Of a stretch of 64,000 bases of DNA, positions 1 through 64,000 are shown one piece after another. The stretch covers positions 16,967-80,966 of the IMG/VR virus record IMGVR_UViG_3300042350_003822; one strand, given 5' to 3'. The first letter of the stretch is position 1, and every line of letters starts with the position of its first letter. Made by a program: the position numbers and the translations under genes. The notes beneath the pieces are model-generated. The model was not told the origin of the DNA. It was given only the letters and a program-made list of their open reading frames with translations, and ran no database searches. This DNA is from a virus.

Positions 1-352
1 ATGGAACCATGGAAACAGATGTCAGTGTATAGAGATCGTTCAATGCAATCTGATAACGGATATTGAACATATCATCAGACGTCATTGATGGATCGCCAAT
101 AGAAAACACGTTTACCGCCCCCAGAACGTTCTCTGGCAGCGTAATGTACTTGTTGTTCATGTCTTGCTGAGTGACCTGATGCTTGTAGTAGATCTTCTCG
201 GTGCCATCAAAGTGGTAGTCCCAGTAGTACTTCAAAGCCTCGTCGATGCGATCTTCGACTTGATCGTCGTCGACGTTGATTTCGATTACGGGTTTACCTA
301 GCTTACGAAGGCAATATTCTTTGAAAGCAGCTCTTGTTGTAGGTACAGCCAT
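1..352 (-). CDS. 13: Neck protein gp13, N-terminal part (cut by window edge)
   Basis: Reading leftward from the ATG at 352 gives an open frame of 117 codons that runs off the left edge. The start MAVPTTRAAFKEYCLRKLGK, followed by an acidic VDDDQVEDRIDEALKYYWDYH stretch and later YITLPENVLG, is the pattern I know from gp13 neck proteins of T4-like cyanophages. gp13 and gp14 form the neck that closes the filled head and connects the tail. The position fits, since in T4 gene 13 follows the fiber and whisker genes 12 and wac. A late-promoter-like GATAAATA lies 29 bases upstream. The remainder, and probably gp14, lie outside the window. Confidence 0.72.
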   Translation of the reverse strand, partial: MAVPTTRAAFKEYCLRKLGKPVIEINVDDDQVEDRIDEALKYYWDYHFDGTEKIYYKHQVTQQDMNNKYITLPENVLGAVNVFSIGDPSMTSDDMFNIRYQIALNDLYTLTSVSMVP

Positions 353-380
353 TTTGATACATTCCTAGATTCGTTTCGTC

Positions 381-388
381 TATTTATC
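381..388 (-). promoter_or_regulatory. Late promoter-like box (GATAAATA) upstream of gp13
   Basis: The minus strand reads GATAAATA here, one base from the T4 late consensus TATAAATA. It lies between the stop of the upstream oxygenase gene and the gp13 start, about 29 bases ahead of the ATG, where a late transcript for the neck genes would begin. Confidence 0.45.
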
Positions 389-953
389 GAAACTTAGGAC
401 CTTGAATCCACGATACCAGTGACCTACGCACGCCTTTAGTTACAGGAGTCACTCTATGAGTAAGAAACGAAGGGAAGACAACCACGGAGCCTTTTGCTCT
501 AATCTGATCTACAGGAAGCTGAGGGTGTTGAGGATCGAATTCGAAATTACCTCCCTCATAGTCGGAAGGATCAGACAGCTGAATCACAATTGAAAGTTTA
601 CGATCAAACGCTGTTGGGTTCGCCCAGAACGTATCGTGGTGCCAATCGTATTTGCCATTCTGCTCTGCAGTATACTTTGTGTACTGAATGTCTGGTAGAT
701 ATGTGATGTCAAATCCAAAAGCATTCCTATTGGCTTCGTTTGCATAATACCACAACACATCTGTGACAAACTTGCTCGGTCCATCATTGGGATTGATCCA
801 CCTGATCTCACTGGATCTGGCTCCCTCATTGTGTGTGGATCCATCAAACCCGAGGCCTGCATTGGCTGTAGGATATTGATCTCCAATATCTATAATGCTT
901 TTTATTTGATCATCTCTTAAAGATGCGTGCCAAAATTGCCATAACTGATTCAT
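384..953 (-). CDS. 2OG-Fe(II) oxygenase, prolyl-4-hydroxylase-like
   Basis: This 189-residue protein has the iron-binding triad of the 2-oxoglutarate/Fe(II) dioxygenase fold: H-x-D in YDWHHDTFW (about residues 102-110), a distal His in PSFLTHRV (about 167), and the 2OG-binding Arg in GVRRSLVSW (about 176-178). The EGGNFEF segment between them is typical of the P4Hc/PiuC group. Such enzymes hydroxylate prolines or other residues using O2 and 2-oxoglutarate. It is the last gene after the fiber cluster, next to neck gene gp13. Three fibers in this window carry collagen-like Gly-X-Y repeats, so a fiber could be its substrate; that is inference. The start ATG at 953 follows a purine-rich AAAGAAAG. 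Confidence 0.85.
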   Translation of the reverse strand: MNQLWQFWHASLRDDQIKSIIDIGDQYPTANAGLGFDGSTHNEGARSSEIRWINPNDGPSKFVTDVLWYYANEANRNAFGFDITYLPDIQYTKYTAEQNGKYDWHHDTFWANPTAFDRKLSIVIQLSDPSDYEGGNFEFDPQHPQLPVDQIRAKGSVVVFPSFLTHRVTPVTKGVRRSLVSWIQGPKFR

Positions 954-971
954 AATATACTTTCTTTATGA

Positions 972-1433
972 TTAGATATCAATCGACTCGAAGTCTACTT
1001 GTATATCTGCGGATGCCGTAACACCACCACTTGTTACGGTACAACGATAGATGCCGCTCTTCAATTGGCCGTTAGCAAGCGTGGTAGTGAAAGTAGTGGA
1101 GGCAGATGTTGAACTATTAATTGTATAACTATCGCCCGAGACAAGTGTCCAAGCGTAAGTATATCCCCCAGCACCTCCGGAGGCAGTCGCGGTTGCTGTC
1201 TCACTAGTAGCGCTACCGGCACCTGATCTAAGTGTATACAAGCTCCCCGGGCTAATAGATATAGTCGGGGCATTAGATTTACCGCGCAGATCAGATAATG
1301 AAATAGTACCGGACGCTATACCAGCCAGCGTACGTACATTTGCTTGATTCAAGGATATAGTCGCAGTTGACGATAATCCAAGCTCAACGTTGACGTTAGC
1401 TAGTGATATAGGTCCGGTAGTGGGTAATGTCAT
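972..1433 (-). CDS. Small virion protein with Ig/PKD-like domain
   Basis: A 153-residue protein. Its first ~50 residues (LPTTGPISLANVNVELG then TISLSDLRGKS) are a module I recognise from many phage structural proteins. Residues about 58-150 form a Ser/Thr/Gly-rich beta domain with YAWTLVSGDSYTI and a closing YRCTVTSGG, resembling an Ig or PKD fold. It occupies the place of T4 wac/fibritin, just before gp13, but shows no coiled coil, so it is not an obvious fibritin. Ig-like domains on virions often bind surface carbohydrate weakly. Role inferred as an accessory fiber or neck decoration. Confidence 0.6.
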   Translation of the reverse strand: MTLPTTGPISLANVNVELGLSSTATISLNQANVRTLAGIASGTISLSDLRGKSNAPTISISPGSLYTLRSGAGSATSETATATASGGAGGYTYAWTLVSGDSYTINSSTSASTTFTTTLANGQLKSGIYRCTVTSGGVTASADIQVDFESIDI

Positions 1434-1436
1434 CTA

Positions 1437-1640
1437 TTAACCTTGTGGTTGTCCTAGCTGTGCTTGTGCCTGCTGGAACAACTTCTTAAGCATTGGATCC
1501 ACCACACGGTGCGGAAGTTCTTGTAGTGCACCCATGATGATGTTCAATTCATTGACCTCTACAGTAAGATTTACAGTAGGAGCCTGAGGAGCCTGCTGGT
1601 TTTCAACAAGCTTCGGGTCGAGTTCTGGATTAGTAGCCAT
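1437..1640 (-). CDS. Small hypothetical protein of the fiber cluster
   Basis: A 67-residue protein with a Gln/Pro/Ala-rich N-terminus and C-terminus around a compact core (VNLTVEVNELNIIMGALQELPHRVVDPML). The core resembles small proteins often found beside phage fiber genes. No function is assigned. A good ribosome site (GGAGAATATATT then ATG) supports the start. It lies 16 bases after its upstream neighbour and 3 bases before the next gene, so all three are probably co-translated. Confidence 0.6.
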   Translation of the reverse strand: MATNPELDPKLVENQQAPQAPTVNLTVEVNELNIIMGALQELPHRVVDPMLKKLFQQAQAQLGQPQG

Positions 1641-1657
1641 AATATATTCTCCTTAAA

Positions 1658-2044
1658 TTATGTATTGGCGGTTGTTGTTGAATTAGCATTTGGTTCGGCC
1701 CATGGTAGGGCACCGGCATTGACTTCAATCATTGGTTTGACGATTGCATCAATTTGTTTCTGAATCTGCTCATCAATGTGAGCCTTATAGCCAGGATTGC
1801 CGTTGACAACAGCTTGGATCCAGCTGAGAACTTGAACTTCGGTCAGATCTTCGTATGATGTAAAGTTATCAGCATCGACCTGATCTGGTTCAAAAGGTGT
1901 TGCCCCGTTAAATGTTCCGCTATTATTAGCTGTGTCTGTTCCTGTGCATTCCCAATATGTTTGGACGATGATGTCGTTGAGTTCTGCAGAAGGATCATCC
2001 TGCTTCTTTAGACTCTTAATCTTCCAAGTATATGTAAGTGTCAT
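1658..2044 (-). CDS. Fiber-associated small protein, paralog family member A
   Basis: A 128-residue protein of the same family as the genes at 8610-8933 and 8936-9268. Shared pattern: an N-terminal TYTWKIKSL (compare TKTWSITNL, TNTWAILQM), a central beta region with T-GTD, then YEDLTEVQVLSWIQ (compare YADLTQEQVIEWVK), and a C-terminal LPW. The C-terminus has a Thr/Asn tail absent in the paralogs. It sits directly downstream of the 1776-residue fiber, two bases after that gene's stop, with a strong GGAG site. A fiber-folding or tip-adaptor role is plausible from context only. Confidence 0.6.
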   Translation of the reverse strand: MTLTYTWKIKSLKKQDDPSAELNDIIVQTYWECTGTDTANNSGTFNGATPFEPDQVDADNFTSYEDLTEVQVLSWIQAVVNGNPGYKAHIDEQIQKQIDAIVKPMIEVNAGALPWAEPNANSTTTANT

Positions 2045-2046
2045 AA

Positions 2047-5000
2047 TTATTTATTCTCCAAAGAGTTGATTTTTTGTTCTAGTCTATTTATGTGCGCTTG
2101 CTGTTCCTTGATTGCTTCAATCAGAAGGCCAACCATATTGCCGTAGCGAACCGCTTTGAAGTTTTCGGTGCCTTCTACATCTGTAGCAGTATATATCACC
2201 TCAGGTAGAACCTTTTCTACTTCTTGGGCAATCACCCCAGTAGAACGGCTGCCATCCTTCTTATAGTTAAAGTTTACACCGTTGAGTGTAAGTAGCTTCT
2301 CAAGAGCGTTTGGAATGTTCTCTATATTATATTTTAGATTTATATCGGATGGAGAACCATATGCTGTAATGTTACCCGAAGCAATAATGTCGCCGCCGTT
2401 TGTCAATGCACTAACAGCACTACCGCTTCTATTTCCAGCGTGAACACGGACACCATTTGAGAATCGCATTGCGCAATAACCATCATTCAAGTCAACAATG
2501 TCACCATCGTCAGCAAGAATAATTCCATTGCCACCAACGTTACCACCTGAAACATGTATGCCGCCAGCAACATACATTGCGTTACTAGCCGTACTTGCAG
2601 GATCAAGATAATAAGCAGTGTTATTACTATCGTAAAAAATAGGTGCTCGTGTGTCCCCTGCTGCACTTAAAATACCACCAGTTGTGAGTGATGCGGTGGT
2701 AGCATATCCAGTTTGATTACGGAAAAGTATAGTGCCGGTATGATCAATATAATTGGTACCAGATGCGCTTAGGTTCAATTCAGCAAAAAGAGTAAGAGTA
2801 CTTAAAACGCTTTCTGAGTCAGCATCGACGTAATATCCGGTATTATTATTGTCTTTAAAAACTGTTGCTCTTAATTCCGCGCCGTATGCATTGTCATAAA
2901 GTGCAATTCTGCTCCATGCAGTCGAGCCAGATCCACTTGTAGATCTGTAGAATACTCCTTGGTCATAAAAAGTAGACGCAAATTGCATTGAATAGTAGTT
3001 GGCATCATTGGAGTGAGTTGTGGCAAGTAAATGGTGCCAGCTACCAGAATTCGTAGGCCATCCTTCAGCAAGAGTGCCACTATCGTGTTCGTAGAAGCCC
3101 GAGTCTACTCGGGTTGTAATGTCGGCTCTACTGGTAGCATCCCCAGCGAATGTTGGAGTGATAGCTGATGTAGCAGTGGTGGCAGATGTCGCGGAACCAC
3201 TAATGTTCATTGTCTGACCGCTGATAAACGTAGCTATGGATGCGGCTGTACCCGAGCGGTAATAATTGTCGCCAGCCTTAACCATTACAGCGCTTACGCC
3301 AGAGCTCACACTATTATCGGTAGAATTAAAATAGTTATTGAAGATGTATCCGTTACCATCGGCCGCCACAACTCGGTTAGCTACAGCCGCACTTGCAGAT
3401 GGTGTTAGCCCCCCAACCGTTGCAGCATTGCCAGTAACACTAATACCCCAAGTACCGGATGCACCAGTACCTGTTAGAGTTGGTGCATAGCTATTGTAGT
3501 TAGCATTGGTTAATACAGTTTTAAATGCGGTCCATGTTGAGCTATCAGTCTTGTTTCTAAACTGCATTGACCCACCATAGGTAAATGTCATTTGAAGCGG
3601 ACCTAGAGAACCTCCTGCATTAAATACGAGTATTCCCTGACTATCTGAAGGATTAATCTGAGTATAAAAACCATTCAAAGTAGCAGTATCTATACTAGCC
3701 TGAAGTACACTACCCCTATTAACCATGTAACTACTAAAGTCAGATAGACTACCAGCGCTACCGGTAACATTAATTGCCCAATTGCCAGATGCGTCTCCAC
3801 CTGTGCGTGTTGGTACGTTTAACGATGCTCTGAAACCAGTAGCATCGTTTTTACGTATGTAATTGTCAGAAGAAGAATAGAAAACTGAATCCGTTGTAGC
3901 TCCTGACGCGCCGTGAGACATATTGAAATATTCGGCAAACCCATATCGTCTATAATCATCACCATTGCTATCTCTCTGCACAATATGGTTAGCTGTAGCA
4001 GCTGTGCCAATATTACCCGCAGATAGCGAACCTGGGAAAGTGGTATTACCACTACCATCTAGTAAAGTAGCCGTGCGAATAAGTGTAGAGAATACACCAG
4101 TGTACTGTCTTACGTAGATAGGCTCAGTACCATCATCAGCAGTCGCAATTTCAAGATATCCAGCATTCGTACCAGTAGCACCAATAAGAATACGAGCTTG
4201 GTCGTTGTCGCCCATATTTCCGCGTACAAGCTCAGCAGATGTAGTTCCTGTTACTGTTTTAACAACAGCTGCTGCTGATAATGTAGCAACGTTGGCAGAC
4301 AGCGTGCTGTTCAATTGATATGATGCAGCTGCAGTACCACCTAGGAAAGAAGCATTGTTAGCACTGATGGTAGCAATATAAGCGCTGTTGACAGTAATCG
4401 TGCCGCTAGTGTCAGTTAAGCCTGTGCTGAAAGTATAGGTTGTGTCATTATCAGCAGCCCAATATGCAGCTGTACCATTGGAGTGTAGAACTTGCCCAGC
4501 AGTTCCAAATCCACCATTTGCAGAAAGTCCTACCGACCCGAAAACCACGTTGCCAGAAAATGTGGTGATGCCAGCTACCGCAAGGGTTGAAGAGACGTTA
4601 GCAAACCCAGTAATCGTGGTATTGCCGGCAGCAAGAGTAGTAATACCCGATGCTGCACCAGCAGCTACAAGCGATGAGATAGCAAGTGGCTGGCTATTGG
4701 TAGACCAGCGATCGTTTGTTTCATCCCAGATGAATTGAACGTTAGCAGACGTCCCACGCATGATCTCGATGCCAGCATTCTCGGATGGAGCTGCTTCACC
4801 CAGATCTGCATTCAGAGTAAGTATATTATCACCAACGTCAATTGTTGTGGTGTTAACATACGTTCTAGTTCCTGAAACAGTCAGGTTGCCAGATAGCGTC
4901 AGGTCTGTAATTGAAAGCGCAGAGTTAACATGAATGCCAGCTGTGTTGACAGTCAGTGTCGAACCAGTTGTGACTCCGAGAGTTCCTGTCGATGTAATAG

Positions 5001-7377
5001 GTCCACCAGAAAGTCCATTTGCAGTGGCAATAGAGGTGACTGTACCAAGATACTGATCCGCCGAGCTAATAATAATGTGAGTAGCATTTGACGATATATT
5101 AGAAGTACCTGACCCCGTAAACGTCACATCATCGTTTGCGTTACTCGAGTCTTTCAATCTCAGTATGCCGGCGTTGACTGCAGTGTTAGCTACAGCAAGA
5201 AGGTCGTATGTTGTATCCCCATCTGTGTCCCAATAAATGGTCGTGCCATTAGAATGTAGTACTTGGCCAGCAGTCCCAATTCCGCCATTAGCATCCAATC
5301 CAACTGCAGTTCCGACAACTAAACGCGTAGTATTGGCAATAAACGATGTGCCCACAGAAAGAGTAGCTGAGTTGACAGATGATGTCGCATTGACAAAACC
5401 CGTAACAGTAGTATTAGCAAAAAGAGTTGTACCGGATGTTCCGTATCTTGCAAAATAAGACGCGCCTGAACCGATAGCAACGCCACCATTATTCCCTGGT
5501 GGGTTAAACTCGACGAATCCTTGCTGAGTAGAATCTGTTACAAGACCCAAGCGTGATGATGCAGTTGTCCAGTCGAGTGTAGCGCTTGTTGTATTACTTC
5601 TATACGAAAGTACTTTTATTTTGTTAGAGTTGCTATTAATACCAATAAAATCTGCATAGGAATGCGCTGGTAAAATAAAAATATTGCCCGTTCCCGCAGA
5701 AGTAATATTAACATTACTTGTTCCAGCGAGAGCTGCAGATATTGATGTATGCAGCGTTACAGAGTTTACAGTTCGAGCATTCACGTAGTATGATATAGAA
5801 GTAGAAGTACCCCCGGGAGATGTACCATCAGTACGAAGAACGACAAATTGACCATTGCTCCATCCGTGATTTGATGCAGTAGATATTATATCTGTTATAG
5901 TATCCACAGCGGAAACGTTAGCCACCGCTCCAAGCGCGCCGAGTGTTGTACTGGTTTGTACTGTAAAAATAGACTCTGAATTAGCTGTTGAACCAACAGC
6001 AACTTTATTAGAACCTGAATCTACAAAAAGCGTGCCCGAGTCTACGTTTAATGCGTTAAGAACAGAAGTAGAAGCAGGATCAATATAAAACGAAGTATCT
6101 GCGCTGTCGTAGAAGATTGGCGCGCGCATATCATTAGCAGCAATAACAGCACCAGCAGAAGTAATGCGCATACGCTCAGTTAGGGTGCCGGTCGTAGCGG
6201 CGGATGTATTGAACACCATCGACATTCGCCCACCATTGGCGATGTCAGAAATTGCGTCAATAGAACCTTGAATTTTTGGACCAACGTCTGATGTGTCGGC
6301 AGAATAAAAACTAAAACGACCCCAAGGCGAGGTGGTCGAAAAATCGCTCGCAACAGTAGTAGTAGAAATCCGCATTTCTGTTGGCGTCGGCGTAGCCGAA
6401 CCGGTGGCACTTGAAACTTCAAAATTAACAGCTGGTGTTGTTGTGTTAACACCGACTCTATTATTTGTACCATCAACAAAAAGGAGACCCGAATCAAAGT
6501 TTGCATTAGCAGCAAATGTTGCAACACCGCCAACCTGCAACGTTGTTGATACGTTAGCAAAACCTGTGATGGAAGTATTGCCAGCAGCAAGGGTGGTAAC
6601 GCCGGATAGAGAACCAGCCATTGTAATAGTACCGGCATTGATATCCCACCTTCTAGTAGTAGCACCGAAGGACTTGCCTTCATTATTTGATGCGGGGAAT
6701 ATACCGGATGTATTACCGATAAAGAAATTAGTCGTATTACCTACTCTAAGCTGTGCTGAGTCCGATACAACATTAACAAAACCTGTGATGGAAGTATTGC
6801 CAAGACTCAATGAACGAGCGGTTATTGTTAATGATCCATTTCCCGATACACCCGAACCCCCGCTGGCGGCAATACGCGCATCAAAATCAACGGCGGTCGC
6901 GCCAGTGTTGAAATCTATGTAAGGAAAAGTGGCAGTACCACTAGTATTACCCAATGATATTGAACCACCAGAATCGGTTGCTATTACTACTTTACCAGAA
7001 CCTGACGCAGTAGTAATATTGCCGGTAGTGTTGATAAATCCAGTAATCGTAGTATTGCCAGCTGCGAGCGTAGTAATACCAGACGCTGCTCCAGCAAGAG
7101 CAAGCGATGTAATCGATAATGCAGAGTTGACATGAATACCTTGAGTGTTAACTGTCAGTGTCGAACCCGATACAACACCAATCGTGCCGGTTGTGGTAAT
7201 AGGTCCACCCGAAAGTCCATTTGCTGTTGCAATAGATGTTACGCCTTGGTCGTCTGTTGACCAATATGTAGCAGTTCCATTACTGTGAAGTGTTTCACCT
7301 GCAGATCCAATTAGGCCATTAGCAATAAGGCCTTTTACACTAATAGGGTTGAAGAAATGCTTTGTATCTTTAGCCAT
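2047..7377 (-). CDS. Giant tail fiber with C-terminal S74 chaperone domain
   Basis: A 1776-residue protein, the longest in the window. The bulk is built from recurring modules, e.g. [40 protein letters not shown] and GTAGQVLHSNGTxxYW, typical of trimeric beta-rich fiber shafts. The last ~110 residues form an intramolecular chaperone of the endosialidase type (peptidase S74): SDINLK holds the Ser and Lys of the self-cleavage site, followed by GVIAQEVEKVLPEV and a terminal coiled coil (LIEAIKEQQAHINRLEQKI). In this family the domain trimerises the fiber and then cuts itself off before the Ser. The gene overlaps its upstream neighbour by 8 bases. It is probably a receptor-binding fiber. Confidence 0.85.
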   Translation of the reverse strand: MAKDTKHFFNPISVKGLIANGLIGSAGETLHSNGTATYWSTDDQGVTSIATANGLSGGPITTTGTIGVVSGSTLTVNTQGIHVNSALSITSLALAGAASGITTLAAGNTTITGFINTTGNITTASGSGKVVIATDSGGSISLGNTSGTATFPYIDFNTGATAVDFDARIAASGGSGVSGNGSLTITARSLSLGNTSITGFVNVVSDSAQLRVGNTTNFFIGNTSGIFPASNNEGKSFGATTRRWDINAGTITMAGSLSGVTTLAAGNTSITGFANVSTTLQVGGVATFAANANFDSGLLFVDGTNNRVGVNTTTPAVNFEVSSATGSATPTPTEMRISTTTVASDFSTTSPWGRFSFYSADTSDVGPKIQGSIDAISDIANGGRMSMVFNTSAATTGTLTERMRITSAGAVIAANDMRAPIFYDSADTSFYIDPASTSVLNALNVDSGTLFVDSGSNKVAVGSTANSESIFTVQTSTTLGALGAVANVSAVDTITDIISTASNHGWSNGQFVVLRTDGTSPGGTSTSISYYVNARTVNSVTLHTSISAALAGTSNVNITSAGTGNIFILPAHSYADFIGINSNSNKIKVLSYRSNTTSATLDWTTASSRLGLVTDSTQQGFVEFNPPGNNGGVAIGSGASYFARYGTSGTTLFANTTVTGFVNATSSVNSATLSVGTSFIANTTRLVVGTAVGLDANGGIGTAGQVLHSNGTTIYWDTDGDTTYDLLAVANTAVNAGILRLKDSSNANDDVTFTGSGTSNISSNATHIIISSADQYLGTVTSIATANGLSGGPITSTGTLGVTTGSTLTVNTAGIHVNSALSITDLTLSGNLTVSGTRTYVNTTTIDVGDNILTLNADLGEAAPSENAGIEIMRGTSANVQFIWDETNDRWSTNSQPLAISSLVAAGAASGITTLAAGNTTITGFANVSSTLAVAGITTFSGNVVFGSVGLSANGGFGTAGQVLHSNGTAAYWAADNDTTYTFSTGLTDTSGTITVNSAYIATISANNASFLGGTAAASYQLNSTLSANVATLSAAAVVKTVTGTTSAELVRGNMGDNDQARILIGATGTNAGYLEIATADDGTEPIYVRQYTGVFSTLIRTATLLDGSGNTTFPGSLSAGNIGTAATANHIVQRDSNGDDYRRYGFAEYFNMSHGASGATTDSVFYSSSDNYIRKNDATGFRASLNVPTRTGGDASGNWAINVTGSAGSLSDFSSYMVNRGSVLQASIDTATLNGFYTQINPSDSQGILVFNAGGSLGPLQMTFTYGGSMQFRNKTDSSTWTAFKTVLTNANYNSYAPTLTGTGASGTWGISVTGNAATVGGLTPSASAAVANRVVAADGNGYIFNNYFNSTDNSVSSGVSAVMVKAGDNYYRSGTAASIATFISGQTMNISGSATSATTATSAITPTFAGDATSRADITTRVDSGFYEHDSGTLAEGWPTNSGSWHHLLATTHSNDANYYSMQFASTFYDQGVFYRSTSGSGSTAWSRIALYDNAYGAELRATVFKDNNNTGYYVDADSESVLSTLTLFAELNLSASGTNYIDHTGTILFRNQTGYATTASLTTGGILSAAGDTRAPIFYDSNNTAYYLDPASTASNAMYVAGGIHVSGGNVGGNGIILADDGDIVDLNDGYCAMRFSNGVRVHAGNRSGSAVSALTNGGDIIASGNITAYGSPSDINLKYNIENIPNALEKLLTLNGVNFNYKKDGSRSTGVIAQEVEKVLPEVIYTATDVEGTENFKAVRYGNMVGLLIEAIKEQQAHINRLEQKINSLENK

Positions 7378-8596
7378 TTGTTAACTCAATCAGTGTTGTG
7401 TTGCTTACTGGAACGGGAACGTAGCTAAACTCAAATGGTATAGTCTGAAAGTCGATCTCTGATACTTCGGTATAATAGACAGCGGTCTGTTGAACAGCAG
7501 CAGCTCCATTATAGCTATATATCGTTACACCAGAAGTATATGAATATGCTAGTTTATTTGTTAGCTGCTGAGGCCCAACGTTTACTGTGTTTATGAAAAC
7601 GTTATTGGACGCGTCTACGTGGACTCTATTAGAGTTCATCACAGCAACATTGGATCCTGCAGCGACACTTGACCACTTAAAGTAGAATGTGCCGTTAGAC
7701 TGATTATAGGTCTCGAACGGATTAAACTGCTTAATAGAAGGTGTTCTATACTGTAGTTCAGTTCCTACAACACCAAAGCCATATGAAACATACACTGTGT
7801 TGGATGTGGCTGTAAAGTCAATATTGTAAGTAGTCTCTGTCGTAGTGACTTCCTGAATAGCAATGTCTTCAGCAGCAATGGAAGTTCCAATCGAGATCGC
7901 AGCTGCCTGTCCTCTAACCGCACTACCACTATAAACAACTGTAGAAGGAACAAAGAAAGCGCTCGCCTGCACTCTGTAGCGCTGGTTCGGAACAACGTCT
8001 AATTCAAGGTACTGAGAATTTCTGTGTTGACCTGACGACCTTATTACTGTATAATCTCCATTGGATTCTTTCGAGGAACCATTGTAAGAGATAAGACTGT
8101 TTGCGCTATACAACTCAGCTCCAGTCATTTCAGGGCCTAGAACATCGGTCGTGACATATTCAGATGTGTTGCCAAAGAAGTTGTTATTGGCAGCTCTGAT
8201 AGTCATGTTGTTTGCGCCGCCCTGGAAGTAGATTCCTACCCCTTCGGTGTGCCTGATATTCTTTCCACTGACTGTATGCTCTGCATAGAGATTAGCAGGT
8301 GTAATTGTTTTCACCATAGTGAAAGTGGTAGGATATACTGTAGGGGTACACTTTATCTCCCCAACATAGTTGTTGATAGATGTTGTAATCTCGTCTGGTC
8401 TAGTACCACTTACAGAAATACTATCCTGAGTCTCGGAGGTAGTAATCCCATCTGTAGTAATTACCATCTGCGATACAGAAGAGTCACTCCCAGACACCAC
8501 ATGAATGTCCAGGGTGACCATCTTCTCTGTGGCAAGATCAAAAGTATCTAGCACATGAGCTGATAATGAATTTGCTACGTAGGTTATAGTTGTCAT
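7370..8596 (-). CDS. Virion structural or fiber protein, function unknown
   Basis: A 408-residue beta-rich protein (many Thr, Val, Tyr, Ser; no Cys apart from one near residue 82), without signal peptide or membrane segment. Motifs such as GVGIYFQGGANNMTIRAANNNFFGN and the central QYLELDVVPNQRYRVQASAFFVPS suggest jelly-roll or carbohydrate-binding folds, but I cannot name a family. It is translated between the small paralogs and the giant S74 fiber and overlaps the latter by 8 bases, which implies coupled synthesis. It is most likely part of the same fiber system. Confidence 0.55.
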   Translation of the reverse strand: MTTITYVANSLSAHVLDTFDLATEKMVTLDIHVVSGSDSSVSQMVITTDGITTSETQDSISVSGTRPDEITTSINNYVGEIKCTPTVYPTTFTMVKTITPANLYAEHTVSGKNIRHTEGVGIYFQGGANNMTIRAANNNFFGNTSEYVTTDVLGPEMTGAELYSANSLISYNGSSKESNGDYTVIRSSGQHRNSQYLELDVVPNQRYRVQASAFFVPSTVVYSGSAVRGQAAAISIGTSIAAEDIAIQEVTTTETTYNIDFTATSNTVYVSYGFGVVGTELQYRTPSIKQFNPFETYNQSNGTFYFKWSSVAAGSNVAVMNSNRVHVDASNNVFINTVNVGPQQLTNKLAYSYTSGVTIYSYNGAAAVQQTAVYYTEVSEIDFQTIPFEFSYVPVPVSNTTLIELTNG

Positions 8597-8609
8597 CTAA
8601 TTAGATTCT

Positions 8610-8933
8610 TTACCATGGTAACGCCGGCGTTATAACAGTGGGGTAGATCTGGCTTGTGATCTGCCCAGCGATATCGGCTTCATATGCCACAATTTTTTCC
8701 TCTCCTAAGGTGCTCTGCACCCACTCAATTACTTGGGTCTCTGTAAGATCTGCATAGGGAGTAAAGGGGCTACCTTCGACCAATGACACGCCTGTCGAGT
8801 CGTATACCGATCCAATATATGTGCCGTCGATACCAGTCAGTGTCCAGTGAACGTTGAAGACCACATCGGTCATACCATCGAGTTCGGGGTAGGCGTCCAT
8901 CTGCAAAATAGCCCAAGTGTTAGTAATAGTCAT
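8610..8933 (-). CDS. Fiber-associated small protein, paralog B
   Basis: I start this 107-residue protein at the ATG at 8933 (MTITNTWAILQMDAYP). It lies three bases after the previous gene's stop and has GGAG nine bases ahead inside that gene. A longer frame to 9056 would overlap paralog C heavily. It has the family signature: N-terminal TNTWAI, FNVHWTLTGIDG, FTPYADLTETQVIEWVQ, and C-terminal LPW. It is the closest relative of the gene at 8936-9268, and the tandem arrangement indicates gene duplication. Role unknown; adjacent fibers suggest a chaperone or adaptor. Confidence 0.62.
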   Translation of the reverse strand: MTITNTWAILQMDAYPELDGMTDVVFNVHWTLTGIDGTYIGSVYDSTGVSLVEGSPFTPYADLTETQVIEWVQSTLGEEKIVAYEADIAGQITSQIYPTVITPALPW

Positions 8934-8935
8934 TG

Positions 8936-9268
8936 TTAGGAGCTCCATGGTAAAGGAGGAGTGGTAGTTGGTGGGTTGGCGAGGTTCTGAATCTGAAGAG
9001 TTAAGTTGGATTCGTATGCCGCGGCCTGCTCTGCTCTCAGCGCGCTCTTGACCCACTCGATCACCTGCTCTTGCGTCAGGTCAGCATAAGGAGTAAACGG
9101 GGTGCTTGAATTGATGGGGATGTTTACTGTGCCATGTATAGAAGCCAAATGCACATTGTCCGTTCCAGTTAAAAGCCAACCAATGGTATACACCACGTTT
9201 TGCTCACCAGCTACCTCTGAGTAGCACTCGAGATTAGTAATTGACCACGTCTTTGTAATTTGTGTCAT
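8936..9268 (-). CDS. Fiber-associated small protein, paralog C
   Basis: A 110-residue protein starting at the ATG at 9268 with a near-perfect GGAGG five bases upstream; a TTG four codons earlier would destroy that site. Signature elements are TKTWSITNLECY, a GWLLTGTD turn, FTPYADLTQEQVIEWVKSAL and LPWSS at the end. It is tandem with paralog B and directly downstream of the 894-residue collagen-like fiber. As with paralog A, it immediately follows a large fiber gene, which argues for a fiber-specific partner role (inference). Confidence 0.62.
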   Translation of the reverse strand: MTQITKTWSITNLECYSEVAGEQNVVYTIGWLLTGTDNVHLASIHGTVNIPINSSTPFTPYADLTQEQVIEWVKSALRAEQAAAYESNLTLQIQNLANPPTTTPPLPWSS

Positions 9269-9280
9269 TTTGACCTCCAA

Positions 9281-11965
9281 TTAAAGTCTGCTAGTCGAAT
9301 AGCAATATTGACGCCAAAACCCACCACCGTCGCAGAACGCAAAAAACGATCCGTGGTGAGGAAGCGTGGTGCCTATATCACTGCCACCGGGGAATGCAAG
9401 TGTAACGTTGTTGCCGCTGACATTTGAGATAGCAAAACCTTCCCCAGAGGCAAATCCCGTCGATGGAAACGTGATCGTAATGCCTGATGTGGTAATAAGA
9501 ATGTTTGTACCGCTGTCAGCAGCTCCAAGAGTTTTTGTCGCGTCAATAACATTCTGACCACTTGAGCGAATACCGTGAGTTGCCCACGTTGGCGCGGCGC
9601 CCGAGCCGCCAGACCGTAACACTTGACCTGCAGTGCCGTAGTTAGCGCCACCAATTCCCAACTGCCCAACAGAACCAATTCTGAAACGCTCGGCAGTTGT
9701 TGTGCCGGTCGTAAAAATCATATTGTTGTCGTCGTTGTAAATTTGACTGTCGCCACCGGAAGTCGTTGTACCAGTCGCGGAGCCGATACGAACATCGCCG
9801 CCGCCAGTAAGTCGCATATCTCCCGCAAGAGTTAATTTGTACGCTGGAGAAGTGTCCCCAATCCCGACGTTGCCCGAGCTGGTGATGCGCATTACCTCCG
9901 TACCACCTTCACTGAAAGCAATAGTGTCCGCAGCAGGGGACCACATCCCTGTGTCCGTATCGCCAGTAAACGTATGAGACGGCGTTCCGGTGGCCCCTAA
10001 GCCAGCGCTAAGGCGTGTAGTGTGGAATGCTCCCGTAGTGTTGGCAATGAATGAAGTGCCGACTGTTATAAGGGCAGAGTTGACGCTGGTACTTACATTA
10101 GCTGTACCTAAAACTGTGAGTTTAGCATTTAAGTCGGTTGTACCGATACCCAAACTACCATTCATGTAGTTGTTTGCTGTACCCGAACCATAAAACCCCC
10201 ATTTGTTTGCACCAGCAGTAATTTGACTCCAAAATCCATACACATTTGAAATAGCAGTAGCGTTAAAGGCAGTATACTGGAAAACATTACTTGGTGCGGT
10301 CGCACTAGCCCATGACGGTGTACCAGCACTAAATGTATAAATTGCATTAACAGTTCCAGTATAACTTACTAAAGAGTCTGCTCTTGCAAAAACACCGTTA
10401 AGGTTTGTTATATTGTTTGCCGATGATACAATAGTTGGTAGGAATAACAGACCATATAATGCAGTAAGTGTTCCTGCCCCTTGCGGAGAAACTTGAGATT
10501 GCATCGTGAACATATTCTGCTGGCCAGTTTGGGTAGAATTTATCTGACCACTTAAACTTATATAACCACCAGCATCCGTAACAGTACCAGTTTGGTTGAT
10601 ACGGTTAGATAGGGATAGAGATCCAGTAATCGTTGTATTACCCACTGCTGCAGTAGTTACGCCAGATAGAGCCCCTGCAAACGAGCCGGTTGTTGCATTC
10701 AAAGCCCAGCGGGCCGTTGTATTACCTAAAGCATTGCCAACAGTATTTGATGTGGGAAAAACACCTGTGGTATTTGCTCTAAAGTTTGTTGTAGTAAATG
10801 ATGCAGCGTTTACAGTACCTGTATGATATGCACCTGTAGTGTTGGCAATGAATGAAGTGCCGACAGTTAACAAAGCAGAGTTTACAGATACAGAAGCATT
10901 AGCAAAACCAGTAATCGTGGTATTGCCGGCGGAGACTGCGTTTGAAAATGTTGCTGCCCCACCACTATTTAACGTCAAGTGTGTTGTCATGACACTATTG
11001 TTGCCACCCTGAAATAATAAATCTCCGGTTGAGCGATTGTAGTTAATTCGTTTTATTCCACCAGTCTGGTCAAACGGCTGGCCAAAGCTAACAATAGAAT
11101 TTGCGCCGATGTTGCCAAGGCCAATTTGGTCAGTCCCGTTGCCAGCCGCCAGTGCCTGTTGTGGAGTAGATGTTCCGATACCAACATTACCATTTGCTAC
11201 GATAAAAGCAGCAGTACCAAACGTTGCGGTATTGGTCCCTACTTGTAGGGTGGTTGATACGTTAGCAAAACCAGTAATCGTGGTATTGCCGGCAGCAAGA
11301 GTGGTGATGCCGGAGACTGCGCCAGCAAAGCCTACTGCACTTGTTGTCTTATTAAATGTGAAGCTTGAAGATCCGTTTGCCCCACCAGAGTCATTAAATA
11401 AAACTTGTGTGTTGGATCCACCTATAACCGCAGCTGCACCTACCGAACCAGTGAATCCTACTGAACCAGTGAAGCCAGTAGTTCCTTGAGGGCCCTGGGC
11501 CCCTACTGACCCCGTGAATCCAATTGGTCCCTGTGCACCTTGAGGACCGGTCGAACCAGTGAAACCAATTGGTCCTTGTGCACCCTGAGGCCCGGTTGAA
11601 CCAGTAAAACCAATCGGGCCTTGTGGTCCTGTTGCACCAGTAGAACCAGTAAAGCCTGTTGTTCCTTGAGGGCCCTGGGCACCAATAGAACCTGTAAAGC
11701 CAGTAGTTCCTTGGGCACCAATAGAACCTGTAAAGCCAGTAGTTCCTTGGGCACCAATAGAACCTGTAAAGCCGGTAGTTCCTTGGGCACCGGTAGATCC
11801 AGTGAATCCCACCGAACCAGTGAAGCCAGTAGTTCCCTGAGCACCAGTAGATCCGGTGAAGCCAGTTGCACCTACTGAACCTGTGAAGCCTGTGTTTCCT
11901 TGCTCACCAACAATTATAGCTTCCCACTGAGCAGTGTTAGCGTTATATACTTTTGCTACGCCCAT
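9281..11965 (-). CDS. Collagen-like tail fiber
   Basis: An 894-residue fiber. After a short head ([16 protein letters not shown]), residues 20-177 are Gly-X-Y collagen-like triplets dominated by [12 protein letters not shown] and GPI. The rest is the same beta-modular shaft as in the 1776-residue fiber ([39 protein letters not shown]). The C-terminal ~90 residues (from about [18 protein letters not shown] to [18 protein letters not shown]) look like a small beta tip domain; there is no S74 chaperone. The collagen part probably folds as a triple helix in the trimeric fiber. Start at 11965 with AAGG upstream. Confidence 0.8.
11435..11908 (-). repeat. Collagen-like Gly-X-Y coding repeat
   Basis: Codes residues 20-177 of the 894-residue fiber. 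The 15- to 27-base units encode GFTGS(V/I/T)GAQGTT or GPQGAQGPI variants. The Y position is mostly Thr, Ser, Gln or Ile; Pro is mostly in X. Repeats at the DNA level make length changes by recombination likely. Confidence 0.8.
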
Positions 11966-12008
11966 CTTTTATACCTTAATTCGTTTACCTGTAGAATTTT
12001 ATATACCT

Positions 12009-12016
12009 TATTTATT
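12009..12016 (-). promoter_or_regulatory. Possible late promoter (AATAAATA)
   Basis: The minus strand reads AATAAATA in the 53-base gap between the 346-residue protein and the collagen-like fiber, about 44 bases ahead of the fiber start. It is one base from TATAAATA. Weak evidence by itself, but the placement is right. Confidence 0.3.
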
Positions 12017-12018
12017 TA

Positions 12019-13059
12019 CTAAAAGAACATCATTAACATATTTCCACCCGCTGTTAGAGCGGGAGAATTAGTAAAAATGACGTTTAAGTTATTGCCGCCA
12101 TCTGTCGAGTTTGCGCCAACATAGAAGCGATTTGCTTCGGTTACGCCAATGTCAGTGACATTTAAGTAGTCAATACCGGAGGTAACATTAGTAATGTCGA
12201 ACGTGCGACGGGTGCCTGCCGTTGCGCTGTTTACCGTAACTATATTGCCGGCAGAACCAGTAATGCTCCATATACCAACAACCATTGTGCCTCCGGCATT
12301 ATGCCTAATTGTATGAGCAACGGTCTTTGTTGAGGCAAGTTCAGTAAAGGTGTTTATTCCTCCAATACTGGTTGTAGAAATACCGGTTGTGCCTCCCATA
12401 GTCAATTTATTAAAAGAAAGCCCGCCCGCATTAAACGCCCTTGTAGTTGTTGTATTGTTAGAAAGCAGAATATCTGCCGTGTCTTTGTTAAACGTAAGAT
12501 TCGTCGTTACTTGAGTATTCCAGATCGTACTAATACCAGTTATTGTCCACAACCCAGACCCCATTGTTATGGTTCTGACATTGCTATTGCTTGAAGAAAC
12601 AGAGTTACAAGTTACGTTATAATTATTTGCGTTAAAAGTTCCTTGTGTAATAGTTAAGACGGTTGCTGTTAACGCATCTCCAAGAGTTACTGTAATGCCA
12701 GAACCATTAATTGTTATGCTGCCAAAGCCTTTACCCGCAGTCGTTAGCGTTCCTGTGCCGGTAAACGTCATAGCGCCAGCATAAGGAAAGGACATACCCG
12801 CAACAAGCGTGACGCTGCCGGCTACAGTGATTCCTGCAGAACCAGAGATTGTTCCGGCAAACCCAGTACAGTTGATTGACTTTGCGCCGGTATTGCCCGT
12901 AGAAATTATGCAATTGCCTGTGGACAAGTTTGTAAAAAACACGTCGTCAGCAGTGGTAGGAACCGACGCGCCGCCAGCACCACCAGAACTAGTTGACCAC
13001 TTAGTCCCTGCCGTACCGTCCCAAGACGCCGAACCGCCTACCCAATAACGGTCAGCCAT
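12019..13059 (-). CDS. Beta-repeat virion protein (MADRYWVGG type)
   Basis: A 346-residue protein opening with DRYWVGGSASWDGTAGTKWS and a PTTADDVFF motif, a start I recognise from phage and bacterial proteins of the beta-helix type that act as adhesins or structural tips. The remainder is Thr/Gly/Ser-rich with regularly spaced short strands (ITINGSGITVTLGD, LTITQGTFNANNYNV), consistent with a right-handed beta-solenoid. No catalytic motif is visible. It belongs to the fiber cluster and begins one base after the stop of the preceding 79-residue gene. Confidence 0.65.
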   Translation of the reverse strand: MADRYWVGGSASWDGTAGTKWSTSSGGAGGASVPTTADDVFFTNLSTGNCIISTGNTGAKSINCTGFAGTISGSAGITVAGSVTLVAGMSFPYAGAMTFTGTGTLTTAGKGFGSITINGSGITVTLGDALTATVLTITQGTFNANNYNVTCNSVSSSNSNVRTITMGSGLWTITGISTIWNTQVTTNLTFNKDTADILLSNNTTTTRAFNAGGLSFNKLTMGGTTGISTTSIGGINTFTELASTKTVAHTIRHNAGGTMVVGIWSITGSAGNIVTVNSATAGTRRTFDITNVTSGIDYLNVTDIGVTEANRFYVGANSTDGGNNLNVIFTNSPALTAGGNMLMMFF

Positions 13060-13060
13060 A

Positions 13061-13300
13061 TTAGCTCTCTACAGGCTTCAGGTCAACTTGACTATCAATC
13101 TCAACTTGCTCATAAGTTATATCGTCAACTTCAACATACTCAGGCGTTGGTGGATTCTCAACAGCAAACAACCAGTTGTTTAGACGCTCGGTCTTCATTT
13201 CTGTGATCTGTTCTTCTGTATGCGAGGAATCTTCTGGGAGATATAGAGCATCCCGAAATGTACCATATTGTGTTTCAAATTCAAAATCAATCTTAATCAT
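13061..13300 (-). CDS. Small acidic hypothetical protein
   Basis: A 79-residue acidic protein (FEFETQYGTFRDALYLPED, then HTEEQITEMKTERLNNWL). Close variants occur beside structural genes in T4-like phages as far as I recall, without known function. It has no membrane segment or signal. It starts 12 bases after the upstream fiber with GGAG in the gap and ends one base ahead of the next gene. Confidence 0.6.
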   Translation of the reverse strand: MIKIDFEFETQYGTFRDALYLPEDSSHTEEQITEMKTERLNNWLFAVENPPTPEYVEVDDITYEQVEIDSQVDLKPVES

Positions 13301-13312
13301 ATTTTACTCCTC

Positions 13313-14425
13313 TTATGCTTGTGTCGTTACAGCTATGACGTCCCAAAAAACATCAGTAGTGTTATAGATGCAACCAACATATGTTATCTTTGTTGCAACC
13401 GTGGTGGTTGGCAAAGTAACACCTACTGCTCTAAACGCCCCGCTACTCGTGGTCCAAGTAATACCTCTTCCGGTGCCATTATCCTCAAATCTCAATATTA
13501 ATCTTTGGCCATCTACCGGTGTGCCGCTGGGTGTTAAGAGTGTGATTGCGCCGGTTAAACCAAAGGCATTGAGAACATCAGTAGTGTCTCCATTTGGTGT
13601 TATGTTACCTGAAGTTACACCAGCAGAGACAACTCTAGGATTTATTCTTTTGTTTGTTAATGTTTGTGTGCCGTTTAAATTAACAAAGGTCCCTTCAGCT
13701 CCGAGCACAGAAGTATCCACCCAAAGAACATCTGTTGCAACTGGAGCAGTGTTGGAGATTTCGACACCGGTTTCGCCTTGAGATCCCGTAAACCCATTAG
13801 ACCCAGTAAAGCCTGTTGCACCACGTGACCCCGTGAATCCGATTGGACCTTGAGATCCTGTAAACCCAATCGAACCAGTAAAGCCAGTTGTTCCTTGTGG
13901 TCCTTGAGCACCAATAGACCCAGTAAAGCCAATAGGTCCTTGAGCACCTACTGAACCTGTAAAGCCTGTTGATCCTGTATATCCTGGATTGTTTGACCAG
14001 TATGCAACAGATCCGTTTGAGATTAATGCCTGGCCGGCAGTACCAATTGAACCATTTGCTATGATGCCTCCGGTTAAAGTGATGTTACCATTTGCAAGAG
14101 TATTACCCTGAATAAACAGCCGCGCCGAACTTGTGTTGGCAGAGCCAATAGCAACGTTACCACTAAATTCGGCTAAGCGAATATTACCAACATCGAATAC
14201 TTCGATTGATGGAATCCCGGAAATATCATTGACCGAAAATATTGTTCCGGTCAATGAATCCACAATACTGAATAGCTGCCCACTTTGGCCACTGAACGAT
14301 AGTGTGCCTAGAGTGTCGAGGAAAGTTGCAGTAATACTATTCGCAAATGCGCTATTCGATGAGCTAAAGCTAATATTAGGCGCCTGCAGACCATTCTTGG
14401 TCAGAAATCTTTTATCATTTGCCAA
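13313..14425 (-). CDS. Collagen-like fiber protein (TTG start)
   Basis: A 370-residue fiber. Residues 1-147 are beta-modular with a NGSIGTAGQALISNGSVAYW element shared with other fibers. Residues 148-220 are collagen-like (GFTGS, GAQ, GPI, GPQ triplets). Residues about 221-370 form a C-terminal domain containing NGTQTLTNKRINPRV and ILRFEDNGTGRGITW, which resembles tip domains of phage side fibers. The only in-frame start that matches the family head (MANDKRF) is a TTG at 14425, preceded by GGGAG at 8 bases. A late-promoter-like CATAAATA lies 30 bases upstream. Confidence 0.75.
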   Translation of the reverse strand: MANDKRFLTKNGLQAPNISFSSSNSAFANSITATFLDTLGTLSFSGQSGQLFSIVDSLTGTIFSVNDISGIPSIEVFDVGNIRLAEFSGNVAIGSANTSSARLFIQGNTLANGNITLTGGIIANGSIGTAGQALISNGSVAYWSNNPGYTGSTGFTGSVGAQGPIGFTGSIGAQGPQGTTGFTGSIGFTGSQGPIGFTGSRGATGFTGSNGFTGSQGETGVEISNTAPVATDVLWVDTSVLGAEGTFVNLNGTQTLTNKRINPRVVSAGVTSGNITPNGDTTDVLNAFGLTGAITLLTPSGTPVDGQRLILRFEDNGTGRGITWTTSSGAFRAVGVTLPTTTVATKITYVGCIYNTTDVFWDVIAVTTQA

Positions 14426-14454
14426 CGTTCAATCTCCCAATTGGCGATATGTTT

Positions 14455-14462
14455 TATTTATG
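14455..14462 (-). promoter_or_regulatory. Late promoter-like box (CATAAATA)
   Basis: CATAAATA on the minus strand between the LamG gene and the 370-residue collagen-like fiber, one base from the late consensus and about 30 bases ahead of the TTG start. Confidence 0.4.
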
Positions 14463-14489
14463 TTAACTTTGTGAGTCTGGCATATGTTA

Positions 14490-15179
14490 TTAGATTCCGA
14501 ACCTTCCTCTTACAGCATTAAAGTTCTGTGAGACTTCTGCTGCTGTGAGTGTTCTGTTGTAAATTGATAAAATTGCAAAATCACCATCTAAGTTTTGCGC
14601 TGGATCAAATCCAGCTCCAGGCGCATCTGCTTCTTGTCCAATAATTAAATATCCACCCGATGTAGGTCCAGAACCTGCATTTATAGTTTGTGTTCCAACA
14701 TATACACCATTCATGTAATATAAACTAACACCTGTTGTTCTTGTTCTAACCCACGTAAAATTACACCACACATCTTTCATGTCTGGAACAGTGACTTGAT
14801 ATCTGTTACCCAAATCATGTGGGACAATGATGGTAGAGCTATCAGTATATAACAAATATGTGTTATCGCCAGCGACGCTATATGTAAATGGGGTTTGGCT
14901 GGCGCCAGCAAAATTTGACCTAAACCAACAACTAAACGATATATCATCAGTAGGAATACTATAATTATCATTCATTATGTATTGAGTGGTTTGATTATTT
15001 GAAAAAGTAAAATAACCCGCACTGTTAAAAGCAGGGCCGCCATATATAGTAAGATTTGTGTTATTACCACTTACATCATTCCATGTAGTACCACTACCAG
15101 GATACGACTTTACGTTAGCCGCATCCAGACACAGTACTAGACCATTACGAACGATACTAGGACCATGACCTAAACTCAT
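14490..15179 (-). CDS. LamG/concanavalin A-like lectin-domain protein 1
   Basis: A 229-residue protein made of a single LamG/concanavalin A-like jelly roll. Head: IVRNGLVLCLDAANVKSYPGSGTTWNDVSGN; middle: DDISFSCWFRSNF and WCNFTWVRTRTTGVSLYYMNG; end: GDFAILSIYNRTLTAAEVSQNFNAVRGRFG. These are the usual landmarks of the LamG_3 group. Such domains bind glycans and decorate phage fibers. It is a tandem paralog of the next gene, overlapping it by 4 bases (ATGA). Most probably it is a receptor- or glycan-binding component of the virion. Confidence 0.8.
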   Translation of the reverse strand: MSLGHGPSIVRNGLVLCLDAANVKSYPGSGTTWNDVSGNNTNLTIYGGPAFNSAGYFTFSNNQTTQYIMNDNYSIPTDDISFSCWFRSNFAGASQTPFTYSVAGDNTYLLYTDSSTIIVPHDLGNRYQVTVPDMKDVWCNFTWVRTRTTGVSLYYMNGVYVGTQTINAGSGPTSGGYLIIGQEADAPGAGFDPAQNLDGDFAILSIYNRTLTAAEVSQNFNAVRGRFGI

Positions 15180-15910
15180 ACACCGTACCTTCCACGAAGG
15201 GCATCAAAGTTCTGGGAGACTTCTGCTGCTGTGAGTGCTCTGTTGTATATTTTTATATTTCCAATTTTTCCATTTAAATATCCCGAGTAACTGGCCTGTC
15301 CATGAAGTGCTCCAAAATCAGTTTGACCATCTGTAAAGCTATTAGATACGTTTCCAGTCCCTATTAATGAGCCGTTGAGATACAAAGTTTCTGCATTGGA
15401 TGCAGAACGAACTAAAACTATTTGATACCATCTTTCATTGGACATTAAAGAAGAGACATTAATATTTAAAGAACCAGTAGTTCCTCCGCCGCCTCTACTA
15501 ACGACAATAGTATTTGGAGTAAATGAAGTATTATTTGCCGATAAAACTCCAAATTCTATTTGACCAGCTCCTGTTCCTGTTCCCCCAGCAAATAACCAGG
15601 CACATTTGTTAAAACCTCCAAAGTTTCCAGTTATGCTTGTAAAATTTACCCAAATTTCATAAGAAAATAATTGAGTTCCAGAAAGAGGAGAAGGTGATGA
15701 GATGCTAGAATAATCATTAGTGCCATCAAAAACAATTGAACCCATATCTGCACTAGTATAAGTCGGGCCACCTGTAAGTGTGCCATTTTTTCCATTGCCA
15801 CTTAGATCGGTCCATGTAGTACCACTACCAGGATATGACTTTACATTAGCCGCATCCAGACACAGGATTAAACCACTTCGAACTATACTTGTATTATAGG
15901 CAATTGCCAT
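15176..15910 (-). CDS. LamG/concanavalin A-like lectin-domain protein 2
   Basis: A 244-residue tandem copy of the neighbour at 14490-15179. The first ~35 residues and last ~25 residues are nearly the same (SGLILCLDAANVKSYPGSG; YNRALTAAEVSQNFDALRGR), while the middle differs much more. This pattern fits duplicated lectins that diverged in binding specificity. Good ribosome site (GAGGTGAG then ATG). Predicted glycan-binding fiber component. Confidence 0.8.
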   Translation of the reverse strand: MAIAYNTSIVRSGLILCLDAANVKSYPGSGTTWTDLSGNGKNGTLTGGPTYTSADMGSIVFDGTNDYSSISSPSPLSGTQLFSYEIWVNFTSITGNFGGFNKCAWLFAGGTGTGAGQIEFGVLSANNTSFTPNTIVVSRGGGGTTGSLNINVSSLMSNERWYQIVLVRSASNAETLYLNGSLIGTGNVSNSFTDGQTDFGALHGQASYSGYLNGKIGNIKIYNRALTAAEVSQNFDALRGRYGV

Positions 15911-15918
15911 TACTCACC

Positions 15919-16482
15919 TCACGCTGTAATTAATTCATACGACGCTTTAAATGTCGTAGATGTTGCAGATGCAGGTGTAATTCGTATTCTTGTATTAGCA
16001 GCTGAAATATCACAATCAACGGAGAACAATGAACTGCCTGTCAACAGAGACGCAAATTCAGTCGCGATTGCCGTGGTTGTATTGCATACGACGAGCATCT
16101 TAGTTGTATGAATAACACCAGAGGATACTGCTTGGATTACAAACTCACCCGTATTATAAGTTGCTGTAGGATATTGAATGAGGGTAGTTTGTGTAGTCGC
16201 GGTTGTAGTTGTTGTTGCAGTATCACGGACTGAGATACCATCGAGATTAATGTCGCCAGTAACGCTTATTGTACCATTGGCTACAATAGATCCTACACTT
16301 AGAGAGACAAGATTCGCACCAACTTCAAATGAGACAGTTCCGTTTGATGAGTATACTTTTTGATCGGTAAGATTGACAGCAAGCTCCCCAGCATCAATAA
16401 AGGCTGTGTTACCGGAGTTAGTCGTGTTAGGAGTGCGACCAGATATAGTGGTACGCTTGAGCTGAATCTTATTATTAGCCAT
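15919..16482 (-). CDS. Fiber-type protein with tropism-determinant-like N-terminus
   Basis: A 187-residue protein starting at the ATG at 16482 (GGAG six bases ahead); an upstream TTG is less likely. The N-terminal IQLKRTTISGRTP..AGELAVNLTDQKVYSSNG is the common mounting domain of phage fibers and adhesins, as in the major tropism determinant. The C-terminal half is beta-rich and has a close relative at the end of the 744-residue fiber (IQYPTATYNTGEFVIQA against ..FPKTTYRTGKLMVQA). First minus-strand gene after the glycosyltransferase interruption, with a perfect late promoter upstream. Confidence 0.7.
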   Translation of the reverse strand: MANNKIQLKRTTISGRTPNTTNSGNTAFIDAGELAVNLTDQKVYSSNGTVSFEVGANLVSLSVGSIVANGTISVTGDINLDGISVRDTATTTTTATTQTTLIQYPTATYNTGEFVIQAVSSGVIHTTKMLVVCNTTTAIATEFASLLTGSSLFSVDCDISAANTRIRITPASATSTTFKASYELITA

Positions 16483-16527
16483 ATGGCTCTCCAAGGCAGA
16501 TATATATCTTATAGGCCAACTATATAG

Positions 16528-16555
16528 TTGACTTTATTACAATTGTATTTATAAT
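16528..16555 (+). promoter_or_regulatory. Sigma70-type promoter for the glycosyltransferase genes
   Basis: TTGACT (16528-16533), 16-base spacer, TATAAT (16550-16555). Only six bases separate the -10 box from the ATG at 16562, so the transcript would be leaderless or nearly so. It overlaps the minus-strand late promoter at 16546-16553. Confidence 0.6.
16546..16553 (-). promoter_or_regulatory. Late promoter (TATAAATA), perfect
   Basis: A perfect T4-type late box on the minus strand, 64 bases ahead of the fiber gene start at 16482. It shares bases with the -10 region of the opposite-facing sigma70-type promoter, so only one is likely to be occupied at a time. Confidence 0.65.
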
Positions 16556-16561
16556 GGGAAC

Positions 16562-18610
16562 ATGATGAAGATTGCTTTTATTGACACACTTGGTTTGACA
16601 TATGATGGATCCACTCTCTCGAAGAGAGGTCTCGGTGGTTCAGAGTCAGCCGTCATCCGCATGTCCGAAGAACTAGCCAAGATCGGTTTCGACGTCACAG
16701 TCTACAACGACTGTACTTCTGATGATTCCAGGCCTGGTATCTACAATGATGTAAAATACTCGCCAGTTGAGAATGCCAAAACACATTGTCTGAAATACGA
16801 TGTAGTTGTGGTTTCTCGTTCGATTAAGCCAATTGCAGAAGACTGGGGTATCGTGCTCGAAGCAAAGCATGTTTGTCTATGGATGCACGACACGTTTTGC
16901 GAAGGCGACGATCAGATTGAGTATCTGATTAACGTTGGCAAGCTCAACGAGATCTTCACACTCTCTGACTGGCATACTGGCTATGTCACTCATTGTGACC
17001 ATGGTTTCCGCCGTAACTATGATGTTCTGAAGAACCACATCTTCATGACCCGTAATGGTATCAATGCTACTCCCAAAGAGTGGGTCAATATCCGCGATAA
17101 GGATCCTAACCTTTTTGTCTTCAATGCTTCTGTTACAAAGGGAATGATTCCTCTTGTCAAGCAGATCTGGCCTCAAGTGAAACGTAATATTCCTGAAGCT
17201 AAGCTGAAGATAATCGGCGGCTTCTATAAGTTCCGTGAAGCAGCAGGACCAGATCAGCAGCAGAAAGACTGGGCTGAGCTGCAGCTGCAGTATGGTGGAG
17301 ACATCGAATTTACTGGTGTAATTACTCAGCAAGAGATCTCAGATATCCTCCGCAAAGCCTCCTACATGATCTATCCTGTAGGGTTCCCAGAGACGTTTGG
17401 CATCTCTACACTTGAGGCACTTGCTCATAATGTACCACTGATTACTTGTCAGTTCGGAGCTCTTGAAGAGACTGCAATCGATCTGGCATCATGGAAGATT
17501 AAGTATCCTGTCGAACCAAACTGGGCTATGCAATGGCTGAACCAGGAACAACAGGTTAACATCTTTGTTAACAAGGTTATAGAAGCATACAATACTCCTT
17601 ATCTGCATCAACAGAAGATGTATGCTTGTAATCAGGTCAAGGACATCAGCACATGGGATACGGTTGCTCTTCAGTGGAAACAACATCTGTATAAGAAGCT
17701 CAGTGAGTTCTTGCCCATTGATGAATACCGTAAGGTATCTAAGATCAACGATAGGGTACACAAGGTCTTCGGTCGTCGCTGGACGAATCCAGAAGAGTTA
17801 GCTGTTCCTCGTCAGACATGGCAGAATAATATTCACGTTATCACACCTGTCTACAACGCAGAGAAGTACATCGAGCGCTGCATTCGGTCAGTAGCTCAGC
17901 AAGATTATTTTGACTATCGTATGGTTATTACCGATGATGCATCGACTGACAATACTGTTCAAGTAGCGTTAGATACAATCAACTCTCTACCCGAGCGCAT
18001 TAGATATAAGTTTAAGCTAGTACATAATGACGAAAACCTCGGAGCTGTGCACAACCAGGTAATGGCAATCATAGACGAAGAGTGTGAATCGGGTATTGTT
18101 ATGCTACTCGACGGGGACGATTGGTTGGTAAACGATCCTAACATCTTCCACATGTACAACAATCTGTACAATGAGGGCGCAGAGTTTACTTATGGGTCAT
18201 GTTGGTCTCTTGCTGATAACATTCCCTTGGTTGCACAAGAGTATCCACCAGAGGTCAAGGCTAACAAGTCATATCGTGACTATAAGTTCAACTGGAACAT
18301 GCCTTATACACATCTGCGTACGTTCAAACAGTATATGATGAGCAATTATTTGGCCACGCGTGGTAACCATGCTTTTAGAGACGAGAACGGCTGGTTGAAG
18401 GCTGGTGGTGATACTGCTATATTCTACGCTATGATTGAGGAAGCTAATCCCGACAACGTTGTCTGCGTAACAGATATCGTGTATAACTACAATGATCTCA
18501 ATCCACTGAACGACTACAAAGTAAACTCAGAAGAGCAGACCAAGACTGCTAACAGAGTGCTCGCGGCCTCTCCCTTTCCTCCTGGACAATATGACCTGAG
18601 ACCCCTATGA
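16562..18610 (+). CDS. Double glycosyltransferase (GT-B/GT4-like plus GT-A/GT2)
   Basis: A 682-residue two-domain enzyme. Residues 1 to about 390 form a GT-B fold: N-terminal GLGGSESAVIRMSEELAKIGFDVTVY, and late in the domain MIYPVGFPETFGISTLEALAHNVPLIT, whose E-x7-E motif places it near family GT4. Residues about 415-680 form a GT-A/GT2 domain: HVITPVYNAEKYIERCIRSV, the DDASTDNT nucleotide site, and LLDGDDW with the metal-binding acidic motif. It would transfer two sugars in succession. It lies on the plus strand inside the minus-strand fiber cluster, overlapping the next gene by 4 bases. Likely role: fiber or virion glycosylation, or modification of host surface sugars. Confidence 0.85.
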   Translation: MMKIAFIDTLGLTYDGSTLSKRGLGGSESAVIRMSEELAKIGFDVTVYNDCTSDDSRPGIYNDVKYSPVENAKTHCLKYDVVVVSRSIKPIAEDWGIVLEAKHVCLWMHDTFCEGDDQIEYLINVGKLNEIFTLSDWHTGYVTHCDHGFRRNYDVLKNHIFMTRNGINATPKEWVNIRDKDPNLFVFNASVTKGMIPLVKQIWPQVKRNIPEAKLKIIGGFYKFREAAGPDQQQKDWAELQLQYGGDIEFTGVITQQEISDILRKASYMIYPVGFPETFGISTLEALAHNVPLITCQFGALEETAIDLASWKIKYPVEPNWAMQWLNQEQQVNIFVNKVIEAYNTPYLHQQKMYACNQVKDISTWDTVALQWKQHLYKKLSEFLPIDEYRKVSKINDRVHKVFGRRWTNPEELAVPRQTWQNNIHVITPVYNAEKYIERCIRSVAQQDYFDYRMVITDDASTDNTVQVALDTINSLPERIRYKFKLVHNDENLGAVHNQVMAIIDEECESGIVMLLDGDDWLVNDPNIFHMYNNLYNEGAEFTYGSCWSLADNIPLVAQEYPPEVKANKSYRDYKFNWNMPYTHLRTFKQYMMSNYLATRGNHAFRDENGWLKAGGDTAIFYAMIEEANPDNVVCVTDIVYNYNDLNPLNDYKVNSEEQTKTANRVLAASPFPPGQYDLRPL

Positions 18611-19896
18611 TAAAAATTCTAATTGCTATTCCAACTGCTCGTTATATTGAGCCCGACACTTTCAAGTCAATCTACGACCTTGACATTCCAGAAGGTTATC
18701 ATGTCGACTTTCAGTACTTCTACGGATACAGAGTCGATCAAGTTCGTAACCTAATTGCAGACTGGGTCGTACGTGGATTTGATTATCTGTTTGCTGTTGA
18801 TCACGACGTCACGTTTGCACCCGACACTCTTAGGAAGATGCTCGATCATAACAAAGATCTCGTAACTGGTGTCTATCGTCAGAGGCTAGAACCACAGGCG
18901 ATCGAGGTGTACGATTTAAACCAGCATCGGATGAGCGTCGACCAACTCTATGGAGGTCAATCTGACCTTGTTCAAATAGGAGGATGTGGGTTTGGCTGTG
19001 TTCTTGTGAAGAAAAAGGTCATGACTGGTATTGGTTACCCACAGTTTGAATATCACGTAGCCTTAGATCACGCTAATACTGTCAGCGAAGATACAGATTT
19101 CTGTCGTAAGGCGATGCAAAAAGGATTCACATTATGGTGTGATCGTACTATCTTATGTGGACATATTGGTTCGACTACGATGCAAGTATCTATCCCGGCA
19201 ACGAATCCAATTGAACGCAGGTTACGCGAGTTGCACGATCAAAGACTATTGCCAAAAGATCATATTGACTATTTGTATGATCTCCGGGATGATGGATTGA
19301 GACCAAAAGTGATCTATGATATCGGTGCTTGTGTGCTCCATTGGACTAACGAAGCGAGGCAAGTCTGGCCCGCAGCCGAATTCATTCCATTTGAAGCTAT
19401 GAAAGAAGTAGATTTCCTTTATCGCGAAGCAGGGTTTAAGAACTTCGCTAGCGGTTGCTTATTATCTGATACTATAGAAGAAATTGAGTTCTACGAGAAC
19501 CTCGAGCATCCGGGTGGTAATTCTATGTACAGGGAAAACGAAGAACTATCGCCGCTAGCTAGTGTGTTGTTTCCAGACAATAAAAAAGTCAAGCGTAAGA
19601 CAAATACACTCGACGAAATTGTTAAGCTGAATCAACTCCCGCTACCAGATCTTATTAAGATGGATATTCAAGGGGCTGAGTTGAAAGCGCTCAAAGGAGC
19701 TGTGGAGACGCTTAAGAGTTGTAACCATCTTATTCTCGAACTTCAACACAAAGACTACAATTTAGGCGCACCCAAATCACAAGAGGTTATTGAGTATCTC
19801 GAATCAATTGGATTTGTCTTGCATGGGGGTAAAATGTTTTGTGGAAGCGATAAGGGAGTTGATGGCGACTATCACTTCATACGTCAGAGGACTTAG
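18607..19896 (+). CDS. Glycosyltransferase fused to FkbM-type methyltransferase
   Basis: A 429-residue fusion. Residues 1 to about 210 are a GT2-like GT-A domain: ILIAIPTARYIEP, a RVDQVRNLIADWVV helix, and AVDHDVTF with the D-x-D metal site. Residues about 235-425 are an FkbM-family SAM-dependent methyltransferase: VIYDIGACVLHWTNEA (SAM loop), FIPFEAMKE, and LIKMDIQGAELKALKGA. FkbM enzymes O-methylate sugar hydroxyls. Together with the preceding double transferase this would build and cap a short methylated glycan. Same operon (4-base overlap, ATGA). The 3' end overlaps the convergent 64-residue gene by 20 bases, so there is no room for a separate terminator. Confidence 0.82.
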   Translation: MIKILIAIPTARYIEPDTFKSIYDLDIPEGYHVDFQYFYGYRVDQVRNLIADWVVRGFDYLFAVDHDVTFAPDTLRKMLDHNKDLVTGVYRQRLEPQAIEVYDLNQHRMSVDQLYGGQSDLVQIGGCGFGCVLVKKKVMTGIGYPQFEYHVALDHANTVSEDTDFCRKAMQKGFTLWCDRTILCGHIGSTTMQVSIPATNPIERRLRELHDQRLLPKDHIDYLYDLRDDGLRPKVIYDIGACVLHWTNEARQVWPAAEFIPFEAMKEVDFLYREAGFKNFASGCLLSDTIEEIEFYENLEHPGGNSMYRENEELSPLASVLFPDNKKVKRKTNTLDEIVKLNQLPLPDLIKMDIQGAELKALKGAVETLKSCNHLILELQHKDYNLGAPKSQEVIEYLESIGFVLHGGKMFCGSDKGVDGDYHFIRQRT

Positions 19897-20071
19897 TTCT
19901 CTTCTTCAGACGTTCTAAGTCTTGTAGAGCTTTTTCATGCTCGACTTGTAGGCTGGTGAGACTCTTTTCGAGGACCGCCAGCCTTGTTTCTAGTAGAACA
20001 TTCTTACTTACAGTATCATGTAGATTCGATGTCAGTCTACTAATATATTCATTAACAAATTCAGCTTCCAT
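19877..20071 (-). CDS. Small coiled-coil protein
   Basis: A 64-residue protein that is almost all heptad-patterned helix (VLLETRLAVLEKSLTSLQVEHEKALQDLERL) with a basic tail. Starts at the ATG at 20071, two bases after the fiber stop, with GGGGG further upstream. A comparable 60-residue coiled-coil gene sits at 26655-26837, also after a fiber. It may act as a trimerising or capping peptide; that is inference. Confidence 0.55.
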   Translation of the reverse strand: MEAEFVNEYISRLTSNLHDTVSKNVLLETRLAVLEKSLTSLQVEHEKALQDLERLKKRTKSSDV

Positions 20072-20073
20072 TA

Positions 20074-21492
20074 TTAAAATGTTCCCCCATCAAGGGTTTC
20101 GTAAATAAGAGCCGTGCCATTTGACTGTAAAACTTTACCATCAGTACCAAGAGCTAACTTTGCAAAACCATTGGTAGAATTAGCAACTAGAATATCTTGG
20201 CTAGTATATGATGCTAGTCCAGTACCACCAGATGTACCAGCAAGTGGTGTGGAAAGACTTAAAGTGTTTGCTGTCATACTTACAGCAACTGTGGCGTTAG
20301 CTGTCAGTGTAACTGCAGTCGAGTTAGACACAAGACCACCAGATGTTAGGAACGCCTGTAGAGTGCCCTGTGTGTAACTCGTGTTAGCTGTATCAACTGT
20401 TGTTGAAGGTTCGACCGTCAGACCCGAGTACAGCTTATAGATGCCACTGTCAGATGCATCACGGAACATACCTGTGAACTTGGCGCCTGTTGCACCATAC
20501 TGACCGTAAAAACCAATATCAATTGAGTCTGTAGAAACGTTACCGTTTGCAAGCTCGATCATCGAGTCTTTAACGGTGAGGTTAACTGTGTCAATGGTTG
20601 TCAGCGTACCAGATACTGTCAGGTTACCTGAAAGCGAAAGGTCTGTAATAGAAAGCGCACTGTTAACATGAACACCAGTAGCATTGACAGTGAGTGTGGA
20701 TCCAGCTAGGACACCTACTGTATCTGCTGCAACTGTAATACCGTTCGCCGTACCAACATGCACACCTGTTGCGTTAGCTACAAGACCGCTACCAGCAGTA
20801 ACAAACACACCAGTTGAGTTTGAAACAAGGCCACCGTTCGTACCTGCAACGACCGCAATAGTCGCTGCACCACCTTCAGACGAAGATGATCCGGAAATAC
20901 CGTTACCAGCAGCAATTGTGGCTACGTAGTTACCAGATGTACCAGTTCCAAGAGCAACATCACCAGTCAGCTGAGAAGTAGCAACAACTAGGTTTGCACT
21001 ATTGACATGAATACCGGTTGCATTAACTGTTAGAGTTGAGCCAGTGTCGACGCTGAAGGCTACTTGGTTATTTGTAACAGTTGTTGTCACACCATTTGCA
21101 GCAGCAAATGTTAGTGTTTCTCCAGTGTTAAACGTATCGGTGCCAGTTTCACCAGCAATTGTAAATGAGCTCGGTGCTGGAGATGCCCAATAAGCAACTG
21201 TTCCATTAGAAACCAGTACTTGTCCTACAGTACCGGTAGTACCATTAGCTGTAAGCGTTGTTACGATAGCATTCGATGTAATGATTCTGTCGATGCCAGA
21301 GGTCGCGTTGGCCACCAGGGCCTGATTTGCTGTTAGTGTACCTGGGATACGCCCGCCCGCAATAGGAATAACGCTACTACCTGAACCAATAAACAGTACA
21401 TTTCCGTTACCAGAGAAAGCTAGCTCACCATTAGCCAATGATGCGGGGGTAGCTGTGGCCAGTGATCTTTTAATCTGAATCAGATTAGCCAT
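20074..21492 (-). CDS. Modular tail fiber or structural protein
   Basis: A 472-residue protein. N-terminal mounting domain LIQIKRSLATATPASLANGELAFSG..LFIGSG as in phage tropism-type fibers. It continues with repeats of TLTVNATGIHVNSA and the SITDLSLSGNLTVSGTLT cassette that is nearly identical in the 1776-residue fiber. The segment with VNLTVKDSMIELANGN and IGFYGQYG is common in fibers of T4-like cyanophages. It ends LIYETLDGGTF; the next gene also ends DGGTF. Good GGAT-type ribosome site. Role: fiber shaft or adaptor. Confidence 0.7.
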   Translation of the reverse strand: MANLIQIKRSLATATPASLANGELAFSGNGNVLFIGSGSSVIPIAGGRIPGTLTANQALVANATSGIDRIITSNAIVTTLTANGTTGTVGQVLVSNGTVAYWASPAPSSFTIAGETGTDTFNTGETLTFAAANGVTTTVTNNQVAFSVDTGSTLTVNATGIHVNSANLVVATSQLTGDVALGTGTSGNYVATIAAGNGISGSSSSEGGAATIAVVAGTNGGLVSNSTGVFVTAGSGLVANATGVHVGTANGITVAADTVGVLAGSTLTVNATGVHVNSALSITDLSLSGNLTVSGTLTTIDTVNLTVKDSMIELANGNVSTDSIDIGFYGQYGATGAKFTGMFRDASDSGIYKLYSGLTVEPSTTVDTANTSYTQGTLQAFLTSGGLVSNSTAVTLTANATVAVSMTANTLSLSTPLAGTSGGTGLASYTSQDILVANSTNGFAKLALGTDGKVLQSNGTALIYETLDGGTF

Positions 21493-21502
21493 TTTTTATC
21501 CT

Positions 21503-21769
21503 TTAAAAAGTTCCGCCATCTAAGGCGCCGAGGTCTTCGATTGCGAGTAGTCTAACTTCGTATTTATCTAAACTCGCATTGTAGACTAGGGTTGCTCCCT
21601 CTACAACGTTCACCTCAGCCACATCAGCAATGTCTTCGATGGATCGGATCTCACTTATTTGATTCTTAAGAGTCACGCCAGGAGCAGATGAGCTCAGTCG
21701 GCCATCACTCCTCGCAACTGCTATTATGCTGTTACTGATTCTTCCTGTCAGAGAAGCTCTTAGTGCCAT
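21503..21769 (-). CDS. Small structural protein with DGGTF end
   Basis: An 88-residue protein. The C-terminal ~35 residues (VEGATLVYNASLDKYEVRLL..LGALDGGTF) match the closing module of the 472-residue fiber that follows, which suggests a common attachment surface. The N-terminal half is polar, without recognisable motif. Two bases separate it from the upstream gene. Probably a small fiber or tail component. Confidence 0.6.
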   Translation of the reverse strand: MALRASLTGRISNSIIAVARSDGRLSSSAPGVTLKNQISEIRSIEDIADVAEVNVVEGATLVYNASLDKYEVRLLAIEDLGALDGGTF

Positions 21770-21771
21770 CG

Positions 21772-22101
21772 TTACCTCGTTACTTGAGGAGTTACTGTGA
21801 CAATGCCTTCGACCAATCTCGATACAGTACCGGCAGCGTCAGTTAGCTCACAATCGTATACATATCTTCCCGGAGTAACATTACCACTCACAGCAGCGTT
21901 CATCGAGAGAGTAACAACGCCCGTGACGTTAGCAATAGATACACTGAAGGCATGAGCGTTGGTTGACGTATAGTGCTTACGCATCTGCGCAGCACCGGTG
22001 TAACCAGTCAGATCAACTGCATCGCCGGCGTCATCTGTGACGTCGATAGATGTAGAGTAGCTAGCTCCCTGATCGATTACAATGTTTGCTTTGATTGCCA
22101 T
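21772..22101 (-). CDS. BppU/Ig-like structural protein
   Basis: A 109-residue all-beta protein (ANIVIDQGASYSTSIDVTDDAGDAVDLTGYTGAAQMR, later GRYVYDCELTDAAGTVSRLVEGIVTVTP). I recognise this as a widespread phage domain similar to the N-terminal part of BppU-type baseplate proteins. Its exact role in myoviruses is not known to me. It lies within the fiber cluster with two- to three-base gaps to neighbours. Confidence 0.65.
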   Translation of the reverse strand: MAIKANIVIDQGASYSTSIDVTDDAGDAVDLTGYTGAAQMRKHYTSTNAHAFSVSIANVTGVVTLSMNAAVSGNVTPGRYVYDCELTDAAGTVSRLVEGIVTVTPQVTR

Positions 22102-22113
22102 TAGTATTTAACC

Positions 22114-22818
22114 TTATGGTTCTTCGCCAGATTGAGTTGTTGATGATGCAGACAATTGCATTGTAGCAGAAGCAAGAACGGTCGATGTATCTGAAGTAAG
22201 AGCTAATTGTAGAGTAAAACTAAATATTTTACTTCTTGAACGTTGGGATGAGTTTGATGCCGCTGTTACACTCCAAAGACGATTGGAAGACATGGATAAC
22301 CACGTATTTGTTGCAGCGCTGCCGGCATCGGGTGTTCCACTTATAGGAACTGCTTGACATGACCACAGAGAAACATCGCCGCCTGCTGACAACCAATTTT
22401 GGACAGCTATGTATCCAGAAGTGCCTGAAGGGTTGGCATAGTCAGTGCCGTCGATAATCATTGTGTTATCGTCGCCGTTAGCATTAGCTAGCCCATACAA
22501 TGCTCTATCATTTCTAATCTCTAGGGCTGTAAGAGCAGAACAAGCTACGTCATTATATGCCAATGCTGTAGCAGAAAGAGTGTGTGCGCTTAGGGATGCA
22601 GTTCCACTCGGGCTCGGTACAACAAACCCATTAAACTGACTTAGTTGTAGTGGATCGCCGCCAGTACCTGCACCAATCGCATTAAATGGAGATGTCGCGG
22701 GCACAATTCCTCCGCCTTGTCTATATGCAAAGAAGCTAGTAGATAAACCATATCCCTCGGCATTGAATGCCGTTCTCACAGAACTAAAACTTGCGGGGTT
22801 TGAAATAGTTGTTGCCAC
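22114..22818 (-). CDS. Fiber-cluster structural protein, unknown function
   Basis: A 234-residue protein starting with GTG at 22818, whose G is the last base of the previous stop (TAGTG). The N-terminus (ISNPASFSSVRTAFNAEGYG..PLQLSQFNGFVVP) is a variant of the mounting module also seen in the 153-residue gene at 972-1433. The middle (DGTDYANPSGTSGYIAVQNWLSAG) and the Ser-rich end look beta-rich. No enzymatic motif. Confidence 0.55.
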   Translation of the reverse strand: MATTISNPASFSSVRTAFNAEGYGLSTSFFAYRQGGGIVPATSPFNAIGAGTGGDPLQLSQFNGFVVPSPSGTASLSAHTLSATALAYNDVACSALTALEIRNDRALYGLANANGDDNTMIIDGTDYANPSGTSGYIAVQNWLSAGGDVSLWSCQAVPISGTPDAGSAATNTWLSMSSNRLWSVTAASNSSQRSRSKIFSFTLQLALTSDTSTVLASATMQLSASSTTQSGEEP

Positions 22819-24407
22819 TATTTGTTCTCCAGCGCATCAACTTTAACACTCAACTCTTTAACCGCTTCAATAAGAACAGCAACCAGTCTTGCATATGCAA
22901 CCATCTTATAATCGCCGTCCGCGCTTATTGCAATAAGCTCTGGCAACTGCTTTTCGACTTGTTGAGCAAGAACCCCTAGTTCAACTCTATCTGCACTGTA
23001 TCCGAAGAGTTCCTGACCAAGCTCGTTCCAGGTATACTTAATACCGTCTAAACCATTAATAATCTCTAGAGCGTTATCGATCTTACCTATAACATCTTTT
23101 AGTGTAGCATCAGAGGCAATAACAAAGTCAGCAGCCTGCATATTACCAACAGCTGTAAGGTTTCCACCTGTTGTCAGAGATGCGGTACTTGCAAATCCTG
23201 TTTGGTTACGAAATTGAATAGTTCCTGTGTGATCGACATAGTTTATACCAGAAGCACTCAAATTTATTTCACCGGTAGCGGTAATAGTTCCGAACGTGAC
23301 ATCGCTACCTACGTTCAGAGTTTGATTTGCACCAGGACCAGCCGAACCGGTAAATCCTATTGGACCTTGGGCACCTTGGGGTCCCTGAGGACCGGCTGGT
23401 CCTTGGGCGCCCTGCGCACCTTGTGCTCCTTGTGCTCCTAGGGAACCAGTAAATCCAGTTGGTCCTTGAGCCCCCTGAGGACCTTGAGCCCCCTGAAGAC
23501 CTTGAGCCCCCTGAGGACCTTGGGGACCAAGTGATCCCGTATCCCCACGTGATCCTGTAAAGCCAATGGGGCCCTGTGCACCCTGAGGACCGGGTGGTCC
23601 TTGAATACCTTGGGCACCTTGTGGTCCCTGTGCACCAGTAGAACCTTGCGATCCTGTAAACCCAACGGGGCCCTGAGGGCCGGGTGGGCCTGCGGATCCT
23701 TGAGGACCTTGAATACCCTGGGGACCCTGTGCACCAGTAGAACCTTGTGATCCAGTAAAGCCAATGGGGCCTTGAGGACCCTGAGGACCGGCTGGTCCTT
23801 GAATACCTTGAGCACCTTGTGGTCCTTGCGATCCTTGTGTCCCTTGAGGACCCACTGAACCTGTGAAGCCAATCGGGCCTTGTGGTCCTTGAGCACCTAC
23901 AGATCCGGTAAAGCCAACAGATCCTTGAGGACCGGTAGAACCTTGTAGTCCTTGCGGTCCTTGTGCACCTAGGGAACCAGTAAATCCTGTAGTACCGCGC
24001 GATCCAGTAAATCCTATAGGACCCTGAGGTCCAGTGGGCCCAACTGCTGTCGATGCCGATCCTGTAAAACCTGTTGATCCTTGAGGGCCTGTTGGACCAA
24101 CTGATCCTGTAAAACCTGTTTCCCCCTGAGCGCCTACAGGACCCACATATGTGGTCCAATATAGACCAGCAGCATTAGAAGCCAGAACCTGGCCGACTGT
24201 TCCAATTTCCCCATTAGCAACGATACCGCCGCTAAAGATAGCATTGCCCGATACGTTGACAGCAGCGGCAGTGATCGTGTTAGTAACGCTAAGGTTTGCC
24301 CCTACCGCTACGTTTGCAGTCATAGAAACATCATGCCCGAAGATCGAGTTGGTGCCGGCACCGACAACAGCAATACCATTTTCTACTTTAAATCTTGTAT
24401 TAGCCAT
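22818..24407 (-). CDS. Collagen-like fiber with S74 chaperone domain
   Basis: A 529-residue fiber with three parts. Residues 1-88 are a beta head with [16 protein letters not shown]. Residues 89-357 form the longest collagen-like stretch in the window, rich in GPQ, GAQ, GFT, GST, with rare GPP and one non-triplet break (SASTAV). Residues about 365-529 end in an intramolecular S74 chaperone: SDATLK carries the Ser and Lys of the self-cleavage site, followed by [16 protein letters not shown] and the final helix [16 protein letters not shown]. Collagen plus S74 chaperone gives a trimerisation nucleus for the triple helix. Good ribosome site (TAGGAACA then ATG). Confidence 0.85.
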
Positions 24408-24418
24408 TTGTTCCTACT

Positions 24419-26653
24419 TTACTTAATCAGATGTGCAACAATTTTGACCGCTGTGTTGTTCACTAGCTGAGCCATTGTAATTTCGACGTTTGCGTTATTG
24501 ACTGCTGCGGTGAATGTACCGAGAGGAGCTGTTGTGTTTGCCCCACCTGAGGCTGGAGGAGAAGCCACAACGCCATAGACAGCAACATATGCGTTCGTAC
24601 CGTCATGAGCGACAACCATTTCAGCAATCTGGTTGTTACCAGCATTTGTTGCTTGAACCATCAGCTTACCTGTTCTGTAAGTAGTCTTAGGGAAGCTATA
24701 GATTAGCCTTGGGGACGCTGTTGATCCGATATCGCCATTAGCAACTACATCAATGACATAGTCTGTGTTGATTGTTACATTACCACCAACCGAAACGTTA
24801 CCTACGAGGTTTGATGTGGATCCTACTCTTAATGTTGTACCCACATTAGCTGAACCAGCAACGTTGGCAAAACCACCGATAGTAGCATTCGTACCAACAG
24901 TAAGAGTGGTTCCTACGTTTGCGTATGACGAAGCATCCACAAACCCTGTAATTGTTGTGTTGCCTGTTGCAAGTGTATTAGCAATTGTAACAGCACCATT
25001 AACTGCTAGAGTGCTCCTTAGATTAGTAGCTCCTCCAACGTTAGCTGTGGATGATACATTAATGAAACCAGTGACTGTTGTGTTACCAAGTGAAGCGGTG
25101 TTAGCCACAATCAGCTGACCGTTTGCTACAACATTAGCCCGGAAGGATGCCACACCACCAACGTTTGCTGTGCTCGTTACATTAATAAATCCACCTATTG
25201 ACGCATCGGTACCAACACCCAGTGTAGTTCCTACGTTTGCTGTAGCCGATATATTAATGAAACCTGTAACAGATGTATTGCCAGTCGCGAGCGTATTGGC
25301 AATTGTAACGGCACCATTAACCGCTAGTGTGCTTCTTAGATTTGTTGCCCCACCAACATTAGCTGTGGACGACACATTAATGAAACCAGTGACTGTTGTG
25401 TTACCAAGTGAAGCAGTATTAGCTACCGTGAGCTGACCGTTTGCTACGACATCAGAACGGAAGGATGCAATGCCACCAACATTAGCTGTGGATGATACGT
25501 TGATAAAGCCTGTAACGGTTGAGTTGCCAACACTAATTGTGTTGGCTACCGTGAGCTGACCGTTTGCTACGACATCAGAACGGAAATTAGCAACGCCGCC
25601 GACATTAGCTGTAGACGATACGTTGATGAAGCCCGTGAGTGTAGTGTTACCCCCGGCAATCGTTGTTCCCACCTGCAAAGAACCAGCAACGTTTGCAGAA
25701 GATGAAACGTTAATAAAGCCCGTTACGGTAGTGTTACCTGTTGCAAGCGTATTAGCAATTGTTGTTGCGCCGTTTGCAATAAACGTCCCACCTACACGAG
25801 CGTTGCTCGATACGTTTGCTGTTCCTGTAACACCAACCGTAGCATCGGGGGCAGTCGTTCCCACACCAAGTCTGTTATTAGTTGCATCTACAAATACAGT
25901 GCCTGAGTCAAAGTTAACATTACCGGCGATTGTGTGCACGCCAGTGCCTGTAAAATTGACATTACCAGAAACGTTTGCAGTTCCCACAACAGCAAGCGAT
26001 GCATCCGGAGTAATAGTATTAACCCCTACTCTATTGTTGGTTGCATCTACAAATACTGTACCTGAGTCGAAGTTAACGTTACCGGCGATTGTGTGACTAA
26101 TGCCCGAGATAGTAACGTTAGCAGACATGACAGCATTAGCCGTGATCGTCACTAAATTGCCCGCAAGTGTCGTGTTGGATGTTGTTCCGTTACCACTGAT
26201 GGCAAGCACTGTAATGTTAGAGTTAGACTTGAATGACTGAGTGTTCGATGTCACAGTAACAACTGTCGCATTTGCAATGACATTAGATGTAATGTTCAAT
26301 TGCGTGCCGTTGATGAAAACGTTTGCGCCAGTAGCTGCAATGTTGGCTGTGAAGGTAGTGTTAGAAGCAACGTTTACCGAAGCTCCTGTGAATAAAGCAT
26401 TGGAAGTAATGTTTAGATTAGCCGCAGTGCCTGTGTTTCCCCCACGAAGCGCGGTTTCCGCCACAAGTGTGTTTGCAGTAAAGCCACCGTATAGTCTCGC
26501 ATTACGCTGAGCTGCTGTTGTACCCGTATTCGCAAAGGTAGCATTAGCAGTGATTACTTCTGTCGATAAGGCATCAAGCAACTGGTTGGTACGGATGACC
26601 CACGTACCAAACGTTTCTGTAGTTGTGTCAACATTAGCTACATATCTAGCCAT
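24419..26653 (-). CDS. Repeat-built tail fiber
   Basis: A 744-residue fiber. Residues about 180-640 consist of about a dozen copies of a 30-40 residue unit of the type TVTGFINVSSTANVGG..LRSTLAVNGAVTIANTLATGN. The N-terminus RYVANVDTTTETFGTWVIRTNQLLDALST is a head domain I recognise from fibers of T4-like marine phages. The last ~110 residues (TASPRLIYSFPKTTYRTGKLMVQATNAG..) form a globular tip related to the 187-residue protein at 15919-16482. No collagen and no S74 domain. Confidence 0.75.
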   Translation of the reverse strand: MARYVANVDTTTETFGTWVIRTNQLLDALSTEVITANATFANTGTTAAQRNARLYGGFTANTLVAETALRGGNTGTAANLNITSNALFTGASVNVASNTTFTANIAATGANVFINGTQLNITSNVIANATVVTVTSNTQSFKSNSNITVLAISGNGTTSNTTLAGNLVTITANAVMSANVTISGISHTIAGNVNFDSGTVFVDATNNRVGVNTITPDASLAVVGTANVSGNVNFTGTGVHTIAGNVNFDSGTVFVDATNNRLGVGTTAPDATVGVTGTANVSSNARVGGTFIANGATTIANTLATGNTTVTGFINVSSSANVAGSLQVGTTIAGGNTTLTGFINVSSTANVGGVANFRSDVVANGQLTVANTISVGNSTVTGFINVSSTANVGGIASFRSDVVANGQLTVANTASLGNTTVTGFINVSSTANVGGATNLRSTLAVNGAVTIANTLATGNTSVTGFINISATANVGTTLGVGTDASIGGFINVTSTANVGGVASFRANVVANGQLIVANTASLGNTTVTGFINVSSTANVGGATNLRSTLAVNGAVTIANTLATGNTTITGFVDASSYANVGTTLTVGTNATIGGFANVAGSANVGTTLRVGSTSNLVGNVSVGGNVTINTDYVIDVVANGDIGSTASPRLIYSFPKTTYRTGKLMVQATNAGNNQIAEMVVAHDGTNAYVAVYGVVASPPASGGANTTAPLGTFTAAVNNANVEITMAQLVNNTAVKIVAHLIK

Positions 26654-26654
26654 C

Positions 26655-26837
26655 TTAATTCCTGTTAATTACTTGAGCCAAAAGGGCTTTGATTTGTGTT
26701 AGCTCATCTTTGAGGGTGTTTACTTCCTCCGAAATTTGTCGAGACCTTTTGTCAGACTCACGTTGCCCGACAATAGCCTTATAGTAGCTATCATCAGTAT
26801 TTATAATGATACCACGTGAGTCTCTGACATAAGACAT
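26655..26837 (-). CDS. Small helical protein between fiber genes
   Basis: A 60-residue protein with a short beta head (YVRDSRGIIINTDDSYYKAI) and a heptad helix (ISEEVNTLKDELTQIKALLAQVI). Its ATG overlaps the previous stop (TAATG) and it ends one base before the next gene, so it is embedded in the operon. Probably a small structural or assembly peptide. Confidence 0.55.
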   Translation of the reverse strand: MSYVRDSRGIIINTDDSYYKAIVGQRESDKRSRQISEEVNTLKDELTQIKALLAQVINRN

Positions 26838-29002
26838 TATGCAGACACTCCGATAACCGAAATCTGATCAATTTTAGGAGCAAGATAAGTGTTATCTCCT
26901 AGAAAGACAATCTTAACCTGCATAGCATTAAATTTATCAAACGTTACAAGTGAAGAATTGTAGTAGCGACACACATTGTCATTAGTGATGTTGTTGAAAG
27001 CGGCGTTGTAGTACTTCAATCTATCGACTTTAAATCCTGTTCCAACAACATTGTTATTAGATACAGCTGTCTCGAGTTGAATAGCACTAGAGTTAACTAC
27101 CGAAACTACATCTACAATATAGTCCTCAGGAATCAGAGGGTTGTAGAGTTTAACAACATCACCCGCAGCGAGATAACTCGACGGGTTGACGCCCGCTGCA
27201 ACAAGAGTATTGCTGGTCAGGGTAGTCGTGAATGTTCCAGGAAGAACGTTTGCACTATCTGAATAAAGAGGTAAGCCAAGCTCGTATTCAACATAATCCG
27301 ACTCATCATCTTTTGAGCTGAACCGTTCAGCGTTCTCTTTATATTGAAGAGGAGACCAGGCGCGATCATCAAAGGCATCCGGATCAGCTGAGTTGTGAAC
27401 ACGAGCGTATACCAGGATGTCTGTGTTGGCGGGTCTGTAGGCGGTCATGTAGACACGAACATCTTCTGCGAATCTATTATTAGCAAACGATACCTTAGTG
27501 GTAATGTGCTTGCTTTCCGCATTGTAAGGACCTCCAACTTCTGAATCAATTACAACGCTGTTTGCGTCAGTAGTAGTATATGTGTTCGAGATCAAATTAG
27601 TGATAACAAACATATCTAGCTGGGATTGATCCATAGAAGGAGCAACATAGAGCTCTACGTTCGACGCATTAACCGTCAACGTTGTGTTAGCAACTACCGA
27701 AGGTCTATTGATACGGTTGCCACCCCCATCCAGCGGATCTGACTCAGGTAAGTTCGAGTTATCAATTTCCAGCGAGCGAGATTGAATAAACGCATCATAT
27801 TGATTGATGTTGCGTATGAGACTCTCGTTGAGACCTACCTTAATTTGGTTGTTGTATGTAAACAAGAAAGATGCACCAGACTTATACGCAAAGGTCAATC
27901 TCTTATCAATTACGCCCTTCGAAGGCAACGTAAGATCGGTGTTGAGTTTTATGCGGTCGGCTGAAATGCTATCTACAGAGGATATCTTACAGTTGGCAAG
28001 AGAATCTTCTCCATAGAGAAGATTGTTGTTTGCTTGGAATTTAAATGCTGTGTTGGCAGCATTGGAACCCTTGAGATATAGCTTTCTACGAGTAGAGCTG
28101 TAATAGTGAACCTGGCCAACAGGCGGCTTCATCCAATTGGTGCCTGTATTAGAATGCACAATTGTAGATGTGGTTTCAAGATAGGATGTGTTAACAACGT
28201 TAAGAACTTCCACCACATCTTTGTAGGATGAATTAGACCACAACACCAGCTGGTCGCCGGCAACCACACCTGCAGTATTAAAATCAGCACCACCAGAGGT
28301 TGTAGATCTCAGAGCGGTGGTTCCTGCTGTAAACTGTACGTTACCAGAGGAGTTAGCTACTTGTTGGAATACATATTCGCCTCCAACAAATCTTCCATTT
28401 GTATTGGTAATGGTAAAGAATTCATAGTTGTTGGGGATATAAACTTCTGTAACCGTGTTAGCTACATATTGAGCGCATTTAAGAGCAAACTTAAGATCCG
28501 AGTCAGACTGAGGTCTATACGAACCTGCGTTGGTTGATAGATATAGCTTACCATCTTTAACTAAGTTAGATCCAGGCGAAGCATTGTTGGTTCCAATTAG
28601 CTTGTCCCCCAGTCTGTTAGTCCAAAGCTCGAATGCAGGGTCCTCAAACGTTATGACAATACCATAAAACCGACCGGTCGGAACAATTAGTGGCTTGTTA
28701 AAACCAAAAGTAACAGAGCTAGACGCATCGCTAAATCCTGGAGCAATTTCGTTATATGACTTAATGGCATACACACCCGAAAATACCTTCGAAAGATCGG
28801 GGTCATTCTCAGTGAGCTCACATATACGCACGATGACGCTAGGGTTTGCTTTACCAGTAACACCAGGAACGGTGAACAGAGGCTTAAAGAATAAATCAAC
28901 AGACGTCAGCGTTACCGTACCGCTGTTGTTAACGATATCCGGATCTGCATAAAACGTCTGAATCATGCTAAAATTTGTAATAGTTTCAAATGAGTTATTC
29001 AT
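26837..29002 (-). CDS. Large virion structural protein, baseplate/fiber region
   Basis: A 721-residue beta-rich protein (TVTLTSVDLFFKPL, PTGRFYGIVITFEDPAFELWTNR, VTTKVSFANNRFAEDVRVYMTAYRPANTDILVYARV). Regions with NRFAEDVRVY and DQISVIGVSA recur in proteins next to the DUF4815 gene in T4-like phages. It occupies the place of T4 genes 9-11, so a baseplate-fiber connector is plausible. No motif allows a firmer name. A late-promoter-like GATAAATA lies about 29 bases ahead of the ATG. Confidence 0.6.
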   Translation of the reverse strand: MNNSFETITNFSMIQTFYADPDIVNNSGTVTLTSVDLFFKPLFTVPGVTGKANPSVIVRICELTENDPDLSKVFSGVYAIKSYNEIAPGFSDASSSVTFGFNKPLIVPTGRFYGIVITFEDPAFELWTNRLGDKLIGTNNASPGSNLVKDGKLYLSTNAGSYRPQSDSDLKFALKCAQYVANTVTEVYIPNNYEFFTITNTNGRFVGGEYVFQQVANSSGNVQFTAGTTALRSTTSGGADFNTAGVVAGDQLVLWSNSSYKDVVEVLNVVNTSYLETTSTIVHSNTGTNWMKPPVGQVHYYSSTRRKLYLKGSNAANTAFKFQANNNLLYGEDSLANCKISSVDSISADRIKLNTDLTLPSKGVIDKRLTFAYKSGASFLFTYNNQIKVGLNESLIRNINQYDAFIQSRSLEIDNSNLPESDPLDGGGNRINRPSVVANTTLTVNASNVELYVAPSMDQSQLDMFVITNLISNTYTTTDANSVVIDSEVGGPYNAESKHITTKVSFANNRFAEDVRVYMTAYRPANTDILVYARVHNSADPDAFDDRAWSPLQYKENAERFSSKDDESDYVEYELGLPLYSDSANVLPGTFTTTLTSNTLVAAGVNPSSYLAAGDVVKLYNPLIPEDYIVDVVSVVNSSAIQLETAVSNNNVVGTGFKVDRLKYYNAAFNNITNDNVCRYYNSSLVTFDKFNAMQVKIVFLGDNTYLAPKIDQISVIGVSA

Positions 29003-29030
29003 TAGAATCCTCTGTCTCTGTCTGCTTCGT

Positions 29031-29038
29031 TATTTATC
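29031..29038 (-). promoter_or_regulatory. Late promoter-like box (GATAAATA)
   Basis: Minus-strand GATAAATA in the 46-base gap between the DUF4815-type gene and the 721-residue gene; it would start a late transcript about 20 bases ahead of the ATG at 29002. Confidence 0.45.
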
Positions 29039-29048
29039 GTGTTTTGTA

Positions 29049-32000
29049 TCATACTTCTTTTACATTGTCTTGAGATAGAAAATCACGACCTCCCCCAACA
29101 GTAACACGATCCGTCAGTACCGTTTCTCCTCCTGGGCCTCCAAAAGATGGAATTGCTGCTGGTTGAGGTGGTGCGTTGAACACTCTCTTAATATAGTTCT
29201 TAACCTGAATCACAGAATCTGAGAACGATGAGGCGTCTGTATTAACGACTCTCACAGCCTTACTTGCTACAACCATTTCTGTTGCAGCCGCTGCTTCGGA
29301 GGTAACATCGACCGATTGGATTGCAGGGAAATAATAATAGATGAACTCGAGGTCACCATTGCTATCTGATTGCAGACCTCCACCGAGGATTCTACCAACT
29401 TGCTTACAAGAGGCGCTCTTATCCGTTCCCTCAATGAAGAACTTATGGTCGGTGTTAGGTCTCAGACCAGTCACTCGAATCTCAAATGCTTGCTCGCTAG
29501 CAATCACCCCAGGATCGCTTGGGTTGATACCCGGACTTCCTGGGTTGAAGCCAGAGAAGTTGAAGTTAATAGGAGACATAGCAGGAGCGCCAATGAAGCC
29601 CCACGATCCGCTCCAATAAGACATATCGAAGTTGATTGTAGGAGAAAACCCGTTAACATAATCCTGCTGCGATTCTAGCACATCGGCAGGATAATATAGC
29701 TTGAAGCCATACGTGCCGCTCTTACCTTGACCACCAAACAGACCACCATGCTTCTTGCCCTTATAGACACGAATCATGTAATAGCGGCCAGCGTCTGGGT
29801 TGTGATTCCAGAGCAGTTTAAGCTGATCTTCGTGCCAAACACTTGTTCCCGTAAAGTAGTAACCCTTAGTGTCAAGCGAGCCTGGATGCTCAATGCTTCG
29901 GCCGCCATTCAGTACTCTTAGACCGTTAGAATCAATATCCGGGGTAGTAATAGCCTGAGCATCTGAACCAGAATTTCTGACAACATTTGTAAACGGCCCA
30001 TTTTCTGTTTGGCTCTGGTAAACAATAACACCAATGTTGTTGTCTCTGCTATTGATATAGAACTGAGCCGTACCTGCGGATTCACTGAATGTGTAAAAAT
30101 ATTCATCATAGAAAACACCGCTGTCGGAATTCAGCGTATTCTTCTCGCTCTCAATAACCGAGATAGTTTTCGTCACTGTCGCCGAGGCTGTGTTTTGCTG
30201 TACAACAGGTGTTATAACAATAGTGCCTGTTAATGTATTTGTTATGCCAAGGTCCGGTGCGACCGCATCCGGCTGTACAATAGGACCGTTGGTTGCATCT
30301 GGTTGAGACAGGAACGACTTCTCAATATATGGAAGGGAAACATTTGTGCCTCCGCTAACAGGTGAAAGCGGTAAATTAATTTCTTCCACTTTTGGTGAAA
30401 GGAATCCATCAACAATAGCTGCATTATATTGTGGGTTTGATGTCTCAGCATAGCTGTAATTATTGAAGCCATCAACGAAGAAGCCAAATTTGAATCTATC
30501 AATATTAGAGTTGGCAGAGCTTGGAATAACTTTCTTTTGGGTTTGAGCCTCAACAAGAGTGTAGGCTACATAACGTTCAAGAGTCTGTATTCTTCTATCC
30601 AATGCACCAATATCAACCATGGTATAACCACGAGGCTGTTCGATGGTGCGCTGTGCATCGTTGAATGGAGCTTCTACACGATATGCAAGCATTCTACGAT
30701 TGCTATATGTTTCATTAGCGATCTTGTTGTTGAAGAAAGCTACTGTGCCGGCTGACAGTCTCTTAGGATGAGAAGGATAGGGAGCAATTTGCAAAAGATT
30801 GATTGTCATTGCGTCTGAAGGCGCAGCTGGTGCATCGGCAGACCCAGGGGTGCCCTTCATGATGCTAAAGTTACCTTGCTCATCAATGATCACACGATCG
30901 GTGCGGCCGAGATAGTATTCAACAATACCTGTCAGGTTTGAGTCAGGAGCAGGGAACTTCTTATCTGTTGTTCCAAACTTATCCGCTGTTGCCTTTTCCT
31001 CTGGGTTGATAGGAGCAGAGGCCACGGACGCGAGTACCACGGGCGTTGCGTTAGCTACAGAGACAGGGCGGAAGTCGAACTGATCACGCAGATCGTAGTA
31101 TTCCCCCTTTGTACCATACACTTCAGGGATTTCCATTGTGTTAATAGTAGAAGATGATGAAGCTAGAGCAAGAGTATCATTAATTTGATATGAACCGGCG
31201 GAACCAGGAGCCTTTAGTCCTTCACCAGAGCTGGTGAAGTGATCAAACTTGACCAAAAGGAAGTTAGATGTGGTGATGGCTGTGTTAGCGTCCGTCTTTC
31301 TATAGAGATAAGACATATCATAGAAGTTTTCGTTCTGATTGTGGTCAATGTAGTATTCATTTGTTATATCTTGAACACCAGCCTCTGTCGGCGTGAATGA
31401 AGCGTTAGAAGCAAGGAACACACCCTTAAGATGGAAGATATCAGGAACACCAAGAGCCCATGGTCCAGTATTCGTCGTAGCGTTGTTGGAAAGCTGTAGA
31501 CGGATGAATTTGTCGCGGTTAACTGTCTTTACTATCGGTGTTGTTCCTGACGAACGAACGTTGTATGCAATAGAGACCTTCGTGGCAACATTAACTGATG
31601 AACCCAGGTTGACTACTAGATTGTTTGCGTTGGCGTCAACATTGGCTGATCTTCCAGCTCTGAGAGAGATTGGAACATACTGAGGGAAATACATTACTGT
31701 ATTGCCGTTAGTAACCGCCGATGATGGATTAGCTGTTGTTGTCATAATTGTGGTATTGACAACAGTTGCAATCTGAACAATTGTTGAGTGCGAAGCGTTT
31801 GCAATCTTAACGAAGTCACCCGCTTCGAAAACTGAAGTGAAAGACGTGCTCGAACCACCGGTAATGGTAGTGCTACCAGCAGTACAGTTTACCGTACCAG
31901 CTGCATTCGCCGCAAACTGAACATTGGCCATAGGAGCGACAATCAGATCTTGCTCCTGAGCTGGTGACAGAGTGGCCCCAGCTGTATATGGGAACGTTTC

Positions 32001-34142
32001 ATTGCCTGTCGCAGCAACTGTAATAGTACCACCAGTCGTAACTTCGAAGCTATTGGCTGTGTCGATCGTTCTGTACACATATGAGAAAGTGTTACCAGTC
32101 TTAACAGCAGGTCGGCCGGCATAATAAAGAAGTGACGATAGATTGCTATCCTTTAACACAGCCTTGCCATCTTCGAGTACTGCATCGCAAACACCCTTAT
32201 ACGCCCCATCATAGTAAACAGACTTGATAAGAGAGAAGTTGCGGGCTGTTGCGAGCTGAATGTCGAACAGATACAATCTGTATACACACGATGAAGTACC
32301 AGGAACGCCCGACTCGACTACCAGGGAACGGATGCGAGCTGTTCCGAGCGATGTTCCCAGACTTGTTGGGCTGCTTGTCGAAGGCACGCCACCCGCAAGT
32401 CCACCTGAGATAAAATCTCGTGGGTTAGGATAAAGAATTACCTGATCACCGGTGTTAAACTTAAACAGACCCCCAAGCTCATTTACGCGGATGTAATTAC
32501 CATAGTTTAGTGAGATGTTGGCATTATTGGCAACGAAAGTATCTATGCCCTTGCTAACATCAGCTGTGAAAGATCTAACAGTTTCCAGACGTGTACCATT
32601 GAGATATGCTACGCCCGGATCAATGCTAACGCGGAATGTGGTAGCTTCCGTAGCTAGAGAAGAGGCATTAATAGTGTTGAGAATGAATGGATCGATAACA
32701 TAATTGCCCGATTCTTCTCTTGTTCTTCTCGCTAACTCTTTGCCAAGAATGTTGTATTGAGTCTGTTGGACCTGCTTGTATGGGTTGCCTTCAGAAAATT
32801 CGACAATCGAGAAGAAATCTGAGTTAGCATCTGCCTGCGCTTTAGTTTTTACGACAAGCGTTGGTGTGAGCTTTAGACGATTAGCGCCCGGAGCTGTTGC
32901 GTTAGGCTCCCCAGTAGCGTTATCAAGAAGCGAAGGATCCTGGTTTGAATTCAGAATATACTCGGTGGTATCAAAACCTACAGCCTTGTTGAAGTTATTA
33001 TTCGTATACTTCTCTACAAGTACCATGTGCTCGTTGACACGGGTAAAGTAACCTTTTTGATAGATCACACCCTTACCAACAGTGACACCATATCCTGCCC
33101 CTACGGGATCGAACGATGTATTAGCAATCCTTACCTGAGTCAAGAATGATTGAGCTGCAAGACTTGCAGCATTGATCTGATTGGTTGTAGCTCCTACCGA
33201 CTGAACTGACACGGTTGGGAGTACATAATATCCCGAACCTTTTTGAGTCACTGTCAGTGAGCTGATCTCACCATTGATAGTGCCCGTTCTCATAGTAACA
33301 GCTGCACCAGAACCGACAATACCAACGATTTTAACCATATCGGATGGGTTTGTGTTTAGACTCTGTACATTTGTATTAACAGCGAGAGTCCACTTTTGAT
33401 TGTTAGCAGCCTTAAGATCTACGGGCTTAGGTTTAATACGAAGAACCACAGCTTGTGTATTAGAAGTAGTGTCGACGGCCACAATCTGAACATTGGCGGT
33501 GCCGTCTGTCAGGTAGTCTTGAGCATAGAAGTTATTAGCAAAGGTAGTACCACCGCTTGAGTTTTGAACAGCAATAGCACTCAGAACAACAATCGAATCA
33601 GCGTTCGAGAAGCCGGCTGAGTCGTTAGTGGAGATGATCTTTTCAATGGGGTTAGAAGGCTTATATACAGTCAGTACATCGTTAGCAATAAACTGCTGAC
33701 GTTCAGTTCTGACAGTTGCGACATTAGCGTAGCCAGAATTGACATACTTGACATAAACGGTCTTAAGGTCCGGTGATCTCGACTCGAATCCATCTACTGC
33801 AGTTTGAATAGAAGCCACAAGAGGAGATACGTTCGCGGTATCCTTCACGTAATAACCAATAAGCTGGTTAACGTTAACAGGTGCACCGTCTGTTTGGTTA
33901 TCCAGGAGCTTAACATACTGTAGGGCTGACTGGAACGTAATGTCGCAACCATCAACTACAGTACCACGCTTGAACACGTGATCGCCAAAGCGCTCAATTT
34001 GCTTTTGAAGAATAGTCTGGAACTGATTAAGCTCGCGAGCCTGCACAGCCACACCAGGGCGGAACAGAATCTTGTAGTAATCTTTGTTCTCATCAAAATC
34101 GTCAAAATATGGAGAGACGCTTAGATCGGTCTGAATAGGCAT
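29049..34142 (-). CDS. DUF4815-type giant baseplate/tail protein
   Basis: A 1697-residue protein. Its N-terminus (LSVSPYFDDFDENKDYYKILFRPGVAVQARELNQ) is the hallmark of DUF4815 structural proteins of T4-like and related phages. Later segments with GGGLQSDSNGDLEFIYYYFP and ITGLRPNTDHKFFIEGTD suggest Ig-like modules near the C-terminus. By position it takes the place of T4 genes 9 and 10, where fiber sockets and the short-fiber network attach. Its start lies five bases after gp8 with GGAG inside gp8. Likely a wedge-peripheral protein linking baseplate and fibers. Confidence 0.72.
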   Translation of the reverse strand: MPIQTDLSVSPYFDDFDENKDYYKILFRPGVAVQARELNQFQTILQKQIERFGDHVFKRGTVVDGCDITFQSALQYVKLLDNQTDGAPVNVNQLIGYYVKDTANVSPLVASIQTAVDGFESRSPDLKTVYVKYVNSGYANVATVRTERQQFIANDVLTVYKPSNPIEKIISTNDSAGFSNADSIVVLSAIAVQNSSGGTTFANNFYAQDYLTDGTANVQIVAVDTTSNTQAVVLRIKPKPVDLKAANNQKWTLAVNTNVQSLNTNPSDMVKIVGIVGSGAAVTMRTGTINGEISSLTVTQKGSGYYVLPTVSVQSVGATTNQINAASLAAQSFLTQVRIANTSFDPVGAGYGVTVGKGVIYQKGYFTRVNEHMVLVEKYTNNNFNKAVGFDTTEYILNSNQDPSLLDNATGEPNATAPGANRLKLTPTLVVKTKAQADANSDFFSIVEFSEGNPYKQVQQTQYNILGKELARRTREESGNYVIDPFILNTINASSLATEATTFRVSIDPGVAYLNGTRLETVRSFTADVSKGIDTFVANNANISLNYGNYIRVNELGGLFKFNTGDQVILYPNPRDFISGGLAGGVPSTSSPTSLGTSLGTARIRSLVVESGVPGTSSCVYRLYLFDIQLATARNFSLIKSVYYDGAYKGVCDAVLEDGKAVLKDSNLSSLLYYAGRPAVKTGNTFSYVYRTIDTANSFEVTTGGTITVAATGNETFPYTAGATLSPAQEQDLIVAPMANVQFAANAAGTVNCTAGSTTITGGSSTSFTSVFEAGDFVKIANASHSTIVQIATVVNTTIMTTTANPSSAVTNGNTVMYFPQYVPISLRAGRSANVDANANNLVVNLGSSVNVATKVSIAYNVRSSGTTPIVKTVNRDKFIRLQLSNNATTNTGPWALGVPDIFHLKGVFLASNASFTPTEAGVQDITNEYYIDHNQNENFYDMSYLYRKTDANTAITTSNFLLVKFDHFTSSGEGLKAPGSAGSYQINDTLALASSSSTINTMEIPEVYGTKGEYYDLRDQFDFRPVSVANATPVVLASVASAPINPEEKATADKFGTTDKKFPAPDSNLTGIVEYYLGRTDRVIIDEQGNFSIMKGTPGSADAPAAPSDAMTINLLQIAPYPSHPKRLSAGTVAFFNNKIANETYSNRRMLAYRVEAPFNDAQRTIEQPRGYTMVDIGALDRRIQTLERYVAYTLVEAQTQKKVIPSSANSNIDRFKFGFFVDGFNNYSYAETSNPQYNAAIVDGFLSPKVEEINLPLSPVSGGTNVSLPYIEKSFLSQPDATNGPIVQPDAVAPDLGITNTLTGTIVITPVVQQNTASATVTKTISVIESEKNTLNSDSGVFYDEYFYTFSESAGTAQFYINSRDNNIGVIVYQSQTENGPFTNVVRNSGSDAQAITTPDIDSNGLRVLNGGRSIEHPGSLDTKGYYFTGTSVWHEDQLKLLWNHNPDAGRYYMIRVYKGKKHGGLFGGQGKSGTYGFKLYYPADVLESQQDYVNGFSPTINFDMSYWSGSWGFIGAPAMSPINFNFSGFNPGSPGINPSDPGVIASEQAFEIRVTGLRPNTDHKFFIEGTDKSASCKQVGRILGGGLQSDSNGDLEFIYYYFPAIQSVDVTSEAAAATEMVVASKAVRVVNTDASSFSDSVIQVKNYIKRVFNAPPQPAAIPSFGGPGGETVLTDRVTVGGGRDFLSQDNVKEV

Positions 34143-34147
34143 TTAAC

Positions 34148-36211
34148 TTAGAACTCCAGAATCAATTTGATAGTTTCAGTCTGAGAATTTGATCTCGCAA
34201 TTGGCGGAAGGTTCTCAATGTATACAACCTCCCCGCTACCCGGTACAAGCTCACCCTCGTATTTAGCTGTAACAGTAAACTGGGCATCACTACTGGCGCC
34301 GGTTGATACACCAGCAGCTGCTCCTGTCTGCCAAGTGTTCTGAACATTCGTCACGTACAGGTAATCAAGAGCTCCGTCCTCGATAGCTGCATAAACTTTA
34401 GCTGATGGAGTATCGTACGGGGCAACAGCGGAGTCTTGAGTAACAGTTTCATCAGGAGTGAATGTACCATCATCGATAGTTCCAGCAAACTTAGTTAGCT
34501 GCGAGAATGTCGAATAGTTATTCGTTACTCTTACATCCGGAGTAGCTCCCCCCCGACTAATTTTGATAGTATCGGCTACGGTTGTACAAAACGATTCTTC
34601 TCCAACAAATCTCATACTCTGAGAGACAGTGGACACGTTTACATTAGCGAGATAAATTACACCAGCCGAGTTGGCACTAATGATTCCATAAGAAAACGCA
34701 TTCACAAGGGAGATATTACAAGATACAGATGTAAAACTAGCGTTTACATCTAGTGTAATGTGAGTGTTACTAACAATAGACAAGACGTTGCCATATACAT
34801 TATTAAGACCATCTGAAACAAGCAGTCGATCACCAATAGCTATACTGTCTTGAAAAAGAGTGCTGACACCCTTAATTGTCGAGTTGGTAAATGTATTAGC
34901 CGTTCCTTGCAAACGAACGCTCGTGTATTGGGACACGTGCTCGTTAGGAAGGAAGGCTCCTATTGTATTACCTGCAGAATATTTAATCTCTACGTTAGCA
35001 AACAGAGGATTTTTTAGAAGACCAACTTGTCTATAGTCATTCTCTGTTCTTAGCTCACCGCCAGGCGCTACGCCTTCATTTTCGACAAACTTAACTGCGA
35101 CGCCAGCATAGTTTGCTCCTAGCTCTGAGAAGCAGTTAGCTCCATGACCATTAGGGGGAGACATAATAGCTCTAAGAGAAGCACTAGCAGTTACCCCGAC
35201 TGTACTGGCCGGTCTTACCACCACAGTAGCAGACTTATATCCCGAACCAGGATCTAGTACCTCAACCTTGGTGATTGTGTTGCTCGACGCCCCCGTGATA
35301 ATAGCTCTTGCGATACAGTTTGTGAACTTGGATCCGCCAGTGTCAAATACGTCGACAAACGGATATACTTCAAATGTATCGTTTACCTCAATTGCTCCAT
35401 CAAACGGATCCTTAAGAACAGCAATCTTTTGGGCACCAACAACGTATCCTGTAATGACTCTATACTCGTCTTTTGCGTTACCAGATGTTATTCTGATAAG
35501 ACAGTTTGTATAAAAGTCTGGAACAGTACTCGCAGTGGAACCCAAGGCATATCGGTATTCATCACCCAATACTCGTATGTCTTCTGCTTTTTCAAAGTAA
35601 CCCACAAGATAGTTTGCATAACCAACGCCCCCATCTTCAACCTTAATCACTTCAATTGATCCAGGGGTGGCGTTAGCAGTAGCGGATGTGTTACTTGCAA
35701 CAGGCATATACTCCGTTGTTGCAAATTTACTCATAAGGGTATTATTGGCGGAGTACATGTACTTCCAAAGATAGCCATCCGACGTCTCAAATGTATCGTT
35801 GTCTGTTCCTGAAGGCTCAACAGTAGATGCAGTGCCGTAGTCGTTGAATAGACATTTATATACGTGATATTGAGCCCCCGCATTCACGGTTGCGTAGAAT
35901 TGCTTTGTATACAGTACAGGATCAATATCATCATACATTGCGTATGTGGTACCAGCCGTCCAATCATATCTTGGAATCATTGGCTTGATGTCTGTATTAC
36001 CAACTCTCTTACCAAACAGCATATCATTATAGATGTTGATATAGTTGTTTACTACAGTATCATTAGGCGCCGGGATAGTTGTATCCCCACCGCTGTATTG
36101 TGTATGCTTTGCCGCAAAGACATAATAAGCTGAGCCAACAGAGACCTGATCGACAAAGTCGAGTGCCGTAGCTACGTTAAGTCTTTTGGATACGATTTGT
36201 GTAGTGCTCAT
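34148..36211 (-). CDS. 8: Baseplate wedge protein gp8
   Basis: A 687-residue protein, about twice the length of T4 gp8 (334). The N-terminal part has the gp8 landmarks: YYVFAAKHTQY, MIPRYDWTAGTTYAMYDD, YHVYKCLFNDYG, PSGTDNDTFETSDGYLWKYMY. The last 25 residues (VYIENLPPIARSNSQTETIKLILEF) align well with the T4 gp8 end (IYMENRPPIIMAMDQTEEINILF). The extra ~350 residues in the middle are repeated beta modules with GSGYKSATVVV elements. gp8 joins gp6 and gp7 in the wedge. No clear Shine-Dalgarno precedes the start; coupling to gp7 is likely. Confidence 0.85.
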   Translation of the reverse strand: MSTTQIVSKRLNVATALDFVDQVSVGSAYYVFAAKHTQYSGGDTTIPAPNDTVVNNYINIYNDMLFGKRVGNTDIKPMIPRYDWTAGTTYAMYDDIDPVLYTKQFYATVNAGAQYHVYKCLFNDYGTASTVEPSGTDNDTFETSDGYLWKYMYSANNTLMSKFATTEYMPVASNTSATANATPGSIEVIKVEDGGVGYANYLVGYFEKAEDIRVLGDEYRYALGSTASTVPDFYTNCLIRITSGNAKDEYRVITGYVVGAQKIAVLKDPFDGAIEVNDTFEVYPFVDVFDTGGSKFTNCIARAIITGASSNTITKVEVLDPGSGYKSATVVVRPASTVGVTASASLRAIMSPPNGHGANCFSELGANYAGVAVKFVENEGVAPGGELRTENDYRQVGLLKNPLFANVEIKYSAGNTIGAFLPNEHVSQYTSVRLQGTANTFTNSTIKGVSTLFQDSIAIGDRLLVSDGLNNVYGNVLSIVSNTHITLDVNASFTSVSCNISLVNAFSYGIISANSAGVIYLANVNVSTVSQSMRFVGEESFCTTVADTIKISRGGATPDVRVTNNYSTFSQLTKFAGTIDDGTFTPDETVTQDSAVAPYDTPSAKVYAAIEDGALDYLYVTNVQNTWQTGAAAGVSTGASSDAQFTVTAKYEGELVPGSGEVVYIENLPPIARSNSQTETIKLILEF

Positions 36212-36220
36212 AGGATATAT

Positions 36221-39200
36221 TTATGCCTCGTTTACCTGGGCGATGTTGTGGCCAGACTCGTTTAATCCGTCTGTTATATTTATTGTTGTAGTAGTAAGGA
36301 AGTGACCATTCTCTGAAAGAGATTTGACAATATTGATTGCCGCTGCACCTCTAGTGGCTGCCAACTTTACGCCAGTGTTATTTGCGCTCACAATATAGTA
36401 CTGACCGTTGTTTGCAAGACCTGTGACAGCAGTATTACCAACTGCTGTGGAATATTTGACAATATCATTGTTCTGCAGCATGTGGCGCGTCAGAGTGATG
36501 AAGTCGTTTGCAGCTGGGTTAGCAACAGAGTCTACACTAATATTAGTATTACTATTAAACGAATATGTAAAGATTCTTGGGTTTGATGTCAGCTTGATAG
36601 TATTGGTAGTAGTGTTGGCTACATAATACACATTGTTGTTACCAAGTTCTGTGAGAGCTGTATTACCAATAGCTGTGTAATAGTTCACCTTCATACCATT
36701 TGCAAACGCATGCGCTGTCAGCGTAATAGTATCTCCCGCTACATCAGATAGGGCATTGAACGAGTCAGCGTCTACAGGATTGAATGTGGTGGTTGATGAG
36801 TCACCATAGGCAACGTTTGCAACAAACTTGTCCTCCAGTACAACTCCACCAAAGAATCTTGTGCCGGCGGTGTGCATGACCTTCTTGAACATCTCTGAGT
36901 ATCGATCGAGAGGAATTCTCGAAAGAACCTCATAAGAATATTCCTGATAGTAATCGCCATCTTGAACCTTGGCTGTTGAGCTCAATTGTCCCTTTGTATC
37001 CTTATAGTATCCTGCACCGGTGCCAATACCGAATACATTAGCAATAGCCGTGCCACTTCTCGTACCATCTGCAGATACGTAAGTGATTTCCTCACCGTTC
37101 TTATATCCAAGGCCAGAATCGAATATTTGAATTCCGGTAACAGATCCGTTTGCTGTGACAGTGTTGGCTGTAATATTTGCATTTAGTCCAATTGGAAGTA
37201 ATGTGTTGTCTTCTTCTACACCGACAATTGTAGCAACAGTACCTGTTAGCTGTCCGGTGACTTCTAATGTCGGTTGGAATAGATTATCAAATTGAATACG
37301 CTTAACCATTAAATGTGTCGTATTTGAGCCCTTGACAATGCCTTTTGCTGTTGACGTAATCGATGAATTGATAGATACTGAACTTATTGTTCCAGTGAAG
37401 GAACCATTCGAAGCAGACGTAATTGGGGTGGCGTTGACTTGGAATACGCCCGCAACATCCTTTACAATTATGGTATTAGCTGTCGCTTGAATAGTATCAA
37501 TGATTCCATTAGCAGAACCTTGAATCACTCTCTCTCCAACAGCAAGGCCGGTCTCATCGTTCAATACAAGAGTAGTCTTTGTTAACAGTGTGTTGGTCTG
37601 CAGAAGGCGTTCACCTGTCCGGAACGTTCCTGTTGCACCACTAATCTCTATAATATAGTCTTCCCTACCAAACCCACTCAGGAATGGTTGTTCGACTAGC
37701 ACATAAGGATCGACAGTATAGCCTGTTCCTGGGTTGATCTCTGTAATTCTTCCGATCGTGCCAATGGTAAAGGCGTCAAAGCTCAAGCAGTTAAAAATTA
37801 CCGCGGCTGAGTTCCCTGCTGGGTTCTTGAAGAACCCGTATTCGGGATTATTAATAGGAATGGTCATGAACAATTGACTTACAGCATTCGTAAATGTTCC
37901 ATTGCCAGCTAATCTATCTGTATTGAGATAGATTGTTTCTGAATCAGTAATTGATCCAACTTCAAAGTTAGCGCCACTCCCTGCAGAGACTGCAACAACA
38001 TTAGCTAACGTTGCTGTATTGCTAGTGAAGATAGGAACACTAAAGGTATTGGTAAATGTGTTCGAAACTTGATATAGACCTACAGTGAGATCTATATTGA
38101 TAATAGTTGCGAGACTTCCATTAGATCTAACTCTCAAAGGAAGAGTGGGGCTTGCTTTAAACACACCCTTCAGGTTATGAACCTCAATTCTACCACTAAC
38201 ACCGGAAATAGATGTGGAAACAATATCACCATTAGCTACCTCAACACCCTGAGCATCTAGCTGAAATACCACATCATCTTTGGCAAAGGCCCCGCTTATA
38301 CTAGAGAGGGCTAGGTTGGCAGAATATGGCACACCCATTACAGTAGCGGTTGCGGATGTATTAGTAATAGCTGCCACATTTGCTGTCACTGCAATATTTG
38401 ATGCTAATACTATAGTATTTGATGTTCCGAACAGTCCATTGTTTGAAACAGAAATAGTCAGAACCCCGTTAGTACTCGAACCGACAGTGTTGTCTATAAT
38501 GGTTCCGAACGCAAGATTTGCTGATCCATTGCTAACATAGATGTGTTCGCCAGCAAGAAATGCATTTTTATTAACAGCTGTATCATATTCTACAGTAGCT
38601 AGTCTTTGGGTCAGTTTCTCTAAATACTTAAAGTATGATGTGAATGCCTTAGTAGTAGCTTGAATTGATGCGCTAGTCCCTCCGGATGTAGCAATAGAAA
38701 CAGTTGGACTGGAAGTGAAAAATCCTGTGCCTGGATTAGTAATATGAATGTTAGTAATTACACCCGAGCCATTAGTATTCACTGTAGCAACACAGTTAGT
38801 ATATGCTGACTGTACTGTAATGATATCGGCGTTACTGTACCCCGTACCTCCGCTCGTGATAGTAAAGCCCGCAATTGTATTAGATGTAACAACGTTTGAG
38901 AGCGTCAACACTTTTGTAGACACAATCACCTGCGATCGTTTAGCTAGTTCAGATTCTGAGAAGTCAGCTGTCGGAGCTGATACAGTATACCCCCATCCAC
39001 CATCTAACAATTCGAAGTCTACAACACCTGTCTCGTTTGAGATGCTCGAGATTCTACCCGTTGCTTCAGCACCTCGAGTAGAAGTGAAATTTACTAAATC
39101 ACCAACAGCAAACAGCTTCGACCCGCCAGTCACAGTGAGACCGGTCAGCGATCCTACCACTCTTGGTAGATCAAACAATACCCGATCACTTCTTAGTGGT

Positions 39201-40000
39201 TCATTATTAATGAACTGCCCCGAAACGTTAGAAATATAAAGAACATAGACAAACCCGTCTTTGATTCTTCTTTTAATAAACTTTTCTACGAATGCTATTG
39301 CACCAGACTGAACACCAGTGATCTGCTTACCGACAAGGTCAATTGTTCTAGGTGAGCTGGTAATTTCAATGTACTGTGGTTTATACCATTGCGAACCTGA
39401 CAGACGCATAAGGTCTTCGCCAGGATAATATACAGTAGCCGAAGCACCATAGATCAGTCTGAAGAACAAATCAACAGAACGTTCTGTGCCCTTCGATCTA
39501 TACAGGTCAAATGAATTCTTTACCAGAAGTCTTTTGTTTGTATTGGTATCAAATTCAATATTCTTGAGATACTGTTCTTTAAAGTGAACAATAAACTGAT
39601 CAAGAGTTCTGTCGATATCTCTGATATCAAACAACTTACGGGCATAGTAGATAGGATTCAGCTTATATTGCTTCTCGATGAATGTATTACCACCCGAAGA
39701 AGAACTAATGGTAACATATTCATCACATTGGATATTACATCTGAATGCGTCAAAATTATCTACACTGACTAGAATATTATTACCCTGTACAGAGACAATA
39801 GTTCCTGTAGTGTTTCCTTGCACTACAGTATCACCTGCAACAAAGTTTGTGTTTGACGTCAGCTCGAGCTGTTGGTGATTGGATTCAAGCCACTCATAGT
39901 AGGCTTCGACAAACGCAACAAAGTCCTCTCCCTCGTCCAAATAGAACGAAGGAAAGAGCGACTTGATTAGCGGAGAAATTTTAGCTTGAATGTCTCTCAT
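36221..40000 (-). CDS. 7: Baseplate wedge protein gp7-like
   Basis: A 1259-residue protein (T4 gp7 has 1032). It starts MRDIQAKISPLIKSLFPSFY followed by EDFVAFVEAYYEWLE and later YYARKLFDIRDIDRTLDQFIVHFKEQYLKNIEF, which is the known N-terminal layout of gp7-type wedge proteins in cyanophages. The rest is rich in small beta repeats (GSGYKNGEEITYVSADG, NPGTGFFTSSPTVSI). gp7 forms the spine of each of six wedges, between gp6 and gp8 as here. It ends nine bases before gp8 and starts three bases after gp6. Confidence 0.75.
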   Translation of the reverse strand: MRDIQAKISPLIKSLFPSFYLDEGEDFVAFVEAYYEWLESNHQQLELTSNTNFVAGDTVVQGNTTGTIVSVQGNNILVSVDNFDAFRCNIQCDEYVTISSSSGGNTFIEKQYKLNPIYYARKLFDIRDIDRTLDQFIVHFKEQYLKNIEFDTNTNKRLLVKNSFDLYRSKGTERSVDLFFRLIYGASATVYYPGEDLMRLSGSQWYKPQYIEITSSPRTIDLVGKQITGVQSGAIAFVEKFIKRRIKDGFVYVLYISNVSGQFINNEPLRSDRVLFDLPRVVGSLTGLTVTGGSKLFAVGDLVNFTSTRGAEATGRISSISNETGVVDFELLDGGWGYTVSAPTADFSESELAKRSQVIVSTKVLTLSNVVTSNTIAGFTITSGGTGYSNADIITVQSAYTNCVATVNTNGSGVITNIHITNPGTGFFTSSPTVSIATSGGTSASIQATTKAFTSYFKYLEKLTQRLATVEYDTAVNKNAFLAGEHIYVSNGSANLAFGTIIDNTVGSSTNGVLTISVSNNGLFGTSNTIVLASNIAVTANVAAITNTSATATVMGVPYSANLALSSISGAFAKDDVVFQLDAQGVEVANGDIVSTSISGVSGRIEVHNLKGVFKASPTLPLRVRSNGSLATIINIDLTVGLYQVSNTFTNTFSVPIFTSNTATLANVVAVSAGSGANFEVGSITDSETIYLNTDRLAGNGTFTNAVSQLFMTIPINNPEYGFFKNPAGNSAAVIFNCLSFDAFTIGTIGRITEINPGTGYTVDPYVLVEQPFLSGFGREDYIIEISGATGTFRTGERLLQTNTLLTKTTLVLNDETGLAVGERVIQGSANGIIDTIQATANTIIVKDVAGVFQVNATPITSASNGSFTGTISSVSINSSITSTAKGIVKGSNTTHLMVKRIQFDNLFQPTLEVTGQLTGTVATIVGVEEDNTLLPIGLNANITANTVTANGSVTGIQIFDSGLGYKNGEEITYVSADGTRSGTAIANVFGIGTGAGYYKDTKGQLSSTAKVQDGDYYQEYSYEVLSRIPLDRYSEMFKKVMHTAGTRFFGGVVLEDKFVANVAYGDSSTTTFNPVDADSFNALSDVAGDTITLTAHAFANGMKVNYYTAIGNTALTELGNNNVYYVANTTTNTIKLTSNPRIFTYSFNSNTNISVDSVANPAANDFITLTRHMLQNNDIVKYSTAVGNTAVTGLANNGQYYIVSANNTGVKLAATRGAAAINIVKSLSENGHFLTTTTINITDGLNESGHNIAQVNEA

Positions 40001-40003
40001 TTA

Positions 40004-41785
40004 TTAACCGCTTACGCCTTGAATAGTAAGAGTAATATCATCTTCTACAATATTAATAATATTGTTGTTAATAACACTAATGTCTCTGTTACGTGGTTCA
40101 GCTTTAATCTTAATACCAGGACCTTCATATGAAGTAATGTTAAAGTTTGAAAGCTGAACTTGTCCAGTTTCATAATTAACAGTGCCGATATTGGTAATTA
40201 CACTACCAGTAGAAGATACTATATTTACCGTTCCTAATCCATCGTCCTGGAGTGTTGCGCGCTCTCCGTTAAACAAGAACCTGGTCGAGGTAATTGAATA
40301 TCCACCTCTGGCAACTGATTGGGTGGTGTCCAGAGGGACCTGGAAGTTGACATCAATTGTATTGTTTACGCCAAGGGCAGGGGTGATAATCTTGATCACC
40401 TTAACAAATGTTTCGTTAGAGATAATAGCTACCTGAGCATTGTCAATGGCTTCTACGACATTTGAATAGCGGAACACTCTATTGAAGTTATTGAGATTTG
40501 TCAGGGCATACTTGGTCACTGCTGCAGTGACAAGGGTTCTAATATCTTCTGACGACAGCTTTGTGACATTGATGTTATATTTCACAATAGCATTCAATCC
40601 GATATATGTGTAGTCTGGGTTGACAAACACAGGATCGATGGACACTGGCGATCTTGGCTTGAGGAATCTGTAGTATTGATCCTTCTTAACTTCCGGAATG
40701 CCGTCTACTTCTTTGAGGTCAACAGCAACAAACACCTTACCGTATTGAGGAGGATCAAGATCTTCTCCCCCATATGCAGAAACAGCGTTGACTTCCGAGA
40801 AGTTTAGCTTTAAAAGGTTCTCATAGTCTTCTGTCGTAACAGCGCGCTCTTGAGTCGTGAAGTGACGAGGAGCATTGTACTTAATCTCTTCGATAGATTC
40901 TGAAACAGAACCCTGAGCGGCCGCACTGTTAACAGAGACAATAATCGCAGACTCACCATCAATAGTTGAATCTGCTCTGAACGTATTGCAACCGTTTGGA
41001 AGTTGTCCGTTTGATACTCTATACTCTATAGAGATAATAGAGTTGTCTTTGGGAGCTCTGCCAGTTACTCCATCGCCAAAAACAATTTCGTATGAATCAT
41101 TCTCGCAGGCTTGTACGAAGAATATCTTGGAATTGGAGTCGATGTTGAATAGCGATGTGGCTCTTGAGTATGTGAAAAGTGTAGCCCCAACATCCTCAAT
41201 TACAGTTACAGCAATAGATGAAATATCACAGTTCTTGTTTGAGATAATGAATCTCTGATTCCGATCTGCTGTATAGGTAAAGCTATCGTTAACGAAGTAC
41301 CCCTCAAAAAGAGTAATGTTTGAACCGAGAAACGAGATAGTATTATTTGGGTTGATTGTATAGTCTGTGACGATCACACTGTCGCCCACAGAGAAAGTAT
41401 AGTTTCTGTTGTTAAACCTAGATGTGAATGTAGTGCCACGCGGAATAGCAATTGATCTTTTATTCAGAACATTGGAAGTAATTGTAATGTTGACGTTTGC
41501 TTCTGCCGACTTGAATGACCGTGGCGTATAGTTTAGCTCCTTGGCATGGGACATCACAGAGTCACGAATCTGCGCTGTATCAAGGAACATTTCCGATCCT
41601 ACCATATTCAAATAGAACATATTGTGGAAAGTGTTATAGGATAAAACGTCCAGAAGGACGTTCATATTTGAACCTTCGAAGTCATAGTCCTGGAAACGCG
41701 TCTGCGACTTCAGATACTGCTTAAGAGTATTCTTATGAGTGTCGAAGTCGATATTCGATAGGATGATTGATGAATTGGCGGCCAT
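40004..41785 (-). CDS. 6: Baseplate wedge protein gp6
   Basis: A 593-residue protein (T4 gp6 has 660). The start region FDTHKNTLKQYLKSQTRFQDYDFEGSNM followed by VLLDVLSYNTFHNMFYLNMVGSEMFLDTAQ is characteristic of gp6, which has the gpJ-like fold. It dimerises to form the continuous ring of the inner baseplate. The C-terminal quarter has extra beta strands (GGYSITSTRFLFNGERATL). The ATG overlaps the gp25 stop (TAATG), so translation is coupled to gp25. Confidence 0.88.
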   Translation of the reverse strand: MAANSSIILSNIDFDTHKNTLKQYLKSQTRFQDYDFEGSNMNVLLDVLSYNTFHNMFYLNMVGSEMFLDTAQIRDSVMSHAKELNYTPRSFKSAEANVNITITSNVLNKRSIAIPRGTTFTSRFNNRNYTFSVGDSVIVTDYTINPNNTISFLGSNITLFEGYFVNDSFTYTADRNQRFIISNKNCDISSIAVTVIEDVGATLFTYSRATSLFNIDSNSKIFFVQACENDSYEIVFGDGVTGRAPKDNSIISIEYRVSNGQLPNGCNTFRADSTIDGESAIIVSVNSAAAQGSVSESIEEIKYNAPRHFTTQERAVTTEDYENLLKLNFSEVNAVSAYGGEDLDPPQYGKVFVAVDLKEVDGIPEVKKDQYYRFLKPRSPVSIDPVFVNPDYTYIGLNAIVKYNINVTKLSSEDIRTLVTAAVTKYALTNLNNFNRVFRYSNVVEAIDNAQVAIISNETFVKVIKIITPALGVNNTIDVNFQVPLDTTQSVARGGYSITSTRFLFNGERATLQDDGLGTVNIVSSTGSVITNIGTVNYETGQVQLSNFNITSYEGPGIKIKAEPRNRDISVINNNIINIVEDDITLTIQGVSG

Positions 41786-42204
41786 TATCGTACTCTTTGA
41801 AGTGTGACACTAACTGATATAGGGTCTGGTTTATTTATCAACATATACACAATCGTTATAACATAGCGATTTTGTTCTTCGTATGGAATGACCTCGACCC
41901 TCATGATCTTTGCTCTTGGTTCATACTGCGTTATAGCATCCTCAATAATCTTTCTTAGCGCATTAGCTGTGAAAGCTGACATAGGCTCAAATAGCATAGC
42001 TTTGATATCCGAACCTACATCTGGCTGATAAAGGCGCTCGCCCTTATTAGTCAATATGATGTTGCGGATAGATCTTGTCACAGCCTTCTCGTTTGCAAAA
42101 CGCAGTAGGACGCCAGACACTGGATGGTGGTTAAGATTGACGAGAAAATCTGAGTAGATCTCATCCTTATTCGTTAATTCTGTGAACCTATCGGCACGTG
42201 CCAT
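41785..42204 (-). CDS. 25: Baseplate wedge protein gp25
   Basis: A 139-residue protein (T4 gp25 has 132) of the GPW/gp25 family, with the conserved lead VSGVLLRFANEKAVTRSIRNII, GERLYQPDVGSDIKAMLFEP, and the EPRAKI core. gp25 starts sheath polymerisation in contractile tails and sits where wedge meets sheath. It is preceded by GGAT and followed by gp6 with a one-base overlap. Confidence 0.92.
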   Translation of the reverse strand: MARADRFTELTNKDEIYSDFLVNLNHHPVSGVLLRFANEKAVTRSIRNIILTNKGERLYQPDVGSDIKAMLFEPMSAFTANALRKIIEDAITQYEPRAKIMRVEVIPYEEQNRYVITIVYMLINKPDPISVSVTLQRVR

Positions 42205-42227
42205 TTACTTTATCCTATTATTGAATC

Positions 42228-42833
42228 TTATGGTTCATTCTTATAAACGTTTGCAGCCGCATCGATCGCCGCCGCCGCGCTATCGACTGTAGCTAAAAAT
42301 GCCTCGGGCGAGGATGTATCAATTTTACTGATAGTATTCCCTGCATCGATAATAGCAAGAAGGCCTACTTGCGACCCTTCGATTTCCTGTAATGCAGTAT
42401 TGATCAAACCAACTACTTCGCTTCTTATTTGATCGAGAGTTTCGTTTTTAATATCAACAGCACACTGAGGTAGATTTCTTGCCGCTTCTTCAATAGCCGC
42501 AATCACATTGAGAATGGCTCCGGCAAGTTTAATTAGCTTCTTGGTATACTTAATGTGAGCCTGTAGCTGAGGAGTGACTAATCCTGTAACGAACTTGGAT
42601 ATCCACTTGACAATAGCAATAGGGTTGGGCCCGGGTAGTTGAAGTATCGGTAGTATCTTTGCAAGCAGTTCTTTTTGTTCTTCTTGAATGTCTTTGAATA
42701 GATCCTGAATGCTACCAAGATGCTCTTCAATAACCAGCTTTATAACTTCACAGTCGGTGTTATAACGAATCTGATCGGCCAGTTCGTTAATGTGTCTTGT
42801 ATTGACGTCTAGTTCTTTTGCCGAAATTCCCAT
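42228..42833 (-). CDS. Hypothetical helical protein between gp5 and gp25
   Basis: A 201-residue mostly helical protein (EEHLGSIQDLFKDIQEEQKELLAKILPILQL and KKLIKLAGAILNVIAAIEEAARNL) with a final Ala-rich helix. The amphipathic helices around residues 70-115 are moderately hydrophobic but not clear membrane spans. I know of similarly placed unknown genes between gp5 and gp25 in T4-like phages. A role as hub cofactor or assembly chaperone is possible; nothing in the sequence decides it. Confidence 0.55.
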   Translation of the reverse strand: MGISAKELDVNTRHINELADQIRYNTDCEVIKLVIEEHLGSIQDLFKDIQEEQKELLAKILPILQLPGPNPIAIVKWISKFVTGLVTPQLQAHIKYTKKLIKLAGAILNVIAAIEEAARNLPQCAVDIKNETLDQIRSEVVGLINTALQEIEGSQVGLLAIIDAGNTISKIDTSSPEAFLATVDSAAAAIDAAANVYKNEP

Positions 42834-42843
42834 AATATTTTCC

Positions 42844-43650
42844 TTAAGATATGTTTACCACAACGCCATTGAGCACCTCAACAACTTTGCCTGTCGGTGT
42901 TGTGAACGTTCCTGACACACCAACTGCAGAAGAAATAGCACCCTTGACCGTCAAGCTACCTTCCGTGATAGTCACACCACCAGGAGCTCCCATTTTGATA
43001 CCATTGCGAGCTGCAATGGTGACGTTCTTTTCAGAAACAATATCGATATCGCCCTTGGCATATACTGTCTTCACTCCTCCAACAACATCGATTGAATCAG
43101 AGGCAGCCTTAATAACCATCCGTCCATCGTTATTTATTTCGATATAGGCACCGGAGCTATGATGAATATTGATTCGAGCATTCTGGGGAGTATCATCTAA
43201 TTCGATGATGTGGCCGCCTCTGGTAGTAATTGTTCTATTGAACGGATATTGCGCAGCATACGACGCCTCGGGCTCGGGACCTATAGTACTCCGAGAGATA
43301 GTATTCTTGCCTCTATGGAGCCAAGAGAGAGAATGCCTGTTTGTATCGTTACCAGGAATCGTGGGAAAGGATCCCATAATCATTGGCATCTGCTTCTCAT
43401 TACCATCCATGAAGAAACCAACAACTCGCGATCCAATTGCAAGATTGGGTGAATCTCCTACGCCATCAACACATGCAGATGTGTTCGGCATCAGGATATG
43501 GGCCCATTCCATATCTTCTGTAGTCACACCCTCATCATGCTCATTAATAATACGAACCTTTACCCGGCCCAGTTGCTTGGGATCTTGGACATCCTCAACT
43601 ACACCTATGAACCAACGGAAGCCCTCTTCCCCCATCTGTTTAGTTGTCAT
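42844..43650 (-). CDS. 5: gp5-like baseplate hub/needle protein without lysozyme domain
   Basis: A 268-residue protein. Residues 1 to about 110 match the N-terminal OB fold of gp5 (FRWFIGVVEDVQDPKQLGRVKVRI; LAIGSRVVGFFMDGNEKQMPMIMG). Residues about 150-268 are beta-helix-like repeats with GYxI-type strands (GGHIIELDDT, YIEINNDGRMVI, DIVSEKNVTIAARNGIKMGAPGG) typical of the needle. The T4 lysozyme domain (about residues 174-342 there) is missing; only a ~35-residue linker joins the two parts. The peptidoglycan-cutting role is probably supplied by the protein at 51879-54065. Overlaps the gp27-like gene by 4 bases. Confidence 0.82.
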   Translation of the reverse strand: MTTKQMGEEGFRWFIGVVEDVQDPKQLGRVKVRIINEHDEGVTTEDMEWAHILMPNTSACVDGVGDSPNLAIGSRVVGFFMDGNEKQMPMIMGSFPTIPGNDTNRHSLSWLHRGKNTISRSTIGPEPEASYAAQYPFNRTITTRGGHIIELDDTPQNARINIHHSSGAYIEINNDGRMVIKAASDSIDVVGGVKTVYAKGDIDIVSEKNVTIAARNGIKMGAPGGVTITEGSLTVKGAISSAVGVSGTFTTPTGKVVEVLNGVVVNIS

Positions 43651-45014
43651 GATGTAACCTCTTGCAGATCTGTTTTAATTAATTCGAGCGCCTGAGTATA
43701 TTGAGGACGGTCGCTATTCAATACAATATGTCTTACCTTGGCAACCAGATAGTTACCACTATCGAGTCTCGACTCCCCAGCAATACTTTTTGCGTCAGAA
43801 CCTGCAGGTAGTCGACACTCAATCATGTCCCCAATGTTAATAGTAGAATCCCCATAGATATGAATCTGTATAATGTTCTGCGAAAGTTTCTGAGCGAACG
43901 CTCTTACCTTTGCCATCTTGCCGGCCATATCTATTTCGGGTTTATCAGATCTCATAGGGAATACTGTAGCTACTGTTGTCGATCTACCATGATTGCTGGT
44001 AAATGATGTAGTCTTGCCCGAAGCTCCAGATGAAGAAGAAGACTTAAACCTGTCGGCTCCTTCATTATCGGTATACGTTACCTTTGTGACATCGCCGGTG
44101 ATTAAATCAAACTGCTGGACCTGGTTATTGAGACCCCCCGACTTGATCTGGGAAATTGTATCACCAAATTGTATTTGATTGTATGCGATAATATTTCTCG
44201 TCGTGACATTCTTTGCATTATCTTTTCTCGATGCATCAAAGAAAAAGATCTTGTCACTATTTCCAGCTTCGATTGTCTTGGCTCCTTGTTCCATCAATTG
44301 CTCAATGGTAACAAAGTTGAATCCGTTTCTATTCTCATAAAAACAAAATGAAGACGATTCGTATCTTGACGAAATTGCCTTTTGCCTGACATAGTCGATT
44401 GCCTGGAGTGGTGCATATCTCGTTATCAGAACGTCCAGGATACCACTAGTGGAAGCAATATTCAGCTGCTTCTGAGATGGGAGAAACTCTTCGAATATTC
44501 TTTTGATAATATTATCTGCAGTGTTGCTCTCTTTGATGTTGACAAGCTGCTTGGAATTGTGTATAAGCTCAGCAGAGACACATTGAAGAGTATAGGTAAT
44601 TTTATTAGTGGACTCGGTAACTTTCTTATCTTTGACGCTATTGACTCTAAACAAAAACGTCGCCGGTGCACCTTTTAGTTTGGGAGTGCTAAACGATATC
44701 TTAATATATTCTTCGCCAATGATAGGGAAAGACTGTAGTAGACCCATACTATCAGAGATAACAACCTCTGCAAACATTACAGGAGACATAATACTCTCGT
44801 AGATATCAAACCCCACACACTGCTTCATGAGAGAATATACACGGTCCTGGCCTTCAGACATCAGAACGATATCAGTCAGAGTCACATCCCCCGGCTGATA
44901 ATCGGAAGGAGACTTTGCGTTGGCACCGTCTTGGAACGCACCAACCACTGCCGAAGCTACTGCTCCGAATAAAGATCTCTCTACACTTTCAAAAAGGTTT
45001 CTAATTAAACTCAT
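43647..45014 (-). CDS. 27: Baseplate hub protein, gp27-like
   Basis: A 455-residue protein. Segments GFDIYESIMSPVMFAEVVISDSMGLL, FPIIGEEYIKISFSTP, and TADNIIKRIFEEFLPS are landmarks of the gp27/gpD hub family, whose trimer forms the central cylinder on which the tube is built and which holds gp5. Directly ahead of gp5, as the functional pair demands. There is a Ser-rich loop (SSSSGASGKTTS) about residue 325, possibly flexible. Overlaps gp53 and gp5 by 4 bases each. Confidence 0.72.
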   Translation of the reverse strand: MSLIRNLFESVERSLFGAVASAVVGAFQDGANAKSPSDYQPGDVTLTDIVLMSEGQDRVYSLMKQCVGFDIYESIMSPVMFAEVVISDSMGLLQSFPIIGEEYIKISFSTPKLKGAPATFLFRVNSVKDKKVTESTNKITYTLQCVSAELIHNSKQLVNIKESNTADNIIKRIFEEFLPSQKQLNIASTSGILDVLITRYAPLQAIDYVRQKAISSRYESSSFCFYENRNGFNFVTIEQLMEQGAKTIEAGNSDKIFFFDASRKDNAKNVTTRNIIAYNQIQFGDTISQIKSGGLNNQVQQFDLITGDVTKVTYTDNEGADRFKSSSSSGASGKTTSFTSNHGRSTTVATVFPMRSDKPEIDMAGKMAKVRAFAQKLSQNIIQIHIYGDSTINIGDMIECRLPAGSDAKSIAGESRLDSGNYLVAKVRHIVLNSDRPQYTQALELIKTDLQEVTS

Positions 45015-45853
45015 CTAGCACTCATAGTTCTCTTGAGATCATTAACTGCCTGAGAAGCGTATCTTACATCAAGTAATTTAATGACCTTCTTGGCTTCATT
45101 GAGGTCCTGTTCATATTCTAAAAATGTTACAGGAGACCAGAAAGGAGCATCCACCGCAGATATTGGTTGGAGGATTGTTGTGATCGTGCCCACTGTTGCA
45201 GTGGCGCCTGACTCTTGACCAGTAATAGTCCCTGATAATGTTCCTGTAATATGCTGAACAGTTAAGGCAGTATTACTTACGTGCGTGACAAATGCATAGT
45301 TAGTGCCGTTGGTCTGAACTTCTTCGCCGACCTCGAATGTTCCTGTCACAGACGAGATAGCAATAGATTGAATCTTATTCGTGGCTATAATGTCGTCGTG
45401 TCTCTTACGGACATATCTTGCAACGTTTAAGACATTGTCTAATATTGGTTCGTAATACTTCTGCGTGCCATTAGCCAGCGAATTAAACTGTGTGGGTGTA
45501 ATTGAAACGTCTATATTGTCGTACCAGTTGTTTCTATATACCTTGATCTTACGAGCAGCTAGATCATAGGATCCATATTTGGATGTGATGTGATCGTTGA
45601 AGTCATCATCGTTTAATGTGAGGTCGAAATAAGGATCAATAACGTCATTTGTGAGCCAAATTAGCCATGTATAGCCTGGATTCTCGTAATAGAGGTTGGA
45701 TAGAGTGTCGATCCTATCGTCAGCGTCCATGGTATACGGATAGAAGGCTGTTTGATTGCTTTTTATGCTATCAGAAAGGCGCGATCTAGACATAATGTTC
45801 TTGACTAGATTGTTTGCATATGTAATTGTGGGGAGCTTGTCGAAATAGTTCAT
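45011..45853 (-). CDS. 53: Baseplate wedge protein gp53
   Basis: A 280-residue protein (T4 gp53 has 196). The N-terminal ~130 residues carry the family pattern: YFDKLPTITY, DRIDTLSNLYYENPGYTWLIWLTNDVIDPYFDLTLNDDDF. From about residue 165 to 235 it carries an extra beta insert (VTGTFEVGEEVQTNG, GTLSGTITGQESG), and the ending FLEYEQDLNEAKKVIKLLD is again typical. gp53 clamps neighbouring wedges together. Four-base overlaps with gp48 and the gp27-like gene. Confidence 0.82.
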   Translation of the reverse strand: MNYFDKLPTITYANNLVKNIMSRSRLSDSIKSNQTAFYPYTMDADDRIDTLSNLYYENPGYTWLIWLTNDVIDPYFDLTLNDDDFNDHITSKYGSYDLAARKIKVYRNNWYDNIDVSITPTQFNSLANGTQKYYEPILDNVLNVARYVRKRHDDIIATNKIQSIAISSVTGTFEVGEEVQTNGTNYAFVTHVSNTALTVQHITGTLSGTITGQESGATATVGTITTILQPISAVDAPFWSPVTFLEYEQDLNEAKKVIKLLDVRYASQAVNDLKRTMSAR

Positions 45854-46812
45854 GTGTCAGTGGCTCCGTCTGTTGGATTGCTATCGTCTGAAGAACCCGT
45901 CAGCAGATTCTGTACTCCTTCGGTCAAACTTCCAGCAATATCTAATACCGCTCCGTAAAAGTCAATAGCTCCCCCACCATTTTCTCCTCCGAAATCGTTA
46001 GAGAGAAAATACTCAATTTCCTTGAAGTTAATCGATAGCTGCACTACAACAGGCTCATTGTGACCACCAGCAAAGAACGCCGGCGCACTTCCTGCAGTAT
46101 AGTTAACATTGACAGATGCCATAAAGGCTCTTTTCATTTTGATAATAGAGTTATCACTCCACCCAAAGTCTCCGCGGCCGCCATTGTCCCAAGGATAGAA
46201 GTTAACCTGGCACAGGTATGGATAGTTAAGAATAGCAGCAGAATCGGTAACCTGATTGCCTGGCAACGCTCTCATTTTCAGGTGGTTGATTATAGCACGA
46301 ATCTTTTTACTGTCTGTTTCATTAGTGGGCATCAAAGTCCAGGTAAGACTCATTTCTCTTAGCTGTGGGCCTTGAAATGCTACTGCTGGATTGGGGTTAG
46401 GAGCAACGCCGAGACCTTGTTGAATAGCAGATGAAAACGAATCAGCATTATCAGAGATTACACTTCCTGCTACACTCGCGAGCATACCGACACCTACGTT
46501 CGGGATTACCTGGGCAGCGGTCGACAAACTGGCACCTAGCGCAGCAGGGGCTGCAGATGCTGAGCGTAGTACCTGGGCCATTGCTCCCGAACCAACATCA
46601 TCGTTCATAAAGTCTCCGACAATTTTCATGTCGATGTTGTTGTAAGAGACCGCAGTGTCGTCTCTCAGTTCTGCTGGCAGCGGGAGACGGATGATCTTGT
46701 CTAGTTCGTACTTAGGCTCATCGAAAGGCTCGGGCATCTCGTATTTCATAAGAGAAAGAGTGCAATAGTATTTCGCAGTATCGAGGATACCATACGCTGA
46801 TAGTGCCGCCAT
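45850..46812 (-). CDS. 48: Baseplate tail-tube cap protein gp48
   Basis: A 320-residue protein (T4 gp48 has 364). The C-terminal half has the tail-tube-like fold with the gp48 signature: LREMSLTWTLMPTNETDSKKIRAII, LPGNQVTDSAAILNYPYLCQVNF, and VVQLSINFKEIEYFLSNDF. gp48 caps the hub and makes the first platform for the tube. The middle has a hydrophobic Ala/Gly helix (AAPAALGASLSTAAQVIPNVGVGMLAS). The ATG overlaps the previous stop (TAATG). Confidence 0.78.
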   Translation of the reverse strand: MAALSAYGILDTAKYYCTLSLMKYEMPEPFDEPKYELDKIIRLPLPAELRDDTAVSYNNIDMKIVGDFMNDDVGSGAMAQVLRSASAAPAALGASLSTAAQVIPNVGVGMLASVAGSVISDNADSFSSAIQQGLGVAPNPNPAVAFQGPQLREMSLTWTLMPTNETDSKKIRAIINHLKMRALPGNQVTDSAAILNYPYLCQVNFYPWDNGGRGDFGWSDNSIIKMKRAFMASVNVNYTAGSAPAFFAGGHNEPVVVQLSINFKEIEYFLSNDFGGENGGGAIDFYGAVLDIAGSLTEGVQNLLTGSSDDSNPTDGATDT

Positions 46813-47207
46813 TAGATTGTCGCATCCAGAATCATGCCAGCGTTTCTCTTCTTAGCGGCAATCTTAGTTGATGGGTTGATATCTGACAGATACGCATCAG
46901 TATTCTCGAGGCCTCTTCTTCTCAGCTTTTTGAGGTCAGCTCCTGCAACGCGGGCAGGATCTTTTCCGGCTAATGCATAGAACATATCTGAACCTTGGTT
47001 CACAATAGAGTCTGTCTTCTGTGAAGTAAAGGCAGAGATTGATTCGAATGAAGCACCAACATTAAAAAGCGATTGAGCGGTTGAAGATGCAGATGATATC
47101 AAACCAACGGGGAGCTTTGAAGTAGCTCCGGAAACAATACCATCGAGGAATTTGTCGTCGACCGATTTCACCTCCGACTTTATATAATTACCGATATTAA
47201 AAGCCAT
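46812..47207 (-). CDS. Small unknown protein, first gene of the late leftward operon
   Basis: A 131-residue protein without known motif: an N-terminal acidic stretch (SEVKSVDDKFLDGIVSG), Ser/Ala-rich middle and a basic DLKKLRRRGLENTD near the C-terminus. It is the promoter-proximal gene of the baseplate operon, immediately before gp48. Genes with this size and place exist in other T4-like phages but I do not know a function. Confidence 0.55.
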   Translation of the reverse strand: MAFNIGNYIKSEVKSVDDKFLDGIVSGATSKLPVGLISSASSTAQSLFNVGASFESISAFTSQKTDSIVNQGSDMFYALAGKDPARVAGADLKKLRRRGLENTDAYLSDINPSTKIAAKKRNAGMILDATI

Positions 47208-47227
47208 TTTGGTGTTCCTGTTTTCTT

Positions 47228-47243
47228 TATAAATATATTTATG
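47228..47243. promoter_or_regulatory. Divergent late promoter pair
   Basis: Plus strand: perfect TATAAATA at 47228-47235, 49 bases ahead of gp4. Minus strand: CATAAATA at 47243-47236, 28 bases ahead of the 131-residue gene. The two boxes abut and would drive the rightward (gp4 to lysin) and leftward (baseplate) late operons. Confidence 0.65.
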
Positions 47244-47284
47244 GACTTATCTATAGGTTATTTATCATTGGATCCAATATAGTT

Positions 47285-47737
47285 ATGGCGCATAAAGGTA
47301 CGTTCAGAGCTCAAAACCCCAAAAAGTACAAAGGTGATGCTTCAAGGATTATTTATAGGAGCAGTTGGGAACTAAAGCTCATGGCTCATTTGGATATGCA
47401 TCCAGACGTTATTGAGTGGTCATCTGAAGAGGTTGTGATACCATACATATCTCCAATAGACGGAAAGCGCCATAGATACTTTGTAGATTTCTTTGTGAAG
47501 AGAAAGGGCAGAGATGGATCTCTTGAGAGTTTATTGATTGAGGTAAAGCCCGCTGCGCAGACTAGACCTCCGGAAGTAAAGATAACTAAAGGACAGAAGC
47601 CCACAAGAAGGTACATCACAGAGGTTATGACATGGGGTGTTAACTCTGCAAAGTGGGCTGCTGCAGAAGAGTATTGCAAAGACAGAGGTTGGAGATTCGT
47701 TATTATGTCGGAAAAAGAACTAGGGATTAAATTTTAG
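47285..47737 (+). CDS. 4: Head completion protein gp4
   Basis: A 150-residue protein (T4 gp4 has 150). MAHKGTFRAQNPKKYKGD, IIYRSSWELKLMAHLDMHPDVIEWSSEE, and IDGKRHRYFVDFFVKRKG are diagnostic. The E..D..E-x-K arrangement (WELK, YFVDFF, LIEVKP) is that of a PD-(D/E)xK nuclease fold, in line with a role in trimming packaged DNA at head completion. First gene after the rightward late promoter. Its TAG shares a base with the GTG of gp2. Confidence 0.88.
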   Translation: MAHKGTFRAQNPKKYKGDASRIIYRSSWELKLMAHLDMHPDVIEWSSEEVVIPYISPIDGKRHRYFVDFFVKRKGRDGSLESLLIEVKPAAQTRPPEVKITKGQKPTRRYITEVMTWGVNSAKWAAAEEYCKDRGWRFVIMSEKELGIKF

Positions 47738-48333
47738 TGGCCACTATTTTTGATACAATTATCACACAGGGTGTTCGTGCTGGACAGATTCCTGCGCGTA
47801 CTAATCAAGCTCGTGCGTGGTATAGAGATGCTGCAAAGCAGTATGGGTCTAATATCAACGAGAAGTCGCTTTTGAATAAGGACAAGACTCGCCTGGTATC
47901 AAATATCGAGCCTGGTAGCATGTACATGTTCATGTATGATCCCAAGTTCAAAGAGACTCTTCCATACTACGACCGCTTTCCAATGATCTTTCCCTTCAAG
48001 GTAGAGGGAGATAGATTCTGGGGTATCAACCTCCATTACTTACCTCACAGAATCAGAGCTCAGTTAATGGATAGTCTTTACGATCTTGTTAATAATCAGC
48101 GATACGACGAGTCGACCAGAATTCAAGGCACATATAAACTGCTAAATAGAGCTGCAAGATCAAAGTGGATTAAACCGTGTGTGAAGCAGTACTTGTTCTC
48201 ACATATGAATTCGAGATTCATGTATGTGTATCCTTCTGAGTGGGACATCGCTTTATTCTTGCCGCTCGAGAGGTTTTCGAAAGCGTCGACGAGTCAAGTA
48301 TGGGCAGAATCCAAAATCTCGATGGGTAAGTAA
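47737..48333 (+). CDS. 2: DNA end protector/head completion protein gp2
   Basis: A 198-residue protein. It starts with GTG at 47737, whose G is the last base of the gp4 stop. The layout GVRAGQIPARTNQARAWYRDAAK, PGSMYMFMYDPKFKETLPYYDRFPMIFPF, and NLHYLPHRIRAQLMDSLYDL matches the gp2 end protectors of T4-like phages. gp2 protects the DNA ends from RecBCD and rounds off the head. Shorter than T4 gp2 (274), as usual in cyanophage-like relatives. Two- to one-base gaps show an operon. Confidence 0.82.
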   Translation: MATIFDTIITQGVRAGQIPARTNQARAWYRDAAKQYGSNINEKSLLNKDKTRLVSNIEPGSMYMFMYDPKFKETLPYYDRFPMIFPFKVEGDRFWGINLHYLPHRIRAQLMDSLYDLVNNQRYDESTRIQGTYKLLNRAARSKWIKPCVKQYLFSHMNSRFMYVYPSEWDIALFLPLERFSKASTSQVWAESKISMGK

Positions 48334-49035
48334 ATGTTTCAAATTTCAAACTTCCAGGCAAGTCTAGATAAGAGTGGGGTAATGAGAACCAATAGGTTCT
48401 TAGTGAACTTCAACCTACCTAGCTACCTCAGAGACAACAGAGAGCTCTATGGCTTTGGAGATGCTCTCATATCTCTTAGATGTCACTCTGCTCAGATTCC
48501 CGGCATCACTCTTAGCACCCTTGATCAACCAAGAATTGGTATCGGTCCTAACGAAAACGTTGCTAGCAACCTCACGTTTGATGACATCACGCTGACGTTT
48601 CTTGTCGACGCTCAATCGAAGCTACATAACCTGTTCTATGATTGGTTCAATACAATTGTGAACTTCCAGGGCTCAAAGGGTCAGTCTACACTTGACAGGT
48701 CCTATACCATTGGTAGGCAAAGGTCTGCGGCGTATGAAGTGGGCTACAAGGATTCGTATACAACCGATCTCTCGATCTCTATTTACGATGGATACACACC
48801 ATCGGGCACTTCTGTAGGTGGGCAGGCTGTCCCCACAATTGCACAAGGTAATGTTCCTATCCTAAACGTAAGAGCATTCAAGGCTTTCCCAAAGACATTG
48901 CCTTCTATCGATTTGGATTGGAACTCAAACGACGAACTCGTCAAAATGTCTGTTCCCTTTTCTATTACCGACTTTGAGGTATCATATCCCGCTAATAAAA
49001 CACAACCAGTTTTACAATCCCCAGACTTTTTATAA
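48334..49035 (+). CDS. 54: Tail-tube-fold protein, probable gp54 tube initiator
   Basis: A 233-residue protein of the gp19/gp54 tail-tube fold: RTNRFLVNFNLPSYL, CHSAQIPGITLSTLDQ, ASNLTFDDITLTFLVDAQSKLHNLFYDWFNTIVN, and a closing VPFSITDFEVSY. The tube protein proper (gp19) should lie next to gp18 outside this window, so by position next to gp26 this is most likely the tube initiator gp54, which binds gp48. T4 gp54 is longer (320). The alternative is a second tube-like protein. Confidence 0.62.
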   Translation: MFQISNFQASLDKSGVMRTNRFLVNFNLPSYLRDNRELYGFGDALISLRCHSAQIPGITLSTLDQPRIGIGPNENVASNLTFDDITLTFLVDAQSKLHNLFYDWFNTIVNFQGSKGQSTLDRSYTIGRQRSAAYEVGYKDSYTTDLSISIYDGYTPSGTSVGGQAVPTIAQGNVPILNVRAFKAFPKTLPSIDLDWNSNDELVKMSVPFSITDFEVSYPANKTQPVLQSPDFL

Positions 49036-49058
49036 TTATTAGATAATTGGAGTAAACA

Positions 49059-49769
49059 ATGGCACTACCTAAAATTGACAAACCTCTTTTTGATATTGAG
49101 GTCCCTTCGCAAGCAAAAAGCATCAAATGCCGTCCGTTCGTTGTCAAAGAAGAAAAGATTCTTCTGACAGCTCAGCAGGCTGGGCAAGAAAAAGACATCG
49201 TCCTTGCTATTAAGCAGGTCCTTGCTAACTGTATTCAGGATCCCACATTCGATACCGATACCCTGACGACGTTCGATCTAGAGCATATGTTCCTCAAGCT
49301 TCGTGCAAGATCAGTGAACAACTTGATTGAAGTGTCCTATCGGGACAACGAAGATAACAAGGTCTATGACTTCACGATCGACCTCGATGAAGTCGAGATG
49401 ATGAAGACAAAGGAAATCAACAACAAGATCATGGTAACAGATGAAGTTGGTATTATCATGAAGTTTCCTTCTGTGACAATGCTCGAAGGTGTTCCGAATG
49501 ATGTCACTTCCATAGACCTTGTCGACTATCTGGTTCGTTCGTGTATCGACCAGATCTTTGATGCAGAGGATGTATATCTTGCATCGGAATCGACAGAAGC
49601 TGAGCTGAATGAGTTCATCGATAGTCTTGATGTCGAGTCCTTCAATAAGATTCGGGAGTTCTTTGACTCGCTTCCTTCGTTATATCACAAACTAGAATAC
49701 ACTAACTCTTTGGGTAGCGAAAGAACGATTGAGCTCACGACGCTAAGCGATTTTTTTACCTGGGGCTGA
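49059..49769 (+). CDS. 26: Baseplate hub assembly protein gp26 (zero-frame product)
   Basis: A 236-residue protein of the T4_baseplate family (T4 gp26 has 208). Landmarks: CRPFVVKEEKILLTAQQAGQEKDIVLAIKQVLANCI and TTFDLEHMFLKLRARSVNN, then IMVTDEVGIIMKFPSVTML. In T4 gp26 and gp51 are needed for hub assembly although they are not clearly in the mature baseplate, so a chaperone role is likely. The start ATG has GGAG in front. The frame ends SDFFTWG, four codons after a T TTT TTT slippery heptamer (see frameshift entry). Confidence 0.78.
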   Translation: MALPKIDKPLFDIEVPSQAKSIKCRPFVVKEEKILLTAQQAGQEKDIVLAIKQVLANCIQDPTFDTDTLTTFDLEHMFLKLRARSVNNLIEVSYRDNEDNKVYDFTIDLDEVEMMKTKEINNKIMVTDEVGIIMKFPSVTMLEGVPNDVTSIDLVDYLVRSCIDQIFDAEDVYLASESTEAELNEFIDSLDVESFNKIREFFDSLPSLYHKLEYTNSLGSERTIELTTLSDFFTWG

Positions 49770-49939
49770 GTCACAATACATTAGCGAATTATTACACAAC
49801 AATATTCGCTATGGCTCAGCATCATAATTATTCGATTACTGAATTGGAAGATATGATGCCCTACGAGCGTGACCTATATGTCGATATGTTACTGAGCTAC
49901 CTTGAAAAACAAAAACAAGAGATGGAAAAGAACAAGTAA
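49059..49939 (+). CDS. Predicted gp26-gp51-like product by -1 frameshift (293 aa)
   Basis: At 49751-49757 the zero-frame reads GA-T-TTT-TTT-ACC, a perfect X-XXY-YYZ heptamer. A -1 slip changes frame from the short end TWG-stop to YLGLSHNTLANYYTTIFAMAQ, which stays open for 60 residues until TAA at 49937, two bases before the next ATG. The extension (SITELEDMMPYERDLYVDMLLSYLEKQKQEMEKNK) is helical and amphipathic, with YERDLYVDMLLSYLEKQ typical of the C-terminal part of tail-assembly chaperones. This resembles the lambda G/GT layout, where the extended form recruits the tape measure. Alternative: a separate 42-residue gene from the ATG at 49811, but that ATG has no good ribosome site. Confidence 0.62.
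49751..49757 (+). other. Slippery heptamer for -1 ribosomal frameshift
   Basis: T TTT TTT in phase with gp26, followed 9 bases later by the zero-frame TGA (49767-49769). Downstream AT-rich sequence shows no obvious strong stem, so slip efficiency cannot be judged by eye. Confidence 0.6.
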
Positions 49940-49941
49940 GT

Positions 49942-51882
49942 ATGGCCGGCCTAGGTAAATTCTTCTCTAAGATAAAGACGCGTTCCCTCGCGGCCAGTCG
50001 TAGTGGCTCTAAAGTAGGCAAAGACGTTGCCAAAAGAGCCACTGCCCAAAAGCGTCTGAAGAGAATGGAGCGGAAGAAGGTCGGCCGCGCTATGCTGAAA
50101 AGCGCCTTGGGTCGTATGGGTCTCAATGCTGGAAGAATTGCCGGCAACGCTAAATCCCCAGTTGGAAGACTACTTCAATCGCCTGCAATGCGCGCTATGT
50201 CGATGGGAACGTTCGACATTACCCTTCCACCAATGGCTGGTGGCGAGCGTGCTAGTAGCGTTAATACTCCGTCTATCAGCACCCTGACTAGCCAACTTAA
50301 TAGTATTGCAGAGACTGCAGTAAGACTAGGAGCTATTACTCGGGAGCAGCAAGAAGCTCTAATCCGCCAGGCAAAAACCACAGAAGCACAATCAGCACAG
50401 ACCCAGCTTGAAGAGCCCAATGCAACTCCAATCCAGCCTGAAGGCGCCGGAGGGGGAATTGATCCTGGAGTCACTGCTACTGAAAAGCTTCTCGAATCAA
50501 TACTGAAACTTAAAGCTATAATTGACGATAAAGTCAAAGATCAGCAACAGAATAGTTTTGGTAATGTCTTTGTCGAATCTCTACTGGATAACCTAGGTCT
50601 CGGTGGCGCGAAGGAAGCGAGAGCCAATCAACGCAAGAGGCCCCGAGTTAAAGAAGGTGTTACGTCTAGGGATACTAAGACTGGAACATTGTTCTACGAG
50701 CAAAACGAAAGGGGAGGGATCAAAAAAGTCAAGGCAGAGGATGCTCTGACCAACTTCAAGACTGTTGAGAAGACCGATAGCTTTAAGTTAGATCGTGCAG
50801 CTGAGGTTCGCCAGGCTGAGGCTGTGCTAGGCAAGAAAGAGACTCTGACTGGTTCAAAGTCTACGAATAAGATTGCTTCTTCTATTGGTAGAGGTGTAAA
50901 CAAAGCCAAAGAAGCAGCTGGCGCAGCTTTGAGTGGCACCGGCAAAGTATCAAAGGCGGCAATCGAAAAGGTTGCAGGGCCGCTTGTAAGAAGCGCGATG
51001 GGCAAGACGGCAATTAAGTCGATCCCTCTTGTAGGGGCGGCTGCAGGCGGCCTATTCGCTATTGGGAAGCTGTTGCAAGGTGATGTGGTTGGAGCTGGAC
51101 TCGAGGCAGCATCTGGTCTTGGTGGACCTCTCACAGCTATTCCTTCCATGGTTGCTTCACTTGCTCGTGACACATATATGGGTGTGTTTGGCGTAGCTCC
51201 CGAATCCGATCCAATGTTTGGTATGAAGATGGGTCTTGTTACAGGGGTGCTGACTACACTTGTGACGTCTGCTCTCTCAAACCTAACAGGCTCAGATGAA
51301 AAGGCACCCGCGTCAGATGCAACAAAGGCTCCCGACATTCCAACTACTGCGCCCAAGGCAGCACCAGCCCAGGCAACCAAACAATCAGCTCCCACCCCAT
51401 CTGCACTAGCGGATACGGGCGGTGCAGGGTCTCAGGCAGCTGCAGGTGGAGAGTCGGGAGGTGCAGGGTCTCAGGCAGCTGCAGGTGGAGAGTCGGGAGG
51501 TTCTCAAGCAGCTCCAAGTGGTGGTTCGTCGGCCTCTCCTGCTCCCACACCACAACCAGCTGGATCTGGTGGATCGGATGCTGCAACACAATCTCCAATG
51601 GCTCAAGCGCCGGTTACAGGCCTGTCCCCAGGAGCCTCAAAGCCCGTTGAACAACCCGGCACTAAATCTGGCGCGGCAATCGCAGCAGCTTCAGCAGACA
51701 CGTCACCAGCCGGCTCTATGCAAGGAGGCGGTGGTACATCTATGCCTAGACCGTCTAATACACCCACAACAAAGGGTAGAGCGAAGGGGATGGGTAATGT
51801 TCCCGAGCCAACGTATCTTGGTATGGGCGATATCGTTAAGCAACTGTACTTTGGTGCAGTTGCAGGAGCAATGGCAGCATGA
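49942..51882 (+). CDS. Large tail protein, tape-measure candidate
   Basis: A 646-residue protein. Residues 1-75 are strongly basic helices (SRSGSKVGKDVAKRATAQKRLKRMERKK). Two hydrophobic stretches at about 358-395 (IPLVGAAAGGLFAIGKLL) and 425-450 (MKMGLVTGVLTTLVTSALSNL) are consistent with membrane-inserting parts. Then comes a long Ala/Pro/Ser/Gly-rich linker (about 455-615), and a short C-terminal helix (GMGDIVKQLYFGAVAGAMAA). Its position directly after the gp26 chaperone-like gene and before the lysin fits a gp29-type tape measure. Its length also fits, but the linker is unusual. The 3' end overlaps the next gene by 4 bases. Confidence 0.5.
   Translation: MAGLGKFFSKIKTRSLAASRSGSKVGKDVAKRATAQKRLKRMERKKVGRAMLKSALGRMGLNAGRIAGNAKSPVGRLLQSPAMRAMSMGTFDITLPPMAGGERASSVNTPSISTLTSQLNSIAETAVRLGAITREQQEALIRQAKTTEAQSAQTQLEEPNATPIQPEGAGGGIDPGVTATEKLLESILKLKAIIDDKVKDQQQNSFGNVFVESLLDNLGLGGAKEARANQRKRPRVKEGVTSRDTKTGTLFYEQNERGGIKKVKAEDALTNFKTVEKTDSFKLDRAAEVRQAEAVLGKKETLTGSKSTNKIASSIGRGVNKAKEAAGAALSGTGKVSKAAIEKVAGPLVRSAMGKTAIKSIPLVGAAAGGLFAIGKLLQGDVVGAGLEAASGLGGPLTAIPSMVASLARDTYMGVFGVAPESDPMFGMKMGLVTGVLTTLVTSALSNLTGSDEKAPASDATKAPDIPTTAPKAAPAQATKQSAPTPSALADTGGAGSQAAAGGESGGAGSQAAAGGESGGSQAAPSGGSSASPAPTPQPAGSGGSDAATQSPMAQAPVTGLSPGASKPVEQPGTKSGAAIAAASADTSPAGSMQGGGGTSMPRPSNTPTTKGRAKGMGNVPEPTYLGMGDIVKQLYFGAVAGAMAA
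51421..51498 (+). repeat. Perfect 39-base tandem duplication
   Basis: Two identical 39-base units (51421-51459, 51460-51498), each coding GGAGSQAAAGGES, followed by a degenerate third copy (GGSQAAPSGG). The repeats lie in the linker of the tape-measure candidate. A perfect copy suggests recent slippage or recombination. Confidence 0.85.
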
Positions 51883-54065
51883 AGATGGATACGGACACAA
51901 GAGACACTATCAAGTCCAAATTTCTTTTGGGATCGGGATCTGAAGATCAGGTAATCCCAAAGCAGACTCTTACCGAGATGTCTTCATCTCTCACATCGAT
52001 TGGAACTTCCTTCAATCGGATGTCAGCTTACACCAGCAATATTCTTCGTGTTCAAGCAGCTATGCAAAAGGCTGCAATCATGAGCATGAAGAAAGCAAAG
52101 TCTCCACTCGAAGCTCTGCAGGTTATGGACAGTGGCAACCAGTCGTCGATCGACGAAAAGCTGGTTGAAGTCTTTCCTCAGCTGACTAAGGTTATTAATG
52201 AAGTACACAAAAGTTTACAAAAGCTCGATCTGACAGATGAAGCAAACGCTCCTGACAATGCAGCAAAGGGATCTACTACTCAAGCCGTTCCTACTCAACC
52301 TGTTGTTGAAGATCCTCTACCAGAAGTCAAGGTAGAAGAGAAGAATAAAGCCAAGATTGCAGTAAAGAAGCAGAACGAGAGAACTAAAGGTACACGCAGG
52401 CCTGCTAAGCCTACGTCAGAGATTGCTAAGAAGAGTAGCGAAAAGACTATCAAGCCTCAGGCGTCTACAAAAGGAAAGACCGAGGCAAAGGTAGAGAAGC
52501 AGCTTACACAGAATGCAACGAAAGCTGTTGATAAAGGTAATGCAGGTGCTTCGCCGGCGGCGAAGGCTCAGCCCACAAGTGACACGCGTGGCAGTAGTTG
52601 GACTTCGAAGCTCTCAGACTTTATTGGTGAGTCTGTTACCAATGTTCAATCTTCAATAGCTGATTTCTTAGCTAACATAGGTAAATTCGTCGGTGGCGAT
52701 GGAAATGCTGCCCAAGCTTTGGCTGGTACAGCTGTAGCAGGTGTGGGCACTGCTGGACTCGCTGCGGGAAGTCTTCTAAGTAGTGAAACTGCCGGAGGCG
52801 AGGGTTTCCCAGGTGCAAATGGCAAAGTTGCTGAAGCAGGCAAAGGATACACTACGATTGATTATAATTCCGGTAGAGTTGAAAAGCGAATTGGTTCTCG
52901 CAATTGGAGAAACCACAATCCCGGAAATTTAGAATATGGTAGTTTCGCTAAGAAGTTCAATGCTATAGGCACTGATGGAAGATTTGCGGTATTCCCTGCA
53001 TATCAAGATGGAAGGAAGGCAAAGGAAGCCTTACTCTTTCAGGGTAAAAATTACAAAGACTTGACAATCGGTCAGGCTATATCAAGATACGCCCCTCCCT
53101 CAGAAAATAATACTAGAAATTACATTAACAGTGTGGTAAAAGCTACGGGCGCAAGTTCTGAAACTTCCCTTCAGTCATTGTCTTCTAATCAACGAGGTGC
53201 AATGCTTGGGGCGATGGAAAAGATAGAGGGGTTCAAAGCTGGAACTGTTCAAGTAATAAAAGCGGGTAACACGAGCGCTGCTGGTGGTGGCCAGTCAGTG
53301 GGAGGAGCGCCTAGTGAGGCAGCCTCTGCCGGCAAGCAAGCTCCTGGTGCCGCAGGCTTCAACGACAACGTGAAGGCTGTTAAAGGTAACATTAAACAGT
53401 TTGCAAATTTTGGATCTGGTGTGAATTACGAGGGCCTGAAAGACCCCGTGAAGCGTAGATTCACTGCGATGGCTGCTGAGCATTATCAAAAGACAGGTAA
53501 GAAAGTTCAAATCAACTCTGCTTTGAGAACAAGAGCAGATCAAGAAAGACTATTCAAGCAATACGGTCCTAAACGTGCAGCTCCTCCAGGCAGATCACTT
53601 CACGAATCTGGCGTTGCTATTGACGTCAATACTCCTGACGTTCAGCGCCTTGAGAAACTAGGTCTTCTCAAGAAATATGGTTTCTGGCTTCCTTACTTTC
53701 CAAAAGAAACATGGCACCTCGAACCAGTAGAAGGCTCGAGAGTCAAGGGTCAGTCCGATAACCCTTACAATCCTGGAGCTCCTATTGTCCTGAAAGAAAA
53801 GGGTAAAGCAGTAGTTCAAGATTCTACTGGTAAAAGTAAACCCATTACAGATCCTAAGAAGCAGGTTGGTCCTGTGGCCACTGGTATGGCTATTCAGAAG
53901 AAGGTCGGTGACAAGACTGTGATTCAGAATCAACCAGGCCCTATCATAGCGCCTAGTGGTGGCAATCCTCTTAGCTATCTCGCTGGAATGAAGCCAGCGA
54001 AAGGTATCACAACGCATAACGTCAATACAGCAGACGACTACAAAGCCTACTTCAACGCAGCATAA
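51879..54065 (+). CDS. Tail-associated lysin with muralytic and M15 peptidase domains
   Basis: A 728-residue protein. Residues 1-230: helical, basic, Lys/Thr-rich. About 278-300: hydrophobic (ALAGTAVAGVGTAGLAAGSLL). About 335-445: RNWRNHNPGNLEYG, GTDGRFAVFPAYQDGRKAKEALL and RYAPPSENNTRNYINSV, a domain I know from phage virion muralytic proteins (RNxNPGNI type). About 525-625: an M15 (VanY/DD-peptidase) zinc peptidase with SLHESGVAIDVN (His and Asp ligands) and TWHLEP (Glu base and His ligand). It could cut both sugar backbone and peptide bridges during DNA injection. It supplies the activity missing in gp5. Last gene before the terminator; 4-base overlap with its upstream gene. Confidence 0.75.
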   Translation: MKMDTDTRDTIKSKFLLGSGSEDQVIPKQTLTEMSSSLTSIGTSFNRMSAYTSNILRVQAAMQKAAIMSMKKAKSPLEALQVMDSGNQSSIDEKLVEVFPQLTKVINEVHKSLQKLDLTDEANAPDNAAKGSTTQAVPTQPVVEDPLPEVKVEEKNKAKIAVKKQNERTKGTRRPAKPTSEIAKKSSEKTIKPQASTKGKTEAKVEKQLTQNATKAVDKGNAGASPAAKAQPTSDTRGSSWTSKLSDFIGESVTNVQSSIADFLANIGKFVGGDGNAAQALAGTAVAGVGTAGLAAGSLLSSETAGGEGFPGANGKVAEAGKGYTTIDYNSGRVEKRIGSRNWRNHNPGNLEYGSFAKKFNAIGTDGRFAVFPAYQDGRKAKEALLFQGKNYKDLTIGQAISRYAPPSENNTRNYINSVVKATGASSETSLQSLSSNQRGAMLGAMEKIEGFKAGTVQVIKAGNTSAAGGGQSVGGAPSEAASAGKQAPGAAGFNDNVKAVKGNIKQFANFGSGVNYEGLKDPVKRRFTAMAAEHYQKTGKKVQINSALRTRADQERLFKQYGPKRAAPPGRSLHESGVAIDVNTPDVQRLEKLGLLKKYGFWLPYFPKETWHLEPVEGSRVKGQSDNPYNPGAPIVLKEKGKAVVQDSTGKSKPITDPKKQVGPVATGMAIQKKVGDKTVIQNQPGPIIAPSGGNPLSYLAGMKPAKGITTHNVNTADDYKAYFNAA

Positions 54066-54091
54066 AAAAGGGGGACCGAAGCCCCCCTTTT
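54064..54091. terminator. Bidirectional hairpin terminator
   Basis: Stem AAAAGGGGG-A-C / G-C-CCCCCTTTT with loop CGAA on the plus strand (54077-54080) and UUCG on the minus strand. One A-C mismatch; A- and T-runs flank the GC core on both sides. Lies between the convergent lysin and gp32 genes, so it can end transcripts from both sides. Confidence 0.9.
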
Positions 54092-54093
54092 CC

Positions 54094-55002
54094 TTAGTCG
54101 TCGTCTGCTAGAGACTTGAAGAAGTCTAGCCCGATGTCGTCATCTTCATCGTCGACTGCTTGTGGCATAGGCTTCGGCTCGGCTGCCTTGAAGGGCGGCG
54201 GAGCAGAGAACCCATGATCAAGCTCTGGCTTGTACTGAGTGGTCTCACCGATACCACCAACACCAAGAACCTTATTCAGACGAACGTTAAGCTCATCATA
54301 GGTCTTGAAGTTCTTTGGATCGATGATCTCAGCGAGCGAGTACTGTGACTGCCAGATGCGCTCAAGAGCGTCATCGTCGTTAAGCAGAGGTGCTGCATCC
54401 GAGAATTCCGACTTATCGTAGTTACGATAGCCCTCGACCTTACGAATCTTGAGCTTGAAGTCAGCTCCAGTCCACAGATCGAATGGGTTGATGGGCTTCT
54501 CATCCTCGAACTGAGGATTCATCATGTCGTTGATCTTATCGAAGATCTTCTTGCCGTACTTGAACAGGAAGACCTTGCCTTCGTTCTCAGGGTTAGCAGG
54601 ATCCTTGACAACGTAGATGTTCGAGTAGAACGTCAGCTGACGCTTCTGCTTACGAACAGTCTCCTTATCAGAATCAATGCCAGAATTCCAGAGCTTGGAA
54701 TTCATCTCGCCAACAGGATCGGGCTTGCCAATTGTCGACAGCGAGTTCTCGATGTACCAACCACCAGGACCCTGGAAGCCGTGATGCCACATGCGAACAA
54801 ATGGCATGTCCTCTCCACCAGGTGCAGGCAGGAAGCGGATCACAGCATATCCATTACCAGCCTTATCAGCCTGGATGGACCACAAACGATCATCTTTGTT
54901 GCTTGCGCCCCCAGTGGGCTTGTTGAGCTTCTCGAGCTCTGACTTCATCCGGTCCATGTTGGATCCGGCCGAACGCTTAAGGTCTGCGAATGAACTTGTC
55001 AT
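54094..55002 (-). CDS. 32: Single-strand DNA-binding protein gp32, cysteine-free
   Basis: A 302-residue protein (T4 gp32 has 301). The core matches T4: YAVIRFLPAPGG, MWHHGFQGPGGWYIENS, FYSNIYVVKDPANPENEGKVFLFKYGKKIFDKINDMM and WTGADFKLKIRKVEGYRNYDKSEF. The N-terminal basic region (SFADLKRSAGSNMDRMKSELEKL) would serve cooperativity. The acidic tail (VDDEDDDIGLDFFKSLADDD) is the partner-binding end. There are no cysteines: the T4 Zn ligands C77, C87 and C90 are replaced, although the first His is kept. So the zinc site is gone. gp32 coats single strands in replication and recombination. Good GGAG start; preceded by gp33-like gene. Confidence 0.9.
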   Translation of the reverse strand: MTSSFADLKRSAGSNMDRMKSELEKLNKPTGGASNKDDRLWSIQADKAGNGYAVIRFLPAPGGEDMPFVRMWHHGFQGPGGWYIENSLSTIGKPDPVGEMNSKLWNSGIDSDKETVRKQKRQLTFYSNIYVVKDPANPENEGKVFLFKYGKKIFDKINDMMNPQFEDEKPINPFDLWTGADFKLKIRKVEGYRNYDKSEFSDAAPLLNDDDALERIWQSQYSLAEIIDPKNFKTYDELNVRLNKVLGVGGIGETTQYKPELDHGFSAPPPFKAAEPKPMPQAVDDEDDDIGLDFFKSLADDD

Positions 55003-55082
55003 GTATTTTCTCCATATGATTTACGTATTGTTGTGTGTTTTTTCATGTCCACATTATTCATAATATACAACTACTTATATAA

Positions 55083-55313
55083 TTACAACGGTAGTTTCGC
55101 TGTCTTAGGAAGAAGATTGAGTTCTTCTCCCTCGTTTTGAATAATGGCTTTGAACTTACCATTACTCTTAATAATGGCTGCGGCAGTCTCTATCTCGAGA
55201 TTGTTCTTCTCGCAATAGTGGACCACCGCATCCATATAGTCAGTCCTGAGCTCACACACGAGTGCTTCAATGTCTGCATAAAAATTAAGTGGTGTTAGCT
55301 TTTGGATCATCAT
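55083..55313 (-). CDS. 33: Late transcription co-activator, gp33-like (probable)
   Basis: A 76-residue protein: LTPLNFYADIEALVCELRTDYMDAVVHYCEKNNLEIETAAAIIKSNGKFKAIIQNEGEELNLLPKTAKLPL. The helical core and hydrophobic C-terminal end are what I recognise as gp33 of T4-like cyanophages, which bridges the sliding clamp and the RNA polymerase beta flap. Its position next to gp32 is as in T4 (33, 59, 32). No gp59 is seen. It begins 5 bases after the cell-wall hydrolase stop with AGGA in that gene. The late promoters in this window need such a factor. Confidence 0.62.
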   Translation of the reverse strand: MMIQKLTPLNFYADIEALVCELRTDYMDAVVHYCEKNNLEIETAAAIIKSNGKFKAIIQNEGEELNLLPKTAKLPL

Positions 55314-55318
55314 TAAGT

Positions 55319-55888
55319 TTATCCTCTATAGAAAATATGCGCACCGATCTTTGTGGTGCGATCAAAAACTCTACCCCAGGAAGGGCTGACATAATCTGCA
55401 TGGTAGAACTTAGCACCATGTGTCACGTCCCCATAGTTTCCTAGGTATACGTTTTCAGCAATCTGCTTGGCCTTACGAAAGGCAGCTTGATCCCGAATAT
55501 GTTTTCTTCCCTCACACTTCCATGAAAACTGGCATACGCCTCGAGCCTTTTGATTAATGACTCCACAGGGTGTGCTAGGGAAACGCTTATCGTTCGCACG
55601 GTTCAATACAACATTGTTTACTGCGATCCGACCCTTGATAGGTTCGTGAGCGGCTTCAAAATACGTATTGGTTGCCATGCATTGTATTTGTTGTTTGTCA
55701 TGCTTGTTTAGATAAACAGGCTGTTTAACAATGACTTCTTTCTCTACTACCTGTATCTGCGGAATCTTTACTATCTTAACTTTAGTGGGTGTTATTAACG
55801 CAACCCCTATAACAGCCACGACTCCGATAAGGAAGCCTTCCGTCCAACGTAGATAAGGAAAGTCTTTTCTGTTTACAAACAGTTTCAT
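55319..55888 (-). CDS. Cell-wall hydrolase, SleB family, membrane-anchored
   Basis: A 189-residue protein. Residues about 16-34 are a hydrophobic span (GFLIGVVAVIGVALITP) ahead of a polar coil. Residues about 70-187 match the SleB/Hydrolase_2 fold: CMATNTYFEAAHEPIKGRIAVNNVVLNRANDKRFPSTPCGVINQ and CQFSWKCEGRK. The Glu of YFEAAHE is the expected catalytic residue. These enzymes cleave peptidoglycan. With an N-terminal span it could be a signal-arrest-release endolysin, but the presence of a loosely hydrophobic rather than weakly hydrophobic segment leaves a fixed anchor possible. Long leader from the late promoter at 56164. Confidence 0.82.
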   Translation of the reverse strand: MKLFVNRKDFPYLRWTEGFLIGVVAVIGVALITPTKVKIVKIPQIQVVEKEVIVKQPVYLNKHDKQQIQCMATNTYFEAAHEPIKGRIAVNNVVLNRANDKRFPSTPCGVINQKARGVCQFSWKCEGRKHIRDQAAFRKAKQIAENVYLGNYGDVTHGAKFYHADYVSPSWGRVFDRTTKIGAHIFYRG

Positions 55889-56163
55889 TTGTACCTCTTA
55901 GGTCAAATGACTTTGGCAGATAGTGACAGCTTTAGAGGAGTGTCTCAACTCCAACTGTAATTATCGCTATGAGAAGATACAAAATGCAATACCAAAGGTA
56001 TCTTCCATCCATCCCTCTCTTACTAGGAATGCAAAATCATTATTGTTTCGTCGGTGGAATTATCATCGATCTGAGATCTGTAATAATTCCGCTTTCTTAG
56101 CCAACTTTGACTTGAAGCTATTGTAAGAGTCAATGGAGGGTGTCAGCCTCCTTGGTAACCTAA
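55889..56163. other. Leader region without convincing gene
   Basis: About 275 bases between the SleB gene and the late promoter at 56164. I see no frame with good codon use or ribosome site on either strand. A GGAGG-N7-CCTCC hairpin lies at 56136-56152 (minus strand reading) near the transcript start. This may be an untranslated leader or hold an unrecognised small RNA. Confidence 0.35.
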
Positions 56164-56171
56164 TATTTATA
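56164..56171 (-). promoter_or_regulatory. Late promoter (TATAAATA), perfect
   Basis: Perfect late box on the minus strand. The next gene downstream is the SleB hydrolase at 55888, a lysis-type late function. Confidence 0.6.
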
Positions 56172-56217
56172 TTACTGAAATTGTAGTTCGAGCCGTCTAT
56201 CGTGTTTTTAGACCGGT

Positions 56218-56634
56218 TCACAGACCCGCTTTCTTCACGAGGTCTTTGTACCCACGCCACGACGGATGAATATTATCTGGCTCAACATAAGACGTAGAGA
56301 TGATATTATCTCCATACTTAGCAGCAATGTCTTTTACGTTTTGGTTGATCTGTGGCTTACAGAAGCCCTTATTACATGGTGGCATGACCCACACAACCTT
56401 GACAGAGCGGATTCGATATCGAATCTTCGATAGCTCTCTGAAAGTATTTACGCCGTTATGATCGTTGGTGCCAAGACTGATCACAATCGTGTTGGCTTTG
56501 AGTGGAGTGCTACCCCACTTACGATTCCATTGCCGTGTATTCCAACCACCTTTGGAATATGAAACACATTCGGTTGGAGCAAACATCTTAGTGCCCACAG
56601 CAATGGAATCGCCAATAATCAAACACTCGAGCAT
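56218..56634 (-). CDS. SGNH/GDSL-type hydrolase
   Basis: A 138-residue protein with the SGNH block layout: block I GDSIAVG (Ser about residue 9), block II SKGGWNTR (Gly), block III SLGTNDHNG (Asn about 55), and block V DNIHPSWRGY (Asp and His about 121-124). These enzymes hydrolyse esters, often O-acetyl groups on sugars or peptidoglycan. It is small but complete for the fold. A virion or lysis-linked deacetylase is conceivable next to the SleB hydrolase. No signal peptide is visible. Confidence 0.82.
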   Translation of the reverse strand: MLECLIIGDSIAVGTKMFAPTECVSYSKGGWNTRQWNRKWGSTPLKANTIVISLGTNDHNGVNTFRELSKIRYRIRSVKVVWVMPPCNKGFCKPQINQNVKDIAAKYGDNIISTSYVEPDNIHPSWRGYKDLVKKAGL

Positions 56635-56643
56635 GCTAGTCTA

Positions 56644-56844
56644 TTAGTTACTATCGACAAAAGACTTTAATTTTGCCGCCTCGGCAATAATTTCTTCGGT
56701 GGTTGGAAACGTAGGAGCTTCCGGAACTGGCAATTTGCTATTAATAGCAACATCTCGTGCTTCACGGGCATTATAAAACCGGGCGTTTACTTGATCTTGC
56801 GCAAGTTTAAGCATCTCCATACGGAGAACATAAGGTGTAGTCAT
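56644..56844 (-). CDS. Small hypothetical protein common in T4-like phages
   Basis: A 66-residue protein, YVLRMEMLKLAQDQVNARFYNAREARDV followed by a Pro-rich LPVPEAPTFPTTEEIIAEAAKLKSFV. I recognise this two-helix design from many T4-like phages, usually unassigned. Strong AAAGGAT site seven bases before the ATG. Confidence 0.65.
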   Translation of the reverse strand: MTTPYVLRMEMLKLAQDQVNARFYNAREARDVAINSKLPVPEAPTFPTTEEIIAEAAKLKSFVDSN

Positions 56845-56890
56845 TTTAATATCCTTTTGTGTGTATGTGTTGTGTGTTGGTAAACTTTTT

Positions 56891-56898
56891 TATAAATA
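56891..56898 (+). promoter_or_regulatory. Late promoter (TATAAATA), plus strand, for HNH gene
   Basis: Perfect TATAAATA on the plus strand, 57 bases ahead of the HNH ATG. It is the only plus-strand late promoter in the right arm. Confidence 0.6.
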
Positions 56899-56954
56899 GA
56901 TGGTAGTCGCGGACTGGCATCCCACTACCTCTAACACTTTCTAGGAGTATCAGC

Positions 56955-57446
56955 ATGACTATTTATTATCACGTACATCACATTATCCCAAGGCATATGG
57001 GTGGTACTGACGACCCTGATAACCTAATAAAACTCACAGTAGAAGAGCATGCCGAAGCCCATAGACTTCTATATGAGAAATACGGCAATGAATTCGACAA
57101 AATTGCGTGGCTTGGTCTTACTAAAAGTATAACGAAGCAAGAAGCGATGAGACTTGCTCAGAGCGAGGGTGGTAAAAAGAAAAAACCACCTAGGTCAAAA
57201 GAGCATAAAGAAAAATTGTCAAAAGCTGGTATGGGGCGTATTGTCTCCAACGAAACCCGAAAGAAGTTGGTAAAAGCATCTACTGGGGTAAAGCGTTCAG
57301 AAGAAACCCGTAAGAAAATGTCTGACTCCCATAAAGGACAGCGAAGACCCCACACAGAAGATGCTAAAAGAAAAATTTCAGAAGCACGTCGTAGAAGAGT
57401 ACTGGTTGATTCTGTTTCAAAGCTCAACCAGCAAAGCTCATGTTAG
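56955..57446 (+). CDS. HNH homing endonuclease with NUMOD3 motifs
   Basis: A 163-residue protein. Residues 7-45 form an HNH core (HHIIPRHMGGTDDPDNLIKLTVEEHAEAH). From about 75 onward come three NUMOD3-type DNA-binding repeats (RSKEHKEKLSKAGMG, SNETRKKLVKASTG, RSEETRKKMSDSHKG) and a basic tail. This is the usual architecture of free-standing phage homing endonucleases. Good GGAG start. The gene runs against the surrounding minus-strand genes and ends two bases from the tmRNA tag stop. Its 3' end lies antisense to the predicted 3' end of the tmRNA coding piece. Confidence 0.88.
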   Translation: MTIYYHVHHIIPRHMGGTDDPDNLIKLTVEEHAEAHRLLYEKYGNEFDKIAWLGLTKSITKQEAMRLAQSEGGKKKKPPRSKEHKEKLSKAGMGRIVSNETRKKLVKASTGVKRSEETRKKMSDSHKGQRRPHTEDAKRKISEARRRRVLVDSVSKLNQQSSC

Positions 57447-57729
57447 ATTAGGCAGCTAGTGCGTAATTAACAATATCGTTATCATTAGATGCGACATTTA
57501 GTTTTTATGATCGTACTCGATCAACGAATCAGTCTCGAACCGCCCTATTCAACGAAAATCGATATCCTGGTCACCCCCATCATAGATACACCATTTAGTC
57601 TTACTGCGTAGTATGCCGAAGCGCCCATAAGACCAGTCTTTCGGTCCACACTGTGGTGTATCTATGGTGGAGGTGGAGGGAGTCGAACCCTCGTCTTTCC
57701 GCCTTTATTGTTGATTGTCAACAACTGAT
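57402..57729 (-). ncRNA. ssrA: Circularly permuted (two-piece) tmRNA
   Basis: Read on the minus strand the order is: T-arm GAGGG-TTCGACT-CCCTC (57692-57676), acceptor 3' strand CACCTCC (57675-57669), A, encoded CCA (57667-57665), an 86-base spacer, acceptor 5' strand GGGGGTG (57578-57572) pairing with CACCTCC, then AGGATATCGA (D-arm-like), a 6-bp hairpin TGATCG/CGATCA (57523-57508) in the place of pseudoknot 1, and the tag frame starting at GCA (57492). TTTTCG in the coding piece pairs with CGGAAA just before the T-arm (helix 2). A 12-bp inverted repeat (57582-57593, 57654-57665) extends the acceptor stem and should guide processing. The ends of the mature pieces are estimates. tmRNA rescues stalled ribosomes and tags their peptides. 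Confidence 0.9.
57448..57492 (-). other. tmRNA tag reading frame (ASNDNDIVNYALAA)
   Basis: Fourteen codons from the resume codon GCA, preceded by AAATGTC as in other tmRNAs (-TC-GCA), to TAA at 57450-57448. The ending YALAA is that of protease-directed tags (ClpXP and others recognise the final LAA). The AND/SNDN start is similar to other bacterial tags. Confidence 0.9.
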
Positions 57730-57735
57730 ATACTA

Positions 57736-57764
57736 TTTATAGTCTACTTTACTTTTGAAGTCAA
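57736..57764 (-). promoter_or_regulatory. tmRNA promoter (early-type)
   Basis: CTGTTGACT box (-35 TTGACT at 57764-57759), 17-base spacer, TATAAA (57741-57736). Same design as the five other early promoters in this arm. The -10 also reads TATAAATA, a perfect late box. The -35 lies inside the last codons of the preceding gene. Start of transcription would be near 57728. Confidence 0.75.
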
Positions 57765-58067
57765 CAGGCTTTTTGCTCTTTTTACAACCCATGCAGGCGA
57801 AGGAAGATGCATCCCAGTAGACCCGTTCCAGTCGCTAAACTCTTTGTCGTAGAAGTCGATCTCATTCTTCTGCTTCTGTAGCTCTGTCAGCTCTTCAGCC
57901 CACTGCTGCCACTTCTCGTCTGTGATGATGCTATCGTCTAGCACATAGTAGAGATAGGAGTGAACAAGCATCTGAGTGCGGCGCTGCTTGATCTTCTCTG
58001 ACAGCGTCTGCACTGCATTGACCATAGGATCGCTGGGATTCTCGTTAAGAAGATCTTCGAGATTCAT
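57744..58067 (-). CDS. Small protein resembling the N-terminal Ia domain of NAD-dependent DNA ligases
   Basis: A 107-residue protein starting at the ATG at 58067, overlapping the previous stop by 4 bases (a start at 58088 would be inside that gene). The middle (HSYLYYVLDDSIITDEKWQQWAEELTEL) is similar to the NAD-binding Ia segment of bacterial ligases (YYxxDxPxxxDxxYDxL), and the ending FSDWNGSTGMHLPSPAWVVKRA is common in similar phage proteins. There is no adenylation domain, so ligase activity is excluded. Function unknown; early operon, just ahead of the tmRNA. Confidence 0.55.
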   Translation of the reverse strand: MNLEDLLNENPSDPMVNAVQTLSEKIKQRRTQMLVHSYLYYVLDDSIITDEKWQQWAEELTELQKQKNEIDFYDKEFSDWNGSTGMHLPSPAWVVKRAKSLLTSKVK

Positions 58068-58267
58068 AGGTACTCGCCGAATCCCCAATAATCTTTACCA
58101 TTCTTGGTAACAAAGAAGATCTTGGTTGGCTTCTCCTGTAGTGTACCAGGATCGTCGAGAAGAGAATGATTAGCAAGCATCTCATCGATGGTAAATGGCA
58201 TCTGAGCCATCTTCTCATCGTTTGTCTTGATCCAACCATTGTTGGTAGAGATAATATAAGTGTCCAT
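58064..58267 (-). CDS. Small early hypothetical protein
   Basis: A 67-residue protein, started at the ATG at 58267 that overlaps the previous stop (TAATG). MDTYIISTNNGWIKTNDEKMAQMPFTIDEML and the end TKIFFVTKNGKDYWGFGEYL. No motif known to me. Middle gene of a three-gene early operon. Confidence 0.55.
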   Translation of the reverse strand: MDTYIISTNNGWIKTNDEKMAQMPFTIDEMLANHSLLDDPGTLQEKPTKIFFVTKNGKDYWGFGEYL

Positions 58268-58659
58268 TATTGAGCCTCCAGCCACTGCTTGATGGAACCG
58301 AACTTAAGGTTAAAGACCCACTCGAGACGCTCGTACCCATAGAACTTCAGATCCTCGAGTTCGCCTTCCGCATCGGCAATGATCTCAATCGCACGAACAC
58401 GATCCGTACCCTGGACGAGCTGCATCGTCTCATCGACGCGAGCAACGAACTTGGTGAAGTTACGAGCCTGGATTTCAGCTTCTTCAGTCTCCTGAACGTT
58501 AAGCTGTTTCACCAGACGCTCGAAGTCAGCATCGAACTCCTCGGTCGATTCGAACCGGACATAACGGGGGCGGAAACCATACACATCCTTGTGCAGGTCC
58601 GAGTAGATGTCGCCATCGTGCGAGTTGGTCAGGGTGTTGATGTCTGAAAGGGTAAGCAT
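58267..58659 (-). CDS. Early hypothetical protein
   Basis: A 130-residue protein, acidic and helical. The start NSHDGDIYSDLHKDVYGFRPRYVRF is a pattern that recurs in phage early proteins without known role; the middle is a long helical segment (FERLVKQLNVQETEEAEIQARNFTKFVARV). First gene behind promoter 58690-58718 with GGAAC before the ATG. Confidence 0.6.
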   Translation of the reverse strand: MLTLSDINTLTNSHDGDIYSDLHKDVYGFRPRYVRFESTEEFDADFERLVKQLNVQETEEAEIQARNFTKFVARVDETMQLVQGTDRVRAIEIIADAEGELEDLKFYGYERLEWVFNLKFGSIKQWLEAQ

Positions 58660-58689
58660 GTATGTTCCTTTTTTCTCACTCTATATCCC

Positions 58690-58718
58690 TTTATCGGGCC
58701 TTTTTGAGAAAAAGACAA
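58690..58718 (-). promoter_or_regulatory. Early-type promoter 1 (before 130-residue gene)
   Basis: CTGTTGTCT (-35 TTGTCT at 58718-58713), 17 bases, GATAAA (58695-58690), followed by GGGATATAGAGTGAG as at other copies. Confidence 0.65.
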
Positions 58719-58726
58719 CAGTTATT

Positions 58727-59161
58727 TTAGCACCAGGACTGTTTGGCTTCACCAAAATAAGCTCGTGCGAAACCAGCGGCGATCAGCTGCTCGCGGAGAG
58801 ACTTTCCATCCAGGATCAGATCGCCGAGCACCCGGCCGCCAAACTTATCCCAGCTGTACAGTACATACTGCTTCTTGGTAGCCTTCGCAATCAGATCCTT
58901 GGTGAAGGTTGACGCAGCCTGGCCCTTTGCCTCTTCTGCAGGGCACTGAGCGCGGAACGACTTCTCCGGAGTATCGACTCCAAAGACGCGCACGGCGATT
59001 TCCTTCTTCATAGGAGCAGGGACCCACTGGGCTTCGACCACAACTGTATCCCCATCTGAGGCACGAAGGATGTTAGCATCATAGGTAACCCCAACAGGAG
59101 TCTTCTGTGCGAATGCGGGAGATGCGATAACCAGCGTAGCTAGTGCTAAAAACTTATACAT
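58727..59161 (-). CDS. Secreted SNase-like (thermonuclease) protein
   Basis: A 144-residue protein. Residues 1-18 are a typical signal peptide ending ASPAFA-Q. The rest is the staphylococcal nuclease fold: SDGDTVVVE, the catalytic-type VRVFGVDTPEKS (Arg, Asp and Glu as in SNase R35, D40, E43), and DKFGGRVLGDL (R87 equivalent). It would be exported to the periplasm, where it may degrade DNA. Two cysteines (in RAQCPAEE and the terminal SWC) may form a disulfide. It follows the two-gene group at 59176-59696. A role in host DNA breakdown or blocking entry of competing phage DNA is inference. Confidence 0.85.
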   Translation of the reverse strand: MYKFLALATLVIASPAFAQKTPVGVTYDANILRASDGDTVVVEAQWVPAPMKKEIAVRVFGVDTPEKSFRAQCPAEEAKGQAASTFTKDLIAKATKKQYVLYSWDKFGGRVLGDLILDGKSLREQLIAAGFARAYFGEAKQSWC

Positions 59162-59175
59162 TTTTTTTCCTTAAT

Positions 59176-59520
59176 TTAACGGCAACGATATTCGTAGCGG
59201 ATGAATCTGCGACCATAATAATATTCTGCGATCTGCTCCCGGAAGCATACGCGGCGGCGCTGGCGATATTCGCCAGCCTGTGGGTATTGTGAATCCCAGG
59301 TATCCTGTGGGTATTGTGAATCCCAGGTATCCTGTGGCGGTTGGCGAGAACTGGCAATTGCAGACCCAATGATAGTGCCGACAATGATACCTCCAATCAA
59401 GTTTCCCGCACCACTTCGGCGTGGACGTTCAATATTATGGTTGTCTCTCCCGTGTGCCTCTGCAGCAACGGGTGTTGCTACCACAGCGAGAGCTGCCAAT
59501 ACTGTTAGAAACTTTTTCAT
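59176..59520 (-). CDS. Exported glycine-zipper-like protein with tandem repeat
   Basis: A 114-residue protein starting at the ATG at 59520, overlapping the previous stop (ATGA). Residues 1-21 are a signal peptide (KKFLTVLAALAVVATPVAAEA). Residues 38-58 are a Gly/Ile-rich hydrophobic stretch (GNLIGGIIVGTIIGSAIASS) of glycine-zipper type. Then two copies of PQDTWDSQY and a Cys/Arg/Tyr-rich end (RRRVCFREQIAEYYYGRRF). Similar small envelope proteins with BA14K/Rickettsia-17kDa type pattern are known in alphaproteobacteria, so host origin is possible. Confidence 0.65.
   Translation of the reverse strand: MKKFLTVLAALAVVATPVAAEAHGRDNHNIERPRRSGAGNLIGGIIVGTIIGSAIASSRQPPQDTWDSQYPQDTWDSQYPQAGEYRQRRRVCFREQIAEYYYGRRFIRYEYRCR
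59284..59337 (-). repeat. Perfect 27-base tandem duplication
   Basis: Two identical 27-base units (59284-59310 and 59311-59337) that encode PQDTWDSQY twice in the exported protein. Confidence 0.9.
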
Positions 59521-59696
59521 TCTTCTACCTCCACGTCTTCGTAGGCAATTGTCAACTGGGTCTCCGCTCCGAAGATACACTGAGCAAGTTGCTTGACCTT
59601 CTTCATATCGGTCGTGTTGACTCTTACGAATCCATATTCCTCAGGAGCATGGTCGTATGTGAATGGTATGAGATACTGACGCTTTATCTTAGCCAT
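59517..59696 (-). CDS. Small hypothetical protein, 59 residues
   Basis: Reads MAKIKRQYLIPFTYDHAPEEY from the ATG at 59696 to TGA at 59517-59519, overlapping the next ATG. Ends in an acidic YEDVEVEE. Its coupled position ahead of the exported protein and its clean codon pattern support it. No recognised family. A CATAAATA late-type box lies six bases upstream. Confidence 0.55.
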   Translation of the reverse strand: MAKIKRQYLIPFTYDHAPEEYGFVRVNTTDMKKVKQLAQCIFGAETQLTIAYEDVEVEE

Positions 59697-59701
59697 ACAG
59701 T

Positions 59702-59709
59702 TATTTATG
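59702..59709 (-). promoter_or_regulatory. Possible late promoter (CATAAATA)
   Basis: CATAAATA on the minus strand, just ahead of the 59-residue gene, between it and the DUF932 stop. The leader would be very short. Confidence 0.3.
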
Positions 59710-59721
59710 GCAGGAGGTAGC

Positions 59722-60684
59722 TTACGCTACCTCCGCCATCTCCACAGCAGTCTCGAGAGCCTTCGTCTTAAGGTTCTTATTAGCACCATACCAAGCAGAA
59801 GTCAAGCGAGAATCGACCGAACGACCAATTTCGTGGTCGGTCATGTACGTGACAGCGTTGAATGCCTGCCACCAGGTCCCACGACCATATTCAGCACCAG
59901 GCTGCGTATCGATCACTTCCAGAGCACGCTCTGCTGACTTCGACAGGATCTTTTCCGAGGTCTGCTTCTGAGTCAGAACAGGGAACACACGCTTGAAGTA
60001 GTCGACAACCGACTCTTCCGAGTAGCGCTTCTGCGAGAGATACTGAGCCATCTCCTTGTACTGATCGAGCTTGTGCTTAGCAACGCCAAGAGCTTCCTTG
60101 ACCATGTCAGCATCGAACTCACGGCGGTGCGAAACCTTAACCATGTTCTTCGACTTCATGTTCAGCGAAAGAGTCAGAGTGTTGTTGCACACGACACGGA
60201 TCGGAGTGAAGCGAACGTCGATCGACTGACCGTAGCGGTGAGGATTGGTGAAGTGCAGGTATGCATCGACCTGATCCTTACCATTGAACAGGTCAAACGA
60301 TTCCTTGACCTTTGCCAGAGCCCAGATGATCTCGCCGTCCTTGAGCGAGCCAGCGGTGTGCATTTCCATGTCACCAGCAGCAACGAAGTCATTGAAGAAT
60401 TCGAATGCAGCCTGGTTCTGGACAGGATTCCAGTCGTCGGTGATGACATCCAGCACTCGCTGATCCGTAGAGCGAACGAGAGCACGGTGGCCGGTAGCAA
60501 GACGATTGCCGCCAACTTCTGCGAACAGTTCGACAGGATCCACAGTCCAATCGAGGCCAGCAGCCTTGAGCATCTGCTCAGGAGTCAGGTCATTCGAGAC
60601 CTGAACGCCGAGGCCATGCCAAGGCACATCACCTGCGTATGCCATTTGAGCCTGACCATTGATAATTTCGAGTTCGTGAGCCAT
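59722..60684 (-). CDS. DUF932/TIGR03299 phage-plasmid protein
   Basis: A 320-residue protein. I start it at the ATG at 60684 (AAGGAAC in front); the upstream frame lacks a ribosome site. The pattern YAGDVPWHGLGVQVSNDLTPEQMLKAAGLDW, TGHRALVRSTDQRVLDVITDDWNPVQNQAAFEFFNDFV, and later GTWWQAFNAVTYMTDH is diagnostic of the DUF932 family, widely found on phages and plasmids, of unknown molecular function. Own early-type promoter at 60715-60743. Confidence 0.85.
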   Translation of the reverse strand: MAHELEIINGQAQMAYAGDVPWHGLGVQVSNDLTPEQMLKAAGLDWTVDPVELFAEVGGNRLATGHRALVRSTDQRVLDVITDDWNPVQNQAAFEFFNDFVAAGDMEMHTAGSLKDGEIIWALAKVKESFDLFNGKDQVDAYLHFTNPHRYGQSIDVRFTPIRVVCNNTLTLSLNMKSKNMVKVSHRREFDADMVKEALGVAKHKLDQYKEMAQYLSQKRYSEESVVDYFKRVFPVLTQKQTSEKILSKSAERALEVIDTQPGAEYGRGTWWQAFNAVTYMTDHEIGRSVDSRLTSAWYGANKNLKTKALETAVEMAEVA

Positions 60685-60714
60685 TATAAAGTTCCTTTCG
60701 TTTTCACTATAACC

Positions 60715-60743
60715 CTTATCGGGCATTTTCATATTAATGTCAA
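60715..60743 (-). promoter_or_regulatory. Early-type promoter 2 (before DUF932)
   Basis: CTGTTGACA (-35 TTGACA at 60743-60738, consensus), 17 bases, GATAAG (60720-60715), then GGTTATAGTGA. Confidence 0.7.
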
Positions 60744-60749
60744 CAGCTA

Positions 60750-60956
60750 TTATGCGAAATCTTTCACAAGCTGATCGACCATGATGTCGATGATGCGTTC
60801 GAACTCATCATCAGGATGCAGACAGTAATCTGCAGAGACCTCAGAGTACATCTCAGAGATCGTTTCTTCTTCATCCCGACCCTGCCGGCCGGCAAGGCAC
60901 TCGTAGATGAATTCATGAGGGTTTTCGCAGGTTGCGATATATTCAAACAGTGTCAT
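60750..60956 (-). CDS. Small early acidic protein
   Basis: A 68-residue protein from the ATG at 60956 (AAGGATATT upstream; the ORF could be extended but without support). MTLFEYIATCENPHEFIYECLAG followed by an acidic DEEETISEMYSEV. Unknown function. One base after the upstream gene stop. Confidence 0.55.
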   Translation of the reverse strand: MTLFEYIATCENPHEFIYECLAGRQGRDEEETISEMYSEVSADYCLHPDDEFERIIDIMVDQLVKDFA

Positions 60957-60957
60957 A

Positions 60958-61179
60958 TTAATATCCTTCCGTATGCATCTGGATGCCTTCGATTCGTGGT
61001 GAGATTGTCTTAGCAGAATACTGGACTCCGTTGATCTCAAAGAAGTGCCGACCAGTGATCGGACCGACCTTTTCCCAGCGAAGTTTCAGAGCTTCCCTTT
61101 CACGGAAGGGGCTGATACCGTGTGTCCACATGCGACCGGACCGCAGTTCAAAAGCACCACCCGAGAGATTCGTAACCAT
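60958..61179 (-). CDS. Small early protein
   Basis: A 73-residue protein from the ATG at 61179 with AGGA seven bases ahead. MVTNLSGGAFELRSGRMWTHGISPFREREALKLRWEKV, then FFEINGVQYSAKTISPRIEG. A compact beta-type domain with no known family. First gene of promoter 61207-61235. Confidence 0.55.
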   Translation of the reverse strand: MVTNLSGGAFELRSGRMWTHGISPFREREALKLRWEKVGPITGRHFFEINGVQYSAKTISPRIEGIQMHTEGY

Positions 61180-61206
61180 GTTTGTTTCCTTTTTCATCCT
61201 ATATCC

Positions 61207-61235
61207 CTTATCGCTCTTTTTCACAAAAAGGTCAA
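61207..61235 (-). promoter_or_regulatory. Early-type promoter 3
   Basis: CTGTTGACC (-35 TTGACC at 61235-61230), 17 bases, GATAAG (61212-61207). The -35 overlaps the stop codon of the SWIM gene. Confidence 0.68.
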
Positions 61236-61462
61236 CAGAATTCATCGACAGGCAAAGGATCTTCTTCAACCAAAAGATCGTGGACATACTGAGCATGCTT
61301 GCACTTTCCACGGACCTGCCCGGCTGGGCAGTTGCACGTGAAGCCAGCTTTGGTCATCGTCACGTTATACACTTCGCCAGTGCGAGCAGATGTAATCGGC
61401 CATACCATATCGATCAGGTAATGACGCTTGAAGTTGATATCTGAGAATGTCTGAGTGCGCAT
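61232..61462 (-). CDS. SWIM-type zinc finger protein
   Basis: A 76-residue protein with a single SWIM motif FTCNCPAGQVRGKCKHAQYV (C-x-C-x8-C-x-H), preceded by two beta strands (YLIDMVWPITSARTGEVYNV). SWIM fingers bind nucleic acids or proteins. The ATG overlaps the stop of the preceding membrane protein (TAATG). Role possibly as early regulator; not shown. Confidence 0.8.
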   Translation of the reverse strand: MRTQTFSDINFKRHYLIDMVWPITSARTGEVYNVTMTKAGFTCNCPAGQVRGKCKHAQYVHDLLVEEDPLPVDEFC

Positions 61463-61611
61463 TAGCGTTCGCTCTCATCGAGAGCTGCTACTATACCCAA
61501 ACCAAAGATCAAAAGACCGATGAAGCCTTGGATTGCAAACCGAAGCATGCTCGCATCTTCCGGAACGCACATGATGATAATTCCGACGATGATTGCTATG
61601 TACTTGAACAT
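61462..61611 (-). CDS. Small membrane protein, 49 residues
   Basis: Starts at the ATG at 61611 (AGGA six bases ahead). Two hydrophobic spans (YIAIIVGIIIMCV and FIGLLIFGLGIVAAL) joined by PEDASMLRFAIQG. No known family. Early operon behind promoter 61637-61665. Could be an inner-membrane superinfection or toxin-like factor; only the topology is visible. Confidence 0.6.
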   Translation of the reverse strand: MFKYIAIIVGIIIMCVPEDASMLRFAIQGFIGLLIFGLGIVAALDESER

Positions 61612-61636
61612 TCTCATTCCTCTCACTCTATATCTC

Positions 61637-61665
61637 CTTATACGTTCATTTTCATAAAAAGACAA
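61637..61665 (-). promoter_or_regulatory. Early-type promoter 4
   Basis: CTGTTGTCT (-35 TTGTCT at 61665-61660), 17 bases, TATAAG (61642-61637). It begins just below the terminator at 61671-61698. Confidence 0.68.
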
Positions 61666-61670
61666 CAGAG

Positions 61671-61698
61671 AAAATAAAAAAAGGAGCCGAAGCCCCTT
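61671..61698 (-). terminator. Intrinsic terminator with UUCG tetraloop
   Basis: On the minus strand AAGGGGC-TTCG-GCTCCTT followed by TTTTTATTTT. One C-A mismatch in a 7-bp stem. It ends the transcript of the oxygenase gene at 61725 and stands right before promoter 4. Confidence 0.85.
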
Positions 61699-61724
61699 CT
61701 TTTTTTCTACAATGTTATCAACAG

Positions 61725-62267
61725 TTACCGCTCCGTAGAGAAGAAGAACGTCTGGATCAACCTGCCGTTGACAAAGTCCGATCCAAAGTAGTCTACAGAG
61801 GCATGAAACAGGTTTCCACGATAAAGAACCAACCTGTTGAACACGTTGCCCACACGGTCGACAACATCCCACTTGGTGTAATCGTATGATTCGTACAGCT
61901 CGCCTCGGTCTGTCGTGTGGCCTGTTGCCTTATGCCTATACAGCGCTGTGCCGCCTGAGAGAGGTGCATCTGGCGTTAGATACAGAACGCCTGCCCAGGT
62001 GTTGTTCACATCAGCGTGGATCCATGTTCTATCCTGAGCTGTACAAAGCTGAAAGCATCCGCTATACTGCTCGCCCCAGTCCACAATAGCCCCTGCATGC
62101 GGTTCGACGAGATCTTGGATCCCCTGCTTCGTGTCTTCATTGAGGAAAGGCACAGTTCGGGAACCTGGATAGTTTCCCTTCACCGAGAAGTCTTGACTGA
62201 GAGCAAACTCTCTTACTTCTTCTGGATTCGAGTAGAAGTGGTCATTAATTAGAAGGGTGGTTAGCAT
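61725..62267 (-). CDS. DUF6445-like 2OG-Fe(II) oxygenase family protein
   Basis: A 180-residue protein from the ATG at 62267 (overlapping the upstream gene by 23 bases; the frame continues upstream but without a better start). WIHADVNNTWAGVLYLTPDAP holds H-x-D, FNRLVLYRGNLFHASVDYFG the distal His, and NGRLIQTFFF the Arg, i.e. the triad of a 2OG-Fe(II) dioxygenase fold as in DUF6445. Substrate unknown. This is the second such enzyme in the window, but it lies in an early region and differs from the one at 384-953. Terminator directly downstream. Confidence 0.75.
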   Translation of the reverse strand: MLTTLLINDHFYSNPEEVREFALSQDFSVKGNYPGSRTVPFLNEDTKQGIQDLVEPHAGAIVDWGEQYSGCFQLCTAQDRTWIHADVNNTWAGVLYLTPDAPLSGGTALYRHKATGHTTDRGELYESYDYTKWDVVDRVGNVFNRLVLYRGNLFHASVDYFGSDFVNGRLIQTFFFSTER

Positions 62268-62928
62268 GATATCTTTCGCATGTATCTTGGGCCTTGCCAA
62301 TCCAATCCTTGACGTGTTCGATAAACACCTGAGGCTGTGATTCTTCCTCGATTGCAATGGCAACAACCAGCTTGGGGTGATAGAGGCCAGTCATTTCATA
62401 CAGCATGTATGAGTACATCGCAGCCTGCATGAAGTAGTTCTCGATCCAATCCTTACGCTTGTTCTTGTAAGACGTCTTGAAGTCGATGATGGCAGGATCA
62501 CCATCATGAGATGCAACAAGGTCGACAGACCCCGCTACTCTGAGCTTATGAGAGAACAAAGCCCCTTCTGAAGAACGAATGTCGTTTACATGCTCTTCGA
62601 GGTATCCTTTTAACTGACCAAACAGATGGACAGAGAGGGGCATCTCTTCTTTGAGATCGATAGGCTCATTGAGTACGAGCTTTTCGCAGAGTAGGTGAGT
62701 TGCAGTACCACGTCGAGCAGATTGCGCTGTCTTCTTCGCAGCCGCTTCCTCACCTACCCTTTGTCGCCATTTGATGAGATGTGTCTTGTCTTGCATTGCA
62801 GACAGCACAGTCGTCACCGATGGATACTTCTGCCCGTCCGGCGTTTCATAATATCGAACTTCACCGTCAATCCGGACGAGCTTCGGTAACTCAATGATGT
62901 CATTTCTAAACAGTTTGATTTCCTTCAT
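62245..62928 (-). CDS. RecB-like PD-(D/E)xK nuclease
   Basis: A 227-residue protein. Motifs: RRGTATHLLCEKLV (motif I helix), RVAGSVDLVASHDGDPAIIDFKTSYK (motif II/III; D in GSVDLV, D-x-K in IIDFKTS) and YFMQAAMYSYMLYE (motif IV Q). This is the Cas4/RecB-type exonuclease layout. N-terminal ITELPKLVRIDGEVRYYETPDGQKYPSVTTVL is a common phage lead. Likely in DNA recombination or replication. Behind early-type promoter 5, with little leader (10 bases from -10 to ATG). Confidence 0.82.
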   Translation of the reverse strand: MKEIKLFRNDIIELPKLVRIDGEVRYYETPDGQKYPSVTTVLSAMQDKTHLIKWRQRVGEEAAAKKTAQSARRGTATHLLCEKLVLNEPIDLKEEMPLSVHLFGQLKGYLEEHVNDIRSSEGALFSHKLRVAGSVDLVASHDGDPAIIDFKTSYKNKRKDWIENYFMQAAMYSYMLYEMTGLYHPKLVVAIAIEEESQPQVFIEHVKDWIGKAQDTCERYHANHPSN

Positions 62929-62937
62929 ATATGTCCC

Positions 62938-62966
62938 CTTATAGAGACATTTTGATAAAAAGGCAA
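62938..62966 (-). promoter_or_regulatory. Early-type promoter 5 (before RecB-like nuclease)
   Basis: CTGTTGCCT (-35 TTGCCT at 62966-62961), 17 bases, TATAAG (62943-62938). The first base of the ATG is at 62928, so the leader would be only a few bases. Confidence 0.62.
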
Positions 62967-62969
62967 CAG

Positions 62970-63731
62970 TTAAATCACATCAATACCAAGTTTTTCTCGA
63001 GTGATGATGTATTCTTTGACCAGGGATGATCTGACGATATCTTCTGGTTTAAAGTCGACAAACGAGAACGAAGGCATCTGCTCGATGATCTTCATAAACT
63101 TCTTCACACCAGACTCTTCCTTGAAACGCTCGGACGATAGATCGTCCTGTCTGAAGTCTCCGCAGAAGATGAACTTGCAATTCTCACCAGCTCTCGTGAT
63201 AATTGAATGGAGCTCCATGTCAGACATATTCTGACACTCGTCAACAATCACAAAGCAGTCTGAAAGGGTGATCCCTCTGATGAACGAAGTGGAGACAAAC
63301 TCTACAATGTTCTTTTGTTTCAGGATCTCGTATGCATCCCCTCTCTCGTACAGCTCTGTTGAGATTGCATAGTAGGGTGCTTCGTAGACCTTCATCTTAT
63401 CCTTGTGACTACCAGGAAGGAAACCCATGTCTCTAGTAGGCACGACAGAACGAACTACATATAGCTTATTCTGTTCGGATTGTTGTTTGTGGAGGTTGTT
63501 TAGAGCAAGATAGAAGGCAATAAATGTTTTACCTGTACCCGCTGTCCCATGAAGGAACAGATGCTTTTGTTCATAGAAAGCATCAAACACTTTTTGTTGA
63601 TTCTCGGTGATTGGCTTGATGCGTTTAATATTGAACGATGGCGTAACTTGTAATGTACAGGCTCCTTGCTGTCTTTGTAGTCGCTTTTCGCGCTTGGTGA
63701 GTCGTGGTAGTGTTTCTACGATTGCTAGCAT
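62970..63731 (-). CDS. phoH: PhoH-family ATPase
   Basis: A 253-residue protein. Walker A FLHGTAGTGKTFIA (about residues 58-71), Walker B CFVIVDECQNMSDMEL (about 158-173) and the sensor-like FIFCGDFRQDD (about 188-198) are those of the PhoH domain. Residues 1-35 are a basic lead. PhoH-like genes are common in phages, also those of marine and soil alphaproteobacteria; proposed roles include RNA/phosphate metabolism, unproven. Weak ribosome site before the ATG at 63731. Confidence 0.88.
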   Translation of the reverse strand: MLAIVETLPRLTKREKRLQRQQGACTLQVTPSFNIKRIKPITENQQKVFDAFYEQKHLFLHGTAGTGKTFIAFYLALNNLHKQQSEQNKLYVVRSVVPTRDMGFLPGSHKDKMKVYEAPYYAISTELYERGDAYEILKQKNIVEFVSTSFIRGITLSDCFVIVDECQNMSDMELHSIITRAGENCKFIFCGDFRQDDLSSERFKEESGVKKFMKIIEQMPSFSFVDFKPEDIVRSSLVKEYIITREKLGIDVI

Positions 63732-63781
63732 GGTTGCTCTTCTTTGTTAGAGTTATCACAGGAGCATAGCAAAGAGGGGTA

Positions 63782-64000
63782 TTATTTAAGTTGTCTCTCC
63801 TTCTGACGTCCAATTGCTTCGCGAGTCTTCGTTGCCTTAATTCCCTTGTCTCCGTATTTCTCAGCAAGAGGGGATGTGGGATTAGCTACTGCGATGCGTG
63901 ACATCATGTCGTTGAAACCCGAATCGTTCTTATGGGTCACACCTGATATACCAGATATAATAGCCGGCGCGGTGATCACCTGCTCAATATCACATTCCTT
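63782..64000 (-). CDS. Hypothetical protein, C-terminal part (cut by window edge)
   Basis: The frame enters from the right edge (KECDIEQVITAPAIISG) and ends at 63782 after 72 codons. The part VTHKNDSGFNDMMSRIAVANPTSPLAEKYGDKGIKATKTREAIG is like proteins of T4-like marine phages (DGFxxMMxR-ANP-LxxKYG) of unknown function. A GTG at 63979 is not needed as a start because the frame is open beyond it. Confidence 0.55.
   Translation of the reverse strand, partial: KECDIEQVITAPAIISGISGVTHKNDSGFNDMMSRIAVANPTSPLAEKYGDKGIKATKTREAIGRQKERQLK

Follow-up and report, generated by a model that had tools for sequence, protein, structure and literature searches.

A predicted two-piece tmRNA of an uncultured T4-like phage and its viral relatives, some of which hold HNH genes in the intervening segment

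RESULTS AND DISCUSSION

A permuted tmRNA gene in a T4-like phage

The stretch of DNA analyzed here (the window; 64,000 nucleotides) is part of an 80,966-base IMG/VR virus record and carries a complete circularly permuted (two-piece) tmRNA gene on its minus strand (57729 to 57402). A tmRNA releases stalled ribosomes and adds a tag to incomplete proteins. As judged by its sequence, the gene belongs to a lineage found so far only in viruses. We consider it highly probable that this gene of a T4-like phage is transcribed from its own promoter, processed by the host, served by the host alanyl-tRNA synthetase (AlaRS) and SmpB, and used for ClpXP-type tagging that would provide extra ribosome rescue. 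The most novel part of this study concerns relatives of the gene, in which homing endonuclease genes are nested in the intervening segment (IVS).

On the basis of its genes for portal, major head, tail sheath, large terminase, and baseplate wedge proteins and for gp32, the phage is an uncultured T4-like myophage. The tail-tube family phrog_45 was matched by two different genes of one phage record (window positions 48334 to 49035, plus strand; L342 positions 9525 to 10070, minus strand).

The merged model of permuted tmRNAs (RF04321) matched positions 57726 to 57448 of the minus strand over its full length (model positions 1 to 213 of 213) with 82.0 bits (cut-off, 47; E = 3.8e-14), and ARAGORN called a single gene, i.e., a permuted tmRNA on the minus strand with the tag VASNDNDIVNYALAA. 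Together with the comparative evidence described below, these results support the prediction that the phage encodes a permuted tmRNA that is structurally complete and bears a tag of the degradation type, as the first-pass annotation of this DNA had proposed without naming the strand. That annotation had suggested a search with the alphaproteobacterial model. The clade-specific Rfam models scored under their own cut-offs (alpha, 37.5 bits [cut-off, 50]; beta, 43.8 bits [84]; cyano, 16.8 bits [70]), and the merged model is the only permuted tmRNA model whose cut-off is passed. The fold had a z-score of -5.3, with none of 100 shuffled sequences being equally stable. No other RNA family, group I introns included, was detected by Rfam in the window.

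The elements of the gene follow one another in the permuted order (T-arm, acceptor 3' strand, IVS, acceptor 5' strand, and tag; Table 1), and all of the parts listed in the first pass are present. The inverted repeat of the 86-base spacer is perfect, comprising 11 bp counted from the base after CCA or, with the A of CCA included, the 12 bp reported previously. The acceptor strands pair as had been described, and their single G-U is G3-U70, which we take to be the alanine identity pair for alanyl-tRNA synthetase. The two pieces, whose predicted sizes match the earlier estimates of about 65 and about 175 nt, are joined by P2 (AUCAGUU/GACUGAU). At the site of pseudoknot 1 (PK1), only a covarying hairpin was found, with no second helix seen.

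Table 1. Features of the permuted tmRNA gene and its surroundings (positions in the window)
Feature	Position	Strand	Evidence
Acceptor piece, 65 nt (P2 3' half, T-arm, acceptor 3' strand, CCA)	57665-57729	-	RF04321
T-arm	57692-57676	-	
Acceptor 3' strand CACCUCC and encoded CCA	57675-57665	-	
IVS, 86 nt (closing stem of 11 bp, then UGAU before G1)	57579-57664	-	
Coding piece, 177 nt (acceptor 5' strand, D-loop region, P2 5' half, hairpin in place of PK1, tag, 3' hairpin)	57402-57578	-	RF04321
Acceptor 5' strand GGGGGUG, pairing with CACCUCC (one G-U)	57578-57572	-	
Hairpin in place of PK1	57523-57508	-	
UAAAU upstream of the tag frame	57500-57496	-	
Tag frame GUC...UAA (predicted; 15 residues)	57448-57495	-	ARAGORN
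3' hairpin	57431-57402	-	
Predicted sigma-70-type promoter, TTGACT-17-TATAAA (predicted start near 57729)	57734-57764	-	
ORF matching only the N-terminal Ia domain of NAD-dependent DNA ligase	57744-58088	-	Pfam Nlig-Ia, 1.9e-28; PHROG DNA ligase
HNH + NUMOD3 homing endonuclease ORF, convergent	56955-57446	+	Pfam NUMOD3, 1.2e-11; Pfam HNH, 1.5e-5; PHROG homing endonuclease, 2.1e-21

Tag and resume codon

The sequence after UAAAU reads GUC GCA UCU AAU, in which GUC occupies positions 57495 to 57493 and GCA occupies positions 57492 to 57490. The resume codon is probably GUC, giving the predicted tag VASNDNDIVNYALAA. The first-pass annotation had placed it at GCA of the same gene, with the tag ASNDNDIVNYALAA. 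This placement, which we now regard as unlikely, has in its favor that the first residue of a tag is usually alanine and that GUC-GCA resembles the UAGUC-GCA of E. coli. GUC, for its part, is an uncommon resume codon. However, a start at GCA would have U at position -4, and in the E. coli tmRNA the A at -4 (A86) sets the frame, while C or U at this position results in no measurable activity (PMC2481249). Moreover, UAAAU lies directly 5' of the called resume codon in 42 of the 47 family sequences counted, and in the window it precedes GUC, in agreement with ARAGORN. The family tags vary yet end in LAA, which is encoded by different codons.

Conservation across relatives

A set of relatives was compiled that comprised 74 distinct sequences sharing a shorter core, GAGACTGATT. 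The acceptor with G3-U70 was present in 73 of them, and the P2 pairing AUCAGUU/GACUGAU was present in 69. Covariation was seen in the T-arm, the acceptor, and the base of P2; the stems of the hairpin in the place of PK1 vary yet stay complementary, and the 3' hairpin varies likewise. The IVS closing stem had a mean length of 10.8 bp, compared with 3.1 bp for shuffled sequences (56 distinct IVSs), and is usually separated from G1 by 4 or 5 nt, which mostly end in UGAU. We rejected the closing stem as a phage novelty, as bacterial segments were also hairpin forming by inspection (a qualitative comparison).

IVS lengths ranged from 3 to 525 nt across the sequences examined. The shortest (3 nt in L135, L137, and L167; 5 nt in L164, L170, L180, and L224) leave the acceptor stem capped by a short loop. 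In three loci (L202, L213, and L276), a 155-nt IVS holds a 57-aa ORF matching Pfam DUF6356 (PF19883; E = 4.8e-7). An IVS of 133 to 134 nt in L138, L160, L189, and similar loci carries an ORF of 57 to 58 aa with CxC and CCxxC motifs, which extends from the IVS into the coding piece, is alike between tmRNAs of different tag types, and had no family match. At a further locus (L009), two AACAGAA-type 3' hairpins that differ from each other stand one after the other, which looks like the addition of a second 3' module to an existing one.

A clade of viral sequences

The 23-mer at the core of the coding piece, AATARGGCGGTTYGAGACTGATT, was present in at least 119 viral contigs, whereas a scan of species genomes of bacteria and archaea (84,980 in total) gave no exact match. 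ARAGORN tmRNA calls cover 110 of its 129 occurrences in the collected loci; the other places include contig ends, genes missed by ARAGORN, and long-IVS cases. The core string of the window was absent from the cultured phages of the collection by blastn, and no permuted tmRNA was found in Caulobacter phage Cr30 or Sinorhizobium phage phiM12.

In a tree built from the tRNA-like and pre-tag regions, from which three loci with odd ARAGORN tags (L044, L095, and L103) were excluded, the family fell into a clade of viral sequences only (support, 97/99). This clade grouped with alpha-type bacterial tmRNAs, apart from the beta type, although its neighbor is less certain than the clade itself because the tree was rooted at the midpoint and the viral branch is long. 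The AACAGAA 3' hairpin was rejected as proof of an alphaproteobacterial origin because betaproteobacterial genes have such a hairpin too. Phage two-piece tmRNAs as such have already been published (PMC9004378); what is new here is the membership of this tmRNA in a virus-only clade.

The first-pass annotation had held that the gene points to the host clade. This is true only loosely. The grouping with alphaproteobacterial-type tmRNAs is in line with it, as is the baseplate wedge protein, whose nearest matches are from Caulobacter, Sinorhizobium, and Pelagibacter phages and one Stenotrophomonas phage; in contrast, gp32 is nearest to those of Synechococcus phages (cyanophages). Neither the tag nor gene similarity gave a firm host assignment, and an alphaproteobacterial host is our guess.

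Promoter and gene neighborhood

The predicted transcription start lies near 57729, the first base of P2. The -35 and -10 boxes of the predicted promoter were conserved when 46 distinct upstream regions from the family were compared, with the pattern TTGAC(T/A), TGTACA or a similar box, 17 nt, and then TATAWA. The best two-box score was 9.35 of 12, compared with 7.83 for shuffles (maximum, 8.11). A stock promoter scan missed this promoter because the scan demands T at the last -10 position. The -10 region, TATAAATA (57741 to 57734), also fits the T4 late-promoter octamer. We dropped a T4 late promoter as the sole promoter because the conserved -35 box at a spacing of 17 nt points to the sigma-70 type; the most that we claim is that the promoter is possibly of dual use (sigma-70 type and T4 late).

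The upstream neighbor of the gene is the ligase-Ia ORF, the 3' end of which overlaps the tmRNA promoter. The place of the tmRNA gene is conserved in the family: downstream of it lie a cell-wall hydrolase gene (in 68 family loci) and gp32 (in 48 loci).

On the other side, the HNH ORF is, over its last 45 nt, antisense to the region of the tmRNA 3' hairpin, and TATAAATA is found at 56891 to 56898, about 57 bases upstream of this ORF. In a locus with the same tag as the window (L090), only the C-terminal end of the edge HNH ORF remains; two other loci (L217 and L268) have a related HNH ORF near the same tmRNA 3' edge on the opposite strand.

Homing endonuclease genes inside the IVS of relatives

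The IVS of the window tmRNA lacks an HNH gene. At least six distinct phage tmRNA genes contain an HNH ORF of 141 to 158 aa, located past the encoded CCA and ahead of the acceptor 5' strand. These are L349 (the same contig as L019 and L210), L351 (the same as L270), L215, L350, L352 to L354 (one sequence in three samples), and L355. A further locus, L356, looks like such a case cut at the contig end and was judged by its downstream side only.

These IVSs are 471 to 525 nt long and keep a closing stem of 9 to 16 bp. Their acceptors form five different pairs (GGGCCTG/CAGGTCC, GGGCCCG/CGGGTCC, GGGCCGG/CCGGTCC, GGGGCAG/CTGCTCC, and GGGGGTG/CACCTCC), all fully paired with G3-U70 in each, although partly by construction, because the script that located the acceptor 5' strand demanded GGG and full pairing. 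Independent support comes from the location of the 5' strand, which immediately follows the closing stem and precedes the D-loop sequence, and from the 3-70 G-U, which the search did not demand. At the level of predicted pairing, the acceptor changes are compensatory.

Five of the six nested genes have an HNH frame that extends across the 5' acceptor strand. In all nested cases, a hairpin with TATAAATA in its loop pairs with the ribosome-binding region; a late promoter in a hairpin hiding the ribosome-binding site (RBS) is the design of I-TevI, SegB, and Aeh1 MobE (PMC2988022). Codon differences among three of the nested HNH genes were mostly synonymous (44:20, 47:26, and 47:30). A scan for HNH relatives yielded 70 loci, of which 8 were nearly full-length matches, all of them tmRNA-IVS cases (L356 included), while most of the others had the nuclease domain alone in common. 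The HNH protein of the window shares its nuclease domain with an IVS HNH protein (61% identity over 70 aa) and differs in its C-terminal part. Calls of a long IVS in L187 and L226 were discarded as chance matches, as were HNH genes close to TCCACCA in L394, L396, and L399.

No intron was found in the nested-HNH tmRNA genes. A survey of 97,179 tmRNA sequences describes, in its main text, homing endonucleases in tmRNA group I introns and a tRNA and a repeat in permuted IVSs, with no endonuclease in a permuted IVS reported there. We found none in other open-access literature either; priority is not certain. We regard it as likely that homing endonucleases with a late-promoter/RBS-hairpin switch find a splicing-free refuge in the IVS of permuted tmRNA genes. 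The tmRNA would stay functional because the IVS is discarded anyway, and the HNH protein of the window would be a free-standing relative as judged by its nuclease domain.

Proposed function and alternative explanations

From these observations, we infer the following course of events. The gene would most likely be transcribed from its own sigma-70-type promoter and possibly also late, because the -10 region matches the T4 late octamer. In the precursor, the IVS would fold as a hairpin stacked on the acceptor stem; its removal by host tRNA-processing enzymes would leave an acceptor piece of about 65 nt and a coding piece of about 177 nt held together by P2. Host AlaRS would charge the tmRNA via G3-U70. 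SmpB was found neither in the phage record of the window (best match, 11.7 bits; cut-off, 27) nor in 12 other phage records, 9 of which have a permuted tmRNA and some of which are fragments. The phage tmRNA presumably uses host SmpB for delivery to stalled ribosomes, and its function would depend on compatibility with the host. With GUC as the resume codon after UAAAU, translation would append VASNDNDIVNYALAA, a degradation tag of the ClpXP type. The phage would probably gain additional ribosome rescue at a time when mRNAs are cut during infection.

It is conceivable, if doubtful, that the main role of the phage tmRNA is not to add rescue capacity but to compete with its host counterpart or to tag host proteins so that they are redirected or recycled. 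A tmRNA-like RNA of phage DS6A that has no tag frame inhibits the endogenous tmRNA in E. coli (cited in PMC11915505), and for phage Melnitz, selective tagging of host proteins has been put forward (PMC9004378). In contrast to the DS6A form, the family described here has kept the tag frame, stop, LAA ending, and G3-U70, as expected for an active tagging RNA, although these kept features are compatible with host-protein tagging too.

An ssrA gene is a common site of integration, and ssrA fragments are found in prophages. Such use of host ssrA genes and such prophage fragments (PMC9004378) could suggest that the gene is a captured or decaying host gene, or the remnant of a prophage attachment site, without function for the phage. 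We consider this highly improbable, as the gene is complete and not a fragment, its clade is viral only, and it occurs on many contigs in one conserved T4-like place with covarying stems and a conserved promoter. Recent capture from a host is also disfavored by the scan of 84,980 genomes, in which the 23-mer had to match exactly.

Comparison with known systems

Methylophilales phage Melnitz and Pelagibacter phage Mosig are T4-like phages with a permuted tmRNA (PMC9004378), as is the phage of the window. Their tmRNAs share the alphaproteobacterial-type affinity, and in Mosig, too, no SmpB was found; however, the Mosig tmRNA belongs to a different clade of the tree, and both phages carry a glutamine riboswitch (PMC9004378), whereas no other Rfam family was detected in the window. 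Alcaligenes phage vB_Af_QDWS595 (L003), of the Schitoviridae, also bears a permuted tmRNA, with a 3' hairpin similar in sequence to that of the window, but its tag is ANDNVYAAAA and it lies outside the viral clade of the window. The gene in this cultured phage is unannotated (positions 55063 to 55316 of the record; 111 bits).

The alphaproteobacterial (RF01849) and merged (RF04321) models have the gene order, acceptor stem, T-arm, P2, tag, and 3' hairpin with an AACAGAA loop in common with the window. The window gene differs in scoring under the alpha and beta cut-offs and in its phage-specific P2/PK1 segment with a plain hairpin. UAAAU precedes the tag in the window family, whereas the sampled alpha-type bacteria mostly have UAGUU.

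Endonuclease genes inside tmRNA genes are known from tmRNA group I introns with LAGLIDADG enzymes (PMC11915505), which in this respect resemble L215 and L349 to L355. In the LAGLIDADG cases, however, the enzyme gene is in a self-splicing intron in the T-loop, whereas in the relatives described here an HNH gene is in the IVS of a permuted gene and no intron was found. I-TevI, SegB, and Aeh1 MobE (PMC2988022) share the RBS-hiding late-promoter hairpin with the nested HNH genes, and like the IVS enzymes they are HNH or GIY-YIG enzymes of T4-like phages; their genes lie within introns or in intergenic positions (for SegB, between tRNA genes), whereas the nested HNH genes lie inside one RNA gene.

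The gene of the window would represent a virus-maintained lineage of a central translation quality-control RNA with its charging signal, degradation tag, and own promoter. Because viruses have kept these three features, ribosome rescue may be studied as a function supplied by phages. As the nested HNH genes suggest, a self-splicing intron may not be needed for a selfish gene to reside in an RNA gene that has a discarded internal segment. These nested genes also bear on the question of why permuted genes tolerate very variable spacers.
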